Source of the DNA: an uncultured Spirochaetales bacterium
GTDB lineage: Bacteria; Spirochaetota; Spirochaetia; Sphaerochaetales; Sphaerochaetaceae
Reading direction: 5' to 3'
DNA: 58,380 nt
NCBI GenBank assembly: GCA_949293335.1
Contig: CASFDA010000021.1
Coordinates: 1 to 58,380 of the forward strand
The position numbers and the translations under genes are program-made. The notes beneath the pieces were generated by a model. It was not told where the DNA came from. It saw nothing but the letters and a program-made list of their open reading frames with translations, and made no database searches. This document shows, piece after piece, positions 1 through 58,380 of this stretch. Each line of letters opens with the position of its first letter. Position 1 is the first letter of the stretch.

Positions 1-276
1 ACATGTCATAACTGCGGCTGGCGCAATGGAGGGCTCACGCTTGGTGACAGACAGTGGGAGTGTCCCGTGTGCCATACCAAACATGATCGGGACAGGAATG
101 CTGCCCTGAATCTGGAATCCTTTGGCCTGAAGGCCCTAGCCGGGGACGCTGGCGAAGTCAGGCCTCCGGAGATGCTCTCTGTGGACGACCGTGCGGCAAC
201 GCACCTAAGAAGCATGGCATCAGTGAACGAGGAAAAAGACCATGGATACTCCATGGAAGCCCCTAAGCTTGCTTAG
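1..276 (+). CDS. tnpB: TnpB (IS605 OrfB family), C-terminal part, cut by window edge
   Basis: This is the 3' end of an IS605-type TnpB, the RNA-guided nuclease encoded by IS200/IS605 elements; its start lies before the window. The reading frame is open from base 1 and ends at TAG 274-276. It shows the C-terminal zinc finger (CHNCGW, then CPVCHTKHDRD) and the RuvC-III signature HDRDRNAALNL that follows. A near-identical stretch recurs at 57043-57317, so at least two related copies exist here. It is followed directly by a conserved right end, and the flanking DNA is a DUF3427 gene remnant. Whether the full copy is intact cannot be seen. Confidence 0.9.
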   Translation, partial: TCHNCGWRNGGLTLGDRQWECPVCHTKHDRDRNAALNLESFGLKALAGDAGEVRPPEMLSVDDRAATHLRSMASVNEEKDHGYSMEAPKLA

Positions 277-289
277 ATGGTACTGTCAC
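120..289 (+). ncRNA. Candidate omega RNA and right end of the TnpB element
   Basis: Known TnpB elements transcribe their guide (omega) RNA from the 3' part of tnpB through the right end, and the guide is read from the flanking DNA. The sequence from the tnpB stop to TGTCAC is shared by this copy (277-289) and the second copy (57318-57330), and the two diverge immediately after. That fixes the right end at 289. If the model holds, the guide would begin at 290 (TTGATAATGG). No RNA structure was computed, and the left limit is only a guess. Confidence 0.35.
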
Positions 290-626
290 TTGATAATGGA
301 TGGCGAAAGCATCAGTTTTCTTTCCGTTATTGTCCTCTATTTTGACAGCTTCGGCCTTGCCATAGGCTTCTATTTTTCCAAGGAAATAGAATTCCTTTCT
401 TTCATCAACAGTGTTCTTTCGAACGAATAGAAGGATCATATTGTCCATATCGCTTTTCTGTGTTTTGTAAATGTGATTGTAATCGGGGCATCCGATCCTT
501 CTATTCTTTTTTGAGAATGTGATTATGTTGTTTTCATTAAGGAATTTATCAGGGTAGGGGATCGCAGAGTCTTCTTTTTCATAATTTACAAAGACCGGAA
601 GAGTCTTTGTTTTGTTGTGTAATGAA
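290..626 (-). pseudogene. DUF3427 domain remnant of a DEAD/DEAH helicase-type gene
   Basis: The minus-strand frame resembles the C-terminal DUF3427 domain found on large SNF2/DEAD-box helicase proteins of defence or restriction type. Visible pieces are LPVFVNYEKE, DKFLNENNIITF and LLFVRKNTVDERKEFYFLG. Both ends are lost. On the 5' side it runs into the terminal hairpin of an IS200-type element at about 627. On the 3' side it runs, after FAIHYQ, straight into the TnpB right end at 289, from which the last residues before the chance stop derive. The helicase part may lie elsewhere or be gone. The family assignment is moderately sure; the truncation by two elements is clear. Confidence 0.6.
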
Positions 627-649
627 AACCTCCGCATGGTGCGGAGGTT
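627..649. repeat. Left subterminal hairpin of the IS200-type element
   Basis: A perfect 9-bp inverted repeat, AACCTCCGC and GCGGAGGTT, around ATGGT. Y1 (HUH) transposases recognise such structures on single-stranded DNA. Confidence 0.7.
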
Positions 650-739
650 CAGGAAAGCTTTTAGCTATACATAAATAAAAGCCCATTCTACTATCAAAGG
701 TGCGACTGCCAAGAAGCACCGAAGATAAGGAGAATGGGA

Positions 740-1191
740 ATGGATAGTGAGAGTCTAGCTCATACGGAATGGAACTGCAAATACCATACAGGCGGCAGGT
801 AATCTACGGCCGGCTTAGGACGGAGATAGGCAAGATACTGAGGGAGCTGTGCAGGAGGAAGGAAATCGAGATCCTGGAAGCAGAGGCGTGTCCCGACCAT
901 ATACATATGCTGCTGTCGATACCGCCGAAGTACAGCGTGGCGAGCGTGATGGGGTATCTGAAAGGGAAGAGCAGCCTGATGATATTCGACAGGTTTGCGA
1001 ATCTGAAGTACAAATACGGGAACAGGGAATTCTGGTGCCGCGGGTATTATGTCGATACGGTGGGACGGAATAAGGCTGCGATAGAGAAATACATCAGGAA
1101 CCAGCTGATGGAGGACAGGAATGAGGAGCAACTGGTGATGAAGGAGCTGTTCGACCCGTTTACGGGTGAGCCAGCGAAGAAGGACAGATGA
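740..1191 (+). pseudogene. tnpA: IS200-family Y1 transposase TnpA, frameshifted
   Basis: The start MDSESLAHTEWNCKYH (from ATG 740) is the usual IS200 TnpA N-terminus, but the frame ends after HTGGR at about 801. The rest continues in the next frame, from YRRQVIYGRL to 1191. The HUH histidines (CPDHIHMLL) and the catalytic tyrosine region (CRGYYVDTVGRN) are present in the second part. Between KYH and YRRQ the family normally has about seven residues (IVFAPKY-like), so a deletion of about 19 nt near 787 explains both the gap and the frameshift. The enzyme should be inactive unless an alternative start makes a truncated form. Confidence 0.85.
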
Positions 1192-1346
1192 CAGCTGAGA
1201 GGGATCGGCAGACAGGAAGAGGTGCCGGATAAAGCAATAGACGGGAAGCTGCTTCATCAGCGGTCCGGAAAAGTATGCAACTGGCAGTCGGCTTCAGGGC
1301 ACGTACCAGCGCTTGCCGGTAATAGGCCCTTATAGGGCTTGGTCAA

Positions 1347-1367
1347 ACCACTGGCTAGGCCGGTGGT
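1347..1367. repeat. Right subterminal hairpin of the IS200-type element
   Basis: ACCACTGGC and GCCGGTGGT around TAG, nine pairs including one G-T. It lies about 155 nt after the transposase stop and about 80 nt before the next gene. Confidence 0.6.
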
Positions 1368-1400
1368 CCTGATTGCGCATAGAGGATTTGGTTTCTCCAT

Positions 1401-1429
1401 TTGGCATCTTGCTGTGTTTTTCCTAAAAT
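1401..1429 (+). promoter_or_regulatory. Sigma-70-type promoter for the CoA-disulfide reductase gene
   Basis: TTGGCA (1401-1406), a 17-nt spacer, and TAAAAT (1424-1429). The start codon follows 17 nt after the -10 box, with GAGGAAAG as ribosome binding site. The promoter is just outside the IS200-type element, so the insertion seems to have spared it. Confidence 0.5.
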
Positions 1430-1445
1430 GAAAGTGAGGAAAGAA

Positions 1446-3071
1446 ATGAAAATACTTGTTTTAGGGGCTGTTGCAGCAGGAACAAAAGTTGCTGCCAAGA
1501 TAAAGAGGGCAGATCGTTCTATCGAAGTAAAGATACTTACCAAAGGTAATGATATCTCATATGCAGGATGTGGGCTTCCATATTATGTGAGCGGGGTGAT
1601 AGAAGATAGGAGTGACATCATAGTCAATACTCCTGAGAAATTTGAAGCGCTCACCGGGGTTGATGTCCTGACAGGGGCATCTGTTGATGGCGTTGATTTT
1701 CTGAAAAAGAGCGTGCGGTATGTCAAAGAAGGCAAAGAGTATCAGGAAAGTTATGACAAACTCGTGATCGCAACTGGCGCCGAAAGCATCGTGCCTCCTG
1801 TTCCTGGGGTTGACCTTGAAGGGGTATTTACCCTCAGGACACCAGAGGATGCGGAAAGAATCCGGGAGTATGCAAGAAAATGCACGACAAAGCGCGCCGT
1901 GGTCGTTGGGGCCGGTTTTATCGGACTGGAGATGGCTGAAAACCTGAGAAAGTCAAACTTCTCTGTCACAGTGATGGATATGGCAGACTCGATCATGCCA
2001 AACGCATTTGACAAAGAAATGGCGCGGTGGGCATCCCGAGAGATTGAAAAAGAGGGAATCAGGATACTCACATCTACAAAGCTTGCGGGAATCAGGGGTT
2101 CAGGCAAAGTCGAGTGTGTAGATACTGGAAATGAAGTGACTCCCGCAGATCTTGTCATCCTCGCACTCGGCGTCCGTCCATCCACTTCGTTTTTGAATGG
2201 TACAGGAATAGAGATGGAAAAGGGAGCTATCGTCGTTGATGAGAAAATGAAGAGCAACATTGATGACGTTTATGCTGCAGGAGATTGTGCGCTTGTAAGA
2301 AACCGGATTACAGGAAAGAGGTTTTATTCGGCGATGGGTTCAACTGCAAATATCACTGCTCGCATCCTTGCCGAGAATATCACGTCTTCCGACGTTTCTT
2401 ATCCCGGTGCTCTGGGAACTGGAGTTGTCAGGATTTTGGATAACCTTAACGCAGGAAGGACCGGGCTGACTGAAGAAGCGGCATTGAAGGAAGGTTTTAA
2501 TGCCGTTTCTGTGGTTGCGGTAACAGATGACAAGGCTCATTACTATCCGGGATCGTCGTCGTTCATAATGAAGCTTGTCGCAGAAGAAAAGACACATCGC
2601 ATCCTTGGTTTCCAGGTTCTTGGTGGTGGAAATGTTGACAAGGTGACAGATATTGCAGTCCTTGCCATTTCCAAGGGTATGAAGCTAGAAGAGTTCAACT
2701 CGATGGATTTTGCATATGCACCTCCTTTTTCGACTGCAATCTCACCGTTTGTACAAATCGCGATGATTCTTGAGAACAAGATCAAGGGAGAATTCGAGAC
2801 GATGAGCCCCGTTGAATACCAGAAAACCCATGCCTCGGGTTACAAGGTCATTGACGTGTTGCCTGAAAAAGGTATTGCCGGAGCAACTTGGGTGGATTTG
2901 GAAAAAGGAGAATTCCCGATTAAGGGGCTGGGGAAGGACGAGAAGCTTCTTTTGGTTTGTGCAAGGGGAAAGCGTGGATATTTCCTCCAGAACAGGTTGA
3001 AATCTTGCGGGTATGTGAACACGAAAGTCCTCGAGGGCGGAGTGACGTTTAATGAGGTTAAGATTGATTAG
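1446..3071 (+). CDS. CoA-disulfide reductase-like FAD/NAD(P) oxidoreductase with C-terminal rhodanese domain
   Basis: A cytoplasmic pyridine nucleotide-disulfide oxidoreductase of 541 residues. The N-terminus has the FAD-binding motif (VLGAVAAGTKVA) and the redox cysteine in YAGCGLPYY (Cys42), placed as in CoA-disulfide reductase and NADH oxidase. The second nucleotide-binding fold is VVGAGFIGLEMAENL. The last roughly 90 residues form a rhodanese domain with a cysteine in the active-site position (VCARGKRG, Cys505). Fusions of this design (CoADR-Rhd) handle CoA or other low-molecular-weight disulfides and persulfides, so roles in oxidative stress defence or sulfur reduction are both possible. 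The start at 1446 is preferred over an upstream TTG because of the ribosome binding site. Substrate specificity cannot be read from sequence. Confidence 0.88.
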   Translation: MKILVLGAVAAGTKVAAKIKRADRSIEVKILTKGNDISYAGCGLPYYVSGVIEDRSDIIVNTPEKFEALTGVDVLTGASVDGVDFLKKSVRYVKEGKEYQESYDKLVIATGAESIVPPVPGVDLEGVFTLRTPEDAERIREYARKCTTKRAVVVGAGFIGLEMAENLRKSNFSVTVMDMADSIMPNAFDKEMARWASREIEKEGIRILTSTKLAGIRGSGKVECVDTGNEVTPADLVILALGVRPSTSFLNGTGIEMEKGAIVVDEKMKSNIDDVYAAGDCALVRNRITGKRFYSAMGSTANITARILAENITSSDVSYPGALGTGVVRILDNLNAGRTGLTEEAALKEGFNAVSVVAVTDDKAHYYPGSSSFIMKLVAEEKTHRILGFQVLGGGNVDKVTDIAVLAISKGMKLEEFNSMDFAYAPPFSTAISPFVQIAMILENKIKGEFETMSPVEYQKTHASGYKVIDVLPEKGIAGATWVDLEKGEFPIKGLGKDEKLLLVCARGKRGYFLQNRLKSCGYVNTKVLEGGVTFNEVKID

Positions 3072-3124
3072 TTCCTTTTGCAGGCTTTCCTGTAATTGAT
3101 TAAAATTAATAAGGTTTTACGTTC

Positions 3125-4852
3125 ATGGGACTATTCAGAAGATTCTTTTCATATTACAGGCCCCATATGGGGCTTTTCATGCTCGACACTGTCGTTGCAA
3201 TCATTTCTTCTCTTCTTTCCGTGCTTTTCCCGCTTCTCACCAATTACCTTCTCAGGGGACCGGTGGCGGAAAAAGATGTCGGGGGAATGGTTTTGATTTT
3301 CCTTGTAATGCTATGTGTGTACATTTTTCAGGCGTGCAGCACATACATCAGGATCCGGTGGGGACACTTTTTGGGAGTCAGGATAGAAAACGAGATGAGG
3401 CAGGACCTTTTTGATCATCTCCAGGGTCTTTCTTTCTCATATTTTGACAAGACAAAAACTGGAAGCATCATGAGCAGGATCACTAATGATCTTTTTCAGA
3501 TAGCAGAGATCGCTCATCATGGTCCTGAGGATTTCATCATCAGCATACTGACTATTGTCACATCATATATCTTCATGTTCTCCATATCAGTTCCCTTGGC
3601 CATGATTTCATTCATTCCCCTTCCTCTGATGCTTTTATATGGGATATTTTTCGGACACAGGCTGAAGGTGAAGAACAGGGAAGTGAGGAAGACAATAGCG
3701 GATGTGAATGTAGATGCAGAAAACTCGATCCAGGGGATAAGGGAAGTGAAGTCCTTTGCTCAGGAGGATTTCCAAAAGAAGAAGTTCAACAGGTCAAATA
3801 CGAAGCTGAAGGAATCTAGGGAAGGTATGTACATACAGATGGCAAACTACCAGACCGGAATAGGTTTCATGAGGGAACTGTATTATCTTGTCACGGTGAT
3901 AGGTGGAGCTGTCTTGATCTATTTCGACCTTTCTGACGTTTCAACCCTGATTACCTTCACCCTTTTCGTGTCAGTAGTGCTTTCGCCCGTCGACAGGCTC
4001 ATAAATTTCACCGAGCAACTCCAGCAGGGAATTGCAAGTTTCGAGCGCTTTACCGAAGTTATGGATACAGAACCTTCAATCAAGGATGTCCCTGGTGCAG
4101 AAGAGATTTGTGTCAGAAATGGAGATGTGGAATTTTCTGACGTTTCCTTCTCTTACGAAGGGGATGATGGGAAAGTCCTTGATCATCTGGATCTTTCGAT
4201 CAGGGGAGGGGAGAATGTCGCACTTGTCGGGGAAAGTGGTGCCGGGAAGACGACGATAGTTAACCTTCTATCGAGGTTCTATGAACCTACAGGCGGAAAG
4301 ATATTGATTGACGGGATCGATATAAGCCTGGTTACTCAATCTTCCCTTCATAAAGCGATCGGATTTGTACAGCAGAACGTTTTCCTCTTCGACGCATCGA
4401 TACGGGAAAACCTCAGGTATGGAAAGGGAAATGCAAGTGATGAGGAACTCTGGGAAGCTCTGAGAATGGCAAATTTGTATGATTTTGTATCATCTCTTCC
4501 TCAGGGGCTGGACACCGATGTCGGAGAGAGAGGCGCCAGGCTTTCAGGTGGACAGAGGCAACGTCTTTCGATTGCGCGCGTATTTCTCAAAAACCCTCCG
4601 ATAATAGTTTTCGATGAGGCCACGAGCAGTCTTGATACAGAAAGTGAGGCGTCGATCCAGGAAGCTTTCTCACGGGTAGCAAAGGGACGTACGGCGATTG
4701 TAATTGCCCATCGTCTATCTACGATCGTTGGAAGTGACAAGATATTCGTTCTTGAGAATGGATGCATAGTGGAAGAGGGGGATCATGAAACCCTTTTGAA
4801 AAAAGGCGGGACATACTCCAGACTCTATTCGAGGAAATGTGATTCGCTCTGA
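3125..4852 (+). CDS. ABC exporter, fused membrane and ATPase domains (MsbA/MdlB-like)
   Basis: A half-transporter of 575 residues. An N-terminal type IV exporter membrane domain (six predicted helices in the first ~310 residues) is followed by the ATPase domain. Walker A is GESGAGKTT near residue 364, the signature LSGGQRQR lies near 472, Walker B is IIVFDEATSSLD, and the switch histidine is in IVIAHRLS. Such proteins act as dimers in the inner membrane and export lipids, peptides or drugs. It is a single gene, not one of a tandem pair, so a homodimer is likely. It stands 53 nt after the oxidoreductase with no clear terminator between them. Its substrate is unknown. Confidence 0.93.
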   Translation: MGLFRRFFSYYRPHMGLFMLDTVVAIISSLLSVLFPLLTNYLLRGPVAEKDVGGMVLIFLVMLCVYIFQACSTYIRIRWGHFLGVRIENEMRQDLFDHLQGLSFSYFDKTKTGSIMSRITNDLFQIAEIAHHGPEDFIISILTIVTSYIFMFSISVPLAMISFIPLPLMLLYGIFFGHRLKVKNREVRKTIADVNVDAENSIQGIREVKSFAQEDFQKKKFNRSNTKLKESREGMYIQMANYQTGIGFMRELYYLVTVIGGAVLIYFDLSDVSTLITFTLFVSVVLSPVDRLINFTEQLQQGIASFERFTEVMDTEPSIKDVPGAEEICVRNGDVEFSDVSFSYEGDDGKVLDHLDLSIRGGENVALVGESGAGKTTIVNLLSRFYEPTGGKILIDGIDISLVTQSSLHKAIGFVQQNVFLFDASIRENLRYGKGNASDEELWEALRMANLYDFVSSLPQGLDTDVGERGARLSGGQRQRLSIARVFLKNPPIIVFDEATSSLDTESEASIQEAFSRVAKGRTAIVIAHRLSTIVGSDKIFVLENGCIVEEGDHETLLKKGGTYSRLYSRKCDSL

Positions 4853-5044
4853 GTTTTCCAATAGAGTGATTCCTGTTTCCCCTCATCCAAGCTCCCGCGT
4901 GAATGAAGCTCTCAGACTTAACCAACCAATAGGGATTGAAAGGGAACTGGGACAGACTTCTTATGAAGCTCTTGGCTTAGGAAGCATGTCGAATTATATC
5001 GTTTATGACTCCATGTTATGGGATTTATTGTTAGGAGAAAAATT

Positions 5045-5545
5045 ATGACATATAGGTTTGTGAGGGAAGAAGATGCCGCTATGTATCTTGAATTCTTCAA
5101 AACTATTGTCGGCGAGACAGATAATCTTGCATGTTCTAAGGCAGAAGCGGAAGAGATGACGATAGAAGAAGAGAAGTCTTTTTTAAAAAACATGAATGAT
5201 TCAGGTTCTTTCTCAATTGTGGCAATCTCTGAAAAATGCATATGTGGTTCATGTGACATCAGGATACAGAATAGAGAACGTTTAAGACATCGGGCTGAGA
5301 TGGGCATTGCTGTGCAAAAAGAATACTGGGGAACTGGAGTTGCGCAGCGCATTCTAGAGGAATCAATTTCTGAAGCAAGAAATCGAGGAGTCAAGAAAAT
5401 TTCTTTGACCGTCCGAGCTGATAACGAAAGAGCCAAAGCATTCTACAGAAGAAATGGATTTGAACTTTCAGGTATAGCCAGAATGCTTTTCTGCATCGCA
5501 GGCATTTACATAGATGGCGAACAGTATGAACTTCTTTTAAAATAG
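5045..5545 (+). CDS. GNAT-family N-acetyltransferase
   Basis: A 166-residue acetyl-CoA-dependent acetyltransferase. The acetyl-CoA loop region is seen in GIAVQKEYWGTGVAQRILE, followed by the typical LTVRADNERAKAFYRRNGFE near the C-terminus. It begins MTYRFVREEDA, a common start for the RimI/RimJ-like group. ATG 5045 is chosen because AGGAG lies just upstream; an in-frame upstream start at 5018 lacks this. The acceptor (protein N-terminus, amine or antibiotic) is not known. The 190 nt before it contain no convincing gene. Confidence 0.88.
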   Translation: MTYRFVREEDAAMYLEFFKTIVGETDNLACSKAEAEEMTIEEEKSFLKNMNDSGSFSIVAISEKCICGSCDIRIQNRERLRHRAEMGIAVQKEYWGTGVAQRILEESISEARNRGVKKISLTVRADNERAKAFYRRNGFELSGIARMLFCIAGIYIDGEQYELLLK

Positions 5546-5590
5546 TAATTTGTGAATTAATGTATCTGATGTCATCTATTTTCACATAAT

Positions 5591-5626
5591 AAGAAAAAGG
5601 AGCGGTTCCTTGGTTTACCGCTCCTT
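5591..5626 (-). terminator. Rho-independent terminator downstream of the CAT tRNA
   Basis: A perfect 10-bp stem (AAGGAGCGGT/ACCGCTCCTT, 5597-5626) with a 10-nt loop. On the minus strand it is followed by a T-rich run, so it should end the tRNA transcript. It may also stop readthrough from the acetyltransferase gene. Confidence 0.8.
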
Positions 5627-5636
5627 GTTTAAAAGA

Positions 5637-5709
5637 TGGGCCCTGTGAGGTTTGAACTCACGACCCAAGGATTATGAGTCCTTTGCTCTAACCGCTGAGC
5701 TAAAGGCCC
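5637..5709 (-). tRNA. tRNA with anticodon CAT (Met elongator or Ile2)
   Basis: A full cloverleaf on the minus strand. The acceptor stem is GGGCCTT/AGGGCCC with discriminator A, the D arm is GCTCAGCGGTTAGAGC, the anticodon loop is CTCATAA (anticodon CAT), and the T loop is GTTCAAA. CCA is not encoded. The short D loop and loop sequence fit tRNA-Ile2 (lysidine-modified) as well as elongator Met; identity elements do not decide it here. It is not an initiator type. Confidence 0.93.
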
Positions 5710-5954
5710 GTCTGCTAATTCAGCTTGATAAGTTTAGCTGAAATGAGGGAAAAACCTCAAGAGGTAATATTCATATTGTCTTCAAATGGGAGGGAATCGT
5801 TATTTTTCAATTAAATGTAGGCTAATTGACTGTAATATTTTGCTTAGTTGCTGATTTGAACTTCAATTAACTCTTTATGTTGTTATGAATTGTACTGACA
5901 GATCGTGAAGGCGTGATATTTTTGTCTATTTTGTTTCTTACAAACTTTCGTCGA
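5710..5954. other. AT-rich intergenic region, nothing recognised
   Basis: About 245 bases between the tRNA and the promoter of the next gene. It is AT-rich, with no open frame or strong hairpin that I can support. The tRNA promoter must lie here on the minus strand. Confidence 0.6.
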
Positions 5955-5984
5955 TTGTAAAGAAATAAACTTCCCATTTATAAT
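5955..5984 (+). promoter_or_regulatory. Promoter for the outer-membrane-type protein at 6001
   Basis: TTGTAA (5955-5960), an 18-nt spacer, and a perfect TATAAT (5979-5984). TGGAG, 5 nt before the ATG, serves as ribosome binding site, so the leader is very short. Confidence 0.5.
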
Positions 5985-6000
5985 CCGAAGTGGAGTTTAT

Positions 6001-7188
6001 ATGAAGAAAATTATCCTGCTGATTGTATCTTTTGTGTGTTTTTCGCTTTCTGTTTTTGCGGAAGACGGGAAAGGCTGGAGGTTCATATTTTCCGATATGG
6101 ATCAGCATACAGATATTCTGATGGGTTTCTGTCCGTCTTATGTGCTTTTGGGCGCTGGATATGATTTCAACCCAACAGAAAACACCAGCGAACTCTCTTT
6201 TGAAGTCGGTGGCGGCTATATGCAGCGCAGACTCTGGCAGAATCCAGGAAATGGAACTGCCTATGCTTCTACAGATTGGGCAAAAGAAGAAGTGAACTCT
6301 TTTCTTACTTATGACTTTGCCGAAGTAGATCTCAATTTGAAATATATCCAGGGCTTCTTTGGAGATGTGTTGCAGCTTAAAGCTGGTATAGATCTCAGAT
6401 ATGAAATGGCATTGGATAATATAAATGCGGGAAAGGTCACGAGCTATGGACCGGTAAATACACTGGATGGTTATCTCGGCCCAAACTACAACGGAGCAGT
6501 CTATCCGGATCTTGCAGGCAATCATCAGTTCTTCGGTACCGCATTTGATCTTGAGCTGGTCTTAGACATGATGGAGGATACGATAGTACGCAACGACGGC
6601 TTCAAGATCAGTCTGTATGCCGCATATGCCCCGCTTGCCTTGAATAACGGTCTTGATGGATATGCAGATTATTACACTCTCCAGTTCAATGCAGTAGGAG
6701 CTGTAACGCTCTATGAGTATCGTACCGCACATCACAGCTGGTTCAGCATTGTCCTTATCGATCGGTTCAATGCATCATGGACAGATGGAAGCGCAGTTCC
6801 TGTATATGCCCAGGAACTTGTCTCCTTGGGACGCAGAGTCCGTGGCTACAGCAAGTTCTCATATAACACTGAATTTACTATGGTGAATAACCTCGACATC
6901 AGATTTTCCGGACCTGGCTTCGGTGTCGAATGGCTCAGGCCGAGAATCAACCTCTTTTTTGATATCGGTTTGGGTGCTGGGGATTATTTCAACATGAATG
7001 GCGGTTCGCAGAGCTATACGAATGGTAATGTGAACCTGCTCATGAGTACTGGCGCACAGTTCACTGTTACACTTTATGATGTCCTTGATCTGGGTTGTGA
7101 GATTGCATATCTGATCGGAAACGGCGAGAAATTCCAAGATCCTGGCAGCCGCTTCGTCTGGACATTCACATTTTTCCTGGATTTCTAA
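6001..7188 (+). CDS. Exported hypothetical protein, probable outer-membrane beta-barrel
   Basis: A 395-residue protein of unknown family. A clear signal peptide (KKIILLIVSFVCFSLSVFA, cleaved before EDGK) is followed by a sequence rich in glycine, tyrosine and alternating hydrophobic residues. It ends in aromatic strands with a terminal phenylalanine (FVWTFTFFLDF), the usual C-terminal signal of outer-membrane barrels. I infer surface or outer-membrane location. No catalytic motif is visible. It has its own promoter and is a single-gene unit, converging on the next gene with a 4-bp overlap of stop codons. Confidence 0.7.
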   Translation: MKKIILLIVSFVCFSLSVFAEDGKGWRFIFSDMDQHTDILMGFCPSYVLLGAGYDFNPTENTSELSFEVGGGYMQRRLWQNPGNGTAYASTDWAKEEVNSFLTYDFAEVDLNLKYIQGFFGDVLQLKAGIDLRYEMALDNINAGKVTSYGPVNTLDGYLGPNYNGAVYPDLAGNHQFFGTAFDLELVLDMMEDTIVRNDGFKISLYAAYAPLALNNGLDGYADYYTLQFNAVGAVTLYEYRTAHHSWFSIVLIDRFNASWTDGSAVPVYAQELVSLGRRVRGYSKFSYNTEFTMVNNLDIRFSGPGFGVEWLRPRINLFFDIGLGAGDYFNMNGGSQSYTNGNVNLLMSTGAQFTVTLYDVLDLGCEIAYLIGNGEKFQDPGSRFVWTFTFFLDF

Positions 7189-7736
7189 AGATAGGGATTG
7201 ATCTCCCTTTCTTCCTGATAGGCAATATGCCTGCTATCCAGAACACGACGTATCCTCTGACGTTCAAGAAGGGGGATGTATCTGACTTTGAGATATATGC
7301 CATCGTCTTTCAAGGCGGTGGCTTTTATACTGTTTTCTGAAAGGAGGGTATAAGTTCTGTAAGCTTCGCTTGCACTCTGGAAAGGGCCGATCAGGAATGA
7401 GGACCATGCGCTGTCGTATCGTGTGTCAACAACACTTTCCCTTACCATTGAGACGTTCAGATCCCTGAATCCCGTCTCCTCTATGCCGAGTGCTCTTGCG
7501 GCATCATTGTTCAATAGCAGCGTCCTGTCTGGCGGGAGCTCTGCATTCTCAGATACAAGTACGTCAACCACATTGCCACTTTCTTCATCTGTTATCTCAA
7601 GGACCGACCCGATTGTGTATATTTCACTCTGTGCAAGATATCCCTCTGTGTCGTCGTTGTAGATTCCAACGCCTTCCCCGAAAGCAAATAGGGCAGGAAC
7701 CAATATGATAAATGGGAGAAGAAAGCTCTTTTTCAT
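7185..7736 (-). CDS. Exported RlpA-like protein (double-psi beta-barrel plus SPOR-like tail)
   Basis: An exported protein of 183 residues. The signal peptide (about residues 1-19, ending LFAFG) precedes a region with the pattern of RlpA double-psi barrels (SEIYTIGSVLEIT, then LLLNNDAARALGI). The C-terminal ~70 residues (FLIGPFQSASEAYRTYTLL) look like a SPOR-type peptidoglycan-binding fold. RlpA proteins bind or cleave denuded peptidoglycan at septa. The catalytic Asp/His pair of lytic RlpA is not obvious, so it may be a non-enzymatic wall binder. It is divergent from the lipoprotein gene at 7776 with only 39 nt between. Confidence 0.55.
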   Translation of the reverse strand: MKKSFLLPFIILVPALFAFGEGVGIYNDDTEGYLAQSEIYTIGSVLEITDEESGNVVDVLVSENAELPPDRTLLLNNDAARALGIEETGFRDLNVSMVRESVVDTRYDSAWSSFLIGPFQSASEAYRTYTLLSENSIKATALKDDGIYLKVRYIPLLERQRIRRVLDSRHIAYQEEREINPYL

Positions 7737-7775
7737 ATGTCCATGATAAATTACAATCGGGAAGAAGGGAAAGGT

Positions 7776-8270
7776 ATGCTGAAATTAAGATTTCTTCCAG
7801 TTCTCTTGGCGCTGTTTTTATTCTCATGTGCATCCGGAGATGCACAGGCTGAGAATGTCTGGAGGACCCTTGGGGCTTCATTTGATCCTTTTTCAGGAAC
7901 AATAACATACTATACAAGACCTGCGGGAGGAGGTGATCTTTATCCCGAGATGGATATTTTCTTCTCTCTTTCGTTTTCAGATGATGGAGCAAGGGATTAC
8001 AGGATATATTTTGATTATCCTTCAGAGCCTCTTGCCCTCTATTCTGATGGCAATCCTGTCGTGTCGTTCTCTTCTGCAATAGAAGATACATATGCCAGAT
8101 CCTATATCCCTCTGAGTGAGGACGAAATGAGGCTAATCCTCCATCTGCCTGCTCTAGGAGAAAAGAGTATTCTTCTTGGAAACGGGGATGTCGTTACGCT
8201 CTCCGATGCTGAGATATATTCCTTCTCCTCTCTTGTGGAGAGAGTCAGAACTGATGGACTTTCCTTTTGA
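7776..8270 (+). CDS. Lipoprotein of unknown function
   Basis: A 164-residue protein. ATG 7776 is chosen because it gives a short lipoprotein signal (LPVLLALFLFSC, lipobox cysteine at about residue 17) and is preceded by GGAAGAAGGG; an upstream in-frame ATG would place the signal too far in. The mature part contains a probable beta-sandwich with many acidic and aromatic residues and no motif I recognise. Divergent from the RlpA-like gene and 40 nt ahead of lysyl-tRNA synthetase. A periplasmic or outer-membrane anchor is inferred from the lipobox. Confidence 0.7.
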   Translation: MLKLRFLPVLLALFLFSCASGDAQAENVWRTLGASFDPFSGTITYYTRPAGGGDLYPEMDIFFSLSFSDDGARDYRIYFDYPSEPLALYSDGNPVVSFSSAIEDTYARSYIPLSEDEMRLILHLPALGEKSILLGNGDVVTLSDAEIYSFSSLVERVRTDGLSF

Positions 8271-8310
8271 GGCTTGAAGGGAACGTTTGATCTATTTTAA
8301 GCTTTGACTT

Positions 8311-9897
8311 ATGAGTGAAGACAAGAAAGCAGAGGCTTTTCATTGGGCCGATCAGATTGCAGAGAGAATCATCCGGGAAAAGGGTGATAAAGAGATATAC
8401 ACATGTGCTTCTGGGATTACCCCTTCCGGTACTGTGCACATCGGGAACTTCAGGGAAATAATTACTGTTGATCTTGTAGTAAGAGCGCTGAAGAGAAGAG
8501 GAAAGAAAGTCAGGTTCATTTATTCCTGGGATGACTATGATGTTTTCAGGAAGGTCCCGAAGAACATGCCAAAGCAGGACGAACTTGCTACATACCTGCG
8601 TAAGCCAATCACAATGGTTCCTGATACAACAGGGTGTGCTGAAAGCTATGCCCGTGCGAATGAGATAAAGGTGGAAGAATCGCTTCCGCGAGTTGGAATC
8701 TATCCTGAGTATATCTATCAGGCCTCAAGATACAGGAGCAATGTCTATAAGGATGGAATCCGGAGAGCACTTGAGATGCGCTCGGAAATCAGGGATATCC
8801 TCAACGAGTACCGTACTGAACCTCTTGATGAGAACTGGTTTCCTGTCTCTGTATTCTCATCTTTCACAGACCGGGACAACACTGAAGTCCTCTCTTGGGA
8901 CGGAGAGTGGGCAATCACATACCGCGACAAGGATCTGGACAAGGTTGAGACAATAGATATCCGGAATACTCCGAACACGAAGCTTCCATGGCGTATCGAC
9001 TGGCCTATGCGCTGGGCGCATGAAGGGGTTGATTTCGAGCCGGGTGGAAAGGATCATCTTACAGAGGGCGGGTCTTACGATACTTCCAAGAAGATCGTCA
9101 AACTCTTTGGAGGAGAGCCTCCTGTGACACTTCGCTATGACTTCATAAAGCTCAAGGGAATGGGAGGAAAAATGAGTTCCTCCAGCGGAGAAGTCGCTTC
9201 TCTTACAGATGTGCTTGAAATCTATACGCCTGAAATTGCCAGATATCTTTTTGCCGGGACAAGGCCAGGCAGTGAGTTTGCCATATCTTTTGATCTTGAT
9301 GTCCTGAAGATCTATGAGGATTATGACACGACTGAACGCATTTACTATGGCCTCGTGGATGTCAAGGAACAGAGAAGGGAGAAGGAGAAGAGGATCTATG
9401 AGCTGTCGCAGGTCGATGAAGCGAATATCGAGAGCGATGTAAGCTATCAGGTGCCGTTCAGACATCTCTGCAATCTTCTGCAGGTACACTCCGGAGATAT
9501 TGATGCGGTAGTTGCCTCTCTTCCTGATCTGAAGGAAAGTCAGGTCACAAGACTGCGCAAGAAGCTTTCATGCGCATGGCGATGGATCGAGAACTATGCT
9601 CCTGAAGACTTCAGATTCTCTTTGAGTGATGAGAAAACCTGTTCTGAGATGTCCGAAAATGAACTGGCTGCGATCAGGTCTCTGAAAAATTATGTTGATG
9701 AGTATCTTGATGTGACAGATGAGAAGGCTTTCAGTGAATACATCTACAAGGCGGCAGAGGAAAACGGACTTGATAACGCTATGTTCTTCAAAGTTGTCTA
9801 CAAGGTCCTGATAAATAAGGAAAGGGGACCGAAACTTGCTCAGTTCATGAAGATTGTCGGCAAAGAAAGGCTTTTGAAGATCTTCTCACTTTATTGA
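8311..9897 (+). CDS. lysS: Lysyl-tRNA synthetase, class I
   Basis: A class I (archaeal-type, LysK) lysyl-tRNA synthetase of 528 residues that charges tRNA-Lys. The HIGH motif is in SGTVHIGNFRE near residue 37, and KMSKS appears as KMSSSSG near residue 290. The rest matches the family in length and order: Rossmann domain, then a helical anticodon-binding end. Class I LysRS is typical of archaea, spirochaetes and alphaproteobacteria and replaces the class II enzyme of most bacteria, which is one reason for the spirochaete inference. There is no strong ribosome binding site before ATG 8311. It overlaps the convergent gene by 12 bp. Confidence 0.95.
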   Translation: MSEDKKAEAFHWADQIAERIIREKGDKEIYTCASGITPSGTVHIGNFREIITVDLVVRALKRRGKKVRFIYSWDDYDVFRKVPKNMPKQDELATYLRKPITMVPDTTGCAESYARANEIKVEESLPRVGIYPEYIYQASRYRSNVYKDGIRRALEMRSEIRDILNEYRTEPLDENWFPVSVFSSFTDRDNTEVLSWDGEWAITYRDKDLDKVETIDIRNTPNTKLPWRIDWPMRWAHEGVDFEPGGKDHLTEGGSYDTSKKIVKLFGGEPPVTLRYDFIKLKGMGGKMSSSSGEVASLTDVLEIYTPEIARYLFAGTRPGSEFAISFDLDVLKIYEDYDTTERIYYGLVDVKEQRREKEKRIYELSQVDEANIESDVSYQVPFRHLCNLLQVHSGDIDAVVASLPDLKESQVTRLRKKLSCAWRWIENYAPEDFRFSLSDEKTCSEMSENELAAIRSLKNYVDEYLDVTDEKAFSEYIYKAAEENGLDNAMFFKVVYKVLINKERGPKLAQFMKIVGKERLLKIFSLY

Positions 9898-10659
9898 TGG
9901 AAAAATATCGTTCTCATAAGGCATTGAGAGGGATGCGTTGAAGCGGGAGGCGGAAAGGCCTTCCGCTTTTTCTGCAATGAAAAGTGCATTTTCCTCATCA
10001 AGGCCATGTATCAGGGAAGAGGCAAAGTATGAGATGAATGCATCTTTCTTTGCTCGTCCATCCACTTCAAATGTCTTGAATCGCGGTGCATAGAACAGCT
10101 CCATTTTGTGTTGGTAATATGCACCACTGTCGAGGGTAAGTATTATTCTCTTGCCCCAGAGACGTTCTGTAAGCTTTGACAAGAGGGAAAGTATTTCATC
10201 TTCATTGTTTGCTTCTGTCTCAACTCCTGCCAGCTTTTTTGCATTTTCCAGTGACAGGAATGCGTAATCGCTCTCCCTGATATCAATTTCTTCAGGAAAT
10301 ATATCTGTATAGTCAAGGAAGGAAACTTTCCCAAGTGCAATCCCGTCTGTAATGAATATATCGCTATCTGAATCACAAATCGATGGAAGAGAGTATTCTT
10401 CTCTATATGGATTGTTGTCGAATACAAGTTCCATTGGCATAAAGCTATCCATTGCATGGGATTGGATTTTCTCTCTTTCAAATAGAACTCTGAGTCCATC
10501 ATCTATGTTCGTGTATATCTCCACGTCAAGGCCTGAACGTTTTGACGCAATTGCCTTTGCCGCACTTGATGTATAGTCCTCTAGTTTTTTTACGATCGTG
10601 TTTCCTTTATGCTCTATGCGGAGCGACCTGTATGTTTTTCCAACGACTGCTAATTTCAT
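9886..10659 (-). CDS. Divergent PfkB/ribokinase-like protein
   Basis: A 257-residue protein with the overall pattern of the PfkB sugar-kinase family. The C-terminal part VDGRAKKDAFISYFASSLIHG and the following EEN-AL-A-KA-GLSASRF-ASLSMP aligns with the anion-hole and catalytic region of the family. The usual GAGD is replaced by AKKD, so the glycines of the anion hole are lost while the aspartate remains. The N-terminal glycine-rich sugar-binding part is also weak. It may have altered or no kinase activity. It begins inside the last codons of era (4-bp overlap, ATGA), so the two are co-transcribed. Confidence 0.55.
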   Translation of the reverse strand: MKLAVVGKTYRSLRIEHKGNTIVKKLEDYTSSAAKAIASKRSGLDVEIYTNIDDGLRVLFEREKIQSHAMDSFMPMELVFDNNPYREEYSLPSICDSDSDIFITDGIALGKVSFLDYTDIFPEEIDIRESDYAFLSLENAKKLAGVETEANNEDEILSLLSKLTERLWGKRIILTLDSGAYYQHKMELFYAPRFKTFEVDGRAKKDAFISYFASSLIHGLDEENALFIAEKAEGLSASRFNASLSMPYENDIFPSIK

Positions 10660-11552
10660 CTTGCGTTCAATTCATTGAATATCTTATCGAGGATGACCTT
10701 GTCGCTCCTCCAGTTCTTCACTGCTTTCACCCTCAAATCAAGATTGAGTCTTGATGAAGGGAAGATACGTTTTATTTCTTTGAATGATTCTTTCCTGATC
10801 CTTCTTATGTTCTCTCCTCCTTTGCCGACAACAATTCCCTTCTGACTATCTCTTTCCACGTTGATGAAAGCCCTGATCCATACTTCGTTTTCCTCTTCGC
10901 TATACTCTATGTCCGAAACTTCGACGAAGATCACATGTGGCATCTCGTCTTTAAGCTCAGAGATTGTTTTCTCCCTGATTATTTCTGAAATGCGGAATTC
11001 TAGTGGCTGATCCGTATATGCGTTGTCATCGTAGAGAAGTTCACCTTCATCTGATAGGGCAAAGAGTTTTATGAGAAGCTCATCAACGCCTTCATCCTCT
11101 TTTGCTGATATTTCAAGCACTTCTGCGGACGGGAGGTTCTCTTCGATAAAGGAGATTGTCTCTTTTATTCTATCTGGCTCTGCAATGTCGCATTTGTTGA
11201 TTGCCACAACGCATTTTCCTCCAGTTGCATTGATTATTGAGGAAATTTCCTTTTCCTCAAGTTCGCCTTTTCTCGTTCCGTCAATGACATAGAGGATTAT
11301 GTCTGTTTCTTTGAGAGCCTCAAGAGTCTCGTTCTGTAGCCTTTTGTTCATCTCTTTGCCAGATATGTGATATCCGGGTGTGTCAACAAAGACAAGCTGG
11401 CCACGCTGATCTGTATATATTCCCTTTATTCTATTTCGTGTGGTCTGGGGTGTTTTTGCGGTAATAGATACTTTCATGCCGCAAATCGTATTCAGCAGTG
11501 TACTCTTTCCTGCGCTCGGGCGTCCTATGACTGTTACGGTTGCACTCTTCAT
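10656..11552 (-). CDS. era: GTPase Era
   Basis: A ribosome-assembly GTPase of 298 residues that binds the 3' end of 16S rRNA. G1 is GRPSAGKST (10-18), G2 is in TTRNRIKG, G3 is DTPGYH and G4 is NKCD. The C-terminal KH domain contains GKGGENIRRIR. The length is typical. ATG 11552 is selected because it begins the family's usual N-terminus (MKSATVTVIGRPS); the frame continues upstream without a family match. GGAGG lies 14 nt upstream, rather far. The downstream PfkB-like gene overlaps its stop. Confidence 0.95.
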   Translation of the reverse strand: MKSATVTVIGRPSAGKSTLLNTICGMKVSITAKTPQTTRNRIKGIYTDQRGQLVFVDTPGYHISGKEMNKRLQNETLEALKETDIILYVIDGTRKGELEEKEISSIINATGGKCVVAINKCDIAEPDRIKETISFIEENLPSAEVLEISAKEDEGVDELLIKLFALSDEGELLYDDNAYTDQPLEFRISEIIREKTISELKDEMPHVIFVEVSDIEYSEEENEVWIRAFINVERDSQKGIVVGKGGENIRRIRKESFKEIKRIFPSSRLNLDLRVKAVKNWRSDKVILDKIFNELNAR

Positions 11553-11857
11553 ATCGTGAGAGAATTCCTCCAAGTAAGGATACAGTAGCATTTGGAGTAA
11601 GTAAAAACTAGTGTTCTCTTGATTAAGTTCTTTCCCCAAATAAAAAATATTTATGATTGCAATGCTAAAAATTTTTACAGGAAATTGAAAAATCTTACTG
11701 TCATAGAAGAAGGAAAAGTATGTACCCCATATAATCTTCACTAGAAGGCCGAGAGTTAGTATTCAGCAAGTAGAGATGTACTTATTTTATAAAAAGATGT
11801 GTGCATAGTGAAATAGAAACTGTTGCTAATTGAAAATAAAGCAAATAGCATTTGGTT

Positions 11858-12859
11858 ATGGCTACTATCAAGGATGTTGCAAAACGTGCAGGTGTATCGA
11901 TCTCTACTGTCTCCCGCGTGGTGAATGGAGCCCCTAATGTCGACAAGGCATTAGCTGATGCTGTCAACATGGCAATTAAAGAACTTGATTATCAGCCCAA
12001 CTTTGCAGCACGTACGATGAAAAAGCACAATACGGAGACCATCGGCTTCGTAATGCCTGATTTCTCAACCCCGTTTTTCGAAGGTGTGATCAAGATGATC
12101 GAGAAAGAGTTCAGGGGGCGTCTGCTTGTACTTTTTGTAAATACCTATGATGATCCAGAGACAGAAAAAATGGGTATAATGCACATGGTCGCCAGGCAAG
12201 TGGATGTGCTGGTAATTTCATCAACAGGTCACAATGAAGAATTTCTCTATCAGCTATATCAGAAAGGACAACATATCATTTTTGTAGATAGGCATCCGAT
12301 ATATAGAAAGATGCCATCTGTTTTGGTTGATAAAAGAGATGGTATTGTAAAAGCTCTCAATTATTTTAAGTCAATAGGCCATAGACGTATATCAATCGTA
12401 ACTGGTCCAAAAGAGTTTGCATCAAACATTGATAGGACAAAAGGACTTGGAGAATTTCTGGAGGAGAACCCAGATTTTCAAAACAGCGTAGAGATCCATT
12501 TTGGAAATTTTACAGAGGATTACGGTTTTATCATGGCTGAAAAACTATTGTCCTTGCCAGAACCTCCGACTGCGATAATCACAGGAAGCATAGTGATTGC
12601 AAGTGGCATACTTCTGTATTGCAAGAGGAAGAATATAGCCATTCCTGGAGATGTGTCGATCATTTCCACCGGGGATTTTTCCCAAGGCGAGTTAATAAGT
12701 CCAAGGTTGTCATATATTGTTGATGAACATGAACGGATCGCACGTATCGTGACGATGATGATAAAGGACATTTTCAATAACAGGCTTGAAAATGATTCGA
12801 TTCTCCTTCCTTCTCGTCTTTGTATTAGTGAATCTGTGCAACCTTTAGTAGCGAAATGA
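11858..12859 (+). CDS. LacI-family transcriptional regulator
   Basis: A 333-residue regulator. The helix-turn-helix (ATIKDVAKRAGVSISTVSRVVNG) is at residues 2-24, the hinge helix region follows near 45-60, and the rest is a periplasmic-binding-like effector domain. The start is ATG 11858, two codons after an in-frame TTG. It lies directly upstream of the sugar-acid catabolic cluster, on the same strand but separated by 379 nt that hold a promoter and candidate LacI-type operators. It is therefore the likely local repressor, responding to the substrate or an intermediate of that pathway. The effector is unknown. Confidence 0.93.
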   Translation: MATIKDVAKRAGVSISTVSRVVNGAPNVDKALADAVNMAIKELDYQPNFAARTMKKHNTETIGFVMPDFSTPFFEGVIKMIEKEFRGRLLVLFVNTYDDPETEKMGIMHMVARQVDVLVISSTGHNEEFLYQLYQKGQHIIFVDRHPIYRKMPSVLVDKRDGIVKALNYFKSIGHRRISIVTGPKEFASNIDRTKGLGEFLEENPDFQNSVEIHFGNFTEDYGFIMAEKLLSLPEPPTAIITGSIVIASGILLYCKRKNIAIPGDVSIISTGDFSQGELISPRLSYIVDEHERIARIVTMMIKDIFNNRLENDSILLPSRLCISESVQPLVAK

Positions 12860-12903
12860 TTTTAACAGAATGCAGGAAGTAGAATAATCTTTTTTTTTGA
12901 GTG

Positions 12904-12925
12904 AATAAGAAAACGATTTATTAAT
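12904..12925. promoter_or_regulatory. Possible auxiliary LacI-type operator
   Basis: An imperfect palindrome centred on CG at 12914/12915 (ATAAGAAAACGATTTATTA, 8 of 11 positions symmetric). It shares AAGAAAACG with the stronger site at 13179 and lies 272 bp from it, a distance compatible with looping. It directly follows the regulator gene. Weak evidence. Confidence 0.3.
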
Positions 12926-13144
12926 ATTTAAGCAAGTGATGTAAAAACCATATATATTTTATAGATACATTTGTTATGCATTTGTCATATAAGTTTGGGT
13001 GCTTAAATGGTTTTTTAATGCTTGATTCTAGGTGGTTAAAGATTTTTATTGCAAGAATAATTTGTTTATTTTAAAATAAATAAACTATATAGTGTTTTCT
13101 CCTATGCTTTCTGAAATTCTAATGTGTTATTTTTAAGAAAAAGC

Positions 13145-13172
13145 TTGACAGAGTCATAAAGACATTTATTCT
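13145..13172 (+). promoter_or_regulatory. Promoter of the sugar-acid catabolic operon
   Basis: A perfect -35 TTGACA (13145-13150), 16-nt spacer, and TATTCT (13167-13172). The predicted transcription start falls inside the operator at 13179-13194. AAGGAGG at 13225-13231 precedes the first gene. Confidence 0.6.
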
Positions 13173-13178
13173 GAATTT

Positions 13179-13194
13179 AAGAAAACGTTTTTTC
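13179..13194. promoter_or_regulatory. LacI-family operator at the catabolic promoter
   Basis: AAGAAAACGTTTTTTC contains the perfect 10-bp palindrome AAAACGTTTT with the central CG typical of LacI/GalR operators. It covers the expected start of transcription, so binding would block the promoter. The regulator gene just upstream is the natural candidate; a global regulator of the same family is the alternative. Confidence 0.6.
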
Positions 13195-13238
13195 ATATAG
13201 CAGTTAAGTTGTTCTTATAGACAAAAGGAGGTTTATTG

Positions 13239-14009
13239 ATGGACAACATCTTCAGTAAATTTAGCCTTGCAGGAAAAGTGGCTATCGTCACAGGGTCGAC
13301 AAGGGGAATTGGGCAGGGAATCGCAATAGGCCTTGCTCAGGCTGGCGCTGATATATTTGGAGTAGGGCGTTCAGATCATGAAGAGACAAAGAAGGAGATT
13401 GAAGCTCTTGGACGCAGGTATGAATATCTCCAAATAAGTGTAGCTGCAGAAGGTGCGGATGATCTGATTGTTGAAAAGGCATTAGAGGCCTATGGAAAGA
13501 TCGATATTCTCGTCAATGCTGCAGGAATCACAAGACGTTACATGGCGATCGATGTGGAAAAGAAAGATTGGCAGGATGTCCTTGATGTTAACCTTACTGC
13601 GCTCTTCTTCCTCTGCCAGAAGGTTGCCAGGGTATTCATTAAGCAAGGTGGTGGTGGAAAGATCATCAACATTGGTTCAATGACATCTTTCCAGGGAGGA
13701 ATCAAAGTCATTCCATACACAGCAAGTAAAGCTGCCGTAAGAATGATATCCATGCATATGTGTAATGAATGGGCACAGTATGGAATACATGTTAACTGTA
13801 TTGCTCCTGGCTATATCGAGACAGATATGACAGCAGCAATGCGTTCAGAACCACACAGAATGGCTGAGACCGCTCCTAGAATTCCGATGACAAGGTGGGG
13901 AAAACCACAGGACTTGGCTGGTGCTGCTATTTTCCTTGCATCTGATGCATCTGACTATGTTAACGGTTTTACCATCGCAGTAGACGGTGGGTTCTTGGCT
14001 AAATCTTAA
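13239..14009 (+). CDS. Short-chain dehydrogenase, KduD-like
   Basis: A classical SDR of 256 residues with NAD(P) motif TGSTRGIG, structural NAAG, and catalytic Ser (NIGSMTS) and Tyr/Lys (PYTASK). The run SMTSFQGGIKV and the tail ASDYVNGFTIAVDGG closely follow KduD (2-dehydro-3-deoxy-D-gluconate 5-dehydrogenase) and gluconate 5-dehydrogenase. It probably oxidises or reduces a hydroxyl of a sugar acid or keto-deoxy acid. It is the first gene of the LacI-regulated operon. The true substrate need not be that of KduD, because the kdu partner genes are absent. Confidence 0.85.
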   Translation: MDNIFSKFSLAGKVAIVTGSTRGIGQGIAIGLAQAGADIFGVGRSDHEETKKEIEALGRRYEYLQISVAAEGADDLIVEKALEAYGKIDILVNAAGITRRYMAIDVEKKDWQDVLDVNLTALFFLCQKVARVFIKQGGGGKIINIGSMTSFQGGIKVIPYTASKAAVRMISMHMCNEWAQYGIHVNCIAPGYIETDMTAAMRSEPHRMAETAPRIPMTRWGKPQDLAGAAIFLASDASDYVNGFTIAVDGGFLAKS

Positions 14010-14026
14010 AAAAAAGGAAGGAATAA

Positions 14027-14983
14027 ATGAAAAAGTTTTTGTCGATTGCTATAATACTTGTTATCAGTGCTGCATTCTTATTTGCAGGAGGAGCCTCCGA
14101 TCAGTCATATCCTAATCGGAATATCAGTGTAATAGTACAGTTCTCAGCTGGTGGCCCTACAGATCTTTCTGTACGAGGACTACTTGATTCTTCAAAAGGT
14201 GCAACATTTGCTGTTGAGAACGTAACTGGAGGTGCTGGCCTCATTGGACTTACTCGTGTTGCTACTTCTCCTACAGATGGATACACCCTTGGATGTATCA
14301 ACGTTGACCTTGCAATCAACTATGCAATGGGGCGGACGGATCTTTCTCCTACGGATTTTGTACCTCTTGCATGTTCTATCTTTGATCCCTATACACTGGT
14401 AGTAAGAGCAGATGCTCCATATGACAACATTCAGGAATTTGTCGAATACTGCAAGGCACATCCTGGTGAAGTCATTATTGGCGACAGTGGAGTTGGTGCT
14501 GCTCCTAATCTTTGTGCTGCAGCAATTGCTGATTTCTTTGATATTGAGTATAGGCTTGTATCTTATGATGGATCTGCAGATTGTGTTACTGCTACGGTAG
14601 GCGGACACATTGACGGAACATTCACTCAGCTTTCACCAGCAAAGGGACAGCTTGAAGCTGGCGGACTTAAGGCTATCGCATGCGTAGCTAACAACAGAAT
14701 GTCATCTTGGCCTGATATTCCTACAATCAAGGAAACATATCCAGACATCGATTTCGAGTTTGTTGGTTGGGTTTTTGTAAGTGCATATAAGGGAACTGAT
14801 CCAGCTATCTGTGAATATCTTGAAAAGTCGCTTGGCGAGGCTTCGGCATCTGAAGAATTCCAGGCTAAGCTTGAAAGCCTTTCAATGGTTAATCAGGTCA
14901 TGACTACAGAAGAGGCCTCACAGTTCTGTAAGGATCAGATTGATCTCTATAAAGACATTCTTACAAATCTTGGTTTGGTTTAA
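14027..14983 (+). CDS. tctC: TTT transporter substrate-binding protein (TctC family)
   Basis: A periplasmic receptor of 318 residues for the tripartite tricarboxylate transporter. The signal peptide ends near LFAGG without a lipobox cysteine. The mature part begins with the family's YPNRNISVIVQFSAGGPTD and contains the ligand loop around GDSGVGAAPN. TctC proteins bind carboxylates (citrate, aromatic acids, sugar acids). It is followed by a strong hairpin and then tctB and tctA, so it can be expressed in excess over the membrane parts, as is usual. The ligand is presumably the acid broken down by the surrounding enzymes. Confidence 0.92.
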   Translation: MKKFLSIAIILVISAAFLFAGGASDQSYPNRNISVIVQFSAGGPTDLSVRGLLDSSKGATFAVENVTGGAGLIGLTRVATSPTDGYTLGCINVDLAINYAMGRTDLSPTDFVPLACSIFDPYTLVVRADAPYDNIQEFVEYCKAHPGEVIIGDSGVGAAPNLCAAAIADFFDIEYRLVSYDGSADCVTATVGGHIDGTFTQLSPAKGQLEAGGLKAIACVANNRMSSWPDIPTIKETYPDIDFEFVGWVFVSAYKGTDPAICEYLEKSLGEASASEEFQAKLESLSMVNQVMTTEEASQFCKDQIDLYKDILTNLGLV

Positions 14984-15003
14984 ATCACCTCCCGATTTTC
15001 TCT

Positions 15004-15032
15004 TGCAGGGGAAGGGGGATGCTTCCCCTGCA
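15004..15032 (+). terminator. Hairpin between tctC and tctB
   Basis: A perfect 11-bp stem (TGCAGGGGAAG/CTTCCCCTGCA) with a 7-nt loop and only a short T stretch after it. It is more likely a partial terminator or mRNA-stabilising structure that sets the ratio of receptor to permease than a full terminator. Confidence 0.6.
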
Positions 15033-15046
15033 TTTAAGGATCCAAA

Positions 15047-15505
15047 ATGAAAAAATATGACTATGCTATATCTGCAATTGCAATTATCTTCGGATTTTCC
15101 ATTTACTTCATCACACGGGATGTTCCGAAATTCTATAATGGATCGCCAGGATCTGCCTTCTTTCCACGTATCATTGCGACAGTAATGATAATTGTTGGAA
15201 TTGGCATGGCTATCAACACATACGTAAAACGAACATCTTACAAAAATGAGGTTATTTTCAATTTTGCTTCCGCAGGATTACGAAGAGTTCTATGGATGTT
15301 CCTTGCGATTATAGTAGCGGGAATCAGTATCTATCTGTTTGGTTTCATACTTACATCGCTTTGGTTTACTGCAGCAGTGATATTCATCATGGAAGAGAGA
15401 AGGCCGCTTGTGCTAATTATTTCTAGCATTGTTCTTACTCTTTCTGTTTATCTGATCTTCACGGTAGGTCTCCAGATGTATCTGCCACGCGGAAGAATAA
15501 TTTAA
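15047..15505 (+). CDS. tctB: TTT transporter small membrane subunit (TctB family)
   Basis: A 152-residue membrane protein with about four transmembrane segments (residues ~8-24, 40-57, 84-108 and 118-142). The pattern RDVPKFYNGSPGSAFFPRI matches TctB, in which the second helix follows a P-G-FFP stretch. It forms the inner-membrane complex with TctA. It lies 11 nt before tctA, which has AAGGAGG. Low sequence conservation is normal for this family; position between tctC and tctA makes the call secure. Confidence 0.88.
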   Translation: MKKYDYAISAIAIIFGFSIYFITRDVPKFYNGSPGSAFFPRIIATVMIIVGIGMAINTYVKRTSYKNEVIFNFASAGLRRVLWMFLAIIVAGISIYLFGFILTSLWFTAAVIFIMEERRPLVLIISSIVLTLSVYLIFTVGLQMYLPRGRII

Positions 15506-15516
15506 GGAGGTTATGA

Positions 15517-17025
15517 ATGGATTTGTTTTTCACTGTACTTTCAGATTTGTTCACATTTCATAATATCCTCTTGACCTTCGGAGGCGCATTTTTCGGCATT
15601 CTTGTTGGTGCAATGCCTGGACTTTCTTCCGTGATGGGACTTTCTATCATGCTCCCATTTGCGATTCGTGTTGGTGGAGTCGGAAGTATTCTTATGCTTC
15701 TTGGCATTTACTGTGGTGCTGTGTATGGAGGGTCGATTACTGCAATATTGATCAATACACCAGGAACTGCGAATTCTGCAGCGACATGCCTCGATGGACA
15801 TCCCATGGCTCTTCGCGGAGAAGCGGGTAGGGCAATAAGCCTTTCGACGACGTCCTCACTTATAGGAGGTCTTCTATCTGCAGTTGTTCTTCTTTTCACG
15901 GCCCCTCTTCTCTCTCGGTTTGCACTTAAATTTGGATCAGCTGAATATTTTGCACTTGGAATATTTGGACTTAGTATCGTGACGAGTGTGTCTTCAACAG
16001 AGAACGTTCTTAAGGGAATATTGGGAGCGCTTCTGGGTCTCTTCCTTGCAACAATTGGTATGGATGCGATAAACGGGGAACCACGATTTACAGCAGGTTC
16101 AGTCTTCCTGTTGGGTGGAATAAACTTTGTTCCTGTCCTCATCGGTTTGTTTGCCTTTTCCCAGGGGCTTATAAGCATTGAAGAATATAATAAGAATCTC
16201 AAACATCAGAGGACAACTACACAGAAAATTAAAGGCGTTTTCCCCAGCAAGGAAGATATGAAGCTCTGCTTGCCGACATTTATACGCTCATCAATCATAG
16301 GTATTGTAATTGGTATTATCCCAGGAACAGGTGGCGATATTGCATCTTGGGTTGCCTATAATGAAGCAAAGAGATGGTCAAAACACCCAGAAGAGTTCGG
16401 AAAAGGTGCTCCTGAAGGTATTGCCGCACCTGAAGCTGGCAACAATGCTGTTACTGGAGGTGCATTAGTTCCTCTCCTTACCCTTGGTATTCCTGGGGAC
16501 AGCGCAACTGCAATTATGCTTGGTGCATTGATGATGGTTGGTATTACTCCTGGACCATTATTGTTCGTAGAACAGACAGAAAGTGTATTCACAATCATTA
16601 TCGGACTATTTCTCGCAAACTTTTTTATGGGGCTTATTGGATATGCCGGAGTAAGATTGTTTGCAAAGATTGCAGATGTTCCAAAGTGGATCATGACTCC
16701 GATTGTGTTCCTCTTCTGTATTGTTGGTACTTATGCACTTAACCATACTTTTGGCGATATTGTGGTAATGTTTGTTGCTGGTATTGCAGGATTCGTGCTT
16801 CTTAAAGTGGGATTTTCCGTGCCTCCGATCATTCTTGGAATGATATTGGGAAAGACAATAGAGAACAACTTCAGACGTACGTATGTGATTTACAACGCAG
16901 ATTTCAGCGTGTTCTTCACACGCCCGATTTCCTGTGTGCTGCTTATCATTGCAGTTTTGTCATTGGTCTATCCTCTCATCATGCCAATGATCATGAAGAA
17001 AAGGAAAGAGAAGAAGGAAGCATGA
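15517..17025 (+). CDS. tctA: TTT transporter large membrane subunit (TctA family)
   Basis: A 502-residue permease with about 11-12 transmembrane segments. The conserved family stretches are present: GAMPGLSSVMG near residue 35, GGSITAILINTPGT near residue 70, and the second repeat GIIPGTGGDIASW and LTLGIPGDSATAIMLG. TctA carries out cation-coupled uptake of the carboxylate delivered by TctC. It ends one base before the HIT gene, so translation is probably coupled. Confidence 0.95.
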   Translation: MDLFFTVLSDLFTFHNILLTFGGAFFGILVGAMPGLSSVMGLSIMLPFAIRVGGVGSILMLLGIYCGAVYGGSITAILINTPGTANSAATCLDGHPMALRGEAGRAISLSTTSSLIGGLLSAVVLLFTAPLLSRFALKFGSAEYFALGIFGLSIVTSVSSTENVLKGILGALLGLFLATIGMDAINGEPRFTAGSVFLLGGINFVPVLIGLFAFSQGLISIEEYNKNLKHQRTTTQKIKGVFPSKEDMKLCLPTFIRSSIIGIVIGIIPGTGGDIASWVAYNEAKRWSKHPEEFGKGAPEGIAAPEAGNNAVTGGALVPLLTLGIPGDSATAIMLGALMMVGITPGPLLFVEQTESVFTIIIGLFLANFFMGLIGYAGVRLFAKIADVPKWIMTPIVFLFCIVGTYALNHTFGDIVVMFVAGIAGFVLLKVGFSVPPIILGMILGKTIENNFRRTYVIYNADFSVFFTRPISCVLLIIAVLSLVYPLIMPMIMKKRKEKKEA

Positions 17026-17026
17026 C

Positions 17027-17458
17027 ATGGCAGAGTGCAAGTTTTGTGGAAATGAAAATCTTCGTAGCGCAATCATGCTGCAGGTGAGGGTGATGCAATC
17101 AGGTACTTTATATCTGATGAAAGATCAGACTCTTCCGGGACGATGTCTCATTGCATACAAGGATCACATTAGAAAACTTTCGGAGCTTCCTATCGATGGT
17201 TATCGGGCTTTCTTTGATGATGTTTATGCCGTTGCAAATGCGATCAACGAAGTATTTTCTCCAGATAAGATAAACTATTTTGTTTTCGGGGATAAGTCAG
17301 AACATCTTCATATTCATATCGTACCAAAGTATGAAAATAGACCGGAGTGGGGTGCTTTCTTTACTATGGACAGAGTTGGGTGGACTGAACTTTCAGAAAA
17401 TGAATACAAAGATATAGTTGATAATCTGAACAACGCTCTTGACAGGAGAACTATATGA
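17027..17458 (+). CDS. HIT-family protein
   Basis: A 143-residue HIT-superfamily protein. The histidine triad appears as HLHIHIVPK, and an N-terminal CKFCG looks like half of a zinc site. The second cysteine or histidine pair is not obvious. HIT proteins hydrolyse or transfer nucleotidyl groups (for example AMP-lysine, AppppA or ADP-sugars). Its place inside a transporter and catabolic operon, with a 1-nt gap to tctA and a 4-bp overlap with the isomerase, is unusual and suggests a role in this pathway, perhaps in removing a nucleotide adduct. That role is speculative. Confidence 0.85.
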   Translation: MAECKFCGNENLRSAIMLQVRVMQSGTLYLMKDQTLPGRCLIAYKDHIRKLSELPIDGYRAFFDDVYAVANAINEVFSPDKINYFVFGDKSEHLHIHIVPKYENRPEWGAFFTMDRVGWTELSENEYKDIVDNLNNALDRRTI

Positions 17459-18285
17459 AGAATGCAAGAGTTGCTATTTGTGAATGGTCTCTTCCTATAA
17501 AAGGACCGGCAATGTTCCCTCTTTGTAAAGAGGTAGGACTAGACGGAGTTCAGATTGATGACTGGAGTAGTTGGGAGCATAGTTTTCCTCTTTCTGATAA
17601 GAAGGTCCAAGATCTCTATCTCGAAATGGTCAAGAGAACAGGAGTTTCTATTCCTTCAATGGGATGCAATGGATTTTCCCGTCTTGGTGGATTTACCAAT
17701 AGAGTAGGTACAGAGGAAGGACAGCAATCAATAAATGCAATATTACAGAGCAGGAAAATATGTGAGGAGATGAGTATTCCTCTTGTAATGTTTCCTTGTT
17801 GCTGGAGTGGTTTTATAAAAACAGAGGAAGATCTTGAGAACATGGCAAAAATGTTACGTCTTGTTGCCCCTGCTTTTGAGTCGTCTCCAGTTGAGCTTGC
17901 GATAGAATCTGTTTTGTCCCCCCAACAGTATGCAGATCTCTTTTCGTATGTCGGATCTAACAAGATGAAGATTTACTATGATACGCAGAATCCTCAGTAT
18001 TTTGCTTCGGTATATCCTCCAGATGAAATGCGGGAACTTGATATTTCTACAGTAGCAGAGATTCATTTCAAAGACGGACTTAGGAAAAGTCAAGGTTCTG
18101 TATATTACGGTGAAGGTGAAACAGGATTTGCTGATATGGTATCTGTCCTTAAAGAGAAAGGATACGAAGGTTATCTTGTGATAGAGAATTTTTATAACAA
18201 GGTTACTTGGAGCCATAAAGAAGAATCTGTTTGGGTTTCGATCAAAGAGGATGTAAGGCGACTTAAACAAGCTTTCAGGGATTGA
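17455..18285 (+). CDS. Sugar phosphate isomerase/epimerase-type TIM-barrel protein
   Basis: A 276-residue protein of the AP-endonuclease-2-like (xylose isomerase-like) TIM-barrel family. It has strand ends with acidic residues (LAIESVLSP, IYYDTQNP, EIHFKDG and YLVIENF) that form the usual divalent-metal site with Glu, Asp, His and Glu. Members include epimerases, isomerases and dehydratases of sugars and inositols. It overlaps the HIT gene by 4 bp and precedes a 2-hydroxyacid dehydrogenase. The exact reaction cannot be assigned; interconversion of the incoming acid or its keto form is inferred. Confidence 0.85.
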   Translation: MKNARVAICEWSLPIKGPAMFPLCKEVGLDGVQIDDWSSWEHSFPLSDKKVQDLYLEMVKRTGVSIPSMGCNGFSRLGGFTNRVGTEEGQQSINAILQSRKICEEMSIPLVMFPCCWSGFIKTEEDLENMAKMLRLVAPAFESSPVELAIESVLSPQQYADLFSYVGSNKMKIYYDTQNPQYFASVYPPDEMRELDISTVAEIHFKDGLRKSQGSVYYGEGETGFADMVSVLKEKGYEGYLVIENFYNKVTWSHKEESVWVSIKEDVRRLKQAFRD

Positions 18286-18301
18286 ATAAGGAGATAGAAA
18301 A

Positions 18302-19270
18302 ATGGGCAGAATACTTATCTCTGCTTCGCATTACGATACATTATGTACTAAGGCATATGATTTTCTCAAAGAAAAAGGACATGAGATTATCTATGACTCC
18401 AAAAGAGCTTTTCCTGCATATTCAAGTGAGGAGCTTAAAGAAATCCTCCCTTCTGTGGATGCGGCGATCATTGGATTGGATACGTACACAAAAGAAGTGT
18501 TCTCATATTCAGACCGTCTCAAAGCTGTTGCCAAGTTCGGTGTTGGAGTAGATAACATCGACTTGAAAGCTGCAAGTGAACATGGAGTTAAAGTAATCAA
18601 TGCGCCTGGGCAGAACGCAAACGCTGTTTCTGAACTTGCTGTCTCTTTCATGATAGATCTTGCTCGTGAGATAGTACCTCTATTTAACAAAATAAAAGAA
18701 GGGGAATGGGTAAGAGGGATAGGTGATGAGCTTAATGGCAAGACTGTTGGATTATTGGGTTTTGGATCTGTTGCAAGGCTTGTGGCAAAAAAGCTAAAAG
18801 CTTTTGACATGGATATCATTGCCTATGATCTGTATCCAAATAAAGAAGCTGCTGAAAACCTCGGTGTAAGGATGACAACATTTGATGAGGTTGTTGAAAA
18901 GAGTGATTTCTTATCACTGCACATTCCTGCAACGAAGGAAAATTATCATCTTTTTGATAAGAAAATGTTTCATAGGATGAAGAGGGGTGCTTACTTCATA
19001 AACACAGCACGTGGAAGCCTTGTTGATTTGGATGATCTTGCAGCCGTTCTTGACGAAGGATATTTAAAAGGAGCTGGCCTTGATGCATATGAGAAAGAAC
19101 CTCTTCCTTCTTCGTCTAAGATCCTTTCATGTCGGAATGTAATATGCATGCCACATTCTGGGGCAGAGACAAAAGAAGCTTATGAGAATGTGAGCATGTC
19201 AACTGCTAGGGATGTGGATCTTGTTTTGAATGGAAAAGATCCGATTTGTTGGGTCAATCGTAATAAGTGA
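18302..19270 (+). CDS. D-isomer-specific 2-hydroxyacid dehydrogenase
   Basis: A 322-residue NAD-dependent dehydrogenase of the phosphoglycerate dehydrogenase/glyoxylate reductase group. The nucleotide motif is GFGSVA (153-158). The catalytic Arg is in NTARGSLV, the Glu in DAYEKEP and the His in PHSGAET. It lacks the C-terminal ACT domain of biosynthetic SerA, which suits a catabolic enzyme. In this cluster it probably interconverts a 2-hydroxy acid and a 2-oxo acid on the way to the aldolases. It starts 16 nt after the isomerase and is the last gene before a strong hairpin. Confidence 0.9.
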   Translation: MGRILISASHYDTLCTKAYDFLKEKGHEIIYDSKRAFPAYSSEELKEILPSVDAAIIGLDTYTKEVFSYSDRLKAVAKFGVGVDNIDLKAASEHGVKVINAPGQNANAVSELAVSFMIDLAREIVPLFNKIKEGEWVRGIGDELNGKTVGLLGFGSVARLVAKKLKAFDMDIIAYDLYPNKEAAENLGVRMTTFDEVVEKSDFLSLHIPATKENYHLFDKKMFHRMKRGAYFINTARGSLVDLDDLAAVLDEGYLKGAGLDAYEKEPLPSSSKILSCRNVICMPHSGAETKEAYENVSMSTARDVDLVLNGKDPICWVNRNK

Positions 19271-19527
19271 GTTGCGAGTGGGTAATAAAAATGGAGAAAG
19301 TACTTGCAAGAGGGATTTGTATGGGCTATGATCAAGTTAGCTTGAACAAACATTATTACTCCCTCTTTAACCAATATTTGGTTCGAGCTTCATTGTGGCA
19401 GGGGAGACTCCTTTTAGCCATTTTGCCCCTGCCACAATTTATTACCCATCACATTGGAATTAAGATAGCAAGTGCTAACAAAGCAATTGCATGATCTGAT
19501 GTTTCTGCATTAGAAAAGGAGGTTTTT
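19271..19527. other. Intergenic region within the catabolic cluster
   Basis: 257 nt separating the first seven-gene block from the two aldolase genes. It carries a strong hairpin (19392-19438) and a good ribosome binding site (AAGGAGG) before 19528. No further gene or clear promoter is visible; GCAATTGC near 19483 is a small palindrome. Confidence 0.5.
19392..19438 (+). terminator. Strong stem-loop between dehydrogenase and aldolase genes
   Basis: A perfect 13-bp inverted repeat (ATTGTGGCAGGGG and CCCCTGCCACAAT) with a 21-nt loop, followed by TTATTA rather than a long T run. It probably ends or attenuates the first transcript; an mRNA-processing or protective role is the alternative. Confidence 0.6.
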
Positions 19528-20424
19528 ATGCAGAGAATGTATGGTGTTATAACAGCTATGGTTACACCTTTCACCCAGGATGACAAGGTCGATGTCGAGA
19601 CTCTCAAGTCATACACGAACTATCTTATCGAGAAAGGCGTTCATTGCCTCTATCCATGTGGAACGACCGGTGAGATGCTCAAGATGACAATTGCAGAGCG
19701 TGAACTTGTGGCTGAGACGGTTATCGGGGAAGCAAGGGGGAGAGTGCCTGTATTCATGCATGTGGGAGCCCCTACAACAAAAGAGACTATAGAGCTTGCA
19801 ATGCATGCATATAAGGCGGGAGCTGCCGGTGTAGGTGTGGTCACTCCCCAGTTCTTTTCTGTAAATGACAGGGAGATGGAAGAGTTCTTCGTTACAGTTT
19901 CAAACAGCCTTCCTGAAGACTTTTCCGTCTACCTGTATAATATTCCACAGTGTTCAGGCAATGATTTGAAGCCGGCAGTAGTCGATAGGATTGTAAAGAG
20001 AACCAAAAATGTAGTTGGCATAAAGTACAGTTACCCGGATTTCATTCGATTCAAGGATTACCTTTTGTGCAATGATGGAAATTTCGACGTGGTGGCCGGC
20101 CCGGATCGACTTTTCCTTCCTGCTCTCAGCATGGGTTGCGTAGGGACTGTAACGGGGTGCTCCAACTGTGGGCCGGAACCTTTTGTTGAAGTATATGAGC
20201 GCTATCTTGCTGGTGATATAAAGGGTGCCCGCATTGCCCAGAAGAAGGCCAACGAGCTTTGCGAAATCACTCTTTCCGGTGCGAATATGGCTTATTTCAA
20301 GTCAGCAATGGCACACAATGGTCTTCCTATGGGACATATGAGGGCTCCTCAGCTGGATCTCACAACAGAAGAGGAGAATGCTCTTTTCGAAAAGCTTGAC
20401 GATTACCAGAGAAGATGGAAATAG
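19528..20424 (+). CDS. DHDPS/NAL-family aldolase (DapA-like)
   Basis: A 298-residue class I aldolase of the dihydrodipicolinate synthase/N-acetylneuraminate lyase family. The pyruvate-binding GTTGE is at about 45-49, Tyr137 is in LYNIP, and the Schiff-base Lys166 is in VVGIKYSYP. Family members that are not DapA cleave 2-keto-3-deoxy sugar acids to pyruvate and an aldehyde, or dehydrate keto-deoxy aldarates. Placement beside an RraA-type aldolase and a KduD-like dehydrogenase favours a catabolic keto-acid aldolase over lysine biosynthesis. The binding pocket residue that would indicate the substrate could not be judged by eye. Confidence 0.88.
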   Translation: MQRMYGVITAMVTPFTQDDKVDVETLKSYTNYLIEKGVHCLYPCGTTGEMLKMTIAERELVAETVIGEARGRVPVFMHVGAPTTKETIELAMHAYKAGAAGVGVVTPQFFSVNDREMEEFFVTVSNSLPEDFSVYLYNIPQCSGNDLKPAVVDRIVKRTKNVVGIKYSYPDFIRFKDYLLCNDGNFDVVAGPDRLFLPALSMGCVGTVTGCSNCGPEPFVEVYERYLAGDIKGARIAQKKANELCEITLSGANMAYFKSAMAHNGLPMGHMRAPQLDLTTEEENALFEKLDDYQRRWK

Positions 20425-20433
20425 GAGAACAAA

Positions 20434-21183
20434 ATGCTTAGCCATGCAGATTTGCTGACACTCAAGAGATGGAATACACCTACGATATATAATGCACTTG
20501 AAGCTGTAAGCCGGAAAGACCGACTGGATATGAGGACCAATCGCGATGAAGTGAGGGATTTCATGCCGCAGATGGGAAGCATGATAGGTTATGCTGTGAC
20601 TCTTACTTTCGAGCCGAGCAACAAGGAACACTTCGTAGATACCCAGAAAGTATGGAACGACTACAGGAAATATGTTGCATCTGTCCCGGGACCGAAGATT
20701 GTCGTTTTGCAGGATTTTGATTCTCCAGATGGAATACGGGGCTCTTTCTGGGGAGAAGTGTGTTCGAACATGCATAGGGCACTCGGGTGCATCGGAACGA
20801 TCACTGATGGAGCGATCAGGGATGTCGATGAGATGACTAACGCGGGATTCAAGGCCATTGCGAGAAGATTGTGTGTCGGTCATGCTTATTCGATCCCGGT
20901 GAAATGGAATTTGCCCGTGAAGGTATTCGGGTGTGAAATTAATCCAGGAGATCTCATCCATGCAGACAAACACGGCTTTGTTGTCATCCCTCCAGAGGAG
21001 CAGGAACATTTGATAGAAGCGGCTATCTATATGGATCAGAATGAATGCCAGACAACTATCAGGGCTGCTCGCGAGAGTTCGGGCAAGACGATGGATGAAG
21101 TTCTCCAGATGCTCAAGGATGCGAACGTTGAGTTTGCGGAAAACACGACCAAGTTCAGGAGAAGCATCGGTATAGTAGATTGA
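20434..21183 (+). CDS. RraA-family aldolase (HMG/oxaloacetate aldolase-like)
   Basis: A 249-residue RraA-like protein. It has GEVCSNMHRALGCIG and TDGAIRDVDE, where Arg129 and Asp130 correspond to the substrate- and metal-binding pair of class II HMG/CHA aldolases, then the usual NPGDLIHADKHGFVVIP. Such enzymes split 4-hydroxy-2-oxo acids to pyruvate or decarboxylate oxaloacetate; others only inhibit RNase E, but those lack a catabolic setting. It lies 9 nt after the DapA-like gene. It probably carries out the last cleavage of the pathway. A dehydratase or decarboxylase variant is possible. Confidence 0.87.
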   Translation: MLSHADLLTLKRWNTPTIYNALEAVSRKDRLDMRTNRDEVRDFMPQMGSMIGYAVTLTFEPSNKEHFVDTQKVWNDYRKYVASVPGPKIVVLQDFDSPDGIRGSFWGEVCSNMHRALGCIGTITDGAIRDVDEMTNAGFKAIARRLCVGHAYSIPVKWNLPVKVFGCEINPGDLIHADKHGFVVIPPEEQEHLIEAAIYMDQNECQTTIRAARESSGKTMDEVLQMLKDANVEFAENTTKFRRSIGIVD

Positions 21184-21228
21184 AGATTTCCTGCTCTTGA
21201 TATAGTTATTTCCTTTTTCAACCGTGGG

Positions 21229-21256
21229 GGCCGTCGCAAAAATGTGGCGGCCTTCT
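21229..21256 (+). terminator. Terminator after the RraA-like gene
   Basis: A 9-bp stem with two G-T pairs (GGCCGTCGC/GTGGCGGCC) and the loop AAAAAT, followed by TTCTGTTA. It ends the catabolic cluster. The T run is short, so it may be inefficient. Confidence 0.5.
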
Positions 21257-21593
21257 GTTATCTGAAAACAAAAGCGTAATTTCTTCCAATAAAATGAATT
21301 AACTCAGGAATTAAGGTGCTTGGGGAATAGAAAAAGTAAGCCTTTTTTTGTTATAATTTCAGATACCACAAAGAAAAAACTGGGAGGAGTTTGCTTAAGC
21401 TATACGGGATAATATCCTGAATCTTGGGGACGGTCATATTGCCTTCATTCATTTGTTTTAATACACAAAGCAGGACCGAAGTCCCGCGCTGTGGTTGATT
21501 AATGGTTGTTGTCAATTCTCAAAAAATGTTTTTTGCGACAGCTCCAATGTGGTGATCCTGATAAATAACAGGATTTCAGATCCAGATAACATT
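21257..21593. other. Non-coding stretch, decayed DNA
   Basis: No frame worth reporting on either strand. A small hairpin GGAC-CGAA-GTCC lies near 21473. The string TTGGGGACGGTC near 21424 resembles ends seen beside Y1/REP-type transposases, but no transposase fragment accompanies it. Confidence 0.4.
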
Positions 21594-21958
21594 TCACGGT
21601 TCGTTGGACAAGGACTTCTTGTTCATGAGTTTTTTGTCGAAAGAGAAGAAATCTTCTCCTGATAATGAATATCCTGCCAGGTGGAGGCAGTCGATGTAAT
21701 CCAGTTTCGTTTCCCTGAATAGTTCGAGTGTTTTCCTTATCTGTTCCTTTCTTTCGACCGAGATATCATCGAGGATTGCGATAAGCGTATCGGATACCGT
21801 TTTCCGTGGTATTCCATATATTTTGGAAAGGACAGAGCTTCAGGTATTACTTCTGGATATATCTGGGCTCCGCCAGCAATTATTTCTGCCGCCATGTCAG
21901 TCTGTTCTGGAATGTCGTTGAGCAGATAACGCATCAGGATGTTTGTGTCAATGTACAC
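21594..21958 (-). pseudogene. PIN-domain (VapC-like) toxin, frameshifted
   Basis: The N-terminal part MYIDTNILMRYLLNDIPEQ is a typical PIN start with the first acidic metal ligand. After PEVIPEAL the frame shifts near 21838. The rest continues in another frame with YGIPRK, then LAILDD-like and LDYIDCLHLAGYSLSGEDFF, which carry the later conserved aspartates, to a stop at 21594. Joined, it would be about 120 residues, a normal VapC length. PIN toxins are RNases. It overlaps the antitoxin remnant upstream by 11 bp in classic TA order. It should be inactive as read. Confidence 0.75.
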
Positions 21959-22225
21959 CCGTTGTCTCCTTGCTGTATTTTTCTTTCATCGCGAGAGCGA
22001 ACGCATCCTTTTCCAAAGGTATGAGGTCAGGATTGGCATATTCATGCAGCATTCCGAGCGTTTTTAACTGGGATTTTTCTTTTTTCCTTTTCCTGATCAT
22101 GATGCTTCCGTCTGCTGTTTCAGTCACTTCCACCTTGTCGCCATATGATATTCCAGACGAAGCAGCAATTCCTGCTGGAATCCTGACACCAAGGGAGTTC
22201 CCCCATTTGAGACTGTGATGATCAT
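21948..22225 (-). pseudogene. MazE/AbrB-type antitoxin, frameshifted
   Basis: From ATG 22225, preceded by AGGAGG, the sequence reads MIITVS. A single missing base in the A/G run near 22207 then puts the remainder in another frame: WGNSLGVRIPAGIA, GISYGDKVEVTE and a C-terminal toxin-binding tail to 21948. The restored protein of about 92 residues would be a swapped-hairpin AbrB/MazE antitoxin. It is followed at once by the PIN gene. Because the fault is one base in a homopolymer-rich spot, a sequencing error remains possible, but the toxin is broken too. Confidence 0.75.
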
Positions 22226-22661
22226 ATGCCCTCCTGTAAATAATGTATATCTACATTGGATATACGTCAGCACGTACGGAACATCAGGAAATGTCCCGTA
22301 CTTGTCAGGATGATGGTGAAGGCATCCCAGTCAGCGATGCCTTTTCCGTCCGAACGGGTCACACCATATAGCCGTGTCAGAATCCGTCATGGATTTCCTA
22401 AAATTCATCGGATACCTCTTTTCATGTATCGGACGATGGCTTCAAGCCTGTTAGCGTCGATGTAGACGGATGGACCCGTCTCGATCTCCTTCATGATCGT
22501 CAGATTGTTCACCTTGTCGAAGTATGAACTGACACGCGAGAGCAATGACGAACCGTAGAGCGTCCCGGAGACGGTGTGTCATCCATCCTCGTCTGGAATT
22601 TGGCCCTTTTCATTCAGGACTTCGAACAATTTTGCCAATGCCTCTGATTTTCAAGCATCAG
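22226..22661. other. Decayed intergenic DNA upstream of the TA remnant
   Basis: About 430 nt without an intact gene. On the minus strand, short open pieces (such as PSVYIDANRLEAIVRYMKRG, 22409-22470) read like fragments of a lost protein, which I could not identify. Several TTTTTC and palindromic bits are unremarkable. Confidence 0.4.
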
Positions 22662-23864
22662 TCATGTCAAATCATTGAGCACTGAACTACGGACCTCATC
22701 AAGTGTCATGGAGTTATCATCTGCAATTTTCCCAATATCCTCATACTCTGCTTTCATGCGTTTCACTCCATAGCCCTCAGAGACTTTGATGCGCACCTTC
22801 CCATACTTTGTTTCCACTTCCTTGTTAATGCGGTCGAGCACAAACCTTTCATAAACGGTCTTGCGGATGCCTATTGTCGTCGTATACCGGAAGATCAGGT
22901 CTGTCATGTTTTTCATTTTCTGTTCTGAACATATTACGCATAGCATTATTCCTGGACGGGATTTCTTCATCCCGATCGGAATTGTAAAGACATCTTTTGC
23001 CCCTGCGGCAAAGAGTCTTTCAATTGCAAATCCTATATCCTCTCCAGTCATATCATCGACATTGCAGGCAAGTCCTATGACTTTGTCACTGGAATCTTCT
23101 TTATTTCCCAGCATGGCCCTGACACAGTTTGCTGCTTTGAAATCCTTCTTTCCCATCCCATAACCTATGCCGGTAACGCTCATCAATGGCATTTGGCCGA
23201 ATGATGTGGCAAAGTGTTTGAGGAGAGCGGCTCCTGTGGGAGTACATAATTCCCCCTCGATGTCTCCAGAATATATCGGAAGCCCCGATAGTATGTATGC
23301 TGTCGCAGGGGCAGGAACTGGAAGTATTCCGTGTGCACAGTGCACATGTCCGTATCCGACGTGTATTGGAGATACGACAACTTCATCCGGGTGGATCATA
23401 TCCATGAGCATGGAGACAGCAGTAATATCGGCAACTGCATCCATTGTACCAACTTCATGGAAGTGTATGTCTGTTATCGGCATACCGTGAACGTGGCTTT
23501 CTGCCTCTGCAATGATACTGAAAACGGACATTATATCTTTCCTGATGTTCTCTGGAAGATTCAGGTGGTGGCGAACTATGTGTTCTATATCGGATAGCGA
23601 GTGATGTTCGTGATGATGCTCGTGTCCGTCTCTATGATGGTGTTCATGCAGATCACCTTCTTCTGAGCCATTTATAAAGATAGAGACATGAGTGCCGGAG
23701 ATTCCGCATTTTTCTGCTTTTTCTACTACCATTTTCACGCCTGGAATACCAAGCGCATTGAAATCCTCTATGAATCTGCGTTTGTCATCGAGAAGTTCCA
23801 GCAAAGCTGATGTCAGCATATCGCCAGATGCGCCCATTCCGCAATCAATGTAAAGTGTTTTCAT
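22662..23864 (-). CDS. larC: Nickel-pincer cofactor nickel insertase LarC
   Basis: LarC (400 residues) inserts nickel into the pyridinium bis-thiocarboxylic mononucleotide, the last step of nickel-pincer (NPN) cofactor synthesis. The start MKTLYIDCGMGASGDML is a family hallmark, as is the His-rich metal-binding stretch near residues 74-90 (EHHHRDGHEHHHEHH). In some species larC is split by a programmed frameshift; here it is a single continuous frame. It is the last gene of a seven-gene minus-strand operon, 2 nt after larB. Confidence 0.95.
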   Translation of the reverse strand: MKTLYIDCGMGASGDMLTSALLELLDDKRRFIEDFNALGIPGVKMVVEKAEKCGISGTHVSIFINGSEEGDLHEHHHRDGHEHHHEHHSLSDIEHIVRHHLNLPENIRKDIMSVFSIIAEAESHVHGMPITDIHFHEVGTMDAVADITAVSMLMDMIHPDEVVVSPIHVGYGHVHCAHGILPVPAPATAYILSGLPIYSGDIEGELCTPTGAALLKHFATSFGQMPLMSVTGIGYGMGKKDFKAANCVRAMLGNKEDSSDKVIGLACNVDDMTGEDIGFAIERLFAAGAKDVFTIPIGMKKSRPGIMLCVICSEQKMKNMTDLIFRYTTTIGIRKTVYERFVLDRINKEVETKYGKVRIKVSEGYGVKRMKAEYEDIGKIADDNSMTLDEVRSSVLNDLT

Positions 23865-23866
23865 TT

Positions 23867-24622
23867 TTATTCCTCCCTTATGTGTACGTGGTTGATCATG
23901 CTGGCGAGATATCCAGCTCCGAATCCGTTATCTATGTTTACGACACAAACTCCGCTTGCGCATGAATTGAGCATTGAAAGGAGAGCTGCAAGGCCCCCGA
24001 AAGATGCTCCGTATCCGACACTCGTCGGAACTGCGATGACAGGACAGCTTGCAAGGCCTCCAAGGACACTTGCCAGAGCTCCTTCCATACCTGCTATGGC
24101 GATTATCGCATTGGCGCTCATTATTTCATCCAGATGGCTGAGCGTGCGATGGAGTCCAGCGACTCCGACATCGTAGAGTCTGATGACATTATTGCCAAGG
24201 ACCTCAGCCGTCAGAGCAGCTTCCTCTGCTACAGGAATGTCACTGGTCCCGCCAGTTGCCACTACAACGGTTCCGCTTCCATCTGACTCAGGTATCGGTC
24301 CCACAATGCCGATTCTTGCGTCTTCATGATAATCCAGCGGGTGCTTGCGTCTTATTATTTCCGCTGCCTCTTTCGATAACCTTGTGATAAGGACAGTATC
24401 CTGTCCGTTATTTTTCATGACATCGAGAATACCAATGATCTGCATGGGTGTTTTTCCCTGTCCGTATATTACTTCAGCCGCGCCCTGCCTCAGCTGGCGA
24501 TGCAGGTCCACTTTTGCAAAGCCTATGTCCTCAAAAGGTTTCTCCCTGAGCTTGAGAAGAGCTTCATTTATACTCATCTTTCCTTCACGCACATTCTCGA
24601 GCAGTGTTCTCGTGTCAATCAT
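23867..24622 (-). CDS. larB: NPN cofactor synthase LarB (carboxylase/hydrolase)
   Basis: LarB (251 residues) carboxylates nicotinic acid adenine dinucleotide and cleaves the phosphoanhydride in the first step of NPN cofactor synthesis. The C-terminal half resembles PurE (VVATGGTSDIPVAEEAA, then SVGYGASFGGLAALLSML). The glycine-rich GYGASFGG loop is typical of LarB. ATG 24622 is chosen because GGAGG lies 8 nt upstream; it overlaps the end of larE by 8 bp, indicating translational coupling. Confidence 0.93.
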   Translation of the reverse strand: MIDTRTLLENVREGKMSINEALLKLREKPFEDIGFAKVDLHRQLRQGAAEVIYGQGKTPMQIIGILDVMKNNGQDTVLITRLSKEAAEIIRRKHPLDYHEDARIGIVGPIPESDGSGTVVVATGGTSDIPVAEEAALTAEVLGNNVIRLYDVGVAGLHRTLSHLDEIMSANAIIAIAGMEGALASVLGGLASCPVIAVPTSVGYGASFGGLAALLSMLNSCASGVCVVNIDNGFGAGYLASMINHVHIREE

Positions 24623-25373
24623 TTCTTGCCTCCAGATCCAGCAGGACCGCTTCATAGAGTCCACCTAACGCATCAACTACTTTTTTCCTGTTTTCCAGCA
24701 TCAGGCTGAACTGCTCGCTTTTGATTTGTATGCGAGCTTTTTTCTCTGATAACCTGATGCGAAAATCGCAAAACCCTAGTGAGTGCAGAAAATCCTCAGC
24801 CTGTTCTGTCACTTCAAGTTTCTTTTTTGTTATTTCCTCTCCTGCAGGAATTCGGGTTGCAAGGCATGCATAAGCAGGCTTGTCCCAAGTGAAGAGTCCA
24901 GCTTCCAGAGACTTTTTCCTGACATCTTCTTTGGAGATGCCGCACTCTCTCAGAGGAGAGCGTATAGCGTATTCATCCAGAGCTTTCATTCCCGGTCGCT
25001 CTGAAAAATCATCACTTGCATTTGTTCCGTCTGCCACCACATGATAGCCATCTTCGCGTGCGGCATTCCGTATGGCGTTCATGATCATAGCCTTGCAGTG
25101 ATAACATCTGTCTGGAGGATTTGAAGTTATGGAAGGGGAAAGGACATCCAGATCGATGATCCTTAACCGGGCATTGAGCTGTGATGCCAGCTTTACAGCG
25201 TCATTGAATTCAAACTGCGGCTGGAATGCTGTCCTGACAAAATATGCAGAGACATCAGATCCAGATCTGACTGCAAAGTACAATAGATAGGCAGAATCTG
25301 CACCTCCTGAGAAAGCGATTGCAACTTTCCTGTTTTCTGCGAAAAATCTTTCCAGTGTCACATTTACCTCCAT
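24615..25373 (-). CDS. larE: ATP-dependent sacrificial sulfur transferase LarE
   Basis: LarE (252 residues) is a PP-loop ATPase that adds sulfur to the NPN precursor. The PP-loop motif is AFSGGADSAYLLY. A cysteine pair CYHC (in PDRCYHCKAMI) and a later CLATRIPAG are visible. Three suitably spaced cysteines may allow a [4Fe-4S]-dependent, catalytic type of LarE instead of the sacrificial type; this is not decided by eye. The start overlaps the FmdE gene's stop (TGATG). The longer upstream frame lacks family similarity. Confidence 0.93.
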   Translation of the reverse strand: MEVNVTLERFFAENRKVAIAFSGGADSAYLLYFAVRSGSDVSAYFVRTAFQPQFEFNDAVKLASQLNARLRIIDLDVLSPSITSNPPDRCYHCKAMIMNAIRNAAREDGYHVVADGTNASDDFSERPGMKALDEYAIRSPLRECGISKEDVRKKSLEAGLFTWDKPAYACLATRIPAGEEITKKKLEVTEQAEDFLHSLGFCDFRIRLSEKKARIQIKSEQFSLMLENRKKVVDALGGLYEAVLLDLEARND

Positions 25374-25912
25374 CAGATATTGAATCTGTCGTACGCCACA
25401 TAACAATCGCCACAAAGCATCTTCCCGTCTTGTATGTGTACCCAGTTTGCACCTGTTTTCTCCCCGCATTTTTCACAGATATATGTGTCAAAGATACGCG
25501 CCTTCTCTGGAATTGGAATCGTTGCCTTCTTGGCAGTGAAAATCTCATTAAAATGACATTGTCCAATGTATTTTCCGACATTTATGGTTCCCGGATCTGG
25601 AATGTCACCGGTCCGGACAAGCCGCACAGATTTCCATGTATCCCTGTTGTAGAATGAGAATGCAGGTTTACCTGTCATATGGAACAGTAGATTGCCTCTC
25701 CCGACAGTACAGCCCAGTACTGTTTGAATGGCATCAACAGCGCAAGTATCATTTTCGCTGATGCATAAAATCCCTTCATCCTGAGATAACTCAAGATCTA
25801 ATAGCTCATATGCATAAAGAGATGCGAGAAAACCGGTAAATAAACCACCGCAGGCATGCCCATGAAAGCTTTGGCAACGCTGCCATAAAAATTCTATATC
25901 CAGTCTATCCAT
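25373..25912 (-). CDS. FmdE-like protein with C-terminal zinc ribbon
   Basis: A 179-residue protein of the FmdE/formylmethanofuran dehydrogenase subunit E family. The N-terminal region has the family's conserved SFHGHACGGLFTG (usually GHxCPG) and CAVDAIQTVLGCTVGRGN. The C-terminus is a zinc ribbon (CEKCG, then CGDC). No methanofuran pathway is expected here, so its role lies elsewhere; members often sit next to metal ABC transporters. It lies 0-1 nt from both neighbours (ATP-binding protein and larE), so it is firmly part of this operon. A metal chaperone or sensor role is inferred. Confidence 0.85.
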   Translation of the reverse strand: MDRLDIEFLWQRCQSFHGHACGGLFTGFLASLYAYELLDLELSQDEGILCISENDTCAVDAIQTVLGCTVGRGNLLFHMTGKPAFSFYNRDTWKSVRLVRTGDIPDPGTINVGKYIGQCHFNEIFTAKKATIPIPEKARIFDTYICEKCGEKTGANWVHIQDGKMLCGDCYVAYDRFNI

Positions 25913-26671
25913 TCAGGACTCCTTGTCGAACAAAATGATGCGTCGACCTTTTATCTCAGCAATCTCTACATTCATGTCGTATACTTTCCTGATCAGATCG
26001 GGATCTATTTCATCGAGATTGCAGTATTTCAATCCACGTCCGTCTTTCATGAAGAAGAATTTATCGCAATATGCCATCGCGAGATTGAGATCATGAAGCA
26101 CAGCAAGGACTGTCATCCCACTTTCAGTGGCCATCTGTCTTACTTCTGCCATCATGCTGTATTGGTTGTGTGGATCAAGATTGTTCGTTGGTTCATCCAG
26201 GAGCATCACCCTCGGTTTCTGTACAAAAGCTCTGGCAAACATGACTTTCTGCCGTTCTCCTCCGGAAAGTTCGTCTATGTTCCTGAGCTGAAATGCATCA
26301 AGGCCCATTTTGTGTATAATGTCCCGGCACGCTTCTATATCTTTGCTTCTGGCACCCCATCTCATATAAGGTCTTCTTCCTAGAAGTATGCTGTCAAAGA
26401 CAGAGAGTGCTGCAGTTTCGTTCCGTTGCGGAACATATGCAATCAGTCTGGCAATGCTGTTCCTCCCGAGAACACTTACAGGATTTCCATCAATAAAAAC
26501 TTCACCGGATTTTGGCGTTCTTATCCTATTTATGCATGTGATGAGTGTGCTCTTTCCTGTCCCATTTGTCCCAAGTATTCCTACGATCTCTCCATCTTTG
26601 GCAGAAAACGAAATGTCTTGAAGAATATTCCTCGTCCCATACGAGAAAGATATGTTTGAAATCTTTATCAT
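25913..26671 (-). CDS. Iron/cobalamin-type ABC transporter ATPase (FecE/BtuD family)
   Basis: A 252-residue ATPase with Walker A GTNGTGKST, signature LSGGERQKV and Walker B VMLLDEPTNNLD. It belongs to the FecE/FhuC/BtuD group, which energises uptake of metal chelates. ATG 26671 is chosen because it gives the normal start MIKISNISFSYG and overlaps the permease stop by 4 bp (ATGA). Given the downstream larE-B-C genes, nickel or a nickel chelate is the most likely cargo; cobalamin or an iron chelate cannot be excluded. Confidence 0.93.
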   Translation of the reverse strand: MIKISNISFSYGTRNILQDISFSAKDGEIVGILGTNGTGKSTLITCINRIRTPKSGEVFIDGNPVSVLGRNSIARLIAYVPQRNETAALSVFDSILLGRRPYMRWGARSKDIEACRDIIHKMGLDAFQLRNIDELSGGERQKVMFARAFVQKPRVMLLDEPTNNLDPHNQYSMMAEVRQMATESGMTVLAVLHDLNLAMAYCDKFFFMKDGRGLKYCNLDEIDPDLIRKVYDMNVEIAEIKGRRIILFDKES

Positions 26672-27732
26672 CTGGATTTCTCCTGATGCAGGATGAGGTA
26701 CAGGAAAAGGGGAGCTCCCATGAATGATGTCAGCGCGCCTATTGGCAGGACTATAGGGGAGACGATCATCCTGCATCCTATATCGGCTGCAAGCAGAATG
26801 ATGACTCCAGCTATTGAGGAACATGGAATGAGGAATCTGAAATCATTTCCGACAAACCGCCTCATAATATGAGACGCGATCAGGCCGATAAAACTTATGC
26901 ACCCTGTGAATGCAACCGAGACCGAGGTTATCAGAGCGCAGACTGCAAGGCTTGATGGGACAAGGATGTCGGTATTCACGCCAAGACTCTTTGCCGTATC
27001 ATGTCCACTTTCCAAAGCATTGTAATTCCAGCTGTTCAATGCAAAGAATACAAATGCGAAGAGATCAAGGGTTCCGATGATGCCTATTTCTCTCAATCCA
27101 GCCCTGCCAAGATTGCCGAATGTCCAGTAGACAATTGTGGCAACCATGACATCGTCAGCGAAGTACTGTATCAATGTCAATGCGCCACTGAACATAGCAC
27201 TCAGCGCCACTCCTGCAAGGACCAGGACAACGGGACTTGAATTACGTTTCCTTGAAAGGGTGAGGATTGCCAATGTTGTTGCCATCCCACCAGCAAAGGC
27301 AGAGAGAGATACCATATATGGTTGTGTTATCGTGAGCGCTGTTGCATTGCCTGTGTAGTTCTGGGTCCCGGCTCCAAGAAAGATTATTGCGGCGGCCGCA
27401 CCGAATGAAGCTCCCTGAGATACTCCGAGGGTTGATGCAGATGCCAATGGATTGCGAAGCACGTTCTGCATTATGCATCCGCTCATTGAAAGCGCTATAC
27501 CGACGACAGCTGCTGCGGCAAGTCTTGGCATCCTCACATTCCAGATTATGGTGCTTGCCCTCATGTCTCCTCTGCCTGTAATGGCCCAGAGAACATCAGA
27601 AAGCGACATGCTTGCAGAACCTGACATTAGGGAAAATATACCTATTGAAATAGCAAGGAGGATAAGGAGAGACAAGATGAGCCATTTATGCCTGATATAT
27701 TGATGATAGCTTTCCTCTTTTGCCTTCTTCAT
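26668..27732 (-). CDS. FecCD-family ABC permease
   Basis: A 354-residue inner-membrane permease with about nine to ten helices. The family signs are MPRLAAAAVVGIALSMSG with NPLASASTLGVSQGASFGA in the N-terminal half and FIGLIASHIMRRFVG near the C-terminus. A single permease gene indicates a homodimer. It overlaps the substrate-binding protein's stop by 4 bp and the ATPase start by 4 bp. Confidence 0.94.
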   Translation of the reverse strand: MKKAKEESYHQYIRHKWLILSLLILLAISIGIFSLMSGSASMSLSDVLWAITGRGDMRASTIIWNVRMPRLAAAAVVGIALSMSGCIMQNVLRNPLASASTLGVSQGASFGAAAAIIFLGAGTQNYTGNATALTITQPYMVSLSAFAGGMATTLAILTLSRKRNSSPVVLVLAGVALSAMFSGALTLIQYFADDVMVATIVYWTFGNLGRAGLREIGIIGTLDLFAFVFFALNSWNYNALESGHDTAKSLGVNTDILVPSSLAVCALITSVSVAFTGCISFIGLIASHIMRRFVGNDFRFLIPCSSIAGVIILLAADIGCRMIVSPIVLPIGALTSFMGAPLFLYLILHQEKSR

Positions 27733-28871
27733 ACAGTTTTTCCTATTGTGATTTTCCCATAGTACAAACCATCTTCTTCCATTTCAGAAAGGAAGCTCTT
27801 TCTAAGCATTGTTTCCATGATCTCTTTGCACTTTGAACTGAAAACAATGTCATCAAATCTTTCTGGAAAGAGTATTTTCCCCGCATAATATGCGTTCATG
27901 AGCAGGTATGTGATGTTCGGTCCTGCAGAATTGGATGACGGCATGGTGTATACATTGCCTTCCTGGATGGCCCTTAATGAATCGAAATAATCAGGATTGG
28001 CATCATATTCAGCATTGACGATATCCATGTTCCCTGGGTCAAGAAATATGATATCTGGATCCCAGCTGAGTATCTTTTCAAGATCAACTTCGAAACCATT
28101 ATTACCTAGATATGCAACATTTTCGGCATCCGCTACAGCAGATGCTTCTCCTATCTGATCAGTAGTAAGTTCGTCTGCGACATTAAATGCACCTACAGCA
28201 TCAAATGGCGGGAAATTCACATATGTGAATGAAAAACCGTGGCGGCCATTATAGGTTACTGCCCCTGTGTATGCTCTCAGTTTGGACTCTTCAGGGATGC
28301 CGGAAGTTCTCTCAGATAGATCCGCCTTGCAGTAATCAATGTATGACAGAATCTCTTCACATCGCTCTTCTGCTCCTACAACATCAGCGAAAATGCGCAG
28401 TGAACGATAGAAACCTTCGTCGATGAAACCTTGAGTGCGATATCTTATGCTTACTACAGGAATACCTGTCTGTCTCTGAAGCTCATTGCAGGCATCTTCA
28501 TTGAAACCGGTGAGGATGACATCAGGTTCGAGCATGATGATCTCTTCTGCGTATGCATTGTTCTCTCCGCTTCCTCCTCCTGTTCCAACGCATGGAAGGA
28601 CCTTGAGGGCATTATGATACACCGGGCTGTAATCATAGCGTGCGGACATTGTCCTGATATCGCTCTCTTCTGCTCCGGCAAGCATATTTACAACATCCAG
28701 ATAAGCAGCCATTCTGGGGCCCATAGATCCAAGAGCCAGTATAGAATCCACGTTCTCCGGGATCTCCACATTGCGGTTCCACACATCTGTTACAATTCTT
28801 GTTCCGTTATTTGCCGATACAGATATGGCGATAATGAAAAAAAGGCAGATTGAAATAATAAATCGTCTCAT
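27729..28871 (-). CDS. Periplasmic metal/chelate-binding protein of the same ABC transporter
   Basis: A 380-residue protein of the BtuF/FecB fold. The signal peptide ends near SVSANN, without a lipobox. The first lobe starts with the usual VTDVWNRNVEIPENVDSILALG, and the second contains EKILSWDPDIIFLDPGNM. It is the first gene of the operon that includes the FmdE-like and Lar proteins. Met and His residues that might bind nickel directly are scattered and not decisive. AGGAGA precedes ATG 28871. Confidence 0.9.
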   Translation of the reverse strand: MRRFIISICLFFIIAISVSANNGTRIVTDVWNRNVEIPENVDSILALGSMGPRMAAYLDVVNMLAGAEESDIRTMSARYDYSPVYHNALKVLPCVGTGGGSGENNAYAEEIIMLEPDVILTGFNEDACNELQRQTGIPVVSIRYRTQGFIDEGFYRSLRIFADVVGAEERCEEILSYIDYCKADLSERTSGIPEESKLRAYTGAVTYNGRHGFSFTYVNFPPFDAVGAFNVADELTTDQIGEASAVADAENVAYLGNNGFEVDLEKILSWDPDIIFLDPGNMDIVNAEYDANPDYFDSLRAIQEGNVYTMPSSNSAGPNITYLLMNAYYAGKILFPERFDDIVFSSKCKEIMETMLRKSFLSEMEEDGLYYGKITIGKTV

Positions 28872-28887
28872 GCAGCAAGTCTCCTGA

Positions 28888-28933
28888 GCTCATAGGAATA
28901 TGCCTCTTTTCAAAAAGGCTCAGTCGAATATGC
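28888..28933 (-). repeat. Direct repeat in the leader of the ABC-FmdE-Lar operon
   Basis: Two 16-bp copies, GCTCATAGGAATATGC (28888-28903) and GCTCAGTCGAATATGC (28918-28933), have 13 identical bases and begin exactly 30 bp apart, about three helical turns. They lie 17-62 nt upstream of the first start codon. A hairpin (GCCTTTTTG...AGAGGC type, 28901-28919) lies between them. They are candidate operators of a metal sensor or part of a leader RNA. Confidence 0.55.
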
Positions 28934-29093
28934 TGTTCCTTATAAGCTTGATTGAATAGGTTCTCTCAATTCTGAAGCTCCGGCTTCAATGACTTGCTTC
29001 ATGCAAAATCTAAAGCGAATAGTACAGTTATGAGGACTTGCTGTCAATTTGCATTTTAATTTTTCTTTTTCTAGCTGCTTTTCTTCCTGTATT

Positions 29094-29522
29094 TTAATTT
29101 CCTAGACTTGTCAGTTTTCCTTGGAGATCCCGGATACGTTCGATCACCTCTTGTATCAGCTTTGCAAGACTGAGGTCAGAAACACCCACAACGATATTGT
29201 CACAATGATTTACAGGGATAAGTATCCGTTTTGCTTTGCTCTGGCATATGGCGAGCGCCATTTGGGGGGACACTTCTCCTATCATCGAGTCCGCGATGAC
29301 TATTCCTATCGGACCAATTATCACATCAGCATTTCTAGATGCGACAATGACTGGATTTTCTCCTGTGGCACCATGACTGGCTCCAGCCTTCAGCATTGCT
29401 GCAGTTGCCTGTGCATTTGTTCCTATGGCGGTGATGTTCTCATCGGGAAAAGCTGCTCTTATAGAGGAGACAACCTGCCGGCCTATGCCCCCTCCTTGTG
29501 AGTCGATTACAACTATGTTCAT
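29094..29522 (-). CDS. DUF3842 family protein
   Basis: A 142-residue protein of the uncharacterised DUF3842 family, with the N-terminal VIDSQGGGIGRQVV, then TNAQATAAMLKAGA, ATGENPV and IGPIGIVIADSMIGE. The glycine-rich start and Rossmann-like pattern suggest nucleotide or dinucleotide binding, but no function is known to me. ATG 29522 gives the family's usual N-terminus. It stands 222 nt upstream of the transport operon on the same strand; co-transcription cannot be excluded. In some anaerobes this family sits near metal and cofactor genes. Confidence 0.75.
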   Translation of the reverse strand: MNIVVIDSQGGGIGRQVVSSIRAAFPDENITAIGTNAQATAAMLKAGASHGATGENPVIVASRNADVIIGPIGIVIADSMIGEVSPQMALAICQSKAKRILIPVNHCDNIVVGVSDLSLAKLIQEVIERIRDLQGKLTSLGN

Positions 29523-29632
29523 GACTACTCCAGATACTGGATACTTTAGCACATCACTGTATAGAGAAAATAGGGGAGAATATTAAACACAGATAGAATG
29601 TAAATTTGTTCCCTCAGAAATTTAATTGCGGG

Positions 29633-29660
29633 AATTCTCCCGTCTTCAGACGTGAGAATT
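29633..29660. repeat. Inverted repeat between divergent genes
   Basis: AATTCTC-C-CGTCT-TC-AGACG-T-GAGAATT: 12 pairs with a single mismatch and a 2-nt centre. No T run follows on either strand. It lies between the divergent DUF3842 and flavin reductase genes, so an operator or cruciform is as likely as a hairpin. Confidence 0.45.
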
Positions 29661-29765
29661 GTCACAGAATCCTGCTAAGTTCTTTTGTTCTGTGTGATCC
29701 TGAGAGAAACAGATCTTTTGGAAAAAATACATTTCGATTGAGAAAAGTAGGGTAGAATCAGATTT

Positions 29766-30314
29766 ATGAAACGTATTGTTTTTATCTCAGGCTCACTGAG
29801 GAAAAAAAGTTACAATAGGGCAATATTGGAGGAGGCGGAGAAGATACTTGGAAAGAAATTCGAATGTCATTTTCTCTCGTATTCAAATCTGCCGCTGCTA
29901 TCTCAGGACATTGAGTTTCCAGAGAACGAATATGTATCGGAAGTGAGAAAGGAAATCAGGAATGCAGATGCTATATTCATTGCGTCCCCTGAGTATAACC
30001 ATAGCTATTCCGGCGTTTTGAAGAACCTCCTTGACTGGTTGTCCCGCCCGACAGTCAGAAATGATTATTCTACAGCTGTAATCAGGGGAAAGATTGTTGC
30101 AATTGCATCTGCAGCAGGCTCTTCAGGTGGATCTTATTCGATTGACAAACTTAAGGAGCTCCTGACTCTTCTTTCTTGCAGAATCTGTCCTGTCGTGACC
30201 CAAGTTGCCCTCGGGTCCAGGTTCTCATCTGATGAGCTTGTTCTTGATGACGAGGAAAAAGCAATCCTCGAGAAGGAATGCAACGAACTTTCCCTTATGC
30301 TGGAGGAGATATGA
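29766..30314 (+). CDS. NADPH-dependent FMN reductase-family protein
   Basis: A 182-residue flavodoxin-like reductase. The N-terminal FMN phosphate loop is FISGSLRKKSYNR, and the conserved SPEYNHSYSGVLKNLLDW is in the middle. Members include ChrR, ArsH and azoreductase-like enzymes that transfer electrons to quinones, metals or nitro compounds. Substrate is not evident. Four bases overlap with the metallohydrolase that follows, so the two are coupled. Confidence 0.9.
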   Translation: MKRIVFISGSLRKKSYNRAILEEAEKILGKKFECHFLSYSNLPLLSQDIEFPENEYVSEVRKEIRNADAIFIASPEYNHSYSGVLKNLLDWLSRPTVRNDYSTAVIRGKIVAIASAAGSSGGSYSIDKLKELLTLLSCRICPVVTQVALGSRFSSDELVLDDEEKAILEKECNELSLMLEEI

Positions 30315-30937
30315 AGATAACATGGATAGGACATTCGTGCTTCAGATTGGAAAGCGCAGGCTTTTCCATCATCATCGATCCGTATTCAGACAAAAGCGTT
30401 CCTGGGCTTGAGAATGTGAGAGAGTGTGCAAACAGTGTGTTCCTCACTCATTTTCATAGTGACCACAATTTCACAGATGGAGTTAAGCTGACTCCTCCCG
30501 AAGGGGATGGGATCTTCACTGTAAAGAAGGTAAGAAGCTTCCATGATGAAGAAAGAGGAAAAAAGAGGGGAGAGAACAGCATATTGATAATTAGTGACGG
30601 GAAATACAAGATCGCGCATCTTGGTGACTTGGGATCAATTCCGGAAGATATTTCTCCTCTTTTTTCATTGGATGCTGTACTTGTTCCGGTAGGCGGATTC
30701 TATACGATTGATGGGAACACTGCAGCAAAGTTGGTTGAGATGATAAGGCCACGATGTGCTGTCCCCATGCATTTCAGGGATGACTCTCTTGACTTTGGCC
30801 TTGATGAGATAAGTACTTCCCGTGATTTCCTGTCGCATTTTGATGAAATTGACTATAAGGGGAGTTCCTCTTTCTCATTAGATGAAGTGGAGGATGGCCA
30901 CATAGTTGTCTTGAAACCAAAGAACCTGAAGAGATAA
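30311..30937 (+). CDS. UlaG-like metal-dependent hydrolase (metallo-beta-lactamase fold)
   Basis: A 208-residue MBL-fold protein. The metal motif is LTHFHSDHNFTD, an Asp follows in LGDLG, and PMHF near the end supplies a further histidine. The YtfL/UlaG-like pattern (MKITWIGHSCFRLE...IIIDPY) is the common 'UPF0173' or L-ascorbate lactonase-like group. Substrate is unknown. ATG 30311 overlaps the reductase stop by 4 bp; an earlier in-frame ATG lacks similarity. Confidence 0.9.
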   Translation: MKITWIGHSCFRLESAGFSIIIDPYSDKSVPGLENVRECANSVFLTHFHSDHNFTDGVKLTPPEGDGIFTVKKVRSFHDEERGKKRGENSILIISDGKYKIAHLGDLGSIPEDISPLFSLDAVLVPVGGFYTIDGNTAAKLVEMIRPRCAVPMHFRDDSLDFGLDEISTSRDFLSHFDEIDYKGSSSFSLDEVEDGHIVVLKPKNLKR

Positions 30938-30940
30938 GAA

Positions 30941-30964
30941 AAGCACCACGAAAACGTGGTGCTT
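30941..30964. terminator. Bidirectional terminator hairpin
   Basis: A perfect 10-bp stem AAGCACCACG/CGTGGTGCTT with loop AAAA. It lies between the hydrolase gene (plus) and cstA (minus). The U tracts are short on both sides. Confidence 0.65.
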
Positions 30965-30984
30965 CATATCAGACTCTAGATCTG

Positions 30985-32679
30985 TCAGGCCCTTTCTGGT
31001 GCCTTCTTTGAAATCAGTTCCTTTACGGAAGTTACCACGATAGTAACGCCGAGGATCATCAGAAGTACAGCCACTATGAGCTGGAGACCTTCCATCATGA
31101 ATGTACCTGTTCCTGCAGAGAATGCACCACAGAGTGCGATGAATCTCTGTACGAGAGCAGTTCCTGTCACAATGAACATGATCACGAATGGAGGTACAAG
31201 AGTCCAGAGCTTTCTTCCTGTCACTTTCAAGAATACACAGAGCGTGATCAGGACAAGAGCACTGAGAAGCTGGTTTGCACTTCCAAAGAGCGGCCAGATG
31301 TTGTTATAGCCTACACGTGTGAGCACGAAACCAAGGAAGAGTGTGATGAGGGTTGCGAAATACTTATTGCAGAGAACCTTTCTCCAAACTGGAGCACTCT
31401 TCATGTCATCTACAGTAAAGAGTTCCTGGAAGGACATTCTTCCGATACGAGCAACAGAGTCAAGTGTTGTGAACGCCAGAGCAGATACACACATGGTCAT
31501 GAAACATGCTGCAACGTAATTTGGAATGCCAAACATCTCAAGGAAACCTGCAACTCCGTTTGAGAAGATCTGGAAAGGTGTTCCGACTGCTGCAGTTCCA
31601 TCTGCTGCTGCGGCAGCTCCTGCTACACAGAGCGCGATGATAGCGAGAAGGCTTTCGAGGATCATTGCACCATATCCGACTTTGAGCATATCCTTCTCGT
31701 TCTCGATTGTCTTCGATGAAGTACCTGAAGACACAAGGCTATGGAAGCCTGAAACAGCACCACAAGCGACAGTAACGAACAGAATCGGGAAAAGATCTCC
31801 GAGTCCGGCAACTGAGAAGCTTGTGAAAGCTGGAAGATTCATTGAAGGGTGTGCGAAAATCAGGCCCAGAACTGCTCCGAGGATCATGCCGACAAACATG
31901 AATGTTGACATGAAGTCTCTTGGCTGCATCAATAGCCACATCGGGACAACAGCTGCGACAAAGATGAAGCAGAATGCGAAGTATACCCAGAAGTCCCTTC
32001 CTGCAAGCATCGGGAGGTTCATTCCGCATACGAATGAAAGGATAGTAAAGAGAAGACCTGCTACGAATTCCTTCCATCCCTCGAGCTTGAAATACTTTTT
32101 GCAAAGTCCGAATACAACAGCGAAGATGATGAAGAATACGGAAATACTTGCTGCTGCACCGTTTACGACTGCATTGGCAACTTCAGTTCTAACTCCATCC
32201 ACTACTGTGTATGCATTGAATGTTCCAGCAACCATGTCTGCAAAAGCAGCTAGAACAATAAGACAGAAGAGCCAGCAGAAACCGAGAAACAATTTACGTC
32301 CAGTCTTTCCGATATACTTTTCAATCAGAAGCCCCATGGATTTTCCGTCGTTCTTGACACTGGCATATAGTGCTCCGAAGTCGGTCACAGCTCCGAAGAA
32401 GATGCCTCCGAGAACAACCCATAGGAATACAGGAACCCATCCGAAAGCGGAAGCCAGGATCGCTCCTGTTACAGGACCTGCTCCTGCAATCGATGAGAAC
32501 TGATGGGCGAATACGGTCCACCCATCAGTGGGTACGTAGTCCTGTCCGTCGTTATGCACAACAGCAGGAGTTTTTGCTTTGGGGTCTATTCCCCAGCTCT
32601 TCGCCAGCCACCGGCCATAAAGCATGTATGCCACAACAAGACATACGGCGGCTATCAGTACGATAACAAGTGTGTTCAT
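30985..32679 (-). CDS. cstA: Carbon starvation protein A family transporter
   Basis: A 564-residue membrane protein of the CstA family with about 16 helices. The family signs are QFSSIAGAGPVTGAILAS near residue 60, FGALYASVKNDG, and SGTSSKTIENE. CstA-type proteins import peptides, and relatives (BtsT, YjiY) import pyruvate. Loss of one or the other cannot be read from sequence. No cofactor partner gene such as YbdD follows. The ribosome binding site before ATG 32679 is weak. Confidence 0.95.
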   Translation of the reverse strand: MNTLVIVLIAAVCLVVAYMLYGRWLAKSWGIDPKAKTPAVVHNDGQDYVPTDGWTVFAHQFSSIAGAGPVTGAILASAFGWVPVFLWVVLGGIFFGAVTDFGALYASVKNDGKSMGLLIEKYIGKTGRKLFLGFCWLFCLIVLAAFADMVAGTFNAYTVVDGVRTEVANAVVNGAAASISVFFIIFAVVFGLCKKYFKLEGWKEFVAGLLFTILSFVCGMNLPMLAGRDFWVYFAFCFIFVAAVVPMWLLMQPRDFMSTFMFVGMILGAVLGLIFAHPSMNLPAFTSFSVAGLGDLFPILFVTVACGAVSGFHSLVSSGTSSKTIENEKDMLKVGYGAMILESLLAIIALCVAGAAAAADGTAAVGTPFQIFSNGVAGFLEMFGIPNYVAACFMTMCVSALAFTTLDSVARIGRMSFQELFTVDDMKSAPVWRKVLCNKYFATLITLFLGFVLTRVGYNNIWPLFGSANQLLSALVLITLCVFLKVTGRKLWTLVPPFVIMFIVTGTALVQRFIALCGAFSAGTGTFMMEGLQLIVAVLLMILGVTIVVTSVKELISKKAPERA

Positions 32680-32815
32680 GTTCGGTACTATACTTCTTTT
32701 TTTTGGAAATAAGAAAGAGCCTTAACGAAAAAAAAAGCAAAAAAAATTATATTTTTGTCGCAATCCACTACTGAAGAAAGACTTATGATGTAAAAAACTT
32801 GACATTTTACAAAAC

Positions 32816-32910
32816 AAAAAGCCGGTTTCTGACTTTGAATTGACCTAGCGGATATAGCAATTTGCATCCACTTTTCTTACGGTTTTCAAAACCATGATAG
32901 CCGGCTTTTT
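32816..32910 (-). terminator. Long-range inverted repeat, probable terminator of the MATE gene
   Basis: AAAAAGCCGGTT (32816-32827) is complementary, for ten pairs, to GCCGGCTTTTT and its flank (32899-32910). In between lie a 71-nt insert and an inner GGTTTTCAAAACC palindrome (32881-32893). On the minus strand the 3' arm is followed by CTTTTTGTTTTG, as for a Rho-independent terminator, but the long insert is unusual. It may be a small structured RNA. Confidence 0.5.
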
Positions 32911-32925
32911 ATTTTTCCTTTGCAA

Positions 32926-34311
32926 TTATCTGTCAGAGTTCTCCTTGTCAAGAGGCCTGATCATCTTCTTGTAGACGGTTATATAGAAAATTATCGAAAG
33001 TGTGAGGCCAACGATCTCCGCAAGTGGAAATGCGATCCAGGCGCCGAGGACACTGTCCATTGCTCGACTGAGGAAGAATGCAATTGGCACAAGGGCAGCA
33101 AGCTGACGGGAAATAGAGATTATCATTGTGAAAATACCTTTTCCGACAGCCTGGAACGTAGAGCCGAGTGCGATTGCAATTGCAGCTGGAATGAAACAGA
33201 TCGAGATGATCCTGAGTGCAGGTATTCCATATCTGAGCATCTCTTCATTCGCATTGAACATTCCAAGGAGGAATTCAGGGAAAAACTGGAAGACAAGGAA
33301 ACCGGCAGTCATGATGATAAGCGCGATTATCACACCCTTTCTCACTGCTTCAGTGATCCTGTGCCTATTCTTTGCTCCATAATTGAAGCCCTCGATAGGA
33401 ATGAGGCCAGAGGAAAGGCCGAATACAGGCATGAAAATAAAGCTCTGGAGCTTGAAATAGACACCGAATACGCTCACTGCAGTTGTGCTGAAGGCAATCA
33501 GTATGCCATTCAGGGCACTTACCATCACAGTTCCTATGCTGTTTGTGATGATTGTGGGAACACCTACAGCATAGATGCCCTTGATTATCTGCCAGTCAGG
33601 TCTGATCTTCCTGATCGATACCTTGATATACTTGTTCTTCCTCACATAATAAATTGCAAGCATCATGGCAATTACCTGCCCGATTACGGTTGCAATAGCA
33701 GCTCCGGCAACTCCCATGTTCAGGGTGAAAATGAATATAGGGTCGAGTATTATGTTCGCAATCGCGCCGATTCCTTGCGTTATCATTGGGTGGAACGAAT
33801 CCCCAGTTGCCTGCATGATCCTTTCAGATGTTATTTCAAAGAAAATTCCAAAAGAGAGGATAAGACAGATCCTTGTGTATACGACACTGTCATTCAGAAG
33901 TGCGATATCGTTTGTGAACATTGCAAGAAAAGGGCGGGTGAAGAATATTCCGAATATTACAAACAAGATCCATGTGAAGAGCGCAAGCAGGATTCCATTT
34001 CCTGCCGCAGCTTCCGCGTCTTTATATCTTTCCTCACCCAGTCTCCTCGAAAGGAGGGAGTTGACGCCGACAGCAGTACCGATTGCAAAAGCGATCATCA
34101 GGTTCTGCAGAGGGAATGCCAGTGTGACAGCGGTAAGTGCCTCTTCTGATATCCAGGAAACGAAGATACTGTCAACAACGTTATAAAGTGCCTGAACGAC
34201 CATGCTGATCATGATCGGGAGGCTGATTTTCATTATGAGCCTTCCAATCGGCTCATAGCCCATTATGTTCTTTTCTCTTGTTTCTTGATTTTCCACATGA
34301 TGGATATTCAT
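32926..34311 (-). CDS. MATE-family efflux transporter
   Basis: A 461-residue multidrug/toxic-compound exporter with twelve predicted helices in two similar halves. It has the familiar IGRLIMKISLPIMISMVVQALYN-type start, VNSLLSRRLG, and the loop GEERYKDAE. The chosen ATG 34311 (MNIHHVENQ) is one of three possible starts; ATG 34263 (MGYEP), with GAGAAAAG nearby, is also good. Substrate unknown. It is transcribed alone, ahead of a strong hairpin. Confidence 0.9.
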   Translation of the reverse strand: MNIHHVENQETREKNIMGYEPIGRLIMKISLPIMISMVVQALYNVVDSIFVSWISEEALTAVTLAFPLQNLMIAFAIGTAVGVNSLLSRRLGEERYKDAEAAAGNGILLALFTWILFVIFGIFFTRPFLAMFTNDIALLNDSVVYTRICLILSFGIFFEITSERIMQATGDSFHPMITQGIGAIANIILDPIFIFTLNMGVAGAAIATVIGQVIAMMLAIYYVRKNKYIKVSIRKIRPDWQIIKGIYAVGVPTIITNSIGTVMVSALNGILIAFSTTAVSVFGVYFKLQSFIFMPVFGLSSGLIPIEGFNYGAKNRHRITEAVRKGVIIALIIMTAGFLVFQFFPEFLLGMFNANEEMLRYGIPALRIISICFIPAAIAIALGSTFQAVGKGIFTMIISISRQLAALVPIAFFLSRAMDSVLGAWIAFPLAEIVGLTLSIIFYITVYKKMIRPLDKENSDR

Positions 34312-34403
34312 AAAACTATAAATTAATGTCAACACGTGATTAAACGCACAATCTTGAAAGTGTCTCTGAATTCTTTGTAGTATGTCCCATGAAGAGGTCC
34401 CCT

Positions 34404-35705
34404 ATGATAGTATGCAAATTCGGAGGATCCAGCGTGGCATCCTCATCACAAATCATCAAGGTCAAGAAGATTCTCGACGATAACCCAAATAGAAGAATTA
34501 TAGTCGTTTCCGCCCCAGGCAAGAGGGATAAGGACGATGAGAAGATCACAGATCTTTTATATGAGTGCAATGCCCTTGTGCGGAGAGGCGAGAGCTGCAA
34601 GAGCATGTTCAAGCGCATCGCAGACAGGTATCTGCAGATTGCTTATGAACTCGGACTTGATCAGAAACCGATAGAACTTGTGCTTGATGACATCAGATAT
34701 CGCATCGATGCTGGAAGTGGAAAGGACTATACTGCAAGCAGGGGTGAATATCTTTCTGCTTTCATAATCAGCCAGTATCTGAAGTGGGAGTTTGTCGATG
34801 CAGAGGATTCTATCATCATCAAGCAGGATGGAACCGTGAATCCTGTAACATATGACAGACTCAAGATGATCTTTGAAGACAGGCGCAAACGTTATGTCAT
34901 TCCTGGTTTCTATGGCTCTGGGGAAGACCATATGATCAAGACATTCACACGTGGTGGTTCAGATATTACCGGAAGCGTTGTCGCACGTGCTGTCGGCGCA
35001 GACTTGTATGAGAACTGGACAGACGTAAGTGGCATGTTCTCGGCAGATCCTCGGATCATCCCGTCGGCCAAGGTGATTGACACTCTTTCATACAAAGAAG
35101 TGAGGGAGCTTTCTGAGTTCGGTGCAACTGTGTTCCATGAAGAGGCAATCGCTCCGATTCAGTCTGCGGAAATTCCTGTCAATATCCGCAATACGAACCG
35201 GCCGGAAGATAGCGGAACAATGATTGTTCCTTCAAGTGAGGAGAAGAAGCTTGCTGGTGTTGCCGCTACAGGCGGTCTTTCCAGGCTTTCCCTGAGACGT
35301 CTCATGCTGTTCAAGGGGCAGGGGACAAGGCATGCGCTGCTGACTATGCTGCATATTTTCGGCGTGCGTCCTGTGTATTCCCTCTACGGAGTTGACAGCG
35401 TCTCCTGGTTCTTTGATTCCAAGAGCGCAAGCGCAAGTGTTCTCGAGTCGATGTGCCAGCGCTTGAAGTCAGAGTATTTCCTCGATGAGGCATATGTTGA
35501 ATCTGGTTATGCTATCCTGGGCCTTGTCGGGTCGAATATAGATGAGAGCGATGCATATCTCACTGCAGCTTCCGCACTCCGGAAGAATGGAATTGACATC
35601 AGGTTCATAAATTATGGTGCATCCGATGTGTCCGTTACCTATGGAATTAAGGAGAGCGACAAGGAAAAGGCTGTAAAAGTCGTTTACGATGCGCTTTTTA
35701 AATAG
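34404..35705 (+). CDS. lysC: Aspartate kinase
   Basis: A 433-residue aspartokinase that phosphorylates aspartate in the first step of lysine, methionine and threonine synthesis. The N-terminal KFGGSSVA, the catalytic FTRGGSDITGS and the ATP-site region WTDVSGMFSADPR are present. Two C-terminal ACT modules allow feedback control. ATG 34404 is chosen because AGAGG lies 6 nt before it; the upstream ATG 34389 has no such site. It resembles the YclM/LysC type. No neighbouring gene belongs to the pathway. Confidence 0.95.
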   Translation: MIVCKFGGSSVASSSQIIKVKKILDDNPNRRIIVVSAPGKRDKDDEKITDLLYECNALVRRGESCKSMFKRIADRYLQIAYELGLDQKPIELVLDDIRYRIDAGSGKDYTASRGEYLSAFIISQYLKWEFVDAEDSIIIKQDGTVNPVTYDRLKMIFEDRRKRYVIPGFYGSGEDHMIKTFTRGGSDITGSVVARAVGADLYENWTDVSGMFSADPRIIPSAKVIDTLSYKEVRELSEFGATVFHEEAIAPIQSAEIPVNIRNTNRPEDSGTMIVPSSEEKKLAGVAATGGLSRLSLRRLMLFKGQGTRHALLTMLHIFGVRPVYSLYGVDSVSWFFDSKSASASVLESMCQRLKSEYFLDEAYVESGYAILGLVGSNIDESDAYLTAASALRKNGIDIRFINYGASDVSVTYGIKESDKEKAVKVVYDALFK

Positions 35706-35715
35706 ACGTTCATCA

Positions 35716-35744
35716 GATCTCTCCGCCGATAATGCGGGGAGATC
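35716..35744. terminator. Terminator between lysC and the convergent gene
   Basis: GATCTCTCCGC and GCGGGGAGATC pair over 11 positions with one G-T, around CGATAAT. It serves lysC on the plus strand and perhaps the PNPOx-like gene on the minus strand. Confidence 0.6.
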
Positions 35745-35750
35745 ACTTTG

Positions 35751-36236
35751 TCACATAAGTTCCTTGCCTTTCTTCCCGCTGATGTGTTCGATAGATAAAG
35801 TGAATACGCTGACTATCTTACGCATTTTTTCAATTTCGTCTTTCACGATTGTTACGGGAAGATCTGGTGCATAGCGGAAAGAAAACTTTTCAAGCAGCTC
35901 GTCCTTCTTTTTTTCATCACATACGAATTCAATTTGTCCGAATATGATCACGCTTCTGTAAGCGGTTGTGAGTTTTTCAGGAATCACTTCATCCTGATCA
36001 ACGACTGCGAATGATCCTCTGTCAAGATTCCTGATTGAGTCAATCTTGTGGCCTTCCTTCGCAGAGTGGAATATCAGCTTCCCATCGCTTTCGTCGAATG
36101 CGTAACTGACCGGCAGTGCATACGGGTAACCTTCCGGTGTGAGCAGCGCCAGTGTTCGATGAGTATTCCTCTTCAGGATCTTTATGCACTCATCTTCATC
36201 TAGCTGCTGTCTTTCACGTCTCATTTTCCTGAGCAT
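35751..36236 (-). CDS. Pyridoxamine 5'-phosphate oxidase-family protein (NimA-like)
   Basis: A 161-residue FMN-binding split-barrel protein. The start is typical (MLRKMRRERQQLD), followed by LLTPEGYPYALPVSYAFD, DGKLIFHSAKEGHKID and the later SVIIFGQIEF. Related proteins bind flavin or heme and include 5-nitroimidazole reductases. ATG 36236 is preferred, although ATG 36224 is possible; the further upstream frame overlaps the neighbour and has no similarity. It stands directly after the terminator of the CBS-domain gene. Confidence 0.85.
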   Translation of the reverse strand: MLRKMRRERQQLDEDECIKILKRNTHRTLALLTPEGYPYALPVSYAFDESDGKLIFHSAKEGHKIDSIRNLDRGSFAVVDQDEVIPEKLTTAYRSVIIFGQIEFVCDEKKKDELLEKFSFRYAPDLPVTIVKDEIEKMRKIVSVFTLSIEHISGKKGKELM

Positions 36237-36251
36237 GTTGTTTCCCCGAAA

Positions 36252-36278
36252 GAGAAAAAGAAGGCCATCAGGCCTTCT
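36252..36278 (-). terminator. Terminator whose hairpin contains the stop codon of the CBS gene
   Basis: AGAAGGCC/GGCCTTCT with a 4-nt loop. On the minus strand the arms are GAGAAGGCC-TGAT-GGCCTTCTTTTT, so the TGA stop of the upstream gene is in the loop. A T run follows. Termination would be tightly tied to the end of translation. Confidence 0.75.
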
Positions 36279-37629
36279 CCTCTTCATCTTTCTTATCTTC
36301 TCCCTTTTCACTTTCTATCTTTGAGATCCGGCATTGCACAATCCGCTTGTCCTCAATTTTATTGACGTGGATCTTAAGTCCGAATATCTCGACATCAAGT
36401 TCGGTCCCGTCCGGTGGGATTTCATTCAGGCAGGAGAGGACCATTCCTCCGACTGTATCGAATTCAAGTTCCTCGTTCGGAAGATCTATGTCCAGTGCTT
36501 CTTCGAGATCTTCCACTGGCAAAGTTCCCGCAGCAATCCACTCGTTCGGTCCGATCTGCTTCAGCTCTTCTTCCTCTTCTGTGTCAAACTCATCGTAGAT
36601 GTTTCCGACGATCTCCTCGAGAAGATCCTCCAGAGTAATTAGTCCGCTGGTCTGTCCCCATTCATCGATTACGATTGCCATGTGCTGTTTCTTCTGCTGC
36701 ATGTCGGAAAAGAGCTTGTCGGCGTGAACTGTCTCTGGAACCATGTATGCGGGGCGGAGCATATCCCTGATCGATTTTCGGTCATCATTTGTCAGGTTTA
36801 TGAGAAAATCACGCGCATTGAGTATGCCCAGAATGTCGTTCATATCTTCTCCATATACAGGGAAACGTGAACGTCCGCACTCTTTTATCGCTTTCAGTAT
36901 ATCTGCGTTTGAGCTGTCGATATCTATCGCATCAATGTCATTTGTTCGCACCATTATGTCTGCAACCGATGTGTCATTGAACTCAAACACATTCTGGATC
37001 CATTCCTTCTCATCCTCTGCAATCGACCCCGATTCTCCGCCTGCGTCAACCATAAGCCTGATATCATCCTCTGTTACAGGCTCCTCGTCTCCGTCTGTCT
37101 TGAATCTCAATATTGTGAGCACAGCGTTCGTGCATACAGAAAGGAACCATATTGCAGGTCGCATCACAAAGGAGAGGATATAGATTGTTTTTGATGCAAA
37201 ACGTGCGACTACCTCTGCTTTCTGCTGTGCGATCCTCTTCGGAACAAGTTCTCCGAATATCAGCGTGAAGAATGAAAGTATTATTGTCACAAGTACAACG
37301 CTGAGTGTGTTCACAGATTGATATGAGAGAGGGAGGTCGAGCTTCATTATCTCTTTTGCAAGTTCCCCTGCAAGCGTGTCAGCTGCAAATGCAGAACCCA
37401 AAAAGCCTGCAAGTGTAATTCCTATCTGGATTGTAGAAAGGAATGCAGAGGGTTTTTCTACAAGGGATAACAGGAAAGCAGCTCCTTTATCTCCCTCTTC
37501 TATCTGTTTTTTGAGTTTATTTGCATTCAGACTTATCACAGCTATCTCTGTAGCTGCAAAGAATGCATTTACAAGAATAAGTATCGCTTGGATTATAAGT
37601 TGTCTTGGAATCGATACTACCGCGTCCAT
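36268..37629 (-). CDS. TlyC/CorC-type membrane protein with CNNM, CBS and CorC_HlyC domains
   Basis: A 453-residue protein. The N-terminal CNNM/DUF21 domain has four membrane segments (residues ~5-150, with FFAATEIAVISLNANKLKK). Next comes a CBS pair (from ~IMVRTNDIDAID to the region with MAIVIDEWGQTSGLITLEDLLEEIVG), then the C-terminal CorC_HlyC domain (EWIAAGTLPVEDLEEAL). Proteins of this design are linked to magnesium or cobalt efflux and once were called hemolysins. ATG 37629 has AGGAGG 5 nt upstream, but this lies inside a leader hairpin (see 37636-37686). Confidence 0.92.
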   Translation of the reverse strand: MDAVVSIPRQLIIQAILILVNAFFAATEIAVISLNANKLKKQIEEGDKGAAFLLSLVEKPSAFLSTIQIGITLAGFLGSAFAADTLAGELAKEIMKLDLPLSYQSVNTLSVVLVTIILSFFTLIFGELVPKRIAQQKAEVVARFASKTIYILSFVMRPAIWFLSVCTNAVLTILRFKTDGDEEPVTEDDIRLMVDAGGESGSIAEDEKEWIQNVFEFNDTSVADIMVRTNDIDAIDIDSSNADILKAIKECGRSRFPVYGEDMNDILGILNARDFLINLTNDDRKSIRDMLRPAYMVPETVHADKLFSDMQQKKQHMAIVIDEWGQTSGLITLEDLLEEIVGNIYDEFDTEEEEELKQIGPNEWIAAGTLPVEDLEEALDIDLPNEELEFDTVGGMVLSCLNEIPPDGTELDVEIFGLKIHVNKIEDKRIVQCRISKIESEKGEDKKDEEEKA

Positions 37630-37635
37630 TAAGTC

Positions 37636-37686
37636 CTCCTATGAATTTTGTAGAATGATTTTGTTTGCATTCTCATCTCATAGGAG
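37636..37686 (-). promoter_or_regulatory. Leader hairpin that sequesters the Shine-Dalgarno of the CBS gene
   Basis: On the minus-strand mRNA, CTCCTATGA pairs with TCATAGGAG for 9 bp, and the second arm overlaps the AGGAGG ribosome binding site 5 nt before the ATG. Inside, AGAATG pairs with CATTCT (6 bp, 10-nt loop), so a two-stem structure is likely. Such an element may act as a metal-responsive or temperature-responsive translation switch. Ligand or trigger is unknown. Confidence 0.55.
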
Positions 37687-37892
37687 CAACTTTGCTTTGA
37701 ATATCTGACGTTTTAAAGGTACGTCCTTATCGTCATTTGCTTTGTGTTTCAACTCACGTTGAGGGCCATCGTCCACTTTACAATCAAATTCCTTTACACG
37801 AAATCGTGCGCAAAAAGTATTTATTTAAGATAATACGCATACACCGATTCAAGGGTCAATAGTCACAGCTTGGTCTTGGTGTGCGGAAATGG
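37687..37892. other. Intergenic region, nothing recognised
   Basis: About 200 nt containing small hairpins (CACGAAATCGTG near 37797, CTCACGTTGAG near 37752) and no gene. Promoters for the CBS gene on the minus strand should lie here. Confidence 0.4.
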
Positions 37893-37920
37893 CAAAACAA
37901 AAGGCCTTCCAAGAAGGCCC
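37893..37920 (-). terminator. Terminator of tRNA-Gly
   Basis: GGCCTTC-CAA-GAAGGCC (37903-37919), a perfect 7-bp stem. On the minus strand it is followed by TTTTGTTTT, so it is a classical terminator for the tRNA transcript. Confidence 0.75.
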
Positions 37921-37925
37921 TTTTA

Positions 37926-37997
37926 AGCGGCGGAGGGGAATCGAACCCCCGTATCAGGCTTGGGAAGCCCGTGTAATAACCGTTATACTACCGCCGC
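37926..37997 (-). tRNA. tRNA-Gly (CCC)
   Basis: A complete cloverleaf on the minus strand. Acceptor GCGGCGG/CCGCCGC with discriminator T, D arm GTAGTATAACGGTTATTAC, anticodon stem CGGGC/GCCTG with loop TTCCCAA (anticodon CCC), and T loop GTTCGATT. No CCA is encoded. It reads GGG codons. Confidence 0.93.
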
Positions 37998-38117
37998 ACG
38001 ATAGGATAATTAAAAACTTATTTTTTCGAACTTGCAATATGTATTTGCTCTTTGCTCTTATTGAATCCTCTTCATTTAGTAAAGTATAATCAATCTAACC
38101 AGCTGGAGGCAGGGTCA

Positions 38118-38894
38118 ATGAAAATAACCAAAGTGAAAATTTTTCTTATTCTTCTAGTCATGATAGCGATAGTCTTCCCGTCTTGCGACCTCTCGCCTCT
38201 GCAGAGGAATATGTTGATAACTCCTTCCGGAAGCGAGGAAGTAAGTACTGTCATCAATGAGTCCGTAGGAAGTATACAGGATTCTTCTGTTTCAAAAGTA
38301 TCGACCCCGGAAGAGCTTGTCTCCAATATAGGAGATGAAGGTTTGAAAGGTAAGGTCCAGAGTGTACTTGATTACTATACAGATGGAACTGGTACAGAGG
38401 ATATAAGCATCATCACACCGATTGATCAGGATACAAAGGATATTCTGAAGAATGCCAGCGAGACCGATCTCCAGAAACTCAATGAAGCATATTCGGCTCC
38501 ATTGACTGACGGGAATCTGAAAAGTGACATTCAGGAGACTGTAGGCCTTATTTCTGATGTACTTTCTAGTGCAGGATTGAGTGATGATACAATTTTTACT
38601 GACACAGGAGACTATACAGTTGGAGATGTTGTCGCGCTCCAGCTTATTTCTGACGCGGTTGTGAACCAGCTCCTTCCAATAGTTGCCAATACAGATGGTG
38701 TAGTACAGGAGAACGGTTCGATTAATGTCTCTGATATCAATGTAAGCGATATGCTGTCTGCTCCTGAGAACTCAGCATCTGTGAATGATGCAGTCTCAAC
38801 GCTTCTTCTGATAGATAAGCTCGACACGACTCTTTTCTCGGATGGAATCATCGGTTCTCTTATCAGCTCAATTACAAACAGCAGCAATAGCTAA
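38118..38894 (+). CDS. Lipoprotein of unknown function
   Basis: A 258-residue protein. ATG 38118 with GGAGG upstream gives a lipoprotein signal (KIFLILLVMIAIVFPSC, lipobox cysteine about residue 23). The mature part is acidic, rich in Ser, Thr, Asp and Ile, and built of repeated short helices with NSS/SLISSI patterns at the end; no domain is recognised. It is 12 nt from an outer-membrane protein gene and probably co-transcribed with it and the exonuclease. A longer upstream frame has no ribosome binding site. Confidence 0.7.
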   Translation: MKITKVKIFLILLVMIAIVFPSCDLSPLQRNMLITPSGSEEVSTVINESVGSIQDSSVSKVSTPEELVSNIGDEGLKGKVQSVLDYYTDGTGTEDISIITPIDQDTKDILKNASETDLQKLNEAYSAPLTDGNLKSDIQETVGLISDVLSSAGLSDDTIFTDTGDYTVGDVVALQLISDAVVNQLLPIVANTDGVVQENGSINVSDINVSDMLSAPENSASVNDAVSTLLLIDKLDTTLFSDGIIGSLISSITNSSNS

Positions 38895-38906
38895 GGGGGG
38901 GGATAG

Positions 38907-40148
38907 ATGAAAAAATTAGTTTCAATACTCGCGCTCTTACTTATTTCATTCTCCCTTTTTGCGGTGAATCTTCCCGCTTCAAGTTACATGAATGAGCCTT
39001 TCATCCCAACTAACCCGAGGACTCAGGCTATGGGAGGAACGGGAGTAGCACTGACCACATCGATCGATTCTGCGTACATGAACCCAGCCGCATTTGCAGG
39101 GAGGATGCATTTTGCTCTTCCGTATGTAAGTGCGACAATCTACAACATCAATAACAACATGGACGCTTTCAAGCTCTTCTTCTCGAATCCAAGTGATGCT
39201 GCGATTGATTTTATTGGAAATCTTCCTCTGGGATTTAAGAATTTCGCTACTGTGGATGCTGGTATCAATTTCGGCTTCGGACCAGTAGGACTTGGTCTCA
39301 ACACGCAGTTCAATCTGTATTCGACTCCTAATACAGAGCTCGCGATGCGCGCCGATGTAGGTGCTTTCCTTGTGGCTGCCCATCGTTTTGAGTTCACAGA
39401 TGAATATTCACTCGATGTCGGCGTTGCTTTCCATGTGAACTACAGGATGTTCACAAGCAATAATCCATCGGATCCTTCCGGAGGTATAACGGTAGGTGGA
39501 ATTGGGACTGCCGATGTGATCAATGCCCTCCAGAGTGGTGACATGTCCTCGCTTATGGGGCTTTTCACAGATACTCCGGTTGCAGCCGGTTTCGCTTTCC
39601 CGATTGACTTCGGCCTGAAGGTGAATATGCCTTTTGGAACAGCAATCGGCATTTCATACACGAATTTCAACGGAACATATTATTACAACAACTACGCGAA
39701 TCTCGATTCGGCATTCTCCGGAATCGGAATAGATTCAACGCTGAGCGGCAGCGGTGTATCTCAAAGTACAGGGTATGAGAATGTATTCTCACCAGGAAGT
39801 CTCAATGTGGGATTTTCCTGGAGTGCTCCGTGGGAGAGCTTCTGGATCTGGTTCAAGCCGACATTCACTGTTGACTTCGTAGATCTCGTTGGTCTTTTCT
39901 CTGCAGACAATATCTGGACAGCAGAGAACTGGGTCGATCATATCAATATTGGTGCGGAGATCTATCTGCTTGCTTGTCTGAATGCTCGCGTAGGTCTCAA
40001 TCGCGGTTATTTCACATGTGGTTTCGGCCTTGATCTCTACGCCGCGCGTGTCGATGCTGTTTATGGTATAAAGGCATACGGTCCGGTATCCCGTGGTGAT
40101 TACCTTGATTATCTTACAGTTCGTGTAAGTCTTGGTTTTGACAGATGA
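38907..40148 (+). CDS. Outer-membrane beta-barrel protein, FadL/PorV-like
   Basis: A 413-residue exported protein. The signal peptide ends near LFAVN, and the mature N-terminus (PTNPRTQAMGGTGVALTTSIDSAYMNPAAFAG) matches the start of FadL/PorV/UPF0164-like barrels: glycine-rich MGGTGVA followed by NPAA. Such proteins form outer-membrane pores, common in spirochaetes. It ends in a strand with terminal aromatic pattern (LTVRVSLGFDR), although the last residue is Arg. The preceding lipoprotein may be its partner. The stop overlaps the exonuclease start by 4 bp. Confidence 0.8.
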   Translation: MKKLVSILALLLISFSLFAVNLPASSYMNEPFIPTNPRTQAMGGTGVALTTSIDSAYMNPAAFAGRMHFALPYVSATIYNINNNMDAFKLFFSNPSDAAIDFIGNLPLGFKNFATVDAGINFGFGPVGLGLNTQFNLYSTPNTELAMRADVGAFLVAAHRFEFTDEYSLDVGVAFHVNYRMFTSNNPSDPSGGITVGGIGTADVINALQSGDMSSLMGLFTDTPVAAGFAFPIDFGLKVNMPFGTAIGISYTNFNGTYYYNNYANLDSAFSGIGIDSTLSGSGVSQSTGYENVFSPGSLNVGFSWSAPWESFWIWFKPTFTVDFVDLVGLFSADNIWTAENWVDHINIGAEIYLLACLNARVGLNRGYFTCGFGLDLYAARVDAVYGIKAYGPVSRGDYLDYLTVRVSLGFDR

Positions 40149-40732
40149 GGGATTACGTCGCAATCGACTTTGAGACGACATCATTCGAGCGTTCTAGCGC
40201 ATGTTCCATTGGTCTCATGCGCTTTGACTCAGATGGCAATCCTCTCGACAGCTACTATTCCCTGATAAAGCCGAAAAGGCCTGTATATAATCCCGTATGC
40301 ATGAATGTGCATAATATTCCTGTTGATGATATCGAATCATCCCCGTCGTTCAGGGCGATCTGGCCAGAAGTTGCATCCTTCATCGGTGATAGTCCGCTTG
40401 TTGCCCACAATGCTGAATTTGATATCTCTGTCCTCCGATGCACGATGGCAGATTGGAATATCAGCGGTTTCGAGGATGACTACTACTGTACGCTCTCCCT
40501 CTCGAAGAAGATTTATCCTGAACTGAAAAGTCATAAGCTCACTTCAATGGCCTCTATATGGGGCTGGAAATATGATGCGCACAATGCACTTGCAGACGCC
40601 TACATCGCCGGACGTCTTTTCTATACTTTGTGCAATTGCTGGCTCAAGGATGAAAAAGAACTCTCCCGCTTCATGGGGAGAGTCTACAAGTCTTCAAAAA
40701 ATCCATTTCCTAGGCATCTCGATCTTCTCTAG
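40145..40732 (+). CDS. DEDDh 3'-5' exonuclease (DNA polymerase III epsilon-like)
   Basis: A 195-residue exonuclease. ExoI is VAIDFETTSFE, ExoII is LVAHNAEFDISVL and ExoIII is HNALADAYIAG, with the catalytic His. Small free-standing members proofread or trim DNA or RNA ends. It overlaps the barrel protein gene by 4 bp, an odd pairing that may be only a matter of transcription. It converges on hydF with a 4-bp overlap. Confidence 0.92.
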   Translation: MRDYVAIDFETTSFERSSACSIGLMRFDSDGNPLDSYYSLIKPKRPVYNPVCMNVHNIPVDDIESSPSFRAIWPEVASFIGDSPLVAHNAEFDISVLRCTMADWNISGFEDDYYCTLSLSKKIYPELKSHKLTSMASIWGWKYDAHNALADAYIAGRLFYTLCNCWLKDEKELSRFMGRVYKSSKNPFPRHLDLL

Positions 40733-41925
40733 CCATCAATCAGAGCTGCAATGTCAGGGAAGAGTTCGAGCGAGCGCTTCAGGATTCCATTGAGATATGC
40801 AAGCATAGTTCCATAGTTGGTGAATGGAATTCCCGATTCAAGTGTTCTCTTCATCCTGTTCTGCACTTCCTTTTCAAGGAGCATGCATCCTCCGCAGTGT
40901 ATGACAAGCTTTATATTCCCCATATCCTCAGGGTAACCGACGCCAGATGAGAACGAGTATTTGAAATTCTTTCCAGTCACCTTCTTTATGAGGTTTGGAA
41001 TCTTGTCACGGCCGATATCACCGCACTGCCGGTGATGTGTGCACCCTTCAGCCATCAGGATTTCATCTCCCTCCTTGAGGTCCATGATCTTCCTCGCGCC
41101 TTTAACAGCTGTCTGCAGAAAGCCTTTATACCGTGCCATCAGAATCGAAAAGGAAGTCAGGAGCACATCGTCAGGAACTACAGACGAGACATAGCTGAAT
41201 GCCTGGCTGTCTGTGATAACGATCGCGATGTTCTCTTTTCCTATTTTCCTGATTCCTTCTTCAAGTTCGCTTTCCTTCAGGACAATTGCAATCGAATCTG
41301 AGTCGAGCACATCCCTGATGACCTGCTGTTGCGGGAGTATCATCCTTCCTTTTGGAGCTGCATCATCAATCGGGGTAACCAGAATATATACCGACTTCTT
41401 CGGGAAAAGGTCAGAGACGATCTTCTTGTCGTTTCCCTCCTTTTCAAAGGTGCTGACGATTCTCTTCAATTCATCGACACCTTCTCCGGTCCTTGCGCTG
41501 ACCATTATCCCGTCATCATATTTTCCATTTGCCAGATCGCTCTTGTTGTAAGCAATGACGTACGGGATAGAGAGCTTCCTGAATTGTTCCAGGAGAGCTT
41601 CATCCTCTTTTCCTTTCCCTTTTTCCGAATCGACTACGAGGATCGCGCCATCTATCCTCTTCAGGATATCCTTGGCTCTCTTTATCCTCATCTCTCCGAG
41701 TTCTCCTTCGTCGTCCAGACCAGGAGTATCAATCAGTGTGACAGGACCGATCGGGAGTATTTCCATCGTTTTGAACACTGGATCTGTCGTAGTTCCCTTC
41801 ACAGGAGATACAATTGATATCTCCTGATTTGAGAATGCGTTCATCAGGGAAGATTTGCCTGCATTCCTCAGCCCGAAGAAACCGAGATTGAACCTTGCGG
41901 ATCTTGTACTTGTAGATAGTGACAT
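40729..41925 (-). CDS. hydF: [FeFe]-hydrogenase maturation GTPase HydF
   Basis: HydF (398 residues) is the GTPase scaffold on which the 2Fe subcluster is carried to apo-hydrogenase. P-loop GLRNAGKSS (18-26), G3 DTPGLDD, G4 NKSD. The C-terminal iron-sulfur site is formed by CTHHRQCG (about residue 309) and HCGGCM near 356. Last gene of the maturation operon, 2 nt after hydG. No structural hydrogenase gene is in the window. Confidence 0.95.
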   Translation of the reverse strand: MSLSTSTRSARFNLGFFGLRNAGKSSLMNAFSNQEISIVSPVKGTTTDPVFKTMEILPIGPVTLIDTPGLDDEGELGEMRIKRAKDILKRIDGAILVVDSEKGKGKEDEALLEQFRKLSIPYVIAYNKSDLANGKYDDGIMVSARTGEGVDELKRIVSTFEKEGNDKKIVSDLFPKKSVYILVTPIDDAAPKGRMILPQQQVIRDVLDSDSIAIVLKESELEEGIRKIGKENIAIVITDSQAFSYVSSVVPDDVLLTSFSILMARYKGFLQTAVKGARKIMDLKEGDEILMAEGCTHHRQCGDIGRDKIPNLIKKVTGKNFKYSFSSGVGYPEDMGNIKLVIHCGGCMLLEKEVQNRMKRTLESGIPFTNYGTMLAYLNGILKRSLELFPDIAALIDG

Positions 41926-41927
41926 CG

Positions 41928-43346
41928 CTAGAACCTGAAATCCCTTATTCCTTCTTCAATCTTCTCAAGATGATCACTGCAGACTTCCTTCACTTTCATA
42001 GACGGAATCGTCTCAAGTTCCTTCCTGATGAGTTCTTCTCCGACTTTTTTCGTATCTTCTGAAGCATAGTCCATCAGATACTCTTTCAGCGTCATGAGCG
42101 CGTTCGGATGGCAGCAGTTCTGGATCTGTCCGCTCTTGCAGAGGCTCATGAACCTGTCTCCTGTTCTTCCTTCCCTGTAACATGCTGTACAGAATGACGG
42201 AAGACACCCCATCTTCATCAGCCAGTTGACAACTTCATCAAGCGGCCTGTTGTCGCTAACGTCGAACTGTGCCGAATTCTCGTCCTCGCTTTCCTTCTCA
42301 ACGTATCCTCCGACACTTGTCCTCGATCCTCCGCTTATCTGACTGATCCCGAGATGGAGTGATCTTGCCCTCACATCCTTTCCTTCGCGGGTGCTGATGA
42401 TCATTCCTGTATAAGGTACTGCGATCCTTATTATTGCTATGATCTTCAGGAACGTCTCATCATCAATTCCATTGTCAAACGCAGTCGGATCAATGTCATC
42501 TGCCCTCTTGATCCTCGGGACACTGATGGTATGGGGCCCAACACCATGAACCGCTTCAAGATGCTCTGCGTGCATCAGAAGGCCGGCAAGTTCGTAACGA
42601 TAGAGCTCGAGACCAAAGAGAACCCCGAGACCCACATCATCGATTCCACCTTCCATGGCCCTGTCCATTGCTTCTGTGTGGTATGCGTAATTGTGTTTTG
42701 GTCCTGTCGGGTGGAGTTTCTCGTAACTTTCCTTGTGATATGTCTCTTGAAAAAGGATATATGTTCCGATTCCGGCTTCTTTCAGCTTCCTATAATTCTC
42801 AACAGTCGTTGCTGCGATATTGACATTCACTCTCCGGATTGCTCCGTTCTTGTGCTTGATCGAATAGATTGTCTTGATTGCGTCGAGAACATATTCAATA
42901 GGGTTGTTGACCGGATCTTCTCCTGTTTCGATTGCGAGGCGCTTGTGTCCCATGTCCTGCAGGGCGATGACTTCGTTCCTTATCTCGTCCATCGAAAGCT
43001 TTTTTCTCCTGATGTGTTTGTTCTTCGCATGGTACGGACAGTAGACACAGCCGTTCACACAGTAGTTAGAGAGATAGAGTGGGGCGAACAGCACGATCCT
43101 GTTTCCGTAGAAATCCTTCTTGATCTGTTCTGCGAGATGATATATCTCATCAAGTCTCGTTTTGTCTTCACACGCGAGGAGCAGCGAGGCCTCCCTGTGT
43201 GTAAGACCTTTTCTCTTCTTTGCCTTTTCGATTATCTCATCGATCAGAGCAAGGTTATCCTTTTCCTTGTCTGCCCAGGCGAGGGTATCGATGATCTCCT
43301 CATGGGAGATGAACTCCTCCGCCTTCATTGAATTGACATTATACAT
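41928..43346 (-). CDS. hydG: [FeFe]-hydrogenase maturation radical SAM enzyme HydG
   Basis: HydG (472 residues) cleaves tyrosine to make the CO and cyanide ligands of the H-cluster. The radical-SAM cluster motif is CVNGCVYC (CX3CX2C), and the second C-terminal cluster is bound by FCTACYREG with the later CKSGQIQNC stretch. ATG 43346 (MYNVNSM) is chosen for the AGGAGG just upstream; the longer frame is an overlap with hydE. It overlaps hydE by 8 bp. Confidence 0.95.
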   Translation of the reverse strand: MYNVNSMKAEEFISHEEIIDTLAWADKEKDNLALIDEIIEKAKKRKGLTHREASLLLACEDKTRLDEIYHLAEQIKKDFYGNRIVLFAPLYLSNYCVNGCVYCPYHAKNKHIRRKKLSMDEIRNEVIALQDMGHKRLAIETGEDPVNNPIEYVLDAIKTIYSIKHKNGAIRRVNVNIAATTVENYRKLKEAGIGTYILFQETYHKESYEKLHPTGPKHNYAYHTEAMDRAMEGGIDDVGLGVLFGLELYRYELAGLLMHAEHLEAVHGVGPHTISVPRIKRADDIDPTAFDNGIDDETFLKIIAIIRIAVPYTGMIISTREGKDVRARSLHLGISQISGGSRTSVGGYVEKESEDENSAQFDVSDNRPLDEVVNWLMKMGCLPSFCTACYREGRTGDRFMSLCKSGQIQNCCHPNALMTLKEYLMDYASEDTKKVGEELIRKELETIPSMKVKEVCSDHLEKIEEGIRDFRF

Positions 43347-44403
43347 ATTCCCTCCTGTAGTTTTCATTTTCCTCGTGGCTGTCCCCACGTTCTCTTGCAA
43401 TCTCATAACCAAGTGAAGTGAGGTGTGCCTCGAGCTTCTTTATCTCCTCTGCACTTTCGAGAGCCACATGTGGTTTTCCGTCGTAGAGGTTGTATTTTTC
43501 TCTCTCTGTCTGTGGTGTCATGTTTGGCATGATCACATTCGCACCCATCTCAAGCCCCATATCACGTCCTCTCGGATCGAGCGCTCCAAGGGCAGTTGTC
43601 GATGGAAGGAGAAGTTTGGGCCGCATAATCCTGAGCACTGAAATGATCAGGAGTGTTTTTTCAAGAGATCCATTCTTCTCGTTCTCGAATGGGGTGTTCT
43701 CTGCGTGTATGAAAGGACCTATTCCTACCATCTGCGGTGCAAAGCGCGAGATGAGGATGATATCATTTGCGATATTCTCATCGCTCTGGTATGGCGAGCC
43801 CACCATGAATCCCAGCCCCACCTGATAGCCGATTTTCCTCAGATTCTGGATGCACCTTATCCTCTCTTCTATCTTCTGTCCTTCCGGATGGAGCATCTGG
43901 AAGTGCCTTTTTGTGATGCTCTCTTCTCGCAGAAGATACCTTTCGGCCCCGCTGAGGAATAGCCGTCTGTAGCTTTCTTCGCTCCTTTCTCCCAGAGAGA
44001 GTGTGATTGCCATATCGCTGTGTTTTTCCTTGACACTCCGTATGATCCGTTCAAGTCTGTCATCAGAAAAATACTGATCCTCACCTCCCTGTAGGACGAG
44101 TGTCCTCATACCTAGTGAATATGAGAGTTCAGCTTGGGCGATTATCACGTCATCTTCGAGACGATAGCGCCGGACTGTTCTGTTGTCTCTCCTGATTCCG
44201 CAGTAGAGGCAATTGCATCTGCAATGATTTGATATCTCCACCAAGGCTCTGAGATATACCTTCCTCCCATATTCTTTGTCTCGGATTCTTCTTGCTTCTT
44301 CGGAAAGCAATGCAAGATCTTTCCCGTCAAAGGATGAAAGAAGCAGGGAAAGCTCTTTCTTGTCGAGCTTTCCATCCCGTATGAGCCTTTCACTCAGCCT
44401 CAT
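43339..44403 (-). CDS. hydE: [FeFe]-hydrogenase maturation radical SAM enzyme HydE
   Basis: HydE (354 residues) helps make the dithiomethylamine ligand of the H-cluster. The radical SAM motif is CRCNCLYCG (CX3CX2C), followed by LQGGEDQYF and the later GLGFMVGSPYQ; the TTALGALDPRGRD stretch is typical of HydE. It overlaps the TM1266-like gene by 4 bp and hydG by 8 bp, so the four genes form one tight operon. Confidence 0.95.
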   Translation of the reverse strand: MRLSERLIRDGKLDKKELSLLLSSFDGKDLALLSEEARRIRDKEYGRKVYLRALVEISNHCRCNCLYCGIRRDNRTVRRYRLEDDVIIAQAELSYSLGMRTLVLQGGEDQYFSDDRLERIIRSVKEKHSDMAITLSLGERSEESYRRLFLSGAERYLLREESITKRHFQMLHPEGQKIEERIRCIQNLRKIGYQVGLGFMVGSPYQSDENIANDIILISRFAPQMVGIGPFIHAENTPFENEKNGSLEKTLLIISVLRIMRPKLLLPSTTALGALDPRGRDMGLEMGANVIMPNMTPQTEREKYNLYDGKPHVALESAEEIKKLEAHLTSLGYEIARERGDSHEENENYRREYV

Positions 44404-44654
44404 TTCGAAATTCCGGAGTATGCTGTCTTTGAGGAAACGCCACTAAGTTTTCCGATTTTTCCTGAGAGCGCAGATATTGCATCCTGTGGTGCGTCGACTG
44501 CGATACTTATAATGTTCAGATTCTTCTCGCGGTATGGGATTCCCATCCTTCCGATGATGTATTTCCTGTATTCATGCAGGATCTCGTTAAGATCGCTTAC
44601 GCTTTTCTCTTCTTCGACAATAATGCCGATAACCGCAATTCGTTTCTCTTCCAT
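44400..44654 (-). CDS. TM1266-like small protein of the hydrogenase operon
   Basis: An 84-residue protein of the TM1266/iron-only hydrogenase system regulator family, an ACT-like fold with RIAVIGIIVEE, LHEYRKYIIGRMGIPY and IISIAVDAP. The family sits almost always with hydEFG and is believed to be a regulator or accessory protein; the ligand is unknown. It is the first gene of the operon, with GAGGTG before ATG 44654. Confidence 0.85.
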   Translation of the reverse strand: MEEKRIAVIGIIVEEEKSVSDLNEILHEYRKYIIGRMGIPYREKNLNIISIAVDAPQDAISALSGKIGKLSGVSSKTAYSGISK

Positions 44655-44958
44655 GCATCACCTCAGCGTTCTCCCTGATATGCGTGGAAGATTCTGCTCA
44701 CCTTATGTGTCAAAGCCTGTTTTCCACGTCAGGAGATGCTGGAGAAAATATACCATCACTCAGGAACAAAGAAAAGAGGCACATCCTCTTTTTGAACAGG
44801 AAATTGACTTTGCTTGATTAGAAAAGCAAATATGATTAAATGACTGAAGAAATTAAGTGATTTAAGTTTGAACACTGAGATTAATTACTTTAATGTAAAC
44901 TAATTAAATATTTTGATTTTAGTAAAATCAGAGGTGCTTATTATATATTCGCATCTTC
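44655..44958. other. Intergenic region between selD and hydrogenase maturation operons
   Basis: 304 nt with one clear terminator (44772-44792) and an AT-rich part with the small palindrome GATTTTAGTAAAATC near 44915. The hyd operon promoter on the minus strand should lie between 44655 and 44770; none stands out. Confidence 0.45.
44772..44792 (-). terminator. Terminator of the selenium operon
   Basis: AAAAGAGG-CACAT-CCTCTTTT, a perfect 8-bp stem. On the minus strand the 3' arm ends in CTCTTTTCTTT. It lies about 170 nt after selD, between it and the hyd operon. Confidence 0.65.
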
Positions 44959-45993
44959 TCAATCGACATATATCAGCTTATCCCTTTTTCCTTTTACCTC
45001 TCCGATTATCCACGCTTTATCATTCATGCGTTTTATAAACAATTCTGCATCTTTTTCTGCAAGTGAGATCAATAGTCCCCCTGATGTTTCCGGAGAGTAG
45101 AGGATATCCTTTTCCGCAGTACTGATGCTATTCTTGATTTCTACTCCAGTCTTTATGTAATCCTCGTTCGTGTATCTGCCTTCTGGAATATAGCCGTCCT
45201 CTGCAAGAGATTTTGTTCCGCCATGCAGGGGAATGAGGGAGATGTGAATATCTGCGCTCGAGCCTGATGCCTTCATCATCTCCGAAAGATGTCCGAGAAG
45301 GGAAAAACCTGTGACGTCTGTCACTGCATGGACATCCAGATCCTCCAGATTCTCCATTGCGCTTTTGTTGAGCATCCTCATCGAGGAAATTGCATTCTCG
45401 ATATTCTCTTTTTTCCCATCTCCCACTTTGTGCGCTGTCATGATTATACCGACGCCAAGAGGTTTTGTGATTACAAGGACATCCCCATCTTTTGCTGTTC
45501 CATTGGTCCAGATCCTGTCTTTCCTGCATCGTCCTGTGACTGCCAAGCCGAACTTTGGTTCCCTGTCAGATATGGTGTGTCCTCCAGCTATTTCGATCCC
45601 CGCTTCCTTCGCTTTGAAAATCGCTCCTTTCATTATCTCTTCCATGACACTCAGCTCGAGGCATGAAGGAAAGCACATCAGGGACATGGCGATTATTGGC
45701 TTGCCTCCCATTGCATAGATGTCTGAAATAGCGTTTGCCGCGGCAATCTCTCCGAAAATGTACGGGTCATCGACCATAGGGGGGAAGAAATCTATCGTTT
45801 CCAGAAGTACTGTTCCGTCGCCAAGGTCGAAGACGAGTGCATCATCGTTATTTTCAAATCCGCCGATTATCCTCTTGTCGCTTTTCCCCGGAAGCCTCTC
45901 AAGCACTTTCCTCAAATCTCCTGGAGGAAGTTTTGCATTGCATCCGGAGCTTTTTACAAGACTTGTCAGCCTGACTGATATATCTTTTTCCAT
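44959..45993 (-). CDS. selD: Selenide, water dikinase (selenophosphate synthetase)
   Basis: SelD (344 residues) makes selenophosphate from selenide and ATP. The active-site cysteine and lysine are Cys18 and Lys21 in SSGCNAKLPP; here it is a Cys form, with Asn-Ala in place of the usual Gly-Cys between. The rest (MGGKPIIAMSLMCFP, HTISDREPKFGLAVTG, VTGFSLLGHL and SPETSGGLL) is typical. AAGGAGG lies 7 nt before ATG 45993, and the start overlaps the DUF3343 gene by 28 bp. No selA or selB is in the window, so the product is either for selenocysteine made elsewhere or a selenium cofactor. Confidence 0.95.
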   Translation of the reverse strand: MEKDISVRLTSLVKSSGCNAKLPPGDLRKVLERLPGKSDKRIIGGFENNDDALVFDLGDGTVLLETIDFFPPMVDDPYIFGEIAAANAISDIYAMGGKPIIAMSLMCFPSCLELSVMEEIMKGAIFKAKEAGIEIAGGHTISDREPKFGLAVTGRCRKDRIWTNGTAKDGDVLVITKPLGVGIIMTAHKVGDGKKENIENAISSMRMLNKSAMENLEDLDVHAVTDVTGFSLLGHLSEMMKASGSSADIHISLIPLHGGTKSLAEDGYIPEGRYTNEDYIKTGVEIKNSISTAEKDILYSPETSGGLLISLAEKDAELFIKRMNDKAWIIGEVKGKRDKLIYVD

Positions 45994-46199
45994 TTTCCGT
46001 CCTCCTTTTGATAGATGGCCTCAACGCTCTCGTCCACCTTTGCCATATCTATCTCGCCAAAGATAAACAAAGCACTATTGCATGAAGATGAGAGAGATCG
46101 CGGGGTGGGGCGTAGTTCGCCATCCTTGTATCTCCTTTTGAAGGAGAGTGCCTGATAGTGACTGAAGAAGGTAATTATTTTCTCACTTCCATTTTCCAA
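45966..46199 (-). CDS. DUF3343 family protein, putative selenium carrier partner
   Basis: A 77-residue protein of the DUF3343 family, which occurs next to SelD, YedF/TusA and YedE in selenium-cofactor bacteria. The start is IITFFSHYQALSFKRRYKDG and the middle cysteine is in LSSSCNSALFIFG. A sulfur or selenium relay role is presumed from context. It overlaps the TusA-like gene by 25 bp and selD by 28 bp; the overlaps are long, and the true start could be internal, but no other ATG gives the family's N-terminus. Confidence 0.8.
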   Translation of the reverse strand: MENGSEKIITFFSHYQALSFKRRYKDGELRPTPRSLSSSCNSALFIFGEIDMAKVDESVEAIYQKEDGKWKKIYQSG

Positions 46200-46381
46200 T
46201 GATCAGCTTCCTCAATTTTCACTACTTTGTAGTTGTTCTTATTGCACAGCCTTGTAATGTTTTCAATCGCAGCCCTGTCATCAACGAGCACATCGATTCC
46301 ATCCTGATGGGTTTGCAGTGCTTTTTTTGTAAGAAAAACCGGTTCTGGGCAATTTAGGCCCCTTGCATCAAGTGTAAACAT
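46175..46381 (-). CDS. TusA/YedF-like sulfurtransferase
   Basis: A 68-residue SirA/TusA/YedF-family protein. The active-site motif is GLNCPEPV. In the selenium setting YedF-like proteins pass selenium or sulfur as a persulfide or perselenide. AAGGAGG precedes ATG 46381. It is placed between yedE and the DUF3343 gene, as in other selenium clusters. Confidence 0.9.
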   Translation of the reverse strand: MFTLDARGLNCPEPVFLTKKALQTHQDGIDVLVDDRAAIENITRLCNKNNYKVVKIEEADHWKMEVRK

Positions 46382-46384
46382 GAA

Positions 46385-47452
46385 TCAATTCCTCCTTCCT
46401 TTCAAAGTAAGGGTCAGACCGATGAGAAAAAGAATCAGAAGAGCAGCAACAGCAGCGATCTTACCGTTTGCGGAAGGTCCGGTTCCTGCACTGGAGGCCA
46501 GACCGAAGTTATGTGCAAAGGCCGCCCCCAGAAGCATTCCCAGACAGCTCAATGCACTGTCCGATGAGCCTTCGCCAGCAAGAACCAGCTGTCTCAAAGG
46601 GCAACCGCCAAGCATAACAGACCCGAGTCCTACCGACATCATACCGAGAAATGACCAGAAATGGGCCTGATGTGCAACAGGTTGATTTTCAAAACCGAGG
46701 TTGAATGAACCTGCAAGCAGGTTTCCGATCAGCGCAAAAATGAATATTGCCACAAATCCTGTTATCAGGGTGTAGTCTTTTATTAGGAAGATATCTCTGA
46801 TTCCTCCAGCCATGCATAGTCTTGTCCGTTCTGCGAAGATACCTACAATCAGTCCTGCAAGAAGAGCCATGAAAACTGGTGCGTGCATAGAGCCAGGACC
46901 TGATTCAGAGAAAAGGAATATTGAAGGAACTGAGACGAAAAGAACGAGAAGCAGAATATTTGAAAGCGTGAAGAAAGACCCATCTAGCGCTGGGCTCCTG
47001 TAGTTCCTTCCGAGTGAAAATCCGTTTTTCAGGAAAACGACGCCAACCGCTATTCCAGCGATGAAGCCCAAGAGAGCAAATATTGCATTCAGGTCGCCTC
47101 CAGCTAGGCGAAGGACCATCCTGAGCGGGCAGCCCAGAAAAATTAGGGCTCCTACCATAACCAGAAAACCGATTATAAATCTGAGGAATGGGGAAGAACC
47201 TGCACGGGGATGAAAATCTCCCTTGATCACACTTATCGCAAAGGAACCGAGCACAATGCCGATGATCTCAGGCCTTACATACTGGACGATAGCTGCCTGA
47301 TGTAAGTGAAGAGCTCCGCTGATGTCCCTGATGAAGCAAGCGATGCAGAATCCCATATTCCCGGGATTGCCCATGACTACCAGTATGACACTGATACATC
47401 CGATAAGTGCGCCAGCAATTGCCAGTTTCCCTTTTTCCTTGATATCTTCCAT
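46385..47452 (-). CDS. yedE: YedE-family selenium (or sulfur) membrane transporter
   Basis: A 355-residue YeeE/YedE-family membrane protein with about ten helices. The paired motifs IGFLVMVGALIFLGCPLRM and GLGSVMLGGCPLRQLVLAGEG contain the conserved cysteines that handle thiosulfate or selenium species. In selenium clusters it is believed to import a selenium compound. It is the first gene of the yedE-tusA-DUF3343-selD operon, divergent from the cysteine desulfurase. ATG 47452 is preceded by no strong ribosome binding site. Confidence 0.9.
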   Translation of the reverse strand: MEDIKEKGKLAIAGALIGCISVILVVMGNPGNMGFCIACFIRDISGALHLHQAAIVQYVRPEIIGIVLGSFAISVIKGDFHPRAGSSPFLRFIIGFLVMVGALIFLGCPLRMVLRLAGGDLNAIFALLGFIAGIAVGVVFLKNGFSLGRNYRSPALDGSFFTLSNILLLVLFVSVPSIFLFSESGPGSMHAPVFMALLAGLIVGIFAERTRLCMAGGIRDIFLIKDYTLITGFVAIFIFALIGNLLAGSFNLGFENQPVAHQAHFWSFLGMMSVGLGSVMLGGCPLRQLVLAGEGSSDSALSCLGMLLGAAFAHNFGLASSAGTGPSANGKIAAVAALLILFLIGLTLTLKGRRN

Positions 47453-47508
47453 GTGTAAAAAATACCATTCTGTATTAATTCATTCAATGGTGGAGTATCA
47501 TTATCAAT

Positions 47509-48657
47509 ATGAAAAGAATATATCTTGACAATGCAGCGACTTCATTCCCGAAGGCTCCAGGAGTTTCTGCAGAAATTGCCCATTTCATAGAAAACGATGA
47601 CATCAATCCATACCGGACGAACAGCAGGATGGAGGAGAGTTATTTCGGAAAAGTTGAAGATCTGCGCTTTCTCCTTTCTTCATTCTTCGGTGCCCGACAT
47701 CCTGAGTGTATTGGCTTTACGCTCAATGCAACACATGCGTTCAATTATATAATCAAGGGACTTTTCAAAAGAGGGGATCACCTGATTATCTCAAGTCAGG
47801 AACACAACGCTGTAATGCGTCCTTTGAACCAGATGGGACTGGAGTATTCAAAAATTGCATCGTCAGGTGACGGACTTCCTGATTATTCATCCCTTCCTTC
47901 TCTCCTTGAAAGGGATACCAAAGGAATAATCATAAATGTAGCGGGGAATGTGTCTGGAGCATTATGGCCTCTCGATATAGTTTCTGAGTTTGCGAACAGG
48001 CATGGCCTGTATCTCATCGTGGATTCATCGCAGGCATCTCCATATGTGGACATCAATATGGACAGGATGGGAATCAGTGCGATAGCTTTCACAGGGCACA
48101 AAGGTTTTCTTGGCCCCGAAGGGACGGGAGGTTTTGTACTTGAAAAAACTGTTGCTGAGAAAATTGAACCATTGATTGTAGGGGGGACAGGAAGCGAGAG
48201 CGACAAGGAAGAACAGCCGCATCTTCTTCCGGATAAGCTTTCTGCCGGAACTGAGAACACTATCGGGCTTGTCGGTCTGGCAAAAGCGGTGAAATATGTG
48301 ATTGACAATCGGAAAGAGTTGGTGGAGAAAGAGCTGAAGATGACAAGGCGTCTTGAGGAAGGGCTGATGAAAATGAAGGAAATAAAGATAGTAGGGCCTT
48401 CTGGGGACGCAAAGAAAATCCCTATAGTCTCGATAACTTCAGAGTACTTTGACTTGTCTTCCCTTTCTTCCTTCCTTCTTTCTGAAGGGGGCATTGAAAC
48501 GAGAGTAGGCCTCCATTGCGCTCCGTCTGCTCATATGGCATTGGGTACATTCCCGACCGGGACACTCCGTTTTTCTCCTGGCGCGTTTACGACAGAGGAT
48601 GAAATAGATTTCACGCTAGATCTTGTATCCAGTTATCTGATGCGCTCTTTTCATTGA
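47509..48657 (+). CDS. Cysteine desulfurase/selenocysteine lyase-like PLP enzyme
   Basis: A 382-residue class V aminotransferase. The PLP lysine is in FTGHKGFLGPEGTGG, and the catalytic cysteine is in RVGLHCAPSAH, as in SufS/CsdA-like enzymes. The N-terminal IYLDNAATSFPKAPGV is the standard start. In selenium-dependent gene clusters such enzymes release selenium or sulfur for SelD. It is divergent from yedE with 56 nt between, where ACCATT/AATGGT forms a weak operator-like repeat at 47465-47491. Confidence 0.88.
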   Translation: MKRIYLDNAATSFPKAPGVSAEIAHFIENDDINPYRTNSRMEESYFGKVEDLRFLLSSFFGARHPECIGFTLNATHAFNYIIKGLFKRGDHLIISSQEHNAVMRPLNQMGLEYSKIASSGDGLPDYSSLPSLLERDTKGIIINVAGNVSGALWPLDIVSEFANRHGLYLIVDSSQASPYVDINMDRMGISAIAFTGHKGFLGPEGTGGFVLEKTVAEKIEPLIVGGTGSESDKEEQPHLLPDKLSAGTENTIGLVGLAKAVKYVIDNRKELVEKELKMTRRLEEGLMKMKEIKIVGPSGDAKKIPIVSITSEYFDLSSLSSFLLSEGGIETRVGLHCAPSAHMALGTFPTGTLRFSPGAFTTEDEIDFTLDLVSSYLMRSFH

Positions 48658-48684
48658 CATGCTTCTTGTGCTTTCATTTTTGCC

Positions 48685-49422
48685 ATGGGGCGAAACTTTA
48701 TTGTAGGGGATATTCATGGGAGGATACGGGCTCTTCAAGATGTTCTTGAAAAGGTCTCATTCTCTCCAAACTTGGATGTCCTCTATGCGGTTGGCGACTA
48801 TATAGACAGGGGTGAGTCATCTCTTGAAGTACTAAGATTCCTTATCTCGCTGAATTCTTTTAAGGGCGTGATTGGAAACCATGATATATTCCTTGAATCC
48901 TACCTTTATTCGGATAAGGCGGATGATGAGTGGAAGTACGAATATGGTGGAAAGGATACGATGAAGGAATTCGAGAAAGTGAAAAAGAAAGAAAAGAGGA
49001 GAATTGCTCTCTTTCTGAAAAACCTGCCTCTTGCAATTTATGAGGAGAAATATATCGTCACACATTCAGGTCCACCTGTTGCAAAAAATGAAAGGGACAT
49101 GAACTTGTATTCGAAGGTAATGCGTCCTGAGGTCTATTCGAAAGACGCCATCTATCCAGATATATCGCCACTTGTGGATAGATCCTACCTGCTTTCTGCT
49201 TATTCAAATGTCGACATGTCATTCAGAAGTGGAAGTTATGATCCGATCCCTCCTCTCGAGACAGAGAAGTGGATATTCGTCGGACACACTCCTCTTCCTT
49301 CAAGTCTCCCTTTCATAAGCGAAGAGTATCATCTCGTTGCTCTTGACACAGGTGCAGGGCATGACAACAGGCTCACGCTCATGAATATGGATACTTTCGA
49401 GTTCGTTCAGAGCGACAAATGA
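48685..49422 (+). CDS. Calcineurin-like phosphoesterase (bacterial PrpA/ApaH-like)
   Basis: A 245-residue metallophosphoesterase. The metal motifs are VGDIHGRIRAL, VGDYIDRG, GVIGNHD, then the histidine in VTHSGP and GHTPLPS. This order is that of Ser/Thr protein phosphatases and diadenosine tetraphosphatases, and the substrate is not decided. It starts 27 nt after the desulfurase, with no terminator, so it may share its transcript. Confidence 0.9.
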   Translation: MGRNFIVGDIHGRIRALQDVLEKVSFSPNLDVLYAVGDYIDRGESSLEVLRFLISLNSFKGVIGNHDIFLESYLYSDKADDEWKYEYGGKDTMKEFEKVKKKEKRRIALFLKNLPLAIYEEKYIVTHSGPPVAKNERDMNLYSKVMRPEVYSKDAIYPDISPLVDRSYLLSAYSNVDMSFRSGSYDPIPPLETEKWIFVGHTPLPSSLPFISEEYHLVALDTGAGHDNRLTLMNMDTFEFVQSDK

Positions 49423-49446
49423 AGCTCTTTGTGTTACATTTTTTCC

Positions 49447-50109
49447 ATGATCCGAGTTGGAAATGACTGGCAACCTCTTTTTGATGAAGAACAGGTCAAG
49501 CCATATTATCTTGAGCTGAGGAAGTTCCTCAAAAGTGAATATATGCATAAGAGGGTATTCCCTCCTATGGATGAGATCTTTGCCTGTTTCTCTCTCACCC
49601 CGTATTCAAGTGTCAAGGCTGTGATCGTCGGGCAAGACCCTTATCATGAAGAAAATCAGGCGATGGGACTTTCTTTTTCGGTCCGGGAGGGCGTTCCAGA
49701 ACCTCCTTCGCTCAAGAATATAAAGGAAGAGATATATTCTGAAGATGTTGAAAAGGCACCAGAATGGTCGAGCGATCTCTCTCGCTGGGCAAGACAAGGT
49801 GTGCTTCTCCTTAATAGCACCCTTACTGTCATAGAGCACAGGGCTGCTTCACATGCGAACAGAGGATGGGAGATTTTTACAGATAATGTCCTTTCTGCGC
49901 TAGGCAAAAGCGATGATCCCAGAGTATTCATGCTCTGGGGAAGTTACGCCAGGAGCAAGAAGACTCTGATTGAAAAGAAATGTCATCTGATTCTAGAGTC
50001 TGCCCATCCGAGTCCGCTCAGCGCTTATCGCGGTTTCTTTGGGAACGGTCATTTCAGGAAATGCAATGAGTTTCTGAAATCTGTCGGAAAGGAACCGATC
50101 TACTGGTAA
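49447..50109 (+). CDS. ung: Uracil-DNA glycosylase, family 1
   Basis: Ung (220 residues) removes uracil from DNA. The water-activating GQDPYHEENQAMG holds catalytic Asp64, and the leucine loop region HPSPLSAYRGFFGNG holds the catalytic histidine. ATG 49447 fits the family's length and is preferred to an upstream in-frame start. The gene lies 24 nt after the phosphoesterase. Confidence 0.96.
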   Translation: MIRVGNDWQPLFDEEQVKPYYLELRKFLKSEYMHKRVFPPMDEIFACFSLTPYSSVKAVIVGQDPYHEENQAMGLSFSVREGVPEPPSLKNIKEEIYSEDVEKAPEWSSDLSRWARQGVLLLNSTLTVIEHRAASHANRGWEIFTDNVLSALGKSDDPRVFMLWGSYARSKKTLIEKKCHLILESAHPSPLSAYRGFFGNGHFRKCNEFLKSVGKEPIYW

Positions 50110-50119
50110 CTGTTATTCT

Positions 50120-50148
50120 TTGACAGGGGCTTACCCCCATCCTATACT
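50120..50148 (+). promoter_or_regulatory. Near-consensus sigma-70 promoter of the BMP transporter operon
   Basis: TTGACA (50120-50125), a 17-nt spacer, and TATACT (50143-50148). The spacer contains the palindrome GGGG-CTTA-CCCC, which could be a regulator site or stiffen the DNA. AGGAGG precedes ATG 50181. The -35 is 10 nt after the ung stop. Confidence 0.7.
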
Positions 50149-50180
50149 TCTAATAAATAAATCTAATCAGGAGGAATGAG

Positions 50181-51194
50181 ATGAAAAAGTTTCTAGTGTT
50201 TCTTCTTGTGCTCGTCATGAGCCTGTCACTTTTTGCTGGAGGAGGCAGTGACGCAGCAACTTCCTCAGATAGCGGTGAAAAGGCAATCGGGGATTACAAG
50301 ATTGTCCTGATCCTTCCGGGACAGGTGAATGATCAGGGATGGAATGCATCTAACTATGCTGGCGTTGTGATGTGCAATGAAGAGCTTGGTACAAATATGG
50401 AGTTCGTCGAGAATGTTCAGCCTGCGGACTTTGAGTCTACATTCCGTGAATATGGTGAAAGAGGTTATGACATTGTCATGGCGGCAGGTTCCCAGTTCGA
50501 TGAAGCTGCGGCTCGTGTAGCAGCATCATATCCGAATACTAGGTACATGATCGTAAACGGCACCAATGCTTCCCTCGATAACCTATCCCCTCTTTTCCCG
50601 AAGGAGTATGAGGCTAGTTATATCGCAGGTATCATCGCTGGCAATATCACCGAGACAGGCAAGTTCGGCATGATCGGTGGTGAGGCCAATCAGGCAATGG
50701 TCAACCTTATGGCAGTTTATGGCAAGACAGCTGTCGAGATTGCAAAGGAACGCGGCTTTGCTGACGCATCCTACAATCTTGCATATGCAAACAGCTGGAG
50801 CAACATTGCGCTTGGAAAGCAGATGGGACAGGTCATGATTGACGATGGCGCTGATGTTCTCTTTGCATACGCAAATGAGCTCGGCCTCGGTACGATCAAT
50901 GCAGCGATCGAGAGTGGCAAATATTTTGTCGGATATTCTTCAGACCAGACAACAATTGATCCGAATGTCGTAGTTGCTTCTGTAGACTTCCAGTTTGCGA
51001 ATATGTACAAATGGGCAATCGAATCTTATATCAATGGCGAGCTTCCTGGTGGAGTTCTCTATGAGGTTGGAATCAATGAGAACATCTTTGTTCCGGTCTA
51101 CACAGATAATATCTCTCAGGAGATAATTGATGCGGTGGATGCGGCTATTGAAGAATACAAGGCTGGAGGAAAGGACCTCACAGCACTGTTCTGA
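50181..51194 (+). CDS. BMP-family nucleoside-type substrate-binding protein
   Basis: A 337-residue receptor of the basic membrane protein (BMP/PnrA/TmpC) family. The signal peptide ends near LFAGGG without a lipobox. The mature start YKIVLILPGQVNDQGWNASN is the classical ligand-binding start. BMP proteins bind purine or pyrimidine nucleosides, and those of spirochaetes are often antigens. Next come the ATPase and two permeases. Its own strong promoter and the following hairpin allow high expression. Confidence 0.93.
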   Translation: MKKFLVFLLVLVMSLSLFAGGGSDAATSSDSGEKAIGDYKIVLILPGQVNDQGWNASNYAGVVMCNEELGTNMEFVENVQPADFESTFREYGERGYDIVMAAGSQFDEAAARVAASYPNTRYMIVNGTNASLDNLSPLFPKEYEASYIAGIIAGNITETGKFGMIGGEANQAMVNLMAVYGKTAVEIAKERGFADASYNLAYANSWSNIALGKQMGQVMIDDGADVLFAYANELGLGTINAAIESGKYFVGYSSDQTTIDPNVVVASVDFQFANMYKWAIESYINGELPGGVLYEVGINENIFVPVYTDNISQEIIDAVDAAIEEYKAGGKDLTALF

Positions 51195-51213
51195 TTTCTA
51201 GTCTGAAAGGAAG

Positions 51214-51240
51214 AAGAGCTGCCGCCAAAAGGCAGCTCTT
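51214..51240 (+). terminator. Hairpin between the binding protein and the ATPase gene
   Basis: A perfect 10-bp stem AAGAGCTGCC/GGCAGCTCTT with loop GCCAAAA. It probably makes a leaky terminator or protects the receptor mRNA, giving more binding protein than ATPase. Confidence 0.65.
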
Positions 51241-51256
51241 TGTCTAAGAGGTGAAG

Positions 51257-52774
51257 ATGCAGGAAAACGCTGTTGAGCTCAGGCACGTTACCAAGTGCTT
51301 TTCCAAGGTTATAGCGAATGATGATATCTCTCTTTCGATAAAGAAAGGAGAGGTTGTCGCCCTTCTTGGAGAAAACGGTGCAGGGAAGAGCACGATAATG
51401 AAAATCCTCTACGGACTTTACTCTCTGGACAGCGGAGAGATACTGATTGACGGGAAGGAAGTCAGGATAAGGACTCCAAAAGATGCTATTGCACATGGAA
51501 TTGCCATGATACAGCAGCATTTTTCCCTTGTCTTTCCGCATACTGTCACAGAAAACATAGTTCTGGGGAATGTGCATGGCTGGCTGAATCTTGATGAGGC
51601 CAGGAAGAAAGTAAAAGCCTTGTCTGATCGATATGGCTTCCAGGTCCCTCCTGATGCGCGTGTCGGTGATCTTGCTGTCGGTGTGCAGCAGAAAGTGGAG
51701 ATCCTTAAGGCCCTTTATCTCGATGCTCGTATTCTTATCATGGATGAGCCTACTGCCGTGCTTACGCCGCAGGAAGCAGATAGTCTCGTGGAATTTATCA
51801 GGAACTTTGCTTCCAGAGGAAACTCTGTTGTATTCATAACGCACAAGATGAAGGAAGTCATGGAAGCTGCGGACAGGATTGTTGTAATGCGCAATGGCCG
51901 CATTACCGGAAATGTCCGAAAAAGCGAGACGAACGAAAAAGAGCTTGCCCGCCTTATGATGGGTGAAGAGCTTGAAGTGGTTCAAAGTGAAGGGAAACTT
52001 GATGTCTCTCTCCTTCCAGTCGCTCTTTCCGTGGAGCATCTCAGAAAGAAAAACAAGGAGGGTATACAAGTACTCGATGACATTTCATTTGAAGTGCACA
52101 AGGGAGAGATATTCGGCATTGCCGGCGTCAGCGGGAATGGACAGGATGAACTGTGCGAGGCCTTGTCTGGAAATATGAATCTGGATGAGGGAAAGATCAT
52201 CTTCCTTGGCAAAGACATCACAGATAGGACTGTGCGAGAGCATATAGATGATGGAATAGGGTATGTCCCTGTTGACCGTTACAAAGATGGAATGGTCATG
52301 GAGATGATGCTCAGCGAGAACATGATGATCAAGTCGAGTTATGGGAAACGATGGATCAGAAACCTTTTCATTGACTCGAAGAAGATAAACCAATACACAG
52401 ATTCTGTGATAAGCGAGTATCAGGTGAAGGCAACTGGTGCTTCCGATATCGCGCATAACCTCTCCGGTGGCAATCAGCAGAAAGTAGTGCTGGCCAGGGA
52501 AATCGATGCTGGAAAGCATATGATAATCTTCAATCAGCCGACGCGGGGACTTGATGTGGGTGCTGTAGAAAGGATCCACAGGGCAATCAAAGGTGAAAAG
52601 AAGAAAGGAAAGGCTCTCATCGTCGTCTCGACAGAGCTTTCTGAGATATTCGAACTTTCAGACAGGATACTTATCATGTATCGTGGGCGCAGCATGGGTA
52701 TCTTTGAGAGAGGGGAACTTACGACAGAGAGGATAGGCCTTCTGATGGCAGGGGTGAGCGATGGGCAAGTTTAA
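51257..52774 (+). CDS. Nucleoside ABC transporter ATPase with two ATP-binding domains (YufO-like)
   Basis: A 505-residue duplicated ATPase. The first domain has Walker A GENGAGKST with Walker B ILIMDEPTAVL. Its signature region reads VGDLAVGVQQKVEILK, so LSGGQ is degraded to LAVGVQQ. The second domain has GVSGNGQDE in place of Walker A, an intact LSGGNQQKVVLARE signature, and Walker B is IIFNQPTRGLD with no Glu. This asymmetry is normal for the RbsA/YufO group. ATG 51257 with AGAGGTGA is chosen over a GTG two codons earlier. It overlaps the permease by 14 bp. Confidence 0.95.
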   Translation: MQENAVELRHVTKCFSKVIANDDISLSIKKGEVVALLGENGAGKSTIMKILYGLYSLDSGEILIDGKEVRIRTPKDAIAHGIAMIQQHFSLVFPHTVTENIVLGNVHGWLNLDEARKKVKALSDRYGFQVPPDARVGDLAVGVQQKVEILKALYLDARILIMDEPTAVLTPQEADSLVEFIRNFASRGNSVVFITHKMKEVMEAADRIVVMRNGRITGNVRKSETNEKELARLMMGEELEVVQSEGKLDVSLLPVALSVEHLRKKNKEGIQVLDDISFEVHKGEIFGIAGVSGNGQDELCEALSGNMNLDEGKIIFLGKDITDRTVREHIDDGIGYVPVDRYKDGMVMEMMLSENMMIKSSYGKRWIRNLFIDSKKINQYTDSVISEYQVKATGASDIAHNLSGGNQQKVVLAREIDAGKHMIIFNQPTRGLDVGAVERIHRAIKGEKKKGKALIVVSTELSEIFELSDRILIMYRGRSMGIFERGELTTERIGLLMAGVSDGQV

Positions 52775-53861
52775 GAACTCTGAGTTTGTCAAGAAGGGTT
52801 ACCTCGATGCCCTTGTGTTCAATATCGGGGCAATAATTGTCGGACTTGTAATAAGCGCTTCGATGATCCTTTTCCTCAAGGAGAGCCCAATAAGGGTGTT
52901 CGGAACTGCTTTGGGCCGAATCTTTTCCGATAAGTACACTCTTGGAGAGGTATTTGTAAAGGCAACTCCATTGGTTTTCATGGCGCTTGCATTTGCATTT
53001 ACCTACAAGGCAAAGCTATTCAATATCGGAGCTCAGGGACAGTTCTACGCGGGATGTCTTGCCGCTGTCTCCGTTTCCCTTGCTCTCGGAGGAAAAGTAC
53101 CGACTTTCCTCCTGATTCTGATTGTAATGGTGCTCACTTTTGCCGCAGGTGGTGCTGTCGGTGCTCTCATCGGTTTTTTCAAGGCAAGGTTCAATGCAAA
53201 TGAGTTCCTCGTAAGCATGATGTCAACATATGTAGTCCAGGCTTTCATGGACTTCTTCCTGAGGACCGTTCTGAGAGAGACAAAGGCAGAATATATTCAG
53301 ACAGACCCGATAGTGAGGGAGGCGTTCCTTCCAGGTATCTTGCCTGGAACCAGGATACACCTCGGAACGCTGATTGCTCTGATAGCGGCAATTCTCATAT
53401 GGATTCTCCTCTACAAGACTGCTCTCGGATTCAGGATCAGGGCCGTAGGAAACAATCCTTCGTGTTCGGAACACTCTGGAATAAAAGCAAAGCGGATATT
53501 CATAATTGCTTTCATGATCAGCGGAGGTCTTGCTGGCATGGCAGGGCTTACAGAGATCAACGGGGTGCAGCATATGCTTTTGCAGAATTTCAATTCGTCC
53601 ATCGGTTCGTTCGGAATCGGAATTGCAATTCTTGCGAATGGCCATCCGATAGGAATCATATTCTCCTCAATCCTGTTTGGCTTCCTGAACGTCATCGGAA
53701 CTACGATGGGAAGGATTCCTGGACTTAATATTCCAGCAAGTATCATCGACCTTATTCAGGGAATCGTGATGACGTGTGTCATCATCTCCTATTTCCTGAG
53801 GGAAAACTACAGGAAGAAGAAGGAGAAGAAGAGCCTTATGCTCGGGGAGGCAGAAGCATGA
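52761..53861 (+). CDS. Nucleoside ABC transporter permease (YufP-like)
   Basis: A 366-residue inner-membrane permease of the branched-chain amino acid/ribose/nucleoside type. It has about nine to ten helices, with KAKLFNIGAQGQFYAGCLAA near residue 80 and the conserved GNNPSCSEHSGIKAKRIFI then SGGLAGMAGLTE. Overlap with the ATPase (14 bp) and with the second permease (4 bp) shows tight coupling. Confidence 0.94.
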   Translation: MGKFKNSEFVKKGYLDALVFNIGAIIVGLVISASMILFLKESPIRVFGTALGRIFSDKYTLGEVFVKATPLVFMALAFAFTYKAKLFNIGAQGQFYAGCLAAVSVSLALGGKVPTFLLILIVMVLTFAAGGAVGALIGFFKARFNANEFLVSMMSTYVVQAFMDFFLRTVLRETKAEYIQTDPIVREAFLPGILPGTRIHLGTLIALIAAILIWILLYKTALGFRIRAVGNNPSCSEHSGIKAKRIFIIAFMISGGLAGMAGLTEINGVQHMLLQNFNSSIGSFGIGIAILANGHPIGIIFSSILFGFLNVIGTTMGRIPGLNIPASIIDLIQGIVMTCVIISYFLRENYRKKKEKKSLMLGEAEA

Positions 53862-54772
53862 TAAACATTCTTACCAGAGCAATATTGATGAGTACTCCAC
53901 TCATGATGGGATCGATAGCTGAGGTATACGCAGAACGGACAGGAATGATGGTCACTGCAATCGAAGGTATATTCCTCATGGGCGCATGGGGTGGCTTCAT
54001 AGGAACATTCATATCCAAGAGCCTCTTCGTCGGTGCATTGACGGCAATACTTCTCGGTACGCTTATGGCCGCATTGTATGCATTCATCACAGTTTACCTG
54101 AGACAACAGCAGATTGTTGTAGGAACTGCGATGAACATCCTCGCAGCTGGACTTTGCGCATACTTCCAGCGCGTCCTTTTCGGCATACCGACAACACCGC
54201 TTCAGATAGATGTGTTGGAAAGTATTCCGATTCCTGTTCTTTCTTCCATTCCTGTAATTGGTCCAATATTCTTCAATCAGAATATCCTCACATACATTGC
54301 CTATCTGATAATTCCGCTTTCATATATTGTCCTGTTCAAGACATCTCTCGGACTTGCGCTGAGATCGGTAGGCGAGAATCCGGAAGCTGCAGATGCATCG
54401 GGAATCAATGTGAACAGGATGAGGTTCTTCACAGTCGTAATCGCAGGTGCATTCGGAGGTCTTGCCGGATCTTTCTATACGATCGGATACCTTGGCATGT
54501 TCACGACCGGTATTATCGGAGGTCGAGGGTGGATCGCATTCGCAATTTGCTTCCTTGGAAACTGGAATCCCAGAGGAGCTGTGTTCGGCACGCTTGTTTT
54601 CGGCCTTGCTGAAGCAATCTCAATCTATCTTCAGTCTACAGGAGGCATGGCCATTATTCCGAACGAGTTTGTCATAGCACTTCCGTACATACTCACGATA
54701 GTACTGACGATCGCAAAGCGAAGCTTCAATGTTCCGTCAAAACTTGGCGTTCCATATATAAAGGAAAGCTGA
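53858..54772 (+). CDS. Nucleoside ABC transporter permease (YufQ-like)
   Basis: A 304-residue permease, the shorter of the pair. ATG 53858 gives the usual start (INILTRAILMSTPLMMGSIAEVYAERTG), and the C-terminal half shows the conserved GENPEAADASGINVNRMRF then GAFGGLAGSFYTIGY and GRGWIAFAICFLGNWNP. It closes the BMP operon, which a hairpin follows. Confidence 0.94.
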   Translation: MINILTRAILMSTPLMMGSIAEVYAERTGMMVTAIEGIFLMGAWGGFIGTFISKSLFVGALTAILLGTLMAALYAFITVYLRQQQIVVGTAMNILAAGLCAYFQRVLFGIPTTPLQIDVLESIPIPVLSSIPVIGPIFFNQNILTYIAYLIIPLSYIVLFKTSLGLALRSVGENPEAADASGINVNRMRFFTVVIAGAFGGLAGSFYTIGYLGMFTTGIIGGRGWIAFAICFLGNWNPRGAVFGTLVFGLAEAISIYLQSTGGMAIIPNEFVIALPYILTIVLTIAKRSFNVPSKLGVPYIKES

Positions 54773-54777
54773 TTTAC

Positions 54778-54807
54778 ATAAGGTTGTCCTTCTCGGGGCA
54801 ACCTTAT
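54778..54807. terminator. Bidirectional terminator after the BMP operon
   Basis: ATAAGGTTG and CAACCTTAT, a perfect 9-bp stem with three further partial pairs and a small loop. It lies between the convergent permease and TetR-type genes and ends at the latter's stop. Confidence 0.65.
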
Positions 54808-55359
54808 TCATTTGCAGTGGATGAACTTCCCGTTCATAAGAAGAAAAAATTGTGCAACCTCTTCAGGGCTTTCATTCCTGTCTCCTCTGAGCCACCATTC
54901 GATAGTTGCGATGAAACTTGATGCCAGCTGGTGTATGACATAATCCTCATTGATCTTCTCATTTCCTATGTCGACCATGTCCTTCATGATCGATTCAAAG
55001 CGTATGATGAAATACCGATAGAATATTTCTCCGCTTTCATCTTTGAGAAGCTCACGCGGAAAATTCTCCCTTACATGGTAAAGAATGTGCGTGATATAGG
55101 AAGATACATTCTGGTTATTGCGAAAATCATGCGTATTCTCTTTTGTCAGCGTATGAGAGAATACATGGGAGAAGATCTCTTCTGAAAGAGCAAATAGCAG
55201 ATCATCTTTTGTGGGGAAGTGCGCATAAAATGTACTTCTCCCTACATCAGCCTCGTCTATGATCTCCTTTACGGTAATGTGGGCATAACTTTTCTGTCCC
55301 AAGAGTTTCCTGAATGCTCCGAGGATTGCTTTCCTGCTTTTCTTCTGTCGTCTGTCCAT
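54808..55359 (-). CDS. TetR-family transcriptional regulator
   Basis: A 183-residue repressor. The helix-turn-helix is near residues 25-46 (ITVKEIIDEADVGRSTFYAHF), followed by FPTKDDLLFAL. The C-terminal TetR_C-type ligand domain resembles the DhaS-like group. It lies 30 nt after the broken YczE-type gene on the same strand, so it may regulate it. Confidence 0.93.
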   Translation of the reverse strand: MDRRQKKSRKAILGAFRKLLGQKSYAHITVKEIIDEADVGRSTFYAHFPTKDDLLFALSEEIFSHVFSHTLTKENTHDFRNNQNVSSYITHILYHVRENFPRELLKDESGEIFYRYFIIRFESIMKDMVDIGNEKINEDYVIHQLASSFIATIEWWLRGDRNESPEEVAQFFLLMNGKFIHCK

Positions 55360-55389
55360 CTTATTAAGATATTCACATATGCATGTAGA

Positions 55390-56114
55390 TCATGAAAGGA
55401 GAAGAGACAGCCTTTTCCCGAAAAAACGATTGAAAATGTAGATTACTCTTCCAACTCCCAGAAAAGCCAGCAACGTTCCTATCCCTATCCCGACAATGCC
55501 TTTTTGGAAGATAAGGCCAAGGAGTGCCGCGAGAAGGACTTCGATCCATCGAATATGTTCTTGATCAGACCAATATCCTTTCCCGATATGTCTGAAATTG
55601 CCTGTACTATCCCATCTCCGGGATTTGGCACTATACGCATATCCAGTGACAATGCCGCTCCAATTCCTGTTGCTGCTATCGCAATCAGGAGGGCAGTCAT
55701 CTGCCATAAAGGTGTGGACAGGAATCCTTCCTCAAGAACTCTCATATTTGGAATGAAAAGCTCGAAGATGTTCATTATCCTTGTAAAAAGGAGTGCAAGC
55801 GGAAGTTGCAGAATGTCTTTCAAGACCATTGCAGTAAGAGCGAGATTCTTTTCATTATTCCGCTGGATGATGTGTATCACTATCTCAGAAAGTACGAATA
55901 TCGAGTAGAGGATGAAAGTTGTATCACCAATCCTGAATGAGAAAATTATTGCAAACACATTGGAAACCGATATGATAGGAGAGGTTCCCAGGCCAGTTCG
56001 CACATTGAGTGTTATCCCGAATGCAAGAATCATGAGGCCTATGACATACAATACAATTCTTAGGATTTTCTTTTTCACGCTGACTTGTATAATACAATTT
56101 TTGTTTTCAATCAA
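55390..56114 (-). pseudogene. YczE/YitT-like membrane protein, frameshifted
   Basis: The first part (from ATG 56114) reads RIVLYVIGLMILAFGITLNVRTGLGTSP, the standard YczE start, with four or five helices and the loop DMRIVPNPGDGIVQAISD. After GLIKNIFDG the frame goes to a chance stop at 55485, while the adjacent frame continues with IEVLLAALLGLIFQKG and the final GIGIGTLLAFLGVGRVIYIFNRFFGK to 55390. One base missing near 55549 explains both. A typical protein would be about 240 residues. Decay or a sequencing error are both possible. Confidence 0.75.
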
Positions 56115-56353
56115 ATAAAAGCGATTTCCCTGTCCTTTTGTCCGGATATTGATTTGCAGACTCGCGTTAGATTCCGGTACTGTTAAAGCCTGGCATGATT
56201 ATAACTATTGGTTCTTACTGTCGGGTTGACTGAGTTTCTTTTTCCATGAGGCTGTACGTCAGGACATGATTTTGTAACTTCTTCAAATTTTTCTTTCTGC
56301 GATAAAAGAAAATTTTTATTTCATCCCAATAAAAATGAATGTATCATCCTCTT
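56115..56353. other. AT-rich intergenic region
   Basis: 239 nt upstream of the YczE-type gene on one side and the LysR remnant on the other; it should hold the YczE promoter. Nothing else is recognised. AAAGAAAATTTTTATTTC near 56303 is simply AT-rich. Confidence 0.4.
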
Positions 56354-56680
56354 ATGGAATTTCCTCGTCTCGAAACATTTTTGCGTGTTGCTGAATCAGG
56401 AAGCTTCAATAAGGCAGCAGAGAACGGCAACATCACATCTACAGCTGTCATCAAGCAGATGAATCTTCTGGAGGATGAGTAGGGGCCAGACTCTTTGACC
56501 GGAGTCACAGAGGCTTGAAACTCACAAGGGCAGGTGAGTCTTTCTGCAAAGACGTGAAATATCTTCTGAAGTATGCGCATGAAGCAGAACTGCGGGCTCG
56601 CAAGGCGATGTGGGAAGATGGCAATCTCATCAGGATCGGGGCTTCTCCTATGACTCCTTCCGCGGCATTTTCAGAACTTT
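56354..56680 (+). pseudogene. LysR-family regulator, N-terminal remnant
   Basis: From ATG 56354 the frame reads MEFPRLETFLRVAESGSFNKAA, the LysR DNA-binding domain, up to LEDE-stop at 56482. A missing base after GAG shifts the frame; the continuation (GARLFDRSHRGLKLTRAGESFC and IRIGASPMTPSAAF) runs to about 56680, where a truncated TnpB frame takes over. The effector-binding domain is lost. Two separate lesions make it a clear pseudogene. Confidence 0.8.
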
Positions 56681-57330
56681 GCCGAAGATACTGAAGCAGC
56701 ATGAGAAAAGGCTGAAACATCTCCAGCGGATGCTGGCAAGGAAGAAGAAGGGTTCGGAGAACTGGAAGAAGCTCAAACATGAGATAGCAGTGCTCCATGA
56801 GAAGATGACCGACACCAGGAAAGATGCGATAGACAAGATGACGAAGAGGATCATCTGCGACAGCCAAGCAGACGTGATAGTCATCGAGGATCTGAACGTA
56901 TCCGGGATGGTGAGGAACCATAAACTCTCGAAGCATATACAGGATGCGTCATTCTCTGAGATCAGGAGGCAGCTTGAGTACAAGAGTCTCTGGCATGGGA
57001 AGACGCTGATCATAGCAGACAGGTTCTTTGCTTCATCAAGGACATGTCATAACTGCGGCTGGCGCAATGGAGGGCTCACGCTTGGTGACAGACAGTGGGA
57101 ATGCCCCGTGTGCCATACTAAACATGATCGGGACAGGAATGCGGCCCTGAATCTGGAATCCTTTGGCCTGAAGGCCCTAGCCGGGGACGCTGGCGAAGTC
57201 AGGCCTCCGGAGATGCTCTCTGTGGACGACCGTACGGCAACGCACCTAAGAAGCATGGCATCAGTGAACGAGGAAAAAGAACATGGATACTCCATGGAAG
57301 CCCCTAAGCTTGCTTAGGTGGTATTGTCAC
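56680..57330 (+). mobile_element. tnpB: TnpB element, 5'-truncated second copy
   Basis: This TnpB lacks its N-terminal half. It starts at about PKILKQHEKRLKHLQ inside the former LysR gene and ends at TAG 57315-57317. RuvC-II glutamate (VIVIEDLNVSGM), the zinc finger (CHNCGW and CPVCHTKHDRD) and the C-terminal RuvC aspartate are present, but RuvC-I is absent, so it cannot cut DNA. The right end (57318-57330) matches that of the copy at the window start. The last 270 coding bases differ from that copy at only a handful of positions, so they are recent relatives. Confidence 0.85.
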
Positions 57331-57822
57331 GTCGGTATTTTCCAGGATGGAAGGAAAAGCATAACCGAGGAGATAGTAGGAGAGGCCCTCGCACCGTACA
57401 AGGATGCGAAAATCGCCACAAAGTGCGGAATAAAGATCAATGAGGATGGGTCTCTCACTCCTGATGGAAGGCCTGAAAACATAATAGCATCAGCAGAAAA
57501 GTCCCTGAAAAGGCTGAAGAGAGATCATATGGACCTGTATTATCTTCACAGGATGGATCCTGAAGTTCCTCCAGAGGAAGTGGCCTTTGCTTTCCAGAAA
57601 CTCAAGAAGGAGGGAAAGATCATTTCATATGGACTGTCTGAGTGTACTTCCGAGTATCTCGAACGGGCGAATAGTGTGGAGCACGTTGCAACGATACAGA
57701 ACAGATATTCCATGAAGGCACGTTCATGTGAGAGCCTTTTTCCTTTATCCCGAAATTGGCAAGAAGACTCCATCCTCAGCAGGGTGGAGATGAATTGCCA
57801 GATGTGCATGATGTATTGTTGA
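57331..57822 (+). pseudogene. Aldo/keto reductase remnant
   Basis: Immediately after the TnpB right end the sequence continues as the middle of an aldo/keto reductase: ITEEIVGEALAPYKDAKIATKCGI, GRPENIIASAEKSLKRLKRD, MDLYYLHRMDPEVP and the nicotinamide-side GKIISYGLSECTSEYLERA. The N-terminal strand with the catalytic Tyr and the last part after ESLFP are missing or scrambled. The apparent start at 57283 lies inside tnpB and is not real. It resembles the AKR group that includes YajO and Tas-like proteins. Confidence 0.75.
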
Positions 57823-57849
57823 TATCAATCTTATATGATACAATAAATT

Positions 57850-58380
57850 ATGAATGAATCTGAGCGCATCGTGAAGAACAATATGATAAAGGAGAAGGGA
57901 AAGGAAACCCGCATCCGCCATGCCTCGATGCGCCCGCTCTGCGTTGAGCTGAAGCTCGACAAGAAATGCCTTAACAAGGCAGAACAGGAAAAGCTCTGGC
58001 ATTACTTCACGGAGTGCAGATGGCTCTGCAATTACCTCATCTCTCTGGATGCCGATTCCTTCAGGACATTCAATACAATGACAAGGGAGATCACATCCCT
58101 TGATAAGGACGGCAATGCTGTCGAACGCCAGCTTGCCATGCCTGCCAAATTCATCCAGTCGGTGTATTCGTCTCTCAAGTGTGATATGGCATCCCTTGCA
58201 GAAAAGCGCAAGAAGACAGGAAAGAAGAACGGGAAGCTTAAGTTCAGGAGCGGATACAACGCAATAGATCTTAATCAGTATGGGAACACCCACTGGATCT
58301 GCTACAGGGATGAGGGCAACAGGAATGGGAAGTACAGGAATACAGTCCACATAGCAGGTATCAAAAGACCCATAAGGGTG
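57850..58380 (+). CDS. tnpB: TnpB-like transposon protein, N-terminal part, runs off the window
   Basis: From ATG 57850 there is an open frame of 177 codons to the window's last base. It shows MRPLCVELKLDKK, AEQEKLWHYFTECRWLCNYLI and MPAKFIQSVYSSLKCDMASL, followed by KLKFRSGYNAIDLNQYG, the layout of the TnpB/OrfB N-terminal (WED- and REC-like) region. It lies 28 nt after the aldo/keto reductase remnant. The C-terminal half cannot be judged. It could represent a third copy, complete or not. Confidence 0.7.
   Translation, partial: MNESERIVKNNMIKEKGKETRIRHASMRPLCVELKLDKKCLNKAEQEKLWHYFTECRWLCNYLISLDADSFRTFNTMTREITSLDKDGNAVERQLAMPAKFIQSVYSSLKCDMASLAEKRKKTGKKNGKLKFRSGYNAIDLNQYGNTHWICYRDEGNRNGKYRNTVHIAGIKRPIRV

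Follow-up and report, generated by a model that had tools for sequence, protein, structure and literature searches.

The orphan selD module of this uncultured gut spirochaete most likely belongs to the known selenium-cofactor trait (selenium-dependent molybdenum hydroxylases, SDMH), and not to a new pathway: its five genes, yedE-tusA-DUF3343-selD and a divergent cysteine desulfurase gene at positions 44959 to 48657 of the window (the whole 58,380-nucleotide stretch analyzed here), would form the selenium-supply part of this trait and serve molybdenum (Mo) hydroxylases, a reading to which we assign a probability of about 0.9. The initial annotation had suggested that the module may serve a selenium cofactor instead of selenocysteine; this suggestion is supported by the missing selenocysteine route and by the presence of hydroxylases together with YqeB and YqeC in the genome.

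The Putative Selenium-Supply Genes of the Window

Profile scores confirmed that all five genes proposed for this module are real. The predicted selenium (or sulfur-compound) transporter gene of the YedE/YeeE family, yedE (46385..47452, minus strand), scored 482 bits with TIGR04112 (cut-off 200); it is followed by a stand-alone gene for a tusA-like small sulfurtransferase/carrier (46175..46381, minus strand; PF01206, 73 bits, cut-off 28.6), by the gene for a DUF3343 / Se_S_carrier small protein (45966..46199, minus strand; PF11823, 31.5 bits, cut-off 25), which starts with a TTG codon overlapping tusA, and by the selenophosphate synthetase gene selD (44959..45993, minus strand; TIGR00476, 364 bits, cut-off 125), the only selD copy that the TIGR00476 search found in the genome. 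The gaps between these four minus-strand genes measure +3, -25, and -28 bases; overlapping or near-abutting genes are as expected of one operon. The class-V cysteine desulfurase / selenocysteine lyase-like gene csd (47509..48657, plus strand; PF00266) diverges from yedE, with its start 56 bases away. Its best NCBIfam match is TIGR01977 (EF2568 type), over the full length and at 351.5 bits against a cut-off of 377; TIGR01977 is thus the nearest family, and the protein is not filed as a member. The tusA-like protein scored 50.7 bits with YedF (TIGR03527), under the cut-off of 110, and matched only the first 64 of 194 positions; it is the counterpart of the N-terminal domain of YedF, not of the two-domain protein, and may work like this first domain.

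For comparison, 24 proteins of the window and the rest of the genome were used as queries against 20 stretches around yedE in related genomes, 17 from the same genus and three from two other genera. Two of the same-genus relatives, G066 and G016, have stretches whose sampled 31-mers all occur in contigs of "Candidatus Ornithospirochaeta stercoravium" and "Ca. O. avicola," respectively, which places the window in this genus. In alignments with these 20 relatives, five cysteines of YedE (Cys36, Cys39, Cys108, Cys213, and Cys284) are invariant, as are Cys11 of the TusA-like protein, Cys40 of the DUF3343 protein, and both the PLP lysine 198 and Cys337 of the desulfurase. The active site of SelD, Cys18-Asn-Ala-Lys21, aligns with Cys-Gly-Cys-Lys of SelD chain 3u0o and with Cys-Ala-Ala-Lys of chain 2yye; Cys18 and Lys21 are invariant in all 20 relatives; between them, position 19 holds Asn or Ala, and 19 of the 20 relatives have Ala at position 20. 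The earlier description of this SelD as a Cys form with Cys-Asn-Ala-Lys is thereby borne out. The Cys/Lys pair of the active site is essential in Escherichia coli SelD.

Other Selenium Routes and Neighboring Genes

Profile searches across all contigs of the draft genome (1.92 Mb, 35 contigs, 99.09% complete) returned no match for SelA and none for MnmH/YbbB (TIGR03167). For SelB, all eight matches stayed below cut-off; the highest-scoring one (186 vs. 242 bits) was a 404-amino-acid frame that covered only the first 260 positions of the model and is read as EF-Tu. The tRNA-Sec model produced 14 weak matches, the best at 42.6 against a gathering score of 47; at eight of them, those that became loci, ARAGORN placed ordinary Ser, Gly, Leu, and Cys tRNAs. 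Among 14 control genomes, SelA exceeded its cut-off in one, SelB in two, and MnmH in one. TIGR04348, which we take to be the model for SenB (selenoneine, SenABC), reached 36.5 bits against a cut-off of 300 and likewise stayed under cut-off in all 14 control genomes, so that this search had no positive control. The absence of SelA and SelB, originally noted for the window, thus holds for the whole genome; selA, selB, and selC, whose presence elsewhere would have pointed to the usual selenocysteine pathway, and mnmH were looked for as the initial annotation had proposed, and were not found. SelD is therefore an orphan in this nearly complete genome, by the definition that SelA, SelB, tRNA-Sec, and MnmH are lacking.

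An ordinary selenocysteine pathway whose selA, selB, and selC genes were lost in assembly gaps would be compatible with the 35-contig draft state of the genome and with the occurrence of SelB over cut-off in 7 of the 101 family genomes sampled; yet SelA, SelB, and tRNA-Sec would all have to be missing simultaneously at 99.09% completeness, and SelB is over cut-off in none of the 18 genomes of the same genus, this one included. We consider the selenocysteine reading nearly refuted and very improbable. The formation of tRNA selenouridine by MnmH requires SelD, which is found here, but MnmH is over cut-off in none of the 101 family genomes and the control genomes did yield matches, one of them over cut-off; a selenouridine route via the known MnmH family is refuted, with a practically negligible probability left to it. 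A different partner for the module is suggested by its position: the [FeFe]-hydrogenase maturation genes hydF, hydG, and hydE and the TM1266 gene (40729..44654, minus strand; profile matches) are encoded on the same strand as selD, 304 bases further downstream, and selenium could be used in or around the hydrogenase. Against this link, the gap between selD and the TM1266 gene contains a terminator-like hairpin with a T-rich tail (44772..44792, minus strand), a weak feature found by pattern match only, in a region that contains 13 of these patterns (shuffled sequences have 8.2, sd 3.1); promoter-like sites (12 found, 11.9 expected) were uninformative. HydE, HydF, HydG, and TM1266 have no match in any locus of the 20 relatives, although 17 of these loci extend at least 3.4 kb beyond selD, nor in any of 80 wider loci, 42 of which exceed 20 kb. 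With hydEFG next to selD in none of the relatives' loci, the hydrogenase link was rejected as highly unlikely; the neighborhood looks like an accident of place, and the maturation genes were judged to lie outside the module.

Molybdenum Hydroxylases and Maturation Genes on Other Contigs

The statement that the window contains no hydroxylase holds; the enzymes sit on other contigs (C35 and C8), where the proposed search for XdhC-type and Mo hydroxylase genes recovered TIGR03313, TIGR03311, and XdhC-like genes, and it was complemented by finds of YqeB and YqeC. Contig C35 encodes a 960-amino-acid protein that scored 1171 bits with TIGR03313 (cut-off 1101.9), together with FAD-subunit-like, Fe-S-subunit-like, and XdhC-like genes and a second hydroxylase large subunit of 713 amino acids; contig C8 encodes an 855-amino-acid protein with 1181 bits (cut-off 830) for TIGR03311 "Se_dep_XDH," selenium-dependent xanthine dehydrogenase. 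The genome thus contains two Mo hydroxylases of selenium-annotated families. YqeB (TIGR03309, 353 bits, cut-off 220) forms the second half of a 492-amino-acid fusion on contig C12, with an XdhC-like first half; the same contig carries YgfK (1208 bits, cut-off 835), SsnA (505, cut-off 455), and YgeY (483, cut-off 321). YqeC (TIGR03172, 104.8 bits, cut-off 73) is encoded on contig C19. The supply module, the two hydroxylases, YqeB, and YqeC therefore occupy five different contigs; by profile searches, the genome has the complete combination of SelD, YqeB, and YqeC that was published as the marker of SDMH.

This dispersal is not typical of close relatives, in which supply genes and hydroxylases make up a single conserved block. 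All 20 relatives' loci show the arrangement csd | yedE-tusA-DUF3343-selD, XdhC adjoins csd in 19, and a TIGR03313-type gene lies on the same stretch in 17, including 16 of the 17 from the same genus. The same-genus exception, G062, has a phosphoesterase-like gene and ung beside csd, as in the window (gene names assigned by eye), and its hydroxylase block with ygfK-ssnA-ygeY is found on another contig. The block was thus broken apart in the lineage of this genome and G062, and the window shows one half of it, which explains the missing hydroxylase. An assembly artefact is an unlikely cause of the split, since G062 shows the same csd neighbors and a separate contig for its hydroxylase block.

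The Family Profile and SelD-Free Sister Genomes

Counted over cut-off among the 101 family genomes, YedE occurs in 79, SelD in 87, and YqeB and YqeC in 93 each. SelD without SelB is found in 81 genomes, and 77 of these have YqeB; in this family, SelD thus appears to serve mainly the selenium-cofactor trait. Ten genomes have YqeB over cut-off without SelD. Completeness does not exceed 80% in three of these, and G057 has its yedE at the edge of a contig; the remaining six (G037, G059, G063, G071, G083, and G092) all belong to one sister genus, g3, and are 88–98% complete, G059 as one contig. Each has YqeC over cut-off (with one in-frame TGA in G092) and encodes a TIGR03313 protein that is full-length, over cut-off, and 63–66% identical to the TIGR03313 enzyme of the genome studied here. 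With the SelD of the window as direct query, these six genomes yielded nothing beyond short fragments (E of 0.03 or worse), and YedE was not over cut-off in any of them. Sixteen alignment columns separate the TIGR03313 enzymes of the six SelD-free genomes from 18 SelD-positive sequences; these columns may follow phylogeny, g3 vs. other genera. Since the six genomes keep YqeB, YqeC, and the hydroxylase without SelD, these markers alone are no proof of selenium use. YqeB or YqeC without the full trait had been noted by Peng et al. (PMC5029168), who took the pair as the signature, and a later review describes all three proteins, SelD, YqeB, and YqeC, as required for the marker (PMC9312934); the genome studied here has all three, the six g3 genomes do not.

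The sister genomes bear on the reading that the hydroxylases carry sulfur and not selenium, that YqeB and YqeC are general cofactor-maturation proteins, and that SelD has another job. The six g3 genomes, like the incomplete trait combinations of the published survey, are what such a reading would lead one to expect; but no other known selenium route remains for SelD in this genome, and in nearly all same-genus loci, as counted above, the selD module and the hydroxylase cluster are physically linked. We regard the sulfur reading as improbable. Because the cassette-free genomes keep the same TIGR03313 enzyme, YqeB, and YqeC, a possible, if rather doubtful, view is that yedE-tusA-DUF3343-selD plugs into a hydroxylase/YqeB/YqeC machinery that is also able to run without selenophosphate; in that case YqeB would insert chalcogens in general (S or Se), or selenium would come from a source other than SelD. 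The SelD-free sister genomes offer a natural comparison for a question that is posed as open in the Clostridioides difficile study (PMC11448449), whether selenophosphate is in fact the source of the labile selenium.

Proposed Selenium Supply and Comparison With Known Systems

Gene content, the missing other selenium routes, and conserved linkage are direct observations, and to these the preferred reading, selenium supply for Mo hydroxylases, adds the following candidate sequence of steps. Selenium would be imported by YedE in the form of a compound, freed from cysteine or selenocysteine by the desulfurase-like enzyme, or both; it would be carried by the TusA-like protein and the DUF3343 protein, which have a single invariant cysteine each, and SelD would make selenophosphate. 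The order TusA, DUF3343, SelD is suggested by gene order and by the single invariant cysteines. YqeB (as an XdhC-like fusion), YqeC, and XdhC would then mature the Mo cofactor of the TIGR03311 xanthine dehydrogenase and the TIGR03313 hydroxylase; the matured enzymes would presumably hold a labile selenium atom at molybdenum and, together with YgfK, SsnA, and YgeY, could serve anaerobic purine breakdown. The roles given here to SelD and YqeB are extrapolated from published work: in C. difficile, loss of selD or yqeB is reported to impair growth on xanthine and uric acid, and loss of yqeC alone had no clear effect (PMC11448449); in Enterococcus faecalis, 75Se labeling is reported to have revealed a labile selenium protein (PMC2432076). 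Lin et al. (PMC5322559) predicted YedE to be a transporter and DUF3343 to be a selenium chaperone; a selenium compound is the presumed substrate of YedE here.

Among the matches listed for Sphaerochaeta and Ornithospirochaeta literature, no study of the selenium-cofactor trait appeared. The closest described counterpart is the orphan SelD / SDMH system of E. faecalis, EF2563-EF2582 (Haft and Self, 2008; PMC2276186), which shares with this genome SelD, an EF2568-type class-V lyase, a TusA/SirA-like protein, YqeB, YqeC, XdhC, a Mo hydroxylase, YgeY, YgfK, and SsnA, and which also has no selenocysteine or selenouridine route. In contrast to E. faecalis, where EF2566/YedF has two domains, TusA stands alone here, DUF3343 and YedE are part of the cluster, the supply genes are on another contig than the hydroxylases, and YqeB is fused to an XdhC-like part; such YqeB-XdhC-like fusions are known from Haloarcula and were termed frequent (PMC2276186). 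The YedE/YedF/DUF3343 neighborhoods described by Lin et al. (2015; PMC5322559) likewise contain YedE (TIGR04112), DUF3343, a SirA-like protein, and a Sec-lyase near selD; their example Slackia has SelA/SelB, whereas the genome studied here is without the selenocysteine pathway. Within the Spirochaetes, the same trait of SelD, YqeB, and YqeC was reported from Treponema phagedenis, as an acquisition from Clostridia (Peng et al., 2016; PMC5029168), in contrast to its wide distribution here, with SelD without SelB plus YqeB in 77 of 101 family genomes. Given this earlier report of a spirochaete with the trait, the gene set is of an already known kind; the stand-alone TusA and the split block are variants of layout, not a different kind of system.

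Selenium-Cofactor Markers in Genomes Lacking SelD

The hydroxylase-side markers of the selenium-cofactor trait, YqeB (TIGR03309), YqeC and a full TIGR03313 hydroxylase, were all recovered above cut-off by profile search in each of the six sister-genus genomes (G037, G059, G063, G071, G083, and G092; loci L187–L192 and L167–L172, excluding L169); genome-wide searches of the same six genomes, which are 88–98% complete and in one case consist of a single contig, found neither SelD nor YedE. A study from 2008 stated that TIGR03309 is found only together with selD (PMC2276186); the sister-genus genomes speak against this claim, since in all six YqeB scores above cut-off without SelD. One of them, G071, carries adjacent selA (496 bits) and selB (308 bits) genes (L166:10443-13583), and SelD was not found in a search of this two-contig genome.

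In the genome from which the window derives, an XdhC-like part and a YqeB part are fused into a single protein of 492 amino acids (contig C12; positions 6789-8267 of locus L047). Open frames at YqeB matches in the family genomes span 430–640 amino acids in many members and approximately 270 in others.

Variants of selD in Family Genomes, and Other Genes in the Window

In family member G036, selB adjoins a selD gene in which one TGA is read through (contig C109, 2-2811); this in-frame TGA suggests that SelD is a selenoprotein itself in this genome. In G055 (contig C1, 239255-250504), two selD matches with the same scores lie ca. 8.8 kb apart; yedE is matched there once in full and once in part, and the module thus appears to have been duplicated in tandem.

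Within the window, matches above the respective cut-offs identify the nickel-pincer cofactor synthesis genes larC, larB, and larE (22662-25469), which adjoin a BtuC/Fec-type ABC transporter, and, also above cut-offs, hydF, hydG, and hydE with a TM1266 family gene (40729-44654), beside which no structural gene for a hydrogenase was noticed. Two transposase-like frames (769-1191 and 56610-57317; TnpA-like, TnpB-like) are presumably of the IS200/IS605 type, as judged by eye from a motif.
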